Assembly (NCBI GenBank): GCA_010672165.1
Contig: JAAHHN010000058.1
Coordinates: 1 to 32,772 of the forward strand
DNA from: Spirulina sp. SIO3F2
GTDB taxonomy: Bacteria > Cyanobacteriota > Cyanobacteriia > Cyanobacteriales > Spirulinaceae
Length of the DNA: 32,772 nt
Reading direction: 5' to 3'
The position numbers were made by a program, and so were the translations under genes. A model generated the notes under the pieces. The model did no database searches and was not told where the DNA came from. It saw only the letters and a program-made list of their open reading frames with translations. Of this stretch, positions 1 to 32,772 are shown in pieces; within the stretch, counting starts at the first letter, position 1; each line of letters opens with the position of its first letter.

Positions 1-2
1 TG

Positions 3-2465
3 GACTACTATGAGCAAGGCTTTCGGGTTGCCCAAGCGCTTGATGATCGGCAGAGCGCGAACGAGTTTCTGAGAAGTATTGGGCAGTTGGGCTGGCAAGG
101 AGGACGACAGGAATTTCTAGAGACCCTGGCGTTTTTTCAGGCTAAGAGACCAGAGTTTCTTGCGGCTGGGGATCTTGGGAGCATTGCTGTGAGTGCTGAG
201 GCTATTTCTAGACGAGCAGACCAAGCGCTCCCAGAAGCTCGGATGTATCTCCAGCAGAGCCTAGAGATTATGCAATCGCAAGGTCAACCTGAACAGGTGG
301 CTCACATCTTAGAGCACCTTGGTCAACTGTTCCGCAATCAATCTCAGTTTGAGATGGCGGCTGCTGATTATCAAAAAGCCTTAGAGATTTATCAAAAGAC
401 TCAAAACCGAGAAAAAGAGCTAGATATTCTATTTCGCTTGGCTGAGATTTATGGTAATCGAGCTCATCAACTGGATGCCCAAAAAGCAATCGAATTCTAT
501 CAGCAAGCGCTACGTATTCATCAAGAGTATGATGTTGATTTAGGGAGTGAAGGACGTACACTAGGACATATTGCAAGGATCTACCAACAGCAAGAAAATT
601 TTGCTGAGGCACTCCGTTATTATCAGCGCCAGCTTGATGTTTATAAAGGGGATGCCAGTCAGACCGCAACAGTTTTGAGTAATATTGCTGAACTCTATGT
701 AACCCAAGGTGATGATGAGACGGCGATCGACTACTACTATCAATCGATTGAGCAACAGCAACAAAGTAATGACAGTTATCGATATCACTCGATTACTTAT
801 AAACTTGGCAAAATTGCTGAATTAGAGCTTAAACGTAACAACCTTAATGCAGTGCTCAATGCCTATAATGAGCACCTAGTTGCACTGCAAGCCCAAGGAG
901 ATGAGCAAGCGATCGCAGATTTTTTTGTGGGTTTAAGCAATGTTTATCTCCCCCAACACTCTGGTCAAGAGTCAGACCCTAACTTGCAAGCCCAACTCGA
1001 TCAATTTACTGAGGCGATGATCGATCTCTGTCAACGAGGTTTGGAGATTCTGGGCCCAGAGGGAGACTCACAAGTGCGCACCAGTCTACTCGGCAGACTC
1101 GGTAAAGCATACAGGCAACAGGAACAATATGAACTCGCCCTTGATGCCTATCAGCGCAAGCTGACCCTTCATGAAGAACTTGAACCTCAGGAAGAGTGGA
1201 ACACACAGTATTCAATTAGCACGACCCTCAGCAGTATTGCCCGAATCTATCAAGAGCAGGGAAATATTGAGAAGGCAATTGCCTATTACCAACAGCAAGT
1301 CGAGCACCAACGCCATAGTTCCTTATCACTATTCTTTGATCTGCTGAATACCTTAGATAATATTGGCAGAATTTATCGAGAGCAGGATGATTTTGAGATG
1401 GCGATCGCCATTTACCAAAACGAGCTAGAGTTTGCTAAGGCTCAAGAAACACAATCTCTGTATGCTGAACTCTTAGGCAGAATTGCGCGACTCTATCGTT
1501 CACTCAATAACAACGATCAGGCGCTAGACTACTTTCGGCAGCAGCTTGTGGTGCAACAAAATAATCAGCAGGATGAATACGGCTCCAGTCAGTCAGATAT
1601 CTTGCAAAATCTGGCAGATATTCATCTAGAAAAAGGTGATGCCATAACAGCTCTAGACTATCTACAAGCAGCAGTAAGAGTTTCACAGGAATTGGGTGAG
1701 CCTTATTATATGCTTCGGTCATTTGGGAGCCTGGGCTATTTTTATAGCCAACAAGGCCAATATTCTGAAGCGCTGAGTACCTATCAACAACAACTTGGCG
1801 TTGCCCAAGAATGGGGAGAACCGCGTTTTATCGCGGGAGCACTAAGCGCAATGGGTGGTGTTTACTATCAGCTTGAAAATCATGATCAGGCGATCGATCA
1901 CCATCAACAGGCGCTAAAAATTTATCAAGCGATTGACGATGAGTACTTTGCAGTTTTTACCTCTCGCGCACTGGGTGAAATCTATCAAGAGCAGGGTGAT
2001 TATCAACAGGCAATTCAATATTATGACTATGTTGTTATCAACCAAAAAAGCTTGTTTGATGGGTCTTTGTTTGATGTCTTATCTGCTTTAGGTTTTATCT
2101 ATCAAGAGCTGGCAGAATATGACCAAGCCTTCAGCTACTATCAGCAGGCCTATGACTTCGCCCAAGCAAAGGAATATGACAGGGGGCATGTTAGAAGTTT
2201 GGCTCAACTTGCTGGTTTGTTTGAAGCTCAAGGGGATTTTCCCAAAGCCATCAATCATTATCGTCAGGCCATCACCACCAACGAATCGATCCGTGCCCGT
2301 GCCGAGCAGGGGGCTGAAAACTCTGAGAATCAGGCGTCCGAAGAAAATCTGAATGAATGGTTTAGGGACATTTATCAAGACTTCGCCCACTTACTCAACC
2401 AGCAGGGACGCACTGAAGAAGCGAAGGCCGTTTTAGAGCTGTTAAGCATCCCCGAAATTGATTAG
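3..2465 (+). CDS. Large tetratricopeptide-repeat protein, 5' end outside window
   Basis: The reading frame is already open at base 3 (DYYEQGFRVAQAL...) with no stop upstream, so the true start lies outside the window; the internal TTG at 87 is not the start. About 820 residues are visible, made almost wholly of TPR units of 34-40 residues. Each carries the A-helix/B-helix signature, for example LGHIARIYQQQENFAEALRY and repeated AIxYYQQAL. I count roughly 17-18 units. The protein is very rich in Gln, Tyr and Glu, and has no catalytic motif, signal or membrane segment in the visible part. TPR arrays of this size are scaffolds for protein-protein contacts; in cyanobacteria they are often fused to CHAT or NB-ARC domains, but any such domain would have to lie upstream. 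The frame ends in TAG, 84 nt before the rhodanese gene. The TPR assignment is firm; the partner and role are unknown. Confidence 0.9.
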   Translation, partial: DYYEQGFRVAQALDDRQSANEFLRSIGQLGWQGGRQEFLETLAFFQAKRPEFLAAGDLGSIAVSAEAISRRADQALPEARMYLQQSLEIMQSQGQPEQVAHILEHLGQLFRNQSQFEMAAADYQKALEIYQKTQNREKELDILFRLAEIYGNRAHQLDAQKAIEFYQQALRIHQEYDVDLGSEGRTLGHIARIYQQQENFAEALRYYQRQLDVYKGDASQTATVLSNIAELYVTQGDDETAIDYYYQSIEQQQQSNDSYRYHSITYKLGKIAELELKRNNLNAVLNAYNEHLVALQAQGDEQAIADFFVGLSNVYLPQHSGQESDPNLQAQLDQFTEAMIDLCQRGLEILGPEGDSQVRTSLLGRLGKAYRQQEQYELALDAYQRKLTLHEELEPQEEWNTQYSISTTLSSIARIYQEQGNIEKAIAYYQQQVEHQRHSSLSLFFDLLNTLDNIGRIYREQDDFEMAIAIYQNELEFAKAQETQSLYAELLGRIARLYRSLNNNDQALDYFRQQLVVQQNNQQDEYGSSQSDILQNLADIHLEKGDAITALDYLQAAVRVSQELGEPYYMLRSFGSLGYFYSQQGQYSEALSTYQQQLGVAQEWGEPRFIAGALSAMGGVYYQLENHDQAIDHHQQALKIYQAIDDEYFAVFTSRALGEIYQEQGDYQQAIQYYDYVVINQKSLFDGSLFDVLSALGFIYQELAEYDQAFSYYQQAYDFAQAKEYDRGHVRSLAQLAGLFEAQGDFPKAINHYRQAITTNESIRARAEQGAENSENQASEENLNEWFRDIYQDFAHLLNQQGRTEEAKAVLELLSIPEID

Positions 2466-2549
2466 ATTGAATCGCGGCAACGATCCCCGATTTACGACTC
2501 AAGCATGAGCACGCTTTATAATCGCGGCAGTGTTTGTTGATAAAACCGA

Positions 2550-2903
2550 ATGGACTTTCATGCTGACCCCCTGCCCACCATCTCCGTCACCCAACTGGCA
2601 GCGCTGATGGCCGATCCCCCCCAAGATTTGCAACTGATTGATGTGCGCGAACCAGAAGAGGTGGCGATCGCAGCCATCCCCGGTTTTGAAGTCTTATCTT
2701 TGAGCCAATCCGCCCAATGGGCTGAGCATATTAGCCAACGCTTGAACCCAGCGGCTCCCACCTACGTCCTTTGTCATCATGGGATGCGATCGGCTCAAAT
2801 GTGTCAGTGGCTACGGAGCCAAGGCTTTGAGCATGTTACAAACATCAGCGGTGGGATTGAGGCGTATTCGATCGCCGTTGACGCAACAGTCCCCCGCTAC
2901 TGA
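2550..2903 (+). CDS. Single-domain rhodanese (sulfurtransferase-like) protein
   Basis: This is a 117-residue protein covering one rhodanese fold. It has the LIDVREPEE strand-turn near residues 29-37, the active-site loop CHHGMRS with the persulfide cysteine at C75, and the closing motif NISGGIEAYS. The CxxGxRS loop is of the six-residue GlpE/PspE type that handles sulfur rather than phosphate. Stand-alone rhodaneses move sulfane sulfur to acceptors such as cyanide, thioredoxin or molybdopterin/thiamine pathways. The substrate cannot be read from sequence. No signal peptide is seen, so it is cytosolic. It starts at ATG 2550 and ends 97 nt before hrcA on the same strand; co-transcription is possible but not shown. 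Confidence 0.88.
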   Translation: MDFHADPLPTISVTQLAALMADPPQDLQLIDVREPEEVAIAAIPGFEVLSLSQSAQWAEHISQRLNPAAPTYVLCHHGMRSAQMCQWLRSQGFEHVTNISGGIEAYSIAVDATVPRY

Positions 2904-3000
2904 TGGTGATGCTAAATTTTCATCAGGATGCTACGCTCAACATCACATCATAAAAACTTGTTTAAGATTTTGCTGCCTTTAGAAGCGCTCTTTAGTGACC

Positions 3001-4086
3001 ATGCCTCAACCCGTCTATCGCACCCTGAATGAACGCCAACAGCGGGTTCTCTGGGCCACCATCCGCCATTATGTCGCCACCGCCGAACCCGTGGGTTCGA
3101 AAACCTTGGCCCAGGAATATGACCTGCAAGTCAGTTCGGCGACGATTCGCAATGCGATGGGGAGTCTGGAAAAAGTTGGTCTACTCTACCAGCCCCACAC
3201 CTCCGCAGGGCGAATTCCTTCGGATTCAGGCTACCGGGTTTATGTGGATAAACTCATTACACCAGAGACAGAAATTGGTCAGCAGGCGGTTAACTGTTAT
3301 ACCCAAGAACTGGACTGGGCCAGCTCTCAACTAGAACACCTCTTGCAGCAAGCAACCCAGATTTTAGCCACGTTGAGCGGTTATATTGCCCTTGTGACAT
3401 TGCCCCAGAACCTCAATCAGGTGATTCGGCATTTGCATTTAGCAGCGGTGGGGCGATCGCAAATTATGCTCATCCTGGTCACGGATGCCTTTCAAGCCCA
3501 GTCCATCCGTCTGGATTTGCCGGAGTTGGAGATTTCAGAAACGGAGTTAGCTGAAGAGCTGCAATTGCTCTCTAATTTTTTGGACTACAAACTGCGGGGT
3601 CAGTCCCTCGCCAGCCTCAAGACTCTGGATTGGCGGGAACTCGATCAAGAGTTTCAGCGCTATGCCAGTGTCGTAAACCTAATCTTGGAAGAAATCTGGC
3701 AGTCTTGTCAGCCTCAAACTATTAGCCCGATTTTGATCCAAGGTGTCGCTGAGGCGCTGCGCCAGCCGGAATTTGCCGCGATTAACCAAGTTCAAACCCT
3801 CTTACAGTTACTGGAAAAGGAACAGGATAGCCTGTTTCCGCTGTTGTTCGATCGCGCTGATGCCTCTTCCGAACCCTCTCGCGTCATGGTGCGTATCGGG
3901 GCGGAGAACCCCATTGAACCCTTGACCAGTTGCGCGTTGGTGGCAGCAAATTATCATCAAGGCACAATGCCTATAGGGAGTGTAGGGTTGTTGGGGCCAA
4001 CGCGGATGCTCTATGAAAATGCGATCGCGATCGTTGAATCTACTGCTAATTATCTTTCAGGAGCATTGAGCGAGACCGTGGCTTAA
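3001..4086 (+). CDS. hrcA: Heat-inducible transcription repressor HrcA
   Basis: This 361-residue protein has the HrcA layout. The N-terminal winged-helix DNA-binding part contains the family signature EPVGSKTLAQEY...SSATIRNAMGSLEKVGLLYQ and PHTSAGRIPSDSGYRVYVD. A central and C-terminal dimerisation region ends with GSVGLLGPTRMLYENAIAIV. HrcA represses groESL-type chaperone operons by binding CIRCE inverted repeats and is kept active by GroEL. I saw no CIRCE element in this window, so its targets lie elsewhere. ATG 3001 is chosen over the in-frame GTG at 2995 because family members start just before the LxxRQ motif; neither start has a clear Shine-Dalgarno. The stop codon overlaps the stop of the convergent SPFH gene by 4 nt (shared TTAA). 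Confidence 0.95.
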   Translation: MPQPVYRTLNERQQRVLWATIRHYVATAEPVGSKTLAQEYDLQVSSATIRNAMGSLEKVGLLYQPHTSAGRIPSDSGYRVYVDKLITPETEIGQQAVNCYTQELDWASSQLEHLLQQATQILATLSGYIALVTLPQNLNQVIRHLHLAAVGRSQIMLILVTDAFQAQSIRLDLPELEISETELAEELQLLSNFLDYKLRGQSLASLKTLDWRELDQEFQRYASVVNLILEEIWQSCQPQTISPILIQGVAEALRQPEFAAINQVQTLLQLLEKEQDSLFPLLFDRADASSEPSRVMVRIGAENPIEPLTSCALVAANYHQGTMPIGSVGLLGPTRMLYENAIAIVESTANYLSGALSETVA

Positions 4087-5561
4087 TCGCTATCCTCCTG
4101 ACGCGAAAGCCAACCCTGCCCCAAACTCATAACGCTACTGAGGAAACTTAACAGCGATTTGGCTGCTGCATCCTGACCATCGGTGGTGATGATGGTGGTG
4201 TTTTGAGCGTCGGGTTTCGGGAGCCTCTCGGCTATTTGGGGCAGTTGAGCAATAAGTTGCGATCGCAAATATTCTTCCGAGAGTTGGTTGGCAATTTCCC
4301 GGCGCTGCTGCTCCAGGCGTAGCTCTTCAGTGGTGGTAGCGATCTGATGTTGATGGCGCAGGCTGGCCAGTTCTAGTTCTTGGGTTGTGGTGGCGTGTTG
4401 TTGCTCGGCCGCGATCGCATCGAGCTGCATCTGCTGTTGAACCTTGGCCATTTCAGCAGTAAGACGACGCTGTTCAAGAGCGAGTTCTTGGAGTTGCAAC
4501 TCCAAGTCAGCCTCATTGCGCACTTGGGCGGTGGCATTTTCCGCCGTAATCGCCTGCTGCTGAGCTGCCTGCTCCATCTGTTGACGGCGGGTTTTCTCGG
4601 CGGAATCTCGGTTGTAGCGATCGCGCTCTTGATTCGCCTGTAATTGCTCCAGCCGCGTTGCCACTTCCAGGTCAGCGGTCTCGCTGGTAAGTTTATGCTC
4701 TCGTTCTCGCGCACTAATCTCTTGGGCATTTTCAATCTCCGCCAAACGAGCTAGCTTTTGCCGTTCCGCCCGGAAAGGGGCTTGTAAGCTTTGCCAGAGT
4801 CGTGTGGAGCTAACAATCGCTTCTTTAATCTGCACCGTCACAATCTTGAGCCCCAGACCGCTAGCATTCGCCCCATCTTCTCGGCTGCCTTCGGCCACGG
4901 TGCGCAGGCGATAGGTCAGCTCTTCAATAATCGGCTGTTTATCACTCAGAATTTCGTCAATGCTCAGGGTCGCCACTTTGTCTTTAATCGCGGCTTCAGC
5001 TTGTTCCCGCAATTGCACATTGACAATCCCCATCGGGTCTTCCGGGTCAGAAAAATCGAGCTTCCAGTAGGCAGTTTCAAGATCATCAATAATCCATTGC
5101 ACATAGGCTTGTACCAAAATCCCCTGGCGCTCCTGGCAAATGCAGCGGGCATTGATCAAAATCGTTTGCACGGCGGAGGGAATCACCAAAAAGGCATCGG
5201 TGAGGGGATTAAATCGGAACGATGTACCCTTGCCCAAATGAATGGGTTTATCATGGCCCCGACGAGTATGTACCACATAGGCATTGGGAGGCACAATCAC
5301 GCTCTTCCACCACCAAAAGCCCACAATGCGATAGTCGATGGCGCGACCGCCTTGGTGCTGGGGTTGGATCTCTGCCTCAGGTATCACTCTAGCCCTTGCC
5401 TTGCCAAAATCTAAGTTTGGCATGGCCGGTGCAGGCGCACCAGCGGCGGCAGGTGGCAGAGACGATCGCTTGCGTTTGAGTTGGCGATCGACGGCAGCCT
5501 GTTCTTCGAGAACTTCTTGGAGATAGGTGTTTTCAACTTTGGGTTCCATTTTTTTAGCCAT
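4083..5561 (-). CDS. SPFH/band-7 domain protein with long coiled coil
   Basis: From ATG 5561 this is 492 residues. A proline/alanine-rich linker (about 25-60) precedes a band-7 (SPFH) domain at about 75-270 (IVPPNAYVVHTRRG, RQGILVQAYVQW, VQLREQAEAAIKDKVATLSI). Next comes a long Gln/Glu/Arg-rich coiled coil (about 275-450) and a short C-terminal tail with the segment SLLSFLSSVMSLGQGWLS. SPFH proteins oligomerise on membranes as scaffolds. This one lacks an obvious N-terminal membrane anchor, so it may bind membranes peripherally or stay soluble. The start is uncertain: in-frame ATG 5615 and TTG 5630 are also open and would add a short hydrophobic leader. It lies downstream of desA on the same strand with a gap of about 250 nt, and converges on hrcA with overlapping stops. 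Function unknown. Confidence 0.8.
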   Translation of the reverse strand: MAKKMEPKVENTYLQEVLEEQAAVDRQLKRKRSSLPPAAAGAPAPAMPNLDFGKARARVIPEAEIQPQHQGGRAIDYRIVGFWWWKSVIVPPNAYVVHTRRGHDKPIHLGKGTSFRFNPLTDAFLVIPSAVQTILINARCICQERQGILVQAYVQWIIDDLETAYWKLDFSDPEDPMGIVNVQLREQAEAAIKDKVATLSIDEILSDKQPIIEELTYRLRTVAEGSREDGANASGLGLKIVTVQIKEAIVSSTRLWQSLQAPFRAERQKLARLAEIENAQEISAREREHKLTSETADLEVATRLEQLQANQERDRYNRDSAEKTRRQQMEQAAQQQAITAENATAQVRNEADLELQLQELALEQRRLTAEMAKVQQQMQLDAIAAEQQHATTTQELELASLRHQHQIATTTEELRLEQQRREIANQLSEEYLRSQLIAQLPQIAERLPKPDAQNTTIITTDGQDAAAKSLLSFLSSVMSLGQGWLSRQEDSD

Positions 5562-5810
5562 GATTGCAGCGATGGGACAGGGACTAAAGCACTTAAGTAT
5601 TAGTCTGACTGCCATAACTGGGAGTGGCAAAATTGGCTCACCAAAATTTACACTTGACCCCTTTGACCTAAATTATTCACTAATGTAGGCAGGACTGTGG
5701 AATCACATTTCTATCCATCATCTCGTCTATCCGAGTTTGGTGGGTGGCTACAGCACCGCAGTTATCGACACCAGCCGCCACGTCAACCGTGTAAGGGGCA
5801 CATTTTGCAT

Positions 5811-6860
5811 TTAGCCCTTGGTGAGCTGAACATCGCGCCCAATGTCTCGTATGCTGCGATAGCGATCATCATAGACGTGACAGACACCAGTGATCTCCTG
5901 CATCAGCGACCAGGAAAAATCACGCTCGACCAAGTGTGGGCCCCAGTGTTCTTGCAGGGCAGCATGGGCATTACGCAGGTTGTACCAGGGAATGCCAGTG
6001 GAGATGTGGTGCGGAATGTGGACGTTGATATCGAAACAAAGCCACTCCACCCATTTGGGGTAATTACAATGAACGGTGCCGGTGAGTTGCGCGGCAGCTT
6101 CGTGCCAGTTCTCTGCGGGAACGAAGGGAATTTCGGTCAGAGTGTGGTGGACGATCGTGAAGGTACTCATCCAGAAGTGGTACACCAGCCAGGGCATCAC
6201 CCAGAATTTGAACAAACCAACGAGGCCGATGGTGGCGATGAGAGTGGGCAGGATGATTGCCATGGAAATGAGTGAGAACAACGCTGAAAAACGAATTTGT
6301 TCTCGCTGTTTACCTTCAAACTGGGTCCAATCGAAGTGTTCTTGAACCCAGTGGCCAATCGACCCCAGCCACCAGAAGCGGCCACGTACATGGGTGTAAA
6401 GGAACTGCTGCGTCGGGCTCTCCGCGAGAAACCCATCTGAGGTCATCGCGTCCCAGGCATTATCCACGCCCTGCTTGTTGGTGTGCTTGTGGTGATAGTT
6501 ATGCTGAATCCGCCAACCATGGAACGGGAAAAAGAGGGGCAGAAACATCAGATGACCGACGATATCGTTGATGCGATTGTCGTTGGAGAACGATCGATGA
6601 CCACAGTCATGGCCCAGAACGAAGGACCCCGTGAGGGCTGTACCCGCAAAAATCCAAGCAAGGGGCAACAGATACCAGGGCGAATAGGCAATAGCAAGAT
6701 AGCCCAGCGCTACGCAGGTGATATTGGCCGCGACGGCCAGCCATGCCTTGCGTGAATCTTTCTGAAAGACGGACTTGGGGAGAGTTTTCAAGATGTCTCT
6801 CAGTTGCAGGTCTGGATCAAGAGTGGGGCTCGCTCCGACTGCGGTAGGTGCAACGGTCAT
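5811..6860 (-). CDS. desA: Acyl-lipid delta-12 fatty acid desaturase DesA
   Basis: A 349-residue membrane desaturase with the three histidine boxes that hold the di-iron centre: HDCGH (84-88), HNYHH (120-124) and HIPHH (281-285). Hydrophobic stretches at about 40-80 and 210-235 fit the membrane topology. The N-terminal text (LQLRDILKTLP) and the segment MPWLVYHFWMSTFTIVHHT match cyanobacterial DesA, which puts the second double bond (delta-12) into oleoyl groups of membrane glycerolipids using ferredoxin. The close relatives DesB (omega-3) and CrtR (carotenoid hydroxylase) have different wording around box 1 and box 2. ATG 6860 starts MTVAPTAVG. A 12-bp inverted repeat lies 103-135 nt upstream and could act in its control. 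Cold induction is usual for the family but is not shown here. Confidence 0.9.
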   Translation of the reverse strand: MTVAPTAVGASPTLDPDLQLRDILKTLPKSVFQKDSRKAWLAVAANITCVALGYLAIAYSPWYLLPLAWIFAGTALTGSFVLGHDCGHRSFSNDNRINDIVGHLMFLPLFFPFHGWRIQHNYHHKHTNKQGVDNAWDAMTSDGFLAESPTQQFLYTHVRGRFWWLGSIGHWVQEHFDWTQFEGKQREQIRFSALFSLISMAIILPTLIATIGLVGLFKFWVMPWLVYHFWMSTFTIVHHTLTEIPFVPAENWHEAAAQLTGTVHCNYPKWVEWLCFDINVHIPHHISTGIPWYNLRNAHAALQEHWGPHLVERDFSWSLMQEITGVCHVYDDRYRSIRDIGRDVQLTKG

Positions 6861-6962
6861 AGGCTTAGGCTTAGAAATATATTGCGGTGAGGTTTGGGGG
6901 GACTCTGGGTCTGGGCGGTTGGGTTGAGATGGAGTCCGAAGGGCGATCGCTCATGAACTCAG

Positions 6963-6995
6963 CCATTCATCAATCAGTCGTTAATTGATGAATGG
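6963..6995. repeat. 12-bp perfect inverted repeat upstream of desA
   Basis: CCATTCATCAAT (6963-6974) and its exact complement ATTGATGAATGG (6984-6995) are separated by 9 nt. No T-run follows on either strand, so a terminator is unlikely. It sits between the divergent desA start (6860) and the Uma2 remnant (7100). It could be an operator or an mRNA leader hairpin; the role is inferred only from position. Confidence 0.6.
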
Positions 6996-7099
6996 AAGGT
7001 AAGCACTGCATAAAGTTTTGTAAACAGGGTAAAAACTCTAATAGTTATAGCACGCAGGTTTGACCCTCGCTCAACTTTTGGCCAGCTAGGGGTTGAGGT

Positions 7100-7465
7100 G
7101 TGGGCAATGTAGTCAAATTTTTTGCCTACCGAATGGAGCGGTACGAGCACCCGATGCCAGTTGGTTGGCTCGCTCAGGCCCAATGGGATGCGCTAACCCC
7201 TGAGCAACGCCAGAAATTCTTGCCCCTCTGTCCGGACTTTGCGATCGAGTTGCTCTCCCCAAGCGGCGACTTCAGCCAAACTCAAACCAAAATGCAAGAA
7301 TATTTGGAGAATGGGCTACGCTTGGGCTGGCTGATTAATCCCCGCGATCGTAGTGTTGAAATCTATCATCCAGGACAACCAGTAGAGCGAGTGGTCAATC
7401 CTACCAGTCTTAACGGTGAGGCGGTCTTGCCAAAGTTCACACTCGATTTAAGCAGAATTTGGTAG
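7100..7465 (+). pseudogene. 5'-truncated Uma2-family (DUF820) endonuclease fragment
   Basis: The 121-codon frame matches only the C-terminal two-thirds of a Uma2-family protein (normally about 185-200 residues): WLAQAQWDALTPEQRQKFLP, LCPDFAIELLSPSG, TKMQEYLENGLRLGWLINP and the end LPKFTLDLSRIW. The catalytic-type Glu (AIEL) and Lys (TKMQEY) of the PD-(D/E)XK fold are kept. The N-terminal helices and the usual SPDxSW strand are gone, and no matching sequence is found in any frame upstream. The only start available is GTG 7100, which adds about 20 residues of unrelated sequence. It is most likely a decayed member of a family that is very abundant in cyanobacteria. A 41-bp palindrome follows 67 nt after its stop. 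Confidence 0.75.
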
Positions 7466-7532
7466 CTTGTCCCCAAGATTGAGTTGAAGTTACAGCAAAA
7501 ATTAAACCATTTAGGATGTTTTTGCACTTCTG

Positions 7533-7573
7533 AAACACTGATAAGGTGGGCATTGCCCACCTTATCAGTGTTT
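7533..7573. repeat. 41-bp near-perfect palindrome (20-bp arms, 1-nt centre)
   Basis: Bases 7533-7552 and 7554-7573 are exact reverse complements around a single T at 7553; the core is GGTGGGCATTGCCCACC. A run of T follows the right arm and a run of A precedes the left arm, so it could end transcription in both directions. The GGTGGGCA/TGCCCACC core also resembles short palindromic repeats scattered between genes in many cyanobacteria (from memory, not searched). It sits between the Uma2 remnant and the pentapeptide gene. The long open frame of the latter runs back through it from GTG 7546, but this is not taken as coding. Confidence 0.8.
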
Positions 7574-7761
7574 TGCCAAGAAAACGATGCTTTGAGTCCA
7601 CCAGTTTACTTACATTTTTTTACAGAGCTTCGAGGATTCTCTGGCTAGAATTTAGCCATATGTCGAGTGTCAATGTCACAGGGGGTTATCTCAAAATCTC
7701 CTTTGCACAGTTGCTTGTTGACGCTACTATCCATATGCCCGTTACGGCTTACTCAGGAAAA

Positions 7762-8943
7762 ATGGAAAAAGACAATGATCCTCGTGAATTTTTTGTTAGT
7801 GATATTGTCAATGTTGTTATCACTAATCCAGATCGCGAACAACAATCCAGTCAAGAAGATAATAAACCAGTAGAAAAATCTAATTTCAATGTTGTTGTCA
7901 AAAATCCAGACTCAAAATCTGCGTTCTTTAAGTGGCTTGATGAAACCAAATTAGGTCAATTATATGATGATTTTGTTGGACTTAAAGGACTGCAATTTTT
8001 GAATACGCTCGCTGCGATCATGATTCCCGTTGTTCTCTGGCTTGCAAGTCAGTCATTCAACAAAGAATCTGCAAAAAATAGTTCTCAGTCAGCTGAAGAT
8101 CTTAATCATCAGCAAACGCTAGCCAACTACCTTGAATCTGTTCGAGACATTCAATATGGTTCCAATGCTTCATCAAAGTCACAATATAAAAAGCATAACT
8201 TAATTCGACAAATCACTTTGGTGACTTTAAGAGAGTTGACTGGAGATAACGTTCGCAAAGCTCGTGTTGCTTTATTCCTCGATGAGCTAAGTGTGACCAG
8301 TATCAAAGAAATTAATGCAATTAATGAAAACAATGAAGATTGTAAGCCAGAAAAATTCAAAAAATTTGAACCAGATGAAGACTCTGAAAAATTGGCCAAA
8401 GAATGTGAAGATAAAATCTTGGATTTCTATCGGAAAGGAGATTTGAAAGAAGCAAATTTTTCGGGTGCATTTTTTCGTGGGACAACCTTTAGAAAAGCCG
8501 ATTTGCGGGCTTCGGACTTTAGTAAAACGAATCTAGAAAAAGTTGACTTTGAATTCGGAGATCTGAGGAAAGCAAAGTTCTCAGAGGCATTTGCTAGTGG
8601 AATAATCTTCAAGAATGTTGATTTGGAGGGTGCTGATTTTCGCAACATGAAGTTAGAGAATGTCGAGTTTGAAGGAGCAGAACTCCGTGACGCCAGCTTT
8701 GAAAATTCATATCTTCGCTATGTCAATTTCATAGGCGCAAATGATGTGACTTGTGAGCAATTACAACAAGCTAACTTTACCGATGGTATTATTGTGGATG
8801 ATAAGTTAAATGAACACTGCAATCTGCCCAGTCCTGGGTTACTCTCGATCGCAAGATCTATGAAGGCTATAAGCCAAAAAGCTCTACCGCAGCTTCCCAA
8901 ATCCCCAAAAAATAGTACTCAAAAACCATGGCCGTTCCTATGA
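7762..8943 (+). CDS. Membrane-anchored pentapeptide-repeat protein
   Basis: A 393-residue protein. The N-terminal part carries two NVV-x-NPD motifs (about 17-25 and 46-53). A single hydrophobic segment at about 86-106 (LNTLAAIMIPVVLWLA) follows. A conserved-looking helical part (QQTLANYLESVRDI ... LIRQITLVTLRELTGDNVRK) resembles the linker of other cyanobacterial pentapeptide membrane proteins. A right-handed beta-helix of A(D/N)LxX repeats spans about 225-345 (LKEANFSGAFFRGTTFRKAD and onwards). ATG 7762 is chosen because AGGA lies a few bases upstream; ATG 7660 and ATG 7735 are in frame but have poorer leaders. The gene is AT-richer than its neighbours and converges with metH. No enzyme motif is visible; function unknown. 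Confidence 0.82.
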   Translation: MEKDNDPREFFVSDIVNVVITNPDREQQSSQEDNKPVEKSNFNVVVKNPDSKSAFFKWLDETKLGQLYDDFVGLKGLQFLNTLAAIMIPVVLWLASQSFNKESAKNSSQSAEDLNHQQTLANYLESVRDIQYGSNASSKSQYKKHNLIRQITLVTLRELTGDNVRKARVALFLDELSVTSIKEINAINENNEDCKPEKFKKFEPDEDSEKLAKECEDKILDFYRKGDLKEANFSGAFFRGTTFRKADLRASDFSKTNLEKVDFEFGDLRKAKFSEAFASGIIFKNVDLEGADFRNMKLENVEFEGAELRDASFENSYLRYVNFIGANDVTCEQLQQANFTDGIIVDDKLNEHCNLPSPGLLSIARSMKAISQKALPQLPKSPKNSTQKPWPFL

Positions 8944-8952
8944 GATGACGGA

Positions 8953-8993
8953 TGCGATCGCGCCCAGTAAAATCAATAAATAGCGCGATCGCA
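8953..8993. terminator. Inverted repeat made of two HIP1 sites between convergent genes
   Basis: TGCGATCGCGC (8953-8963) and GCGCGATCGCA (8983-8993) are exact reverse complements with 19 nt between them. Each arm contains one GCGATCGC octamer. The structure lies in the 59-nt gap between the stops of the pentapeptide gene and metH, where a bidirectional terminator is expected, but there is no clean U-tract. Its use as a terminator is inferred. Confidence 0.45.
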
Positions 8994-9002
8994 CCTCTTG
9001 CT

Positions 9003-12000
9003 TTACATTTGAACCATTTCTTTGCCAGTTGTGGCGCTGAAATATTTCGCCACCGGATGGTAAGCAATAATCGCGGTCGTAGACTGCTCCGGATAGAGCT
9101 GTTCGCTTTCATCCATATGCATCCCGATCCGCTGCACATCCAGCAAATCCAACTGCTTGTATTGGTCTTGCATATTCGGACAAGCCGGATAACCAAAGCT
9201 GTAGCGGGAACCTTGATACCGCTGCTGCAAAATATCTCGAATTCCAGTTGGCTCTAGCTTTCCATAACCCAACTCAACCCGCACCCGCGCATGACACCAT
9301 TCCGCTAACGCTTCAGCGGTTTGGACTGCCATGCCGTAATAGTAGAGATAGTTAGTATAATCATCGGCTTTAAAGAGCTTCTGAGCATATTCTGTAGCGA
9401 TTTCACCCACCGTGACTGCTTGCATGGGGAAGACATCAATAATGCCTGAGTCCTTGCTAGCAAAGAAGTCGGCAATGCAGAGCCGTCGAGCCGATCGCTG
9501 CCTCGGAAACTCAAACTTAGCGACCTCCTGCTTCGCCTCTGGGTCAACCGGGTCATAAATATAAAGCGTATTGCCCTCCGATTGACAGGGGAAATAGCCA
9601 TAAATCACGGTTGGGTGGAGCAGATTTTCTGCTACAACTTTAGTCTTCCATTCTGTGAGAATGGGATGAACTTTCTCGGCGAGGAATTGATCATATTCAG
9701 CCCGATCTTGGCCCTGGGGTTTACGGAACTGCCATTGTCCCGCAAACAGCGCTTGCAAGTCGAGATACTCAAAGACCTCTTCGAGAGAAATTCCACCCGG
9801 TTCAAGGATTTTGGTTCCCCAGAAGGGAGGGGTAGGTCGAGGCAGATCGATATCAACTGCTTCTGAACGACGTGTATCAATTATGACTGGTTCTGTGGCT
9901 TTCTCCGCTTTAGGTGCAGCACCATTTTCTGAGGTGTAATTATCCCCTTTGAAGTAGGTTGCATTCTCAACTTCTAATCCCCCTGTAAAGCCTGCCAAGT
10001 TATCCCATTCTTCAGACTTTTTCGCTGGCATCAGTTGATCCATAAAGGCTAAATCTGAGAAAGCATCTTTACCATAGACAACCCGACCGTTGTAAACTGC
10101 CTGACAATCTTTATAGACAAATTTGGGGGTAAGCGCCGCACCGCCTAAAATTACAGGTACGTCAATCCCTCGCTCATTAAAGGTTTCAAGATTGTCTTTC
10201 ATAAAGGCGGTGGATTTCACGAGCAAACCACTCATGGCAATGCAATCGGCCTCGGATTCTTCGTAGGCTTGAATGATGTTGTCTACAGGTTGTTTAATGC
10301 CTAAGTTAATCACCTTGTAGCCATTATTGGTCAGGATAATATCCACCAGGTTTTTGCCGATGTCGTGGACATCGCCCTTGACGGTGGCGATCAAGAACGT
10401 GCCCTTGACACTGCTTTCGCCCTCTTCTTTTTCCATGTGGGGTTCGAGGTGGGCGACGGCGGCTTTCATCGTTTGGGCAGACTGCAACACAAAGGGGAGC
10501 TGCATTTGCCCAGAGCCAAAGAGTTCACCCACAACTTTCATGCCATCGAGCAAGTAGGTGTTGATGATATCCAGGGGCGGATAGGTTTCCATGGCCTGAT
10601 CAAGGGCTTCATCGAGGCCAATACGTTCGCCGTCGATGATGTGCTGCTTGAGGCGCTCTTCGATGGGCAGGTTTTGATCAACAGTTTCGCCTTTCTTGGC
10701 TTTTTTGCCCGCAAAGACCTCCGTCATCTTGATCAGGGGGTCGTAGGTGCAAACCTCGCCGTCAAATTCGCGGCGATCGTAGATCAAGTCTTGACAGAGT
10801 TTTTGGTGCTCAGGGTCAATTTTGGCTAGGGGTAAAATCTTGCTGGCGCTAACGATCGCGCTATCCAGACCCACCGCCATTGCCTCGTGTAAGAACATGG
10901 AGTTAAGCACCTGGCGAGCGGCTGCGTTTAAACCAAAGGAAATATTCGAGACCCCCAGAATGATGTGACAGTCGGGCATCGCTTCTCGAATGCGGCGGAT
11001 CGACTCGATCGTGGCTTTGCCGTTTTCTCGGTCTTCTTCGATCCCGGTGGAAATGGGCAGGGCCAGGGGGTCAAAGAAAACTTCGTGGCCGGGAATGCCG
11101 TAGTCATTGGCGGCTTTGTAGGCCCGCTGGGCGATCGCAAATTTCTGATCAGCAGTACGGGCCATGCCCTCTTCATCGATTGTGCCTACAACTACGCCTG
11201 CGCCATAGGTCTTGGCCAGCTCCAACACCTTCTCAAAGCGCTCTTCACCATCTTCATAGTTCGTGGAGTTGAGAATGCATTTGCCGCCGACGACCTTTAA
11301 GCCCGCCTCCATTTTCGTCCATTCGGTGGAGTCGAGCATCAGCGGTAACTTGGAGGTTTTTGCTAACCGTGAGGCTAGCTCATACATATCTTTTTCGCCA
11401 TCTCGTCCCACATAATCGACGTTGACATCTAGGACATGAGCCCCTTCTTTGACTTGAGAGCTGGCCAGTGCCAATAAACCATCCCAATCCTCTTTATTGA
11501 GCAATGTTCGGCATTTTTTGGAACCGCTGGCATTAAGGCGTTCACCGACAATTAAGAAGGAATTGTCTTGAATGTAGGGTTGAGTGCTGTAAATCGAGGT
11601 AGCTGAGGGCTCATACTTTGGCTGGCGTTCTTTCGGCGTTAGGGTTTTGGCAACATCAGCGAGTGCCTTGATATGGTCTGGGCGCGTGCCGCAACAACCA
11701 CCAATAACCTGGACACCGAGATCTTCGACAAAGTGCATCAACGCCATTTGTAACTCAACAGGGGTGAGCTTGTAGTGGGCATGACCACCGATGTTTTCTG
11801 GTAAGCCAGCATTAGGAATACAAGAGATAACAAAGGGTGACATTTCCGACAGGGTTCGAACATGCTCTTTCATCAAATCGGGGCCAGTTGCGCAATTGAG
11901 GCCGAGAATGTCAATCGGGTATCGCTCAAAGATGGCGATCGCAGCCGCCATCTCTGTGCCTACCAACATCGTGCCCTGTTGTTCCATCGTCACAGACACC

Positions 12001-12575
12001 ATCAAGGGAAGTCGTGCGCCCTTTTCTTTAAACACCTGCTCGATCGCATTCAGAGCGGCTTTGATCTGCAACACATCCTGACAGGTTTCTACCAGTAACA
12101 AATCCACACCGCCATCAAAAAGACCCGAGGCTTGGATAATATATCCTTCATACAAACTGTCGTAGTCAATAAACCCCAGGGTGGGCAACTTTGTGCCGGG
12201 CCCCATTGACCCCGCCACAAAACGAGGCTTTTCAGGCGTGGAATATTCTGCCGCAATGCCTTTGGCCAATTCAGCCGCAAGTTTGTTGAGTTCGTAGGCG
12301 CGATCGCTCAGGCCAAATTCTGCTAGCACCAGCGGCGCACCACCAAATGTGTCAGTCTCAATGACGTCTGCCCCTGCTTCTAGAAAGCTTCGGTGAACTT
12401 TGGCAATGGCTTCTGGTTTGCTGATAACCAAATATTCTGGACAGTCTTCATATTGTTCACCACCTCGCTCTTCTGTGGTCAGGTTTTGAGCATGTAAGCT
12501 GGTTCCCATCGCCCCATCAAACACAAGGACTGGACGTTCGGGACTGTGGAGGCGATTGAGGAAAGGACTGTTCAT
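9003..12575 (-). CDS. metH: Cobalamin-dependent methionine synthase MetH
   Basis: A full-length, four-module enzyme of 1190 residues from ATG 12575 (TTG 12593 would add six). Residues 1-320 form the homocysteine methyltransferase barrel with zinc ligands C228 (GLNCATG) and C294-C295 ([10 protein letters not shown]). About 335-620 is the methyltetrahydrofolate-binding pterin domain ([36 protein letters not shown]). About 640-880 is the cobalamin cap and binding domain, with the cobalt-ligand motif DVHDIGKN (ligand about H737). The C-terminal reactivation domain binds S-adenosylmethionine ([11 protein letters not shown] near 1124-1134). It transfers methyl from 5-methyl-THF to homocysteine in the cytosol. 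All key residues are intact. The gene stands alone on its strand, with a divergent GGDEF-EAL gene starting 239 nt upstream. I saw no cobalamin riboswitch in that gap. Confidence 0.97.
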
Positions 12576-12813
12576 AGGAAATTCGGGCAACAATGAGCAA
12601 ACGGCCGGTCTATCGCAACAGGGGCAATATTAAGCATATTGTGCCAAATTCTGGTCGCTCCACGGGCGATCGCTCAGCCAAACCGCATTCTGTGAGTAGA
12701 ATCAAGGATTCAGGCGATCTTAAACACAAACTTGCAGGATCATTCGCACAATCCCATCTCCAAGGCGGGGGTGAGACCTACAATAGGGGGTAAGCGACGT
12801 CAACAACAACGCC

Positions 12814-14673
12814 ATGCTAGACAAAATGGAGGCCAGAGCAGATATTCTGCTGGTGGATGACACACCAGAAAACTTGCGCTTATTGTCCACTGCGCTCACA
12901 CAGCATGGTTATAAGGTCAGAAGTGTGATCAATGGGCGAATGGCTCTCATGGGGGCTAGGGCCGCGCCACCTGATCTAATTTTGCTTGATATTTGTATGC
13001 CCGGTATGAGTGGCTATGAGGTGTGTCAACAACTTAAGTCTGATCCCCTCACCCAAAAAGTTCCCGTGCTCTTTATCAGTGCTTTGGATGAGGTGCTCGA
13101 CAAAGTTAAGGCGTTTTCGGTGGGCGGAGTAGACTTCATCACCAAACCCTTCCATTTCGAAGAAGTGATCGCGCGAGTTGAGAATCAACTCACCATTCAG
13201 CTCTTGCAGCGATCGCTGACTGACCTCAACAACCAACTCGAAGAGCGGGTTAAACAACGCACTGAAGAATTACGACAAGAAATTAGCGAACGCAAAAAAG
13301 CCCAAGAGCAACTGCTCCATATTGCCCAGCATGATGCCCTAACCCAACTGCCCAATCGCAGTCTGATGATGGAGCGGTTAGAATCAACGCTGCGCGATGC
13401 CCAATCGCATCCAGACTATAACTTCGCAGTGTTGTTTTTGGATTGCGATCGCTTCAAGCGGGTTAATGACTCCCTAGGACATCGTATTGGTGATTTGCTG
13501 CTTGTGGCGGTGGCGAAGCGACTCAAGCGCTGCTTACGGAGTAAAGATATGTTAGCCCGGATGGGCGGTGATGAATTTGCAGTTTTGGTTCATGACCTTG
13601 ATAATCCTCAACAGGTACTGGATATTGCCCAGACCATGAATCATCGTCTCTCCCTAGCCTTCCATGTGGAGCAGTACGAAATTTTTATCAATGCCAGTAT
13701 TGGTGTGGTCTTTAATCGGGAGCAGTTCTACCAGCAACTCAATCCAGAAAAACCCCGGCAAACCCCAGCGTTCGTCTATGGGGATGCGGAGCATCTATTG
13801 CGGGATGCTGATACTGCCATGTATCAAGCTAAGGCTGAGGGGAAGGGACGTTACGAAGTCTTCAATATCCAAATGCATGAGCAAGCCATGCATTTGTTGC
13901 AACTCGAAAATGATCTACGCCGTGCGCTCGATAATCGTGAATTTTGTTTGCACTACCAACCGATTGTCAGTTTGGCAACGGGTCAAATTGCAGGTTTTGA
14001 GGCCCTAGTGCGTTGGCTTCATCCCCAACAAGGATTTATTCCCCCCAATGTCTTTATTCCAGCGGCGGAAGAAACAGGCCTGATTTTGCCCTTGGGAGAT
14101 TGGATTCTCCAAACTGCCTGTGAGCAGCTCAAGCAATGGCATGATGAGCGGCTCTGTTCACAGCCCTTAACAATGAGCGTCAATCTGTCGGTACGCCAGT
14201 TTACCCAAACCAATATTCTGGAGCATATTGAACGGATATTGGTTGAAACTAAAGTTCAGCCAGATTGTCTCAAACTAGAAGTGACCGAGAGTGTGCTGAT
14301 CGATCAGCCCGAATCGATTATGAAACTTTTGCAGGCTTTGAAAAATCTAGAGCTGCAATTGAGTTTAGATGATTTTGGCACGGGTTATTCATCACTGAGC
14401 TATTTGCACCGTTTTCCAATGGATGTGCTCAAAATTGATCAGTCCTTTGTGGGTCATATTGATGAAGCGCCGAAAAACCTCAAAATTGTTCAAGCGATCG
14501 TCACTCTAGCCCAAAATCTGAGTATGGAAGCGATCGCTGAAGGCGTTGAAACAGAAGCACAGCTTAAATGTCTGCGTCAATTGGGTTGTGAATACGGACA
14601 AGGTTATTACTTTTCACCACCGTTGGCAGCACCTGAGGCGGAGAGACTCTTAATAACAAACCCCCAGTGGTAA
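12814..14673 (+). CDS. Response regulator with GGDEF and EAL domains (c-di-GMP turnover)
   Basis: 619 residues in three modules. A receiver domain (about 8-128) has the acidic pair D15-D16, phospho-acceptor D59 (LILLDICMPG) and K111. A short coiled coil (134-168) links it to a GGDEF domain (about 170-350) with intact GGDEF at 251-255 and an inhibitory-site RxxD (R242-D245) exactly five residues before it. A loop of about 20 residues (302-321) is an insertion. The EAL domain (about 360-612) keeps E396, N457, E489, the DD pair 519-520, K540, E576 and Q596, so both synthase and phosphodiesterase sites look competent. It lacks a membrane segment and is cytosolic. Phosphorylation of D59 by an unlinked kinase would set the c-di-GMP output; no histidine kinase is nearby. 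ATG 12814 is the start. Confidence 0.93.
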   Translation: MLDKMEARADILLVDDTPENLRLLSTALTQHGYKVRSVINGRMALMGARAAPPDLILLDICMPGMSGYEVCQQLKSDPLTQKVPVLFISALDEVLDKVKAFSVGGVDFITKPFHFEEVIARVENQLTIQLLQRSLTDLNNQLEERVKQRTEELRQEISERKKAQEQLLHIAQHDALTQLPNRSLMMERLESTLRDAQSHPDYNFAVLFLDCDRFKRVNDSLGHRIGDLLLVAVAKRLKRCLRSKDMLARMGGDEFAVLVHDLDNPQQVLDIAQTMNHRLSLAFHVEQYEIFINASIGVVFNREQFYQQLNPEKPRQTPAFVYGDAEHLLRDADTAMYQAKAEGKGRYEVFNIQMHEQAMHLLQLENDLRRALDNREFCLHYQPIVSLATGQIAGFEALVRWLHPQQGFIPPNVFIPAAEETGLILPLGDWILQTACEQLKQWHDERLCSQPLTMSVNLSVRQFTQTNILEHIERILVETKVQPDCLKLEVTESVLIDQPESIMKLLQALKNLELQLSLDDFGTGYSSLSYLHRFPMDVLKIDQSFVGHIDEAPKNLKIVQAIVTLAQNLSMEAIAEGVETEAQLKCLRQLGCEYGQGYYFSPPLAAPEAERLLITNPQW

Positions 14674-14818
14674 GAGAAGAATGGGAACGAATGCCATCGG
14701 TCTGTTACCATCAGCTTCGGATTACAGATCTCGTTTGCCTATAGTTGTCCGCTGTCTTAATCCTCATCCCCAGTTCAAATTTGAATTTGAACGCGATCAG
14801 ATTTATTTATCAAAATGC

Positions 14819-14845
14819 AAAAACGAGCCTACCATGAGTAGGCTC
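14819..14845 (-). terminator. Rho-independent terminator after the PEP-CTERM gene
   Basis: Read on the minus strand, GAGCCTAC, a 5-nt loop and GTAGGCTC (14845-14825) form an 8-bp stem followed by GTTTTTG. It begins 43 nt past the stop of the surface-protein gene at 14888. This is a clean intrinsic terminator for that transcript. Confidence 0.8.
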
Positions 14846-14887
14846 CTTGTAAGTTTGCGTACTGTCAGCGATTTAGATTAAGTAGAT

Positions 14888-15682
14888 TTACTTATGCTTA
14901 GAACGACGCTTGAGCGCCGCTGCTCCGCCGAGGGCGATCGCGCTACCAATCATCGAGAATGGCTCAGGCGTGGTTGCATCAGGAGCAGCGGTTCCGGCCA
15001 CTTTCCAGTCAGGCCCGTTATAACTAGATTTACTAATCACCCGGACACCGTAAATCGCCTCGCTAACACCCAAATCAGCCAAAGAAACCCCAACTGAGCC
15101 CACTTTTTGAGTGCCACCAATTTCCAGGGTGTTGAGCTTATAGCCTGCGTTGCCCCAGTTCCGAGAGCTACCGAGGTGAAGCAGGTTCCCCAAAGCGTTA
15201 CCGTCTTTATCAATGGCTTGTACATCGAGCTTGCTGTTCTTGCCCCGCTCCCAAACCAGGAGATTATCGATCGCGCTATCAAAGAAGAGGTCAATCGCAA
15301 AGTTACCGCGATCTTCGGTGTCGATGATGCTGCTCAGGTTACGATTCCCTAGCGCTTGGGCAATATCTGAAGCACTGGCTCGCTCTGAAGACAAACCAAT
15401 CGTGGCTTTATCACCCATGTCTGCACTGGCTGCCCCAGTATTACCGCCAGTCCAAAGGTCGTTACTAACGATATTGGCGCTCTCTACCAGCCCAAAGTCG
15501 GTGTAAGTTTGCCCGCCGAACTCCACCGATTCCAGCATCAGGTTACCTTTCCACTTATCACGGCCGCTTAAAGCCGCATCGTAGTTTGTTTTAAAGTCAA
15601 AGGCTGATGCTGCGGTTGCAGTTCCAACAATCGCTGCACCTGCTAAAACAGCCGCAAAGTTGATTCTAGAACGTGTCTTCAT
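14888..15682 (-). CDS. Exosortase-dependent (PEP-CTERM) surface protein, XDP2-like
   Basis: 264 residues. The N-terminal signal peptide (MKTRSRINFAAVLAGAAIVG) has a likely AxA cleavage site before FDFKTN at about residue 28. The secreted body is rich in Gly, Asn, Asp and Ser, and the C-terminal sorting tail (238-264) holds TPEPFSMIG, a hydrophobic stretch and the basic end KRRSKHK. This Pro-Glu-Pro plus TM plus basic tail is the signal cut by exosortase, so the protein is expected to be anchored or released at the cell surface. Phrases such as DLFFDSAIDNLLVWERG and SSYNGPDWKVAG recall the cyanobacterial XDP2 surface family (from memory). ATG 15682 has GGAGAG about 11 nt upstream. It is monocistronic with its own terminator. 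No exosortase gene is in the window. Confidence 0.85.
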   Translation of the reverse strand: MKTRSRINFAAVLAGAAIVGTATAASAFDFKTNYDAALSGRDKWKGNLMLESVEFGGQTYTDFGLVESANIVSNDLWTGGNTGAASADMGDKATIGLSSERASASDIAQALGNRNLSSIIDTEDRGNFAIDLFFDSAIDNLLVWERGKNSKLDVQAIDKDGNALGNLLHLGSSRNWGNAGYKLNTLEIGGTQKVGSVGVSLADLGVSEAIYGVRVISKSSYNGPDWKVAGTAAPDATTPEPFSMIGSAIALGGAAALKRRSKHK

Positions 15683-15980
15683 GATTTTAGTCTCTCCATT
15701 AGTTAAACAGTTCAGCCAATGCGTAGCCGCACGACATCCCCTCCCATCAGCTCAATCATTGCTTGGGGATGTGGCTTGTTTAGTCAGCACTGGTCAGGAA
15801 AATAATTGCGTGTGAAGCTGTTCCCGACTCGTTACTTAATACCTTAAGAGGTATTTGAGTAGTAGAAAATGCTGAGAACTGGAATTTATTTAAATCTTTA
15901 AACTTGAAATGCGCTATTTAAAGCCAGAGTGAAGACGAAGCCTGAAAGCCTTTTCGGAAAAGAGATGTGGCGAAATACTG

Positions 15981-16045
15981 GACTTGTGAAAAACTTGTGA
16001 ATTTGCTTTTGTCGCAAAATAAAATAGACTTATGAAAAACTTGTG
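15981..16045. repeat. Four ACTTRTG motifs in two 19-bp direct repeats
   Basis: A 19-bp sequence at 15981-15999 recurs at 16027-16045 with one change (G to A). Each copy holds two ACTTGTG-like heptamers, giving starts at 15982, 15993, 16028 and 16039. The 11-bp spacing inside each pair is close to one helical turn, as for a regulator binding one face of DNA. Which protein binds is unknown. Confidence 0.6.
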
Positions 16046-16053
16046 GAGAATAA

Positions 16054-16087
16054 AGAATATCATTTTTTATTATAGAAATGATATTCT
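16054..16087. repeat. 12-bp inverted repeat in the minC upstream region
   Basis: AGAATATCATTT (16054-16065) and AAATGATATTCT (16076-16087) are exact complements with a 10-nt AT loop. It is followed at once by a tandem repeat. It may be an operator or a fold in the leader RNA. Confidence 0.6.
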
Positions 16088-16090
16088 GGT

Positions 16091-16114
16091 AGATAGTTGA
16101 ATAGATAGTTGAAT
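16091..16114. repeat. 12-bp perfect tandem duplication
   Basis: AGATAGTTGAAT occurs twice head to tail (16091-16102 and 16103-16114), just after the inverted repeat. It could be slippage or a duplicated binding site. Confidence 0.65.
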
Positions 16115-16345
16115 ATTTTTTTTAGGAATAGAAAAAACGACTCTCCATAATCTATTACTCTAATTAGAGTCTGCCATGACATCGGGATGGGTTGCGAAGC
16201 ATGAAACGCACTGATCGCAAGCTTTTGAATGATTTTCAGTACTTACATTGTTTGGAAGACTTGTCATTGCCCGATCGCGCTATTTCTGAATTCGTCGGTT
16301 TCTTGATAGGATCGCAAGCGTTATGCTGTCCCCTCCCGCTGCTCT

Positions 16346-17161
16346 ATGACGCCCAAGGCCAACGCCAAGTTGTCTGACCTCATTCCCCCCCAAACCGTTG
16401 CTTTGGGCAAAGCTGATGCCCAGGTTCGTCTGACTCGCCAAGATGATTGTATTCAGATTTTGCTGCCCGATCCTGAAGTCGCTGGCAGCTCTTGGCTGGA
16501 GTTGTGGGATAGCCTTAAGCAGCGACTGCATAACACGGAAGCCTTTTGGAAGTCCGGCGCGATCGCCAAACTCTGGGCAGGCAAACACCTTTTAGATAGT
16601 CGGCAGTTACAAGCGATCGCCGATGCCCTGGCGAAAGTCCGCCTTGACCTGCGTTGGGTGGTCACAGCACGGCGACAAACTGCGGTGGCGGCGGCAGGTT
16701 CAGGTTTTTCCGTGGAGCAAATCACGCCCAAAGCTCCCGATCAACCCACACCAGATTTAGCAAGTTCAGCGGAATATTGGGCCGAACCCCTCTACGTCAA
16801 ATCTACCCTCCGCTCTGGCCAGGAGGTCAGCCATCCCGGCACAGTCATTGTCTGTGGTGACACCAACCCCGGCAGTACGATTGTGGCAGCGGGAGACATC
16901 ATTGTTTTGGGACGGCTGCGGGGCATTGCCCATGCGGGCTCTCAAGGGAACGCGGCCTGTCAGATTTTTGCCCTGCGCATGGAAGCCATGCAATTGCGGA
17001 TTGCTCAATCCCTAGCGCGACCGCCAGAAGCTGACCCCGATCAGCTCTATCCTGAAATGGCCTATTTGACTGAGTCGGGGATTCGCTTGGCTCCAGCCGA
17101 TAATTTCTTTAAAACCCATCGCTTTGCGATCGACCAGAATATTTGGCTGGATTCAGCTTGA
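16346..17161 (+). CDS. minC: Septum-site determining protein MinC
   Basis: 271 residues with the two-domain MinC plan. The N-terminal alpha/beta domain (about 20-125) blocks FtsZ assembly. A variable Pro/Ala-rich linker (about 115-150) follows. The C-terminal beta-helix domain (about 155-260) dimerises and binds MinD: RSGQEVSHPGTVIVCGDTNP, then IVAAGDIIVLGRLRGIAHAG, ending in the hydrophobic C-terminus. MinC stops FtsZ rings from forming away from mid-cell. ATG 16346 is the first in-frame start; no strong Shine-Dalgarno is seen. minD follows on the same strand after a rather long 223-nt gap that contains an imperfect inverted repeat. Confidence 0.93.
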   Translation: MTPKANAKLSDLIPPQTVALGKADAQVRLTRQDDCIQILLPDPEVAGSSWLELWDSLKQRLHNTEAFWKSGAIAKLWAGKHLLDSRQLQAIADALAKVRLDLRWVVTARRQTAVAAAGSGFSVEQITPKAPDQPTPDLASSAEYWAEPLYVKSTLRSGQEVSHPGTVIVCGDTNPGSTIVAAGDIIVLGRLRGIAHAGSQGNAACQIFALRMEAMQLRIAQSLARPPEADPDQLYPEMAYLTESGIRLAPADNFFKTHRFAIDQNIWLDSA

Positions 17162-17227
17162 TTGCGTTCACTGGCATGGACGACTCAGAGATCTCCAAAC
17201 CCGCATTGTGAAGCGGCATCCAGACGG

Positions 17228-17256
17228 GTAGAGGTGGTTTCTAAACTCGCCCCTAC
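17228..17256. repeat. Imperfect inverted repeat in the minC-minD gap
   Basis: GTAGAGGTGGTTT (17228-17240) faces AAACTCGCCCCTAC (17243-17256) with a few mismatches. The GTAGGGGC/GCCCCTAC type of hairpin is common between genes in cyanobacteria (from memory). It might cause partial termination between minC and minD, but this is not shown. Confidence 0.45.
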
Positions 17257-17384
17257 GAAAGCTGGTGATGAGAGAGACGGATAACTCTATTGCTTTCTGA
17301 TGAATAATCCAGATTAGGACGGGTCATTATATATTGCCCTAAACCCTTTAAAATCTCCCTATTGGCATTCGATCGCAAATTTCT

Positions 17385-18182
17385 ATGACTCGCATTATTG
17401 TTGTCACCTCTGGTAAAGGGGGCGTTGGCAAAACTACCATGACCGCGAACCTGGGTTCGGCGATCGCTAAGCGCGGCCATAAAATCGCGCTAGTGGATGC
17501 TGATTTTGGTTTACGGAATCTGGACTTACTCCTGGGGCTAGAGAACCGAGTGGTCTATACCGCCATTGAGGCGATCGCAGGGGACTGCCGCCTAGAACAA
17601 GCCCTTGTGCGTGATAAGCGCCAGCCCAATTTAGCCCTCCTCCCCGCCGCCCAAAACCGCAACAAAGAGGCGGTCAACCCCGAGCAGATGAAAAAGTTGG
17701 TTCTGCAATTGGCAGAGAAATTTGACTACATTTTGGTAGATTGCCCCGCTGGGATTGAATTAGGCTTTCGTAATGCGATCGTTGCTGCCCAGGAAGCGAT
17801 TATTGTCACCACACCCGAAGTGACAGCCGTGCGCGACGCCGATCGCGTGATTGGTCTCCTCGAAGCCAACGACATCACCAACATCCGTTTGATTGTGAAT
17901 CGAATTCGGCCGGAGATGGTGCAGCTCCAGAACATGATGAGTGTTGAAGATGTGCTGGAGATTTTGGCGGTTCCGCTGCTGGGGGTTGTACCAGACGATG
18001 AGCGGATTATCACCTCTAGTAACCGCGGTGAGCCGATCGCCCTCAGTACAGAGCAGTCTTTGCCCGCGATCGCTTTTAACAACATTGTGCGTCGCCTGGA
18101 AGGGGAAGATATTCCGGTTCTCGATCTGGTGGCGACCCATAACACCCTCTTGAATCGCATTCGGCGCTTGTTTCGGAAGTGA
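17385..18182 (+). CDS. minD: Septum-site determining ATPase MinD
   Basis: 265 residues. It has a deviant Walker A motif (GKGGVGKTT, 10-18, signature K11 and K16), switch I (DADFGLRNLD, about 39-48), Walker B-like ILVDCPAG and the C-terminal amphipathic membrane-targeting helix LLNRIRRLFRK (255-265). MinD binds membranes as an ATP dimer, recruits MinC, and is released when MinE triggers hydrolysis. It starts at ATG 17385 and its length is standard. minE begins 46 nt after its stop, so the two are very likely co-transcribed. Confidence 0.97.
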   Translation: MTRIIVVTSGKGGVGKTTMTANLGSAIAKRGHKIALVDADFGLRNLDLLLGLENRVVYTAIEAIAGDCRLEQALVRDKRQPNLALLPAAQNRNKEAVNPEQMKKLVLQLAEKFDYILVDCPAGIELGFRNAIVAAQEAIIVTTPEVTAVRDADRVIGLLEANDITNIRLIVNRIRPEMVQLQNMMSVEDVLEILAVPLLGVVPDDERIITSSNRGEPIALSTEQSLPAIAFNNIVRRLEGEDIPVLDLVATHNTLLNRIRRLFRK

Positions 18183-18227
18183 TGTTTTTAGCAGTACTGT
18201 TTGCAGATATACGGTTGGATCACGATT

Positions 18228-18776
18228 GTGCTAATTGTTAAACCGCTCTGGGAAAAATTAAGTGACCTTTTAGGCGGTCTATTGGGAGGCGGCCAGATTG
18301 ATAGCCGCTCGGCCGCCAAGCAGCGTCTGAAGCTGGTGATCGCCCACGATCGCGCGGGCTTAAGTCCGGAAATGCTCGAAGCGATGCGGCGTGAGATTCT
18401 GGCGGTCGTGGAACGCTATATGGATATTGATACGGATGAGTCGGAATTTTCCCTCTCCAGTGGCGATCGCATGACGTCGCTGGTGGCGAATCTCCCGATT
18501 CGTCGGATTCGCGCTAAACCCCTGGAGGAGCAAGAGGCGATCGCATCCGAGACCCAAGCGACTGTCACTGATGCGGATATTAGTGCAGAGCTAATCACGG
18601 AGGATCTTGACCCGCTAGAGACCGATGCTGAATTAGAAGACGGGGCAGAATCAGAGGATGCCAATGATGAGCCAGCGATCGATGGGGTGAATGAAATTGA
18701 TGCGGCATTAGCTGGAGAGGATGAGCCTGAGGAGGAAACTGAGTCTTCTGCTGAGACTGAGGAGGAAGGCGATTGA
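18228..18776 (+). CDS. minE: Cell division topological specificity factor MinE with acidic C-terminal tail
   Basis: From GTG 18228 the product has 182 residues. Residues 1-95 are a normal MinE: an N-terminal membrane-binding helix ([12 protein letters not shown]), the MinD-contact stretch [20 protein letters not shown], and the topological domain ending ANLPIRRIR. Residues 97-182 are an added tail with about 35 Asp/Glu and a single Lys. No known MinE needs this tail; usual lengths are about 85-110 residues. MinE stimulates MinD ATPase and drives Min patterning. The start is uncertain: TTG 18201 is in frame, but GTG 18228 gives a family-like N-terminus with GGA about 8 nt upstream. The tail shares the HIP1-rich base composition of the rest of the gene, so it does not look like a recent foreign insertion. 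Confidence 0.9.
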
Positions 18777-18805
18777 TGTGAGCCTGATAGCCACTTCTAT
18801 CGTGA

Positions 18806-18979
18806 GGAAAAATTACGGGGCGTGAACAAGGTTTAGAGGAGGGAATTAAAGAGGGTCGGCGACAGGAGGTGTTGGCGATCGCGGTTCAACTGTTGGATGT
18901 ATTGGATAATGCCACGATCAGTCAGAAGACAGGGTTGGCGATCGCAGATATTGAGCGGCTTCGCGCTGGGGAAAAATGA
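18806..18979 (+). pseudogene. C-terminal remnant of an Rpn-like nuclease/transposase family protein
   Basis: A 57-codon frame with no start codon and a TGA just upstream. It reads REQGLEEGIKEGRRQEVLAI, then AVQLLDVLDNATISQKTGL, then IERLRAGEK. The EG-x-EG-R run followed by LLD-LDD-ATI-xKTGL is the usual end of cyanobacterial Rpn/PD-(D/E)XK proteins. A stretch in another frame just before it (SHFYREEKLR) may be the continuation across a frameshift. The nuclease domain is absent. It sits 29 nt after minE and is gene debris. Confidence 0.6.
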
Positions 18980-19048
18980 CTCGCTTTATTGGTGTTAACT
19001 GTTCCCCCTATTACGATAAATCTTGTTCTGTTAAATTGACTGCTTTCA

Positions 19049-19210
19049 TCAATGAGCATTGGCAACGCTCAACCAACCTGCGATCGCGTCTTGGAGATTT
19101 TGTTGGATTTCTTCTAGGGTTTCTCCTTCGGTAATACAACCTGGCAAGGCGGGGACTTCTGCCCAATATCCACCTTCTTCGGCTGGATGAATGATGGCGC
19201 TGATTTCCAT
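19049..19210 (-). CDS. Short HicB-like antitoxin domain, orphan
   Basis: A 53-residue frame from ATG 19210. MEISAIIHPAEEGGYWAEVP, then ALPGCITEGETLEEIQQNLQ and DAIAGWLSV match the HicB antitoxin N-terminal fold (partly degraded RNase-H-like), which blocks the HicA mRNA interferase. Family members are usually longer, with a further 15-60 residues, so this may be cut short by the TGA at 19049. No HicA (a small dsRBD-like protein with GSHH) is found on either side. It is either a solitary antitoxin or a remnant. AAAG lies close upstream of the ATG but is a weak ribosome site. Confidence 0.65.
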   Translation of the reverse strand: MEISAIIHPAEEGGYWAEVPALPGCITEGETLEEIQQNLQDAIAGWLSVANAH

Positions 19211-19269
19211 TACTTCTTTGACCCAAGTTCAGCTTTGCTTAGATACCTCTGAAAATAACACAACTCATC

Positions 19270-19360
19270 AGTACAGGACAAAAGCTATAAATTATAGGTT
19301 GGGTTTTAACCTACAAGCTTACAAGAGTCTAAGGCGATTCATGATTTTTTGTCCTGTACT
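19270..19360. mobile_element. MITE-like element with 14-bp terminal inverted repeats
   Basis: AGTACAGGACAAAA (19270-19283) and TTTTGTCCTGTACT (19347-19360) are exact complements bounding a 91-bp AT-rich unit with a smaller internal hairpin (TAGGTT...AACCTA). The octamer CACAACTC appears on both sides (19259-19266 and 19366-19373), offset from the repeats by 3 and 5 bp, which could be an imperfectly placed target-site duplication. There is no coding sequence inside. It lies 30 nt past the stop of the pentapeptide gene and may also serve as its transcript end. Confidence 0.45.
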
Positions 19361-19390
19361 CAGGGCACAACTCTATAAAATTTACTCAAT

Positions 19391-21580
19391 TCAGATTAAA
19401 GCAAGCAGTGAGGCAATAGCTGGTAAAAGTCTTGTACATGACTCGGTAAGCTGAGCCGTATCTGAAAGACCAGCCACAGTTCCTTTGATGATTTTAATCG
19501 CAGTTTTAGCTGCTTTTTGTAAATTACTATCTTCTGGCTTTTGCCAAGCCTCTACTAAAGTTTCAAGTTGTTCAAGGGCTTCTGTTTTGTCCTCATTAGA
19601 TAGCTCCTTCTCAAACTCAATTGCTGATTGTAGTTGACTCAGTAGTTCCTTTATACCTGGCTTTTCAGGGTCATCGGACTCTGGAAGCTGACCAATGCTG
19701 TTTGTGACAGATCCGCTAATTGTACCTATGGCAACTCCAGTCATATTCTGGCTCTCTCCAGATGCCACAACACCACTTACACTGCCCTCTACACCAGTGA
19801 TACTGATGTTGCCTTTGCTCTGTGACATAATGAACTCTCCTTTATTTTGATAGGTCTCTATGTAAAACTTTGGTTGTTGTAATGCAGTCTCTAGTAACCT
19901 TTCTAAACCCTGAATTCGTTGATCCTTTTGTATAGAATCTTTTAAAACAGCTTGAATATCAGAATAAGGTAAAGATAGTATTTTTCGATATTTCTCGAAG
20001 TATTGTGCATTAAGCTGGGCAGTATCTATTCTGTCGTTAATGGTAGCTTGTAATCGAATTTTTTGCTCTCCTTTTCCTTCAAGGGCAACAATTTCTAGCT
20101 CTGCTTCAGGATTCTCTTCTGCTAGTTGTTGAACTGCAATTGCAACAGCAGCGGGATCAATTTTATCGTAATGGTATAAATCTAAGCTTTTAAAGCTAAT
20201 CTCTATTCTACGAGGATCAACGTACTGTTTTCTATAGATCTCTAGCGTTTTAACTATAGGGGAAATAAAATCTGTAAAATCATTGGATTGAAAGATTTGA
20301 CTGCGGTCATCTGGTTTTCGCCAGGGATCTGGATCGTCCGCTGTTGGTAATCGCATGTAAACGTAGTCACATTCTATATTGTCCAGCTTTGAATCTACAG
20401 AAATTGCCCAATTCTCAATAGTTGATCCAGTTAATATAGCTCCTGTCAGATCTGTTCCGTAAAGTTGTACCCGAGCTAAATTGGCTTTTTCCAGGTTCGC
20501 TGATCTAAGGCTTGAACCACTTAACTTTACGCCCATAAGATTAGAGGCAGTAAAGTTGACATTATTAAGATTTAAATCTTGTAAATCCAAACCCATGAAA
20601 TCCTTTGATTGTCCTTTTTTGGTAACTACTAATTCTCTTATTATTGATATCTCTAAGTAAGTTCCTTCAAGACGACATTCCTCTAGGTTTTGTACATCTT
20701 GCCAGCAGGTTCGTGTTAAAACTGCATTTCTGAAATCAGAATTTTTCAAATTTGAACAAGAAAAGTTTGCATCTGTTAAATCTGCACTTGTAAAACGAGT
20801 TCCCCCTTTAGATGCTAAATTAACTGCTAGATTACCAATTAACTGATATCTTTTATCTTCTCGCACAGCACAAGAACCCACGTAAATCATTAATGCAATT
20901 GAACTGATGGTCGTTGGCATCATTATAACTAGTGCCCAAAATAGAGTGGGCTTACCAACTAATTCATATATTCCTCCTTCAAATGCTCCGAGCAGTAAAG
21001 ATATAGATGAAATGGCTATGATTTCATAGGATTTCCAACGTTTAGACAAAATTTTCGCAACAGCGACTGCAATTGATCCGAGGAAAATACCTGCCAGATT
21101 TACAGTTAGCAGCATGGCCATAAAAATAGCGAAAACTCTACTATTGGGAATGGGATAACCAGGAAAGGCAATGGTAATACTAACCAAAGTAACAAAAACC
21201 CCGGAAAACAACCACAGTTCTGCACCAATCCCCTTAAATAATATAATAAGTAAGAACCCCAAGAAGAAGAACGTCATAAAAATAGCTACAAACAACCCTC
21301 CAGCAAGGCTTTTAATATTACCTGTGTAGCCACCCAAGAAAGCTCCTCCAAATGCCGAAATAAATGTCGCTAATGCTACTAAAATTAAAAGAATAGTATT
21401 TAAAGTCAATGTCCAACTAGAGCTTAACCCTGCTTTTGTATAGCTTAAGTCTGCACCAACAAGAATAGCTCTTGTAAAATCTGATCCTCGAATATCAGCA
21501 TAGCTAAAATCAAATCCAGACAGATCTTGATCTACAAATGACTTTTCACGAAAACTTTTCTGATAGCTTATTCTAGACAT
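19391..21580 (-). CDS. Six-TM pentapeptide-repeat membrane protein with C-terminal helical module
   Basis: 729 residues in a mosaic. About 12-50 is a short pentapeptide block (DLSGFDFSYADIRGSDFTRA). About 55-235 holds roughly six hydrophobic membrane segments. About 265-390 is a second pentapeptide beta-helix (SADLTDANFSCSNLKNSDFR and onwards). About 420-580 is a soluble alpha/beta region (PAAVAIAVQQLAEENPEAEL, then LEIVALEGKGEQKIRL). Residues 585-729 are a Gly/Ser-rich SITGVEGSVSGVV segment followed by helices. The arrangement recalls large cyanobacterial pentapeptide proteins of unknown role. It follows the HEAT-repeat gene with a 19-nt gap, so the two form an operon. The DNA is AT-rich with no HIP1 site. 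An internal ATG at 19828 has a strong ribosome-binding site of its own. No enzyme motif was found. Confidence 0.82.
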   Translation of the reverse strand: MSRISYQKSFREKSFVDQDLSGFDFSYADIRGSDFTRAILVGADLSYTKAGLSSSWTLTLNTILLILVALATFISAFGGAFLGGYTGNIKSLAGGLFVAIFMTFFFLGFLLIILFKGIGAELWLFSGVFVTLVSITIAFPGYPIPNSRVFAIFMAMLLTVNLAGIFLGSIAVAVAKILSKRWKSYEIIAISSISLLLGAFEGGIYELVGKPTLFWALVIMMPTTISSIALMIYVGSCAVREDKRYQLIGNLAVNLASKGGTRFTSADLTDANFSCSNLKNSDFRNAVLTRTCWQDVQNLEECRLEGTYLEISIIRELVVTKKGQSKDFMGLDLQDLNLNNVNFTASNLMGVKLSGSSLRSANLEKANLARVQLYGTDLTGAILTGSTIENWAISVDSKLDNIECDYVYMRLPTADDPDPWRKPDDRSQIFQSNDFTDFISPIVKTLEIYRKQYVDPRRIEISFKSLDLYHYDKIDPAAVAIAVQQLAEENPEAELEIVALEGKGEQKIRLQATINDRIDTAQLNAQYFEKYRKILSLPYSDIQAVLKDSIQKDQRIQGLERLLETALQQPKFYIETYQNKGEFIMSQSKGNISITGVEGSVSGVVASGESQNMTGVAIGTISGSVTNSIGQLPESDDPEKPGIKELLSQLQSAIEFEKELSNEDKTEALEQLETLVEAWQKPEDSNLQKAAKTAIKIIKGTVAGLSDTAQLTESCTRLLPAIASLLALI
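19837..19842 (-). promoter_or_regulatory. Internal Shine-Dalgarno before ATG 19828
   Basis: Read on the minus strand, AAGGAG stands 8 nt before an in-frame ATG (19828) inside the pentapeptide gene. From there a separate 145-residue product (MSQSKGNISITG...) would be made. The codons for KGEF that carry the AAGGAG lie exactly at the junction between the linker and the C-terminal module, so this may be a fused gene that kept its own start. Confidence 0.55.
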
Positions 21581-21599
21581 TATTAATCACAAAACCCTA

Positions 21600-23621
21600 T
21601 TAACATCTCCTCTTAAAAAAACATTCTATTGCTTCAGACCACCCTCGAAAACTCCCTCCTCCTCCTGCTATTGGTTCACACCAACCAAAGTAAGGGTCAA
21701 AAACAAGATTCCCTTCACCAAACTTATCTAGCTCACAATCAACATATACTGGGTTGGGCAGGTTATGACTCCCAAAGAAATTACCAGTATCTACTCCAAG
21801 GCGTACCAGTGAAAATGCACTTATCCAGCGGATATCAAAATCTTCATTTACATTATTCATGATAGACTCTAATGCTTTAATCGTTTGAGGAGATGGGTTA
21901 GTAGGGTCTTCAATAAAACCAAGAATGAAAGCTGAATTATAACGCGACTTAAATTCGTTGTCTCCCATTTCCAAAATTCCTCTAAGTGCTTCGTTTAACT
22001 CAGGAAATTTCTTTACTTTTGCTGTACTCAAAAAAAATGCATGTAATTTGTCAGTGGGCCACGAATTATAGAAAGAATATAGTCTTTCTCTTTGCCTCAA
22101 AGTTTCCTCATCAACTTCCTCATTATGTCTATCATCACCAATCCAAAGGGAATTGCTAAAACCAATAACATTAGATGATTGAAAGTATCTTGAAGCAGGT
22201 TTTCTAGTAAGGGCTTCTAGTAGAAAAGACTTTATATCTAATTCCAGAGTACTTTTCTTTTCATAAGTCAGTTTTCCAAGGATGAGTAGAGAGTTTAGAC
22301 GAACTTCCATGCTCTCTTGAGCATTAGCAAAATATTCAAAAATTTTATTCAGTAAGCTTTGTGGAATCCTATCAACTTCCACTAATCCCCTGACTAAAGC
22401 TAGTCGAATATCAGGATCATTCTCTTCCAAAAGCTCTAATACCTCTTTAGTTGCTACATCTACTATTTTAGTGTCTTCGGATTTTAGCTTTAATAGTGCT
22501 ATTGCAGCTTCCATGCGAACACTAGAATTCTGATCCTGCTTTAAGGTTCTGAGAAGTAATTCAACTACAATTGGTGTAGTCGCTCCAATGCTACCCAGTG
22601 ATTTTGCAGTATTTAAACGAATTATATCCTCTGTGTTGCTCAAGCCACCAATCAAAAGGACAGCTACTGACTTTGTTCTATTCCCCAGTTTCCCTAGTGT
22701 GATGATTGTTTCATTGTGCACTGAAATACATTCATCTTCTAAATATTTAGCAATTATTGCTATGGTATTTGAATTAGCCGCGTTAGTCTTACCCAATGCT
22801 CTAATGACGGCTATACGGAGACTAGGAGCATCGCTCCCTATATACTCCAGTAAGGGATTAACTGTAGCCTGTCCCTGATAACCTATTCTTGATAGTCTAC
22901 CAAGACCAAACTCCTCAACAAAATTAACAGACTTGTTAAGATCAACTGTAGGACAGTAAGAAGAATCTACACCACTCCAGTAGGCAGTTAACTCACTTAT
23001 CTTGTTGATTATCTCTGTCTCTGTGGGTATGGATAAACGCTCTTTGCTCTCATGAACTTTAAATCCTCGACGCTGAGGATCTTGAGTATTTGCCATAATA
23101 CATCTTAGAGCTTTAGATACAGCAATGTGAACTTGTTGTTCTAGAGGATATTGTTCTAGAGGATCATCAATATCATAATCTGGTAAATTGCGATGGATCT
23201 CTAAAGTACTCAAGTTTTTATATATGAGGAGCTTTTCTAATACAGGAGTAGCCATTGTAGGAACAGCCTTTGAATTAATTAGACTAAGCACTCTAGCTGC
23301 TCTAATTAGAGTTTCTGGGTCGCTGCTAGTTTCTAAAATCGCAACTAAATCAGGGATAATTGCCTTCAAAGATAGGCTAGCAAGATCAGAATCTCCTCCA
23401 TAAGAGTACCCACTTTCCTCATAACACATTATTGTCCTTCCTGATTCTAGACCGCTTTCAGGAAAGTAACCATATCTACCAAATTCTTGAAGGAGTTCCT
23501 GAACGTTAACTGGTTTATCAGAATTTGTAGAAAACTCTCCTTCTGCTTTACTTGGACTAGGGACATAATCAGATATTAATAAAGCGATACTCAAAAAACC
23601 TGATATAAAAATCTTTTTCAT
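21600..23621 (-). CDS. Exported HEAT-repeat protein
   Basis: 673 residues from ATG 23621, with AGAGG a few bases upstream; the GTG just before it (23624) is less likely. The N-terminus is a signal peptide (MKKIFISGFLSIALLISDYV) with likely cleavage near SKAEG. About 90-135 and 220-480 are HEAT-like repeats of about 35 residues: IRALGKTNAANSNTIAIIAK, then IITLGKLGNRTKSVAVLLIG, then RLNTAKSLGSIGATTPIVVE and onwards. A further repeat block lies near 560-625. The C-terminus has a Gly-rich, Cys-containing end (CEPIAGGGGSFRGW ... CFFKRRC). HEAT arrays bind proteins; this one should act in the periplasm or at the envelope. It is the first gene of an operon with the six-TM pentapeptide gene 19 nt downstream, so an envelope complex is a reasonable guess. 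No enzyme motif is visible. Confidence 0.82.
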   Translation of the reverse strand: MKKIFISGFLSIALLISDYVPSPSKAEGEFSTNSDKPVNVQELLQEFGRYGYFPESGLESGRTIMCYEESGYSYGGDSDLASLSLKAIIPDLVAILETSSDPETLIRAARVLSLINSKAVPTMATPVLEKLLIYKNLSTLEIHRNLPDYDIDDPLEQYPLEQQVHIAVSKALRCIMANTQDPQRRGFKVHESKERLSIPTETEIINKISELTAYWSGVDSSYCPTVDLNKSVNFVEEFGLGRLSRIGYQGQATVNPLLEYIGSDAPSLRIAVIRALGKTNAANSNTIAIIAKYLEDECISVHNETIITLGKLGNRTKSVAVLLIGGLSNTEDIIRLNTAKSLGSIGATTPIVVELLLRTLKQDQNSSVRMEAAIALLKLKSEDTKIVDVATKEVLELLEENDPDIRLALVRGLVEVDRIPQSLLNKIFEYFANAQESMEVRLNSLLILGKLTYEKKSTLELDIKSFLLEALTRKPASRYFQSSNVIGFSNSLWIGDDRHNEEVDEETLRQRERLYSFYNSWPTDKLHAFFLSTAKVKKFPELNEALRGILEMGDNEFKSRYNSAFILGFIEDPTNPSPQTIKALESIMNNVNEDFDIRWISAFSLVRLGVDTGNFFGSHNLPNPVYVDCELDKFGEGNLVFDPYFGWCEPIAGGGGSFRGWSEAIECFFKRRC

Positions 23622-23911
23622 CACCTTCCGCCTCTGACGAACTAGAAAGATTAAGTGGAGAATTATTTTTGTCTTTTATGAACTTTCAAGCGCTTACGAA
23701 GCATATTGCTAAGACGACATGCTTAAATAATGTAGATTCACTAGTATCTGCAAGTACATAACAGCACTTGTTCTCGACCTAGTGATCATTTTACCCAGAA
23801 TACCCAAATATTAAGCTGCAACTGCACCAGCTCAAGAAACATTCATAATTCTGCGTTGAAAGCATGGTATATCTTCTCAGATATATCATGCAAATGGCGG
23901 AATCCCAGTGT

Positions 23912-24077
23912 TCAAGGCACGATTGCCCCCACTCGCTGCCAATAATCCTCATAAGCTTTCACCAAACCACGCCACCATCATCGCCTCCTCCCTCGGAATC
24001 CTCACCCAACAAACACCGCAAGCACCACCAACCCCGCCCTGCCCCAACCAATTCGGAATCAACAACCCCTGCACCAC
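23912..24077 (-). pseudogene. Frameshifted C-terminal fragment of an isoprenylcysteine methyltransferase-like protein
   Basis: One minus-strand frame reads LLIPNWLGQGG, then VRIPREEAMMVAWFGES and a stop. The next frame takes over at once with AYEDYWQRVGAIVP and a stop. Joined across a one-base shift they give the typical end of ICMT/PEMT-like integral membrane methyltransferases (RxPREExMMxxxFGExYxxYxxRxGxxxP). The catalytic N-terminal part is missing. It is a dead remnant. Confidence 0.6.
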
Positions 24078-24311
24078 TCTGATAAAGGCTAGGTTTTAGA
24101 GATTACTGTAAAGGTGATGTAAAACCTTGATATGTAAGAGATCTAGCTTGGCTATCACCTCATAAAAATCCAGTGCCATCGTATTTATCATGATATTCTC
24201 TTGGCTGGAAAGCCCCAAGATAAATCGACCACCGTAAATACCCCTTGCATTGTAACCAATTAAATTTCGGGGATCAGTTCGAATAGATATTGTTGGGTGT
24301 AGAGCGTGAAA

Positions 24312-24335
24312 TACCCAAAAGTATCCTTTTGGGTA
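24312..24335 (-). terminator. Likely terminator hairpin after the EAL gene
   Basis: TACCCAAAA (24312-24320) and TTTTGGGTA (24327-24335) form a perfect 9-bp stem with a 6-nt loop, 29 nt past the stop of the EAL gene. The U-tract on the minus strand is short (ATTTC), so termination would be weak or need help. Confidence 0.45.
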
Positions 24336-24364
24336 AAAACATACCCCAAAAAACTGATAGCTTA

Positions 24365-25084
24365 CTAAGGCTCATAATTCGGAAAAAATGCAACAGGCAA
24401 GTGCTCAAAACCCGGCTTTGCGAAAAAATACCCTTGAAACAGCTCAATCCCTTCTTCACAAAACCATTGATACTCTCGATCAGTCTCTACCCCTTCCGCA
24501 ATGATATCAATACCAAGATCCTGACAAGTCCGAATAATGCCCCGCACAATTGCTTGACGGGGACCATGAGAATCAATATTTCGAACGAGGGACATATCAA
24601 TCTTGATACTATCAGGCTGAAACTCAGCCAATAAATTCAAGCCAGAAAATCCAGCTCCAAAATCATCGATAGCAAAGTTAACCCCGAAATTACGGTAATA
24701 GTTGATGGCTTTAGCAAACCACAAAAAGTCATTAATAACTTCTGACTCAGTTACTTCTAAGAAGATTTTATTAACAGGGAATCCTGATTCTTTAGCAACT
24801 TCAATTAGCGAAGACACTGCTGTCTTAGAAACTTCTATACTTCGTGGAAGGAAATTTAGATTTAGATAACAGTTTACGCCTAAATCAACAGCATTGCGTA
24901 TTGCATTGACACGAAGCGTTTCATCAAAACAATATCTATTTGCCTCATGAACTTTTTGAAAAACTTGGCTGGCAGACTCACCATTAGACCCACGGACTAA
25001 AACTTCAAATGCCTCAACTTGACCCGCTAAAACATTAACAATGGGCTGAAATGCAAAAGAAAAGTTAGGTAAAAACAAGTCCAT
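24365..25084 (-). CDS. Stand-alone EAL-domain c-di-GMP phosphodiesterase
   Basis: 239 residues from ATG 25084, consisting of one EAL domain. The signature is EVL rather than EAL (E27), but the catalytic set is complete: N77 (NLNF), E110 (EVTES), D140-D141 (DDFGAG), K161 (SIKID), E197 (AEGVET) and Q217 (FQGYFF). It should hydrolyse c-di-GMP to pGpG in the cytosol. TTG 25138 would give 257 residues and overlap the upstream gene by 32 nt; ATG 25084 leaves 22 nt and is preferred, though its ribosome site is poorly spaced. The protein is clearly paralogous to the EAL part of the BLUF protein just upstream (shared RQAIVRG, DLGIDI, EYQWF, EGI). The pair looks like an operon. Confidence 0.9.
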   Translation of the reverse strand: MDLFLPNFSFAFQPIVNVLAGQVEAFEVLVRGSNGESASQVFQKVHEANRYCFDETLRVNAIRNAVDLGVNCYLNLNFLPRSIEVSKTAVSSLIEVAKESGFPVNKIFLEVTESEVINDFLWFAKAINYYRNFGVNFAIDDFGAGFSGLNLLAEFQPDSIKIDMSLVRNIDSHGPRQAIVRGIIRTCQDLGIDIIAEGVETDREYQWFCEEGIELFQGYFFAKPGFEHLPVAFFPNYEP

Positions 25085-25106
25085 AGAAATAACGAGGCCT
25101 CCAACT

Positions 25107-26303
25107 CTATAGATATTGGGGAGCAGGGAATTGTTCAAAAGCAGGAGATGCGATCAAGTTACCCTGAATCAGAGTTATTCCTTCATCCAGAAACCATTGA
25201 TATTCTTCAACAGAGTTAACATCTTTGGCAACGATATCAATTCCCAAATCATCACAGGTCTGAGTAACGCCTCTGACGATGGCTTGCCTGGCTCCATTGG
25301 TATCAATATCACGGACAATTTGAATATTCAAAGCAATCATATCTGGGCGAAGAATTTCTAATAATTTGAGTGCTGCACGACCAGCCCCGAAATGATCAAT
25401 AGAGACCCTTAAGCCAACACCACGATATTCTTCGATAATTTGAGCAAAGTGTTGTGAGTCACCAATTAATTTGTCTTGATCAATTTCCAGAACTATACGA
25501 TTTAAGTTAATACCATTTCGCTCAGCAGCCTCCAGCGTTGACTGTATAGCGCTACGTGCATCCTTGACTTGACGAGCCATAAAATTGAGATGGAGGTCGG
25601 AGGGTAGACCTAATCTCGCCGCTGTACTAATTGCGATGGCACGACAACTCGTATCAAACTGTAACCATTCTTGCTCACTAATTTCAGGGACGATATTTGA
25701 AAAGTCTTCATTTTTCTGCCCACGAATTAACGCCTCATACGCTATGACACGATGTTCCTCTACATCAACTATCGGTTGAAAGGCAAAAGAAATTTTAGAG
25801 ATATGGGATGTTGCTGATTTTAATGAAACTTCTTTTTCACCATCCTTCTGCTGGACTGGTGACTGATTCTTGACCTTAGATCGCCAACGTCCTTTACGAA
25901 ATGCAGCGAGCAGTTTCTTCGCTCGTCCTGCTCCAAGCTGAGTAAAACTTGAACCCTCAGCAAAGAAATCATTTAAACCAATAATTTCATCAAGCTCTTG
26001 AGAATCAAGCTTAACAAAACCCATTGTCCATTCACCAAATGTTCTTTTTGCGATGGGTTCACGAATAATCGTAACAACTTTGGTATGCCGATTATCGTGA
26101 AGAATGCGTTCATATAGTTGCTCAACGGCTTCTTGTGTTCCTTCAAGAACCTGAAAAAAACTACCATTTTCATGGAGGAGTATGCCCGTAATCTTTGCTT
26201 TAGCGTTATTTTTACGAGACGTTTCGAGCAAACTGACTAAGTCTGCATCTTGCATGGGATAGGTCGTAGCACTACAGTAAATCAAGTGAATCAATAATGA
26301 CAT
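25107..26303 (-). CDS. BLUF blue-light sensor fused to a degenerate EAL domain
   Basis: 398 residues. Residues 1-95 are a BLUF flavin photoreceptor with the light-switch set in register with PixD-type proteins: Y9, N32, Q51, W92 and M94 (LIHLIYCS, ITGILLHENGSFFQVLEG, EWTMGF). A linker (about 100-170) leads to an EAL-fold domain (172-398). It keeps EAL (E190) and N240, but the second metal Asp is His (SIDHFG, H304), the catalytic Lys is Asn (N326), and the AEGVET Glu is Lys (K360). It is therefore probably not a phosphodiesterase and may sense c-di-GMP or bind a partner, as shown for E. coli BluF (YcgF). ATG 26303 is the start. The downstream EAL gene begins 22 nt later and likely supplies the active enzyme. 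Confidence 0.92.
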   Translation of the reverse strand: MSLLIHLIYCSATTYPMQDADLVSLLETSRKNNAKAKITGILLHENGSFFQVLEGTQEAVEQLYERILHDNRHTKVVTIIREPIAKRTFGEWTMGFVKLDSQELDEIIGLNDFFAEGSSFTQLGAGRAKKLLAAFRKGRWRSKVKNQSPVQQKDGEKEVSLKSATSHISKISFAFQPIVDVEEHRVIAYEALIRGQKNEDFSNIVPEISEQEWLQFDTSCRAIAISTAARLGLPSDLHLNFMARQVKDARSAIQSTLEAAERNGINLNRIVLEIDQDKLIGDSQHFAQIIEEYRGVGLRVSIDHFGAGRAALKLLEILRPDMIALNIQIVRDIDTNGARQAIVRGVTQTCDDLGIDIVAKDVNSVEEYQWFLDEGITLIQGNLIASPAFEQFPAPQYL

Positions 26304-26502
26304 CCGTCTTCGATCCTAATCTGAATTACACAACGCAAATTATTTGTTACTGTTCATTCATTCAACCTGTTGCTCAATATTCAATCTCCTTGGTGTCCAG
26401 AAAACATCGCTTACTTGCATGTCTAGGAAACTGAGCCAGTTCACCAAACTCCCTAGCCAAAGAGAATTGTTATACATAGCATCTCGATGTAGGCATTCGA
26501 TT

Positions 26503-26534
26503 AAAAAAAACTGACCCAATACATTCAATTGGGT
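26503..26534 (-). terminator. Rho-independent terminator
   Basis: On the minus strand ACCCAAT, a 7-nt loop and ATTGGGT (26534-26514) form a 7-bp stem followed by CAG and eight T. It ends transcription coming from the DUF6653/kinase genes before the BLUF-EAL operon. Confidence 0.7.
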
Positions 26535-26588
26535 AAGTAGTTTGTTAGAGACCGAATACTACTGGGCAATGGTGTTTTTACGATTGAC

Positions 26589-26612
26589 TAGGCTACACAC
26601 TACTGTAGCCTA
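26589..26612. repeat. 9-bp perfect hairpin, no U-tract
   Basis: TAGGCTACA (26589-26597) and TGTAGCCTA (26604-26612) are exact complements around CACTAC. No T-run follows on either strand. It may be an operator or a repeat; the role is unknown. Confidence 0.5.
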
Positions 26613-26778
26613 TCCCATAAATGTGGTGTAGGTAGATTGAGCTAGATCTTTCTGTGCGTAAAAATTAGATATAGCTTGTGATTTTGCAATCCGCTATACA
26701 TGCTTATGCAATCACTTATGTAAGGTTTAGTATAGTCATTTCTCCGACAATCGCCCGAAATTACTTAAGATTTATTTA

Positions 26779-26883
26779 CTATTCTGAGCCGCTTATCCAA
26801 CATATCCGAGGCAAAATCGCCCCTATCTTTTGCTGATAATCTCTATAAGCCTCGCCAAACCGCTCCTGCATCACCACCTCCTC
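26779..26883 (-). pseudogene. Second C-terminal fragment of an ICMT-like methyltransferase
   Basis: A 34-codon minus-strand frame reads EEVVMQERFGEAYRDYQQKI then GAILPRI and ends in TAG at 26779. A TAG (26884-26886) interrupts the frame just upstream, where AMER continues the match. The pattern FGEAYRDYxQxxGxxLPR is the end of isoprenylcysteine/phospholipid methyltransferase-like membrane proteins. It lies 50 nt after DUF6653 on the same strand and is a remnant of the same family as 23912-24077. Confidence 0.55.
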
Positions 26884-26933
26884 CTAACGCTCCATCGCTT
26901 GTACCTCCAGTTACACCATCAACGATTGCCCAA

Positions 26934-27437
26934 TCAATACAACCAATCTTGATAATCCGGATGGCTGCCCATTTCATCACAGAGCCACACCATACGATCT
27001 AGAAACCACGTCTTGCCCAACACCACCCAAGACAAACCCAATAACGTCGGCCAAAGCGTAAGGTGCCACAATCCCCACACACAAATCCCAAACCCGATCG
27101 CGTTCACCCCATTGGTAAACGCAATCACGGGTTGATGATGCGAGGGAATTGGCACTTGCTTTTGGTTGAGCCAGATTCGCTCACCGATCACCGCCTTAGA
27201 AGCCCATTGGCGGGTGGTTTGGGGCTTCGGGAAAATGCGGGGATTGAGCCAAATCCAGAGCAGTACGGCTATTGTGGGCGCGATCGCCCCCCAGCCCAGC
27301 CAAACCCGACTCCAAATTGCCCCAATCAACAGCGGCAGCGCACCATAGCGTGTCCACACACTCCACGGGTTAGTGTGGCGAGCCCAGACGGCGTCAGTCA
27401 TATGAAACGCAGCGGCGAGTTTTTGAGCATTCATCAT
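26934..27437 (-). CDS. DUF6653-family membrane protein
   Basis: 167 residues with the motif WARHTNPWSVWTRYGALPLL near the N-terminus and four likely membrane segments: about 33-48, 50-65, 112-130 and 130-147. It ends with LDRMVWLCDEMGSHPDYQDW. I recognise this as the DUF6653 family, whose function is unknown. ATG 27437 begins 3 nt after the TGA of the P-loop gene, with GAGGTG 6 nt before it, so translation is likely coupled. A decayed ICMT fragment follows downstream, and the transcript probably stops at the 26503-26534 terminator. Confidence 0.78.
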   Translation of the reverse strand: MMNAQKLAAAFHMTDAVWARHTNPWSVWTRYGALPLLIGAIWSRVWLGWGAIAPTIAVLLWIWLNPRIFPKPQTTRQWASKAVIGERIWLNQKQVPIPSHHQPVIAFTNGVNAIGFGICVWGLWHLTLWPTLLGLSWVVLGKTWFLDRMVWLCDEMGSHPDYQDWLY

Positions 27438-27440
27438 GGT

Positions 27441-27983
27441 TCACACCTCATTAATGCTGCTGGAAATGGCGCTCTCACAATGCTTAACAAAACTTGCGTA
27501 AGCAAGCGCATAGGCGGCAACAGTGCTCAATTCCTGCTTGCGGCCGGTAAAGCTATCAAAAACCTGACGATGACACTGGAGACCAAATTCATCGTTGCGA
27601 GACTCATAGGTGCTGACCCAATCAATCAAATGATTGAGCGTTGCTTGCTGGGCTTCGGGCGAGGCAAATTTGTCCGGCTCCCACAGCCGCTGACGGCAAT
27701 GGGCAATGCAAACCTCAATACCTGGATTTAGAAACCAGAGTTCATCACAATAGGGCAAGGCAGCTTTGACTAAATTGCCATAGCTCCCTTCAATAATCCA
27801 CTGCTGCTCATGCTCAACAAATGCATTGAGCAGCGTAATGCTTTCGGCTAGGGGCTTGCGCTGCACATCTGCATTCCAAGCAATCAAGTCAAGGGATAGG
27901 TAGGCGATCGCTTGCTGGCCGATCAGTCGTTTGGCTAGCGTACTTTTACCTGCTCCTGAGTTGCCTAGTAATAACAGTTTCAT
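27441..27983 (-). CDS. P-loop NTPase, small-molecule kinase-like
   Basis: 180 residues. A Walker A loop (GNSGAGKST, 7-15) opens an adenylate/shikimate-kinase-type fold. Then come SLDLIAW (about 30-36), IIEGSYG (about 63-69), the Walker B-like strand ELWFL and a CRQRLWE lid-like segment. Such proteins are usually labelled AAA-family ATPase or topology-modulation-like; the acceptor cannot be read. It has no membrane segment. ATG 27983 is the start. The stop lies 3 nt before the DUF6653 start, so the two form an operon. Confidence 0.8.
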   Translation of the reverse strand: MKLLLLGNSGAGKSTLAKRLIGQQAIAYLSLDLIAWNADVQRKPLAESITLLNAFVEHEQQWIIEGSYGNLVKAALPYCDELWFLNPGIEVCIAHCRQRLWEPDKFASPEAQQATLNHLIDWVSTYESRNDEFGLQCHRQVFDSFTGRKQELSTVAAYALAYASFVKHCESAISSSINEV

Positions 27984-28265
27984 ATTCGTTCAATCTATCG
28001 CGATCGCCATACGGCAGCCTTGGCATCAATGACTTGAATAAAGCTATCTTTGCCATTCATATAGGCGATGATATCAGTGGGGGGATTGCGATACCGAAAG
28101 CACTAACACAGTATCGAGCAAGCCTGTCCTTCGTCATCGGCTTAACTGAAGAGAAGCGATTGAAGTCTATGGCCATTCAAACAGAATAAAGCGAACCGCA
28201 ACGATCCGCTCCAATTCAGCCTGGCTCTGAAGTCCATCCGTGAGTGTAGACGTGTTAAGAACGCT

Positions 28266-28637
28266 CTAAGCGATACTCACTTGCACACGGCCTTCAACGA
28301 CTTGAATCGCATAAGTGGGCACACTCACCTCATCGTTATCCAAGCATTGCCCCGTCTCTAGGCTGAAATTTTGCTTATAGATCGGGGAGGCAACCTTCAA
28401 AACCCCTTGACGATCGCCCAAAATCCCTCGGGATAACACATTCGCCTGGCTAAACGGATCAAAATTATCCAAGGCGTAAACCTGATCTTGATCATCGATT
28501 TGGACTCGATAGATCGCCACTTGCTTGTCTTGAACCAATGCACAGACCCCCGTATTCGGGAAGATATCTGCGAGCGCACAAACATCAACCCAGTCTTGGA
28601 CGGCTGTCTGTTGGGGTGTGGATACGGCTTGAACCAT
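28266..28637 (-). CDS. nirD: Nitrite reductase [NAD(P)H] small subunit NirD
   Basis: 123 residues with the NirD plan: WVDVCALADIFPNTGVCALV, QVAIYRV, ALDNFDPFSQANVLSRGILG, KVASPIYKQNFSLETGQCLD. NirD has a Rieske-type fold without the iron-sulfur ligands, and here too the CxH/CxxH pairs are absent. It partners NirB in NAD(P)H-dependent reduction of nitrite to ammonium. It follows nirB on the same strand after 94 nt. ATG 28637 has a weak AGAGAG upstream. Confidence 0.93.
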   Translation of the reverse strand: MVQAVSTPQQTAVQDWVDVCALADIFPNTGVCALVQDKQVAIYRVQIDDQDQVYALDNFDPFSQANVLSRGILGDRQGVLKVASPIYKQNFSLETGQCLDNDEVSVPTYAIQVVEGRVQVSIA

Positions 28638-28731
28638 GTTTATTTCTCTCTTCGTTCATCTAATAATTGGGTTGAGGCATGACGCCGGATGAAGTGATAC
28701 AGACCTGTCCGACGTAATCTGCTGATGAGGA

Positions 28732-31272
28732 CTATTGTGCGATCGCGCTCAATACCTTTTTCTCCTCTACAGTGGCAGGACGCTTTTGGTTGCGCTCTTC
28801 CACATAGGCTAGGTTGTTATCTACAGCATTGCTGTTCACAAAGCTACGGAAGAGCTGGAGTTTTTCCGGATTTTCAATCGCGGCTTTCCACTCACATTGA
28901 TAGGTATCCACTAAATGGGCCATCTGGGCTTCTAGCTCATCGCAAATGCCGAGGGAATCGTGGATGATCACATCCTGTAAATAGTTGATGCCGCCTTCGA
29001 GTTTCGTGAACCAAGTGGCTGTGCGCTCCAGTTTGTCAGCGGTGCGAATATAGAAAATCAAGAAGCGATCGAGGTACTTGATGACCGTTTCTTTGTCGAT
29101 ATCAGACGCCAGCAGCACACCATGCTGGGGCTTCATCCCACCATTGCCGCACACATAGACATTCCAACCATTCTCAGTCGCAATAATCCCGAAGTCTTTG
29201 CCTTGGGCTTCAGCGCATTCACGGGTGCAACCAGAAACGGCTGACTTGAGCTTGTGGGGCGATCGCAAGCCGCGATAGCGCAATTCCAATTCAATGGCAA
29301 AGCCCACAGAGTCTTGCACCCCATACCGACACCAGGTGCTCCCCACACAGGACTTAACAGTACGCAGGGCTTTCCCGTAGGCATGGCCAGATTCAAAGCC
29401 CGCATCGATCAACCGTCGCCAAATATCCGGCAACTGCTCCAAACGTGCCCCAAAGAGATCCACCCGTTGCGCCCCGGTAATTTTAGTGTAAAGCCCAAAT
29501 TCTTTGGCGACTTCACCCAGCACAATCAGTTTATCCGGGGTGATTTCGCCGCCAGGAACCCGAGGAATCACAGAGTAAGTCCCATCCTTTTGAATATTGG
29601 CCAGGAAGCGATCGTTTGTGTCTTGCAGGCCCGCATGGGGTTGATCCAGAATGTGGTCATTCCAGGTGGCCGCCAGCATGGAGGTTACCGCAGGCTTACA
29701 CACTTCGCACCCCAAGCCAGTGCCGAACTGCTTGAGCAGATCGCTGAAGGTTTTGATTTTGTGGAACCGCACCAAGTGGTAGAGTTCCTGACGAGAATAG
29801 GCGAAATGCTCACAGAGATGATTCTTCACGGTGAGGCCCATCTTCTTCATCTCGGACTTCATGATCGTGGTGACCAGAGGTACGCAGCCCCCACAGCCCG
29901 TCCCCGCAGCGGTACATTTCTTGATGCTACCGATGTCGGTCAGTTCCTGCTCATGAATGGCGGTAATGAGGTCGCCCTTGGTGACGTTGTTGCAAGAGCA
30001 AATCTGGGCAGTATCTGGGAAACTATCGACACCCATTCCCGCAGGTTGGCCCTCACGCGGGGGCAAAAGCAAGTCTTCGGGATGGGGCGGCAGAGCAATG
30101 TCATTTTGGGTGAATTGGAGCAACGTGCCATAGTCCGCAGCATCACCCACGAGGATGCCGCCGAGCAAACGCGTTCCGTCCGCATTGAGGACGAGCTTTT
30201 TGTAAATGCCTTTAACGGAGTCGTTGACCGCGATTTCCTTTGCCCCTTCAGTACGGCCGAAGTTATCCCCAAAGCTCGCCACATCAACTCCCAGAAGCTT
30301 GAGCTTTGTGGACATATCTGCGCCAGTAAAACAGCTATCGGCACTTTGAGTGAGTTGGTCAGCAGCAACCTCCGCCATCTGATAACCCGGAGCGACTAAC
30401 CCATAGATGCGTTGGTTGTAGAGAGCACATTCCCCAATCGCATAGATATCGGGGTCAGAGGTTTGGCAATAGTCATTGACCACAATACCGCCGCGATCGC
30501 CGATGGCTAAGCCACAGCCTCGGGCGAGTTCGTCCCGAGGGCGGATACCAGCCGAGAAGACAATCATATCTGTGGCCAGTTCCGTCCCATCGGCAAAGGT
30601 CATCTTGGTGATCTTGCCGTCCGCACTGACAATTTCGGTGGTGTTTTTGCTGACATGAACCTGTACACCTAGCTCCTCAATTTTGCTTTTGAGAACATTG
30701 CCGCCTAAATCATCAATTTGTACCGGCATCAAGCGCGGCGCAAATTCCACAACATGGGTGTCTAAGCCCATATTCTTAAGGGCATTGGCACATTCCAAAC
30801 CCAGCAAGCCGCCCCCAACAACAACTCCAGTTTTGCAGTTCTGCGCGTAAGCCTCCATGGCTTCGAGGTCATCGATTGTCCGGTAAACGAAAGTGCCCGG
30901 TGCATCCTTCCCTGTGATCGGGGGAACAAAGGGATAGGAGCCCGTTGCTAGAACGAGCTTATCGTAGGCAATTTCTTTGCCTTGAGCGGAAACGACAATT
31001 TTCTCGCTCGGGCGAATTGCCGTGACCTTATCGCCGATATAGATTTGGACGTTATTGTCCTGATAAAAACCCGGCTCAACGAGGGACAAATCCGCAGCCG
31101 TTTTACCCGAGAAATAACCGCTTAAGTTGACGCGATCGTAAGCGACTCTCGACTCCTCACAAAACGTGATCAAGTTATATTGGTCAGTCGCTTGTTTACT
31201 CACCATCAGTTCAATAAACTTGTGACCGACCATACCATTGCCGATGACAATCAGAGTCTGTTTACTTGTCAT
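28732..31272 (-). CDS. nirB: Nitrite reductase [NAD(P)H] large subunit NirB
   Basis: 846 residues. About 1-300 is an FAD/NAD oxidoreductase with two dinucleotide folds (VIGNGMVGHKF at 9-19; VVVGGGLLGLE at 150-160). About 420-465 is a [2Fe-2S] BFD-like domain with C425, C427, C460 and C463. A second Cys pair, C522 and C525 (GLGCEVCKP), follows. About 555-720 are the siroheme and [4Fe-4S] half-domains with ligands C642, C648 (SCVGSTWC) and C682, C686 (GCTREC), all intact. It carries six electrons from NAD(P)H to nitrite, making ammonium in the cytosol. nirD is next in the operon. Most cyanobacteria use ferredoxin-dependent NirA instead, so this type is unusual here. ATG 31272 is the start. I found no perfect GTA-N8-TAC NtcA site in the upstream 230 nt by eye. 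Confidence 0.95.
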   Translation of the reverse strand: MTSKQTLIVIGNGMVGHKFIELMVSKQATDQYNLITFCEESRVAYDRVNLSGYFSGKTAADLSLVEPGFYQDNNVQIYIGDKVTAIRPSEKIVVSAQGKEIAYDKLVLATGSYPFVPPITGKDAPGTFVYRTIDDLEAMEAYAQNCKTGVVVGGGLLGLECANALKNMGLDTHVVEFAPRLMPVQIDDLGGNVLKSKIEELGVQVHVSKNTTEIVSADGKITKMTFADGTELATDMIVFSAGIRPRDELARGCGLAIGDRGGIVVNDYCQTSDPDIYAIGECALYNQRIYGLVAPGYQMAEVAADQLTQSADSCFTGADMSTKLKLLGVDVASFGDNFGRTEGAKEIAVNDSVKGIYKKLVLNADGTRLLGGILVGDAADYGTLLQFTQNDIALPPHPEDLLLPPREGQPAGMGVDSFPDTAQICSCNNVTKGDLITAIHEQELTDIGSIKKCTAAGTGCGGCVPLVTTIMKSEMKKMGLTVKNHLCEHFAYSRQELYHLVRFHKIKTFSDLLKQFGTGLGCEVCKPAVTSMLAATWNDHILDQPHAGLQDTNDRFLANIQKDGTYSVIPRVPGGEITPDKLIVLGEVAKEFGLYTKITGAQRVDLFGARLEQLPDIWRRLIDAGFESGHAYGKALRTVKSCVGSTWCRYGVQDSVGFAIELELRYRGLRSPHKLKSAVSGCTRECAEAQGKDFGIIATENGWNVYVCGNGGMKPQHGVLLASDIDKETVIKYLDRFLIFYIRTADKLERTATWFTKLEGGINYLQDVIIHDSLGICDELEAQMAHLVDTYQCEWKAAIENPEKLQLFRSFVNSNAVDNNLAYVEERNQKRPATVEEKKVLSAIAQ

Positions 31273-31330
31273 AAGAATAAGATGAATTATTGATAGTCTG
31301 GTGTCTCAGGGTTAAGTAATCCGGGTTTGA

Positions 31331-31495
31331 ATGCTTACTGCACATTTCGAGAATGAAGCAAAATCCAAACGGATTGAGTTTGTTGACGAGAGCGAGGTTG
31401 AATACCGATTGAATCAACTATCGAAATTTTTCCCACTGTTGTCAGCGTTGCACTCGGAGGGAGGTAAGACGTTCGGACAGTTGAAGGACGTCTGA
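31331..31495 (+). CDS. Possible small protein divergent from nirB
   Basis: A 54-residue frame from ATG 31331: MLTAHFENEAKSKRIEFVDE, then SEVEYRLNQLSKFFPLL, then SALHSEGGKTFGQLKDV. Composition is protein-like (charged helices, no low complexity), but there is no good Shine-Dalgarno and I do not recognise a family. It starts 58 nt from the divergent nirB start. Small regulators of nitrite reductase exist in cyanobacteria, but no likeness is claimed. Confidence 0.3.
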   Translation: MLTAHFENEAKSKRIEFVDESEVEYRLNQLSKFFPLLSALHSEGGKTFGQLKDV

Positions 31496-31821
31496 ATAGT
31501 GAGGCATAGGCTATTACTTAGGAAAATAGAAAAAGGCTCTTTTCCGATCCCCTCTTAAAGCCTGGCGCTATTCTATGCAACCTAAATTCGAATCATCAAG
31601 CCGATTGTGACGGCTTATTTACACAAAATGGGCGATTGATGTGGATTTCGGCACAAATTCATGCAGTTATTGCATCCTCTCCATAATCGTCCTCTGTCTC
31701 ACGATTCACCGTTCAACCAGCCTTAAATGCTGTATGTCATTGCATTGATTTGAATCGGCGATCGCAATCGCCGATAAACTCTGAATTATCAGGGTTTCAA
31801 TTCCGGATAGTTTTTTCCCTC

Positions 31822-31866
31822 GTGTCATGGCTCTGCCGTGACACACACCGTTCGCGGCTCTGCCGC
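31822..31866. repeat. Two adjacent hairpins sharing a GGCTCTGCCG core
   Basis: GTGTCA (31822-31827) pairs with TGACAC (31839-31844), and GCGGC (31854-31858) with GCCGC (31862-31866). Both loops contain GGCTCTGCCG, so they look like two copies of one short palindromic repeat. They lie just past the stop of the DedA gene; no U-tract follows. Confidence 0.55.
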
Positions 31867-31873
31867 CTACAAC

Positions 31874-32563
31874 TCACGCCAACTCATCCAAAACCACAGA
31901 AGTTTCCATATCAACAATCGGTTGTGGTGTAGATGAAGAATTCAGCTCAGAACCTGCCTCAACACGACGTGCCTTAAGCCGATTTGCCACCACCACCGCC
32001 ACAACGACAATCCCCAACATTGCCGTACCAAACTGTGCCACCCATTGCACCAACTGTGCCAGGGGAACCAGTCGCCCCGCAAAAAAGGCTAATGTAACCA
32101 TCACGCTAGCCCAAAGAAACGCCCCGCCTAGGTTGCAAACCAAAAAACGGAGATAGGGCATCTCTGCAATGCCCGCCATTGGGCCAGCAAAAATACGTAG
32201 CAGCGCCACAAACCGCCCGAGGAATACAGCCCGCGCCGCATTCGCCTGAAACTGCTCCCGCACCCCCACGAGCTTCGTCTCTGAAATCCGGAACAATTGC
32301 CCAAGCCGCAATAGCAGCGGCCAACCGCCCCACCGCCCCAGCCAATAGCCAAAATTATCACCTAGCACCGCCCCCGCGATCGCGCTCCCCAGCACCCCCC
32401 AGTAGCTCAACTCCTCAGAGCCAGCGAGGAAGCCGCCCACCACCGTAATTGTTTCACCTGGGAGCGGCACGCCTGTATTTTCCAGGGCAATGCCACCAAA
32501 AACCGCCCAATAGCCATAGTCATGGGCGATCGCTTGGAGCTGTTCAAGGGAGAAAAATTCCAC
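31874..32563 (-). CDS. DedA-family (VTT/SNARE-associated) membrane protein
   Basis: 229 residues from GTG 32563 (TTG 32572 would add three; neither has a clear ribosome site). Family marks are ENTGVPLPGETITVVGGFLA near the N-terminus and FLGRFVALLRIFAGPMAGIA near the middle, with four to five membrane segments and a re-entrant loop. The C-terminal 40 residues are a soluble Ser/Glu-rich tail. DedA proteins are inner-membrane lipid carriers/scramblases linked to undecaprenyl-phosphate or phospholipid recycling and to proton-motive-force upkeep; the exact substrate here is unknown. It stands alone. Two short palindromes follow its stop. Confidence 0.88.
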   Translation of the reverse strand: MEFFSLEQLQAIAHDYGYWAVFGGIALENTGVPLPGETITVVGGFLAGSEELSYWGVLGSAIAGAVLGDNFGYWLGRWGGWPLLLRLGQLFRISETKLVGVREQFQANAARAVFLGRFVALLRIFAGPMAGIAEMPYLRFLVCNLGGAFLWASVMVTLAFFAGRLVPLAQLVQWVAQFGTAMLGIVVVAVVVANRLKARRVEAGSELNSSSTPQPIVDMETSVVLDELA

Positions 32564-32728
32564 AGTTAGCAAGAGTGATGAGGAGTAATGGGGCTGGGCA
32601 GTTCACAAGCCCATATTTACAAAACTTAAAGACTATATATTTATGATGGCGCGATCGCTGCCCCACTGTCAATTTATAGAAGATAGACATTGTCCTCTGA
32701 AGTCTCCTGGGTCTAGATCATGCATCAG

Positions 32729-32745
32729 GCAGGCGAGACGCCTGC
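32729..32745. repeat. Short palindromic repeat GCAGGCG-AGA-CGCCTGC
   Basis: A perfect 7-bp stem with a 3-nt loop, followed by GCTACG. The CAGGCGxxxCGCCTGCGCTACG wording is a frequent intergenic repeat in cyanobacteria (from memory). The rest of 32573-32772 shows no gene. Confidence 0.55.
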
Positions 32746-32772
32746 GCTACGAATAAGCTAGCAGAACAACCG

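Follow-up and report, generated by a model that had tools for sequence, protein, structure and literature searches.

Three described systems stand closest to the gene pair reported here. In BlrP1 of Klebsiella pneumoniae (PDB 3gfx), a BLUF domain and an EAL domain are joined in the same order as in the BLUF protein of this pair and, according to passages of PMC8846402 and PMC3989770, the BLUF signal goes through the interface of the EAL dimer to the EAL domain of the opposing monomer. BlrP1, however, is a single protein that carries a complete active site and forms a homodimer, whereas here the complete site lies on a separate protein. The PapB-PapA system of Rhodopseudomonas palustris is a heteromer in which, as described in a passage of PMC8846402, the BLUF protein is separate from the lone EAL phosphodiesterase that it controls. 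Based on a comparison by description, PapB differs in that it consists of BLUF only, while here a pseudo-EAL is fused to the BLUF domain. E. coli BluF (YcgF) is likewise a BLUF domain with a degenerate EAL domain, which is kept for protein contact according to an excerpt of PMC3509220. Its partner is the MerR-like repressor BluR, whereas in the present pair the adjacent gene codes for a live EAL. The pair thus shares part of its design with each of BlrP1, PapB-PapA and E. coli BluF and lies between them.

The lone EAL protein of the pair has its closest library likeness in the lone EAL phosphodiesterases RimA and VcEAL (NCBIfam RimA; PDB 6ij2/6ifq). Membership of the RimA family (NF052265) was rejected, as the score of 266.4 bits is below the 430-bit cut-off, and the protein also differs in that it sits in the tree with BLUF-EAL proteins, apart from 15 lone EALs. 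A literature search, with preprints and most subscription journals outside its scope, returned no description of this pair, of a heterodimer of a catalytic and a pseudo-catalytic EAL, or of an operon of a BLUF-EAL gene and an EAL gene.

Domain structure and active-site residues of the pair

The pair was found in a window of 32,772 nucleotides, the whole stretch of DNA analysed, from Spirulina sp. SIO3F2. Its genome has two genes of the PsaA/PsaB family, as fits a cyanobacterium. The positions of the features of the pair are given in Table 1. Pfam matched the larger protein to BLUF with an E value of 3.5e-32 (110.8 bits) and to EAL with 1.3e-40, and the lone protein to EAL with 4.5e-48; over 233 residues the two EAL domains are 43% identical. 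The mechanical open reading frame of the lone EAL opens at TTG 25138, but the ATG at 25084 is the likelier start because its orthologue in locus L002 begins at the same place. A scan for promoters and terminators gave matches no more numerous than in shuffled sequences. Directly upstream of the pair is a gene for a DUF6653 protein (Pfam; 26934-27437, minus), and about 10 kb away a REC-GGDEF-EAL gene (12814-14673, plus) adjoins minC/minD/minE-like genes.

Table 1. Positions of the gene pair and its features in the window
Feature	Position	Strand	Basis or remark
BLUF-pseudo-EAL protein, 398 aa	25107..26303	minus	ORF list; Pfam BLUF and EAL
BLUF domain, residues 4-95	26019..26294	minus	flavin-site Tyr, Asn, Gln and Met intact (BlrP1 Y7, N31, Q49, M92)
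Degenerate EAL domain, residues 169-387	25143..25799	minus	5 of 12 catalytic/ligand residues changed
His304 at the second metal-binding Asp position (BlrP1 D303)	25392..25394	minus	alignment to BlrP1
Ala324 and Asn326 at the catalytic Lys and Asp positions (BlrP1 K323, D325)	25326..25334	minus	
Lys360 at the AEG Glu position (BlrP1 E359)	25224..25226	minus	
Alpha6 (dimerisation) helix region of the dead copy, contains RQAIVRG..QTC.DLGI	25239..25322	minus	alpha6 role from a passage of PMC5301497
Intergenic 22 nt with GGAGG, between the BLUF-EAL gene and the lone EAL gene	25085..25106	minus	
Lone EAL protein, 239 aa, 12 of 12 checked catalytic/ligand residues present	24365..25084	minus	
Alpha6 helix region of the live copy (model helix, residues 175-190)	24509..24592	minus	

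The best solved-structure match of the full BLUF protein was BlrP1 (3gfx, 1.2e-47). We mapped residues onto BlrP1 numbering, by way of a Klebsiella plasmid gene that matches 3gfx residues 1-405 with 920 bits, and checked 12 catalytic and ligand positions of the EAL domain, picked after passages of PMC3989770 and general knowledge of EAL motifs. In the BLUF-linked EAL of the window, E275 is replaced by Q, D303 by H, K323 by A, D325 by N and E359 by K (Q276, H304, A324, N326 and K360 in its own numbering). The complete active site of a BlrP1-type BLUF-EAL phosphodiesterase is thus absent from this protein. The lone protein has all 12 residues, with EVL in place of EAL, and by its complete set of catalytic and ligand residues is a predicted EAL phosphodiesterase. 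An earlier note, made from the DNA letters, had named the loss of the second metal Asp at H304 and of the AEG Glu at K360 and had described the stand-alone copy as intact with EVL for EAL, and all of these assignments hold in the alignment. It had also placed the lost Lys at N326; the Lys is indeed lost, at A324 (BlrP1 K323), while N326 occupies the Asp site (BlrP1 D325).

Among structures in the PDB, the sequence of the lone EAL matched 6ij2/6ifq. Its AlphaFold model (pLDDT 79.8) had VcEAL 6ij2 and BlrP1 3gfx as best Foldseek matches, and in this model the alpha6 block is a helix that follows strand beta6. The model of the BLUF protein reached a pLDDT of only 46.8 with a 4-row alignment and was set aside.

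The residues that the BLUF-linked EAL of the window retains are E188, R192, D215, N239, E272, D302 and Q379. With E188, R192, D215, N239, E272 and Q379 its substrate side is kept, L002 is alike, and mainly the second-metal and catalytic set is lost in the window protein. This pattern would suit a light-gated c-di-GMP receptor in the style of LapD or FimX that binds c-di-GMP without cleaving it and signals to another protein, with the lone EAL merely clearing the signal. The Acidimicrobiales-group orthologues speak against such a receptor: R192 is replaced by C, K, D or E in six of the seven (L137 retains R) and N239 by K, Q or S in all seven. With these binding positions lost, c-di-GMP binding is unlikely as a function common to all nine loci described below, and we consider the receptor reading unlikely.

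Recurrence of the pair and descent of its EAL domains

A search of genome contigs returned five BLUF-EAL relatives, L002 in a Pseudanabaenaceae MAG (70%) and L003-L006 in Acidimicrobiales MAGs (44-48%), and three more matches to the BLUF part only. Whole-genome searches added three genomes: G696 and G697 belong to the same family as the genome of L006, and G829 to the same order. Altogether there are nine loci of this BLUF-EAL type (window, L002, L003, L004, L005, L006/L109, L122, L123 and L137), two cyanobacterial and seven of the Acidimicrobiales group, where L109 (EAL part) and L006 (BLUF part) are two unjoined contigs of genome G390 counted as one locus. The cyanobacterial loci have a GC content of 46-47% and the remaining ones of 59-65%, a point against cross-binning.

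At each of the eight loci with sequence beyond the BLUF-EAL gene, the next gene on the same strand encodes an EAL protein; L005 ends at a contig end. The two genes overlap by 4 nt in L003, L004, L122, L123 and L137 and are separated by 7 nt in L109, 19 nt in L002 and 22 nt in the window. The BLUF-linked EAL is degenerate at all nine loci, with 5-9 of the 12 residues changed in the eight complete copies and 7 of 10 readable residues changed in L005, which is cut by the contig end. None of the 12 residues is changed in any of the eight visible partners. As columns, the eight partners have all 12 invariant and the eight degenerate copies one; partners and degenerate copies are hereafter called live and dead copies. 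The flavin-site Tyr, Asn, Gln and Met are present in all nine readable BLUF domains of the pair loci. The ninth locus, from G829, was inspected after the pattern had been noted and fits it. A PapB-PapA-type arrangement, with separate adjacent genes for a BLUF sensor and a complete EAL, is found at all eight readable loci. As judged from the residues, there is good support for a division of labour in which the dead EAL stays with the photoreceptor and the live EAL stands alone, since every one of the eight loci that show both genes has it.

In the genome samples covered the pair is rare. Counted over the matches listed, both BLUF and EAL were matched in 1 of 386 genomes in the window's phylum (the window's own), 1 of 6 in L002's family, 1 of 296 in L003's class, 2 of 6 in L003's family, 4 of 19 in G390's family, 6 of 297 in G390's order and 1 of 396 in G390's phylum. 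These samples overlap, the window-phylum and L003-class figures come from the best matches listed, and in the searches of the window's phylum, L003's class and G390's order and phylum the best 4 to 7 candidates were scored per genome. Carriage by phages or viruses was rejected: the BLUF-EAL alignment, run against viral contigs, gave 24 pattern matches and 0 relatives.

The combination of a BLUF domain and a degenerate EAL raises the question of an E. coli BluF-type anti-repressor that acts on a transcription factor, with the neighbouring EAL being incidental. E. coli BluF has the same domain make-up (passage of PMC3509220), and the K. aerogenes homologue, which adjoins ycgE, shows the D303 to H change and has lost E359. 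According to the same source, in the part consulted, degenerate bluF genes usually adjoin a MerR-like gene. In eight of eight loci of the pair, a live EAL gene stands there instead. The list of window ORFs of at least 120 aa has 31 entries; the 19 of them that were scanned, and 10 neighbours from five other loci (L002, L003, L004, L122 and L137), gave no MerR-type match, and among the typed neighbours of these loci and the window no family other than the pair recurs. The BLUF-linked copies also form a clade of their own in the EAL tree, apart from enterobacterial BluF and BlrP1. With no MerR-type gene among the neighbours scanned, anti-repression of the BluF/BluR type was rejected, and a BluF-like role of the BLUF protein in general is in our estimate very unlikely.

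To place the two EAL domains, a tree of 42 EAL domains was built, from which L006, being a BLUF part only, was left out. The nine BLUF-linked EALs of cyanobacteria and Acidimicrobiales form one clade (support 100/99). Together with the eight partners and four single BLUF-EALs they make up one 21-row clade (100/100), with the 21 other EALs outside. The distant placement of the two domains that would have spoken against a common origin of the copies is therefore not seen. The lone partner has no BLUF domain of its own yet clusters with the BLUF-EALs, and its position within their clade points to descent from the BLUF-EAL side and not from the common lone EALs compared.

Three AU tests, uncorrected, were run on a 40-row set that predates the ninth locus. 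Constraining the partner EALs to one clade gave a fit equal to that of the unconstrained tree (p=0.503), with a log-likelihood higher by 0.39, and a single clade of all pair members was not rejected (p=0.183). A recent local duplication, with the four EALs of the window and L002 as one clade, was rejected (p=0.020, one of the three uncorrected tests). The earlier note had proposed a duplication followed by a split and had expected the two domains to be sisters. As an ancient event the duplication stands; as a recent local event it fails, and with it the sisterhood of the copies within the window and L002, while the broader form of that expectation, a clade of all pair members, is neither established nor rejected (p=0.183). 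From the tree, the split of the two EALs appears to be older than the spread between phyla, and the simplest reading is a single early split, after which the pair was inherited or transferred as a unit.

Several observations touch the surroundings of the pair and its relatives. On either side of the pair is a short direct similarity (about 23942-23991 and 26836-26884, minus; 50 bp, 76%; E 3e-5 in a single comparison) that resembles two broken copies of one protein fragment and could be a trace of the pair's insertion. The window's genome has another, unlinked lone EAL (L108, contig C136) that is 47% identical to the lone EAL of the pair. A single BLUF-EAL on a Variovorax plasmid (L069, 4854-6242) has its EAL complete, and no second EAL was seen around it by eye among ORFs of at least 180 aa; its open frame is without the first BLUF strand, and it was used for EAL comparison only.

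Selection on the two genes and conservation of the alpha6 helix

For the BLUF gene, dN/dS in the three ortholog pairs compared was 0.165 (window versus L002), 0.102 and 0.081; the EAL gene gave 0.100, 0.066 and 0.047. These values are to be read with synonymous sites close to saturated (dS 1.0-2.4). In all three pairs purifying selection acts on both genes, and the low ratio of the BLUF gene indicates that the dead copy is not drifting. This bears on the thought that the BLUF-linked EAL is merely decaying and that only the BLUF domain matters, a thought encouraged by the fact that the lineages differ in which residues they have lost. Between the cyanobacterial orthologues (window and L002), however, the EAL part has a dN of about 0.19 against a dS of about 1.21, much like the 0.18 and 1.26 of the BLUF part, and the alpha6 helix is nearly frozen. 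Mere decay is accordingly a highly improbable account.

According to a passage of PMC5301497, the classic EAL dimer is built from alpha5 and alpha6. Over alpha6 (BlrP1 327-354), 14 of 28 columns are invariant in the dead copies and 16 in the live copies, as against 1 in 15 lone EALs, with eight sequences in each pair set after omission of L005, which is cut by the contig end and is a near-copy of L109. The 15 lone EALs, from cyanobacteria and Actinobacteria, are our own selection from the best search matches, and their designation as RimA-like is our label and not the result of a RimA profile scan. Their mean identity, 0.58, equals that of the live set. None of 2000 random sets of eight lone EALs reached 14 invariant alpha6 columns (mean 2.3, maximum 7). 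In four single BLUF-EALs, 6 of the 28 columns are invariant, where random sets of four lone EALs gave a mean of 6.1 and a maximum of 15; the freeze is thus not seen in the family at large, though this comparison has only four rows.

When a 28-column frame was slid along the alignment, the best position in the dead copies was that of alpha6, starting at 336, with 15 invariant columns. In the live copies the best started at 302 (18 columns; DDFG and compound helix), and alpha6 came second (17 from 336). The nominal Fisher p values for alpha6, 2.7e-05 in the dead and 0.0064 in the live copies, are descriptive only, since the eight sequences of each set are related, in about four lineages, and the test overstates their independence. 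The block G-x-RQAIVRG-x3-TC-x-DLGI is exact in 14 of the 16 pair members, the BLUF-linked EAL of L137 and the partner EAL of L109 each being one letter off, and occurs in none of the 19 other EALs compared alongside. Strings like RQAIV are found in single BLUF-EALs and in some lone EALs too, so part of the block is inherited. The wording that the earlier note had called unusual (RQAIVRG, DLGIDI, EYQWF, EGI) is indeed common to both copies but not private to them.

At alpha6 position 347 (BlrP1), Gln is found in all eight dead copies and Arg in seven of the eight live copies, with Cys in L109, which makes this position a possible candidate for distinguishing mixed from like dimers. The compound helix has a mean identity of 0.71 in the dead copies versus 0.89 in the live copies. 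Non-degrading EALs often have degenerate compound helices, as noted in a passage of PMC3989770, and the weaker helix of the dead copies is a point against a fully BlrP1-like dimer.

The same interface evidence could serve another arrangement, with the BLUF protein as an inhibitor or competitor that light releases: it would hold the lone EAL in unproductive mixed dimers, and the EAL, once freed, would work as a homodimer. Dimerisation promotes the activity of known EAL enzymes (passage of PMC5301497), and the Gln/Arg difference at position 347 may be a difference in recognition. On the other hand, the table in PMC8846402 gives increased activity in blue light for its BLUF phosphodiesterase systems, and the oligomeric state of BlrP1 is unchanged by illumination according to a passage of PMC3989770. 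We regard an inhibitor of this kind as rather improbable.

A proposed BLUF-pseudo-EAL/EAL heteromer

The reading we prefer, with a probability of about 0.62, is that the two proteins are subunits of one c-di-GMP phosphodiesterase under blue-light control. It would be a BLUF-pseudo-EAL/EAL heteromer, with the dead EAL serving for docking. In this complex, the formation and stoichiometry of which we infer, the lone EAL would be the catalytic subunit and the BLUF protein the sensor. The pseudo-EAL, its activity presumably lost and c-di-GMP no longer hydrolysed, would act as the docking and transmission module and use the alpha5/alpha6 dimer face to pair with the live EAL. Gating would then take place across the interface, with one BLUF domain acting in trans on one live active site, and light would most likely raise activity, as in BlrP1 and PapB-PapA. 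Given that BLUF acts in trans in BlrP1, a mixed dimer would keep exactly the productive half. Such a dimer would account for the lack of a BLUF domain in the live EAL protein, the retention of the dead EAL, the frozen alpha6 of both and the tight linkage of the genes. Alternatively, the lone EAL could homodimerise and act without the sensor, and the constraint on alpha6 could come from another partner.

In its wider form, the proposal is of an asymmetric EAL phosphodiesterase made of a pseudo-EAL half and an enzyme half, with one photoreceptor gating one active site across the interface, an arrangement that would have been fixed once and would now be common to cyanobacteria and Actinobacteria; we give this wider form an even chance. 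Dead-looking EAL domains are found in many genomes and their function is rarely known. Here a dead EAL has long been retained next to one particular live EAL, both have a frozen dimer helix, and the pair is a clean test case for the idea that pseudo-EALs serve as the regulatory half of an EAL dimer. Should this be confirmed, the pair would be a light-gated phosphodiesterase that is asymmetric by nature and whose sensor, coupling module and active site could be studied separately, with a possible use in the optogenetic control of c-di-GMP.
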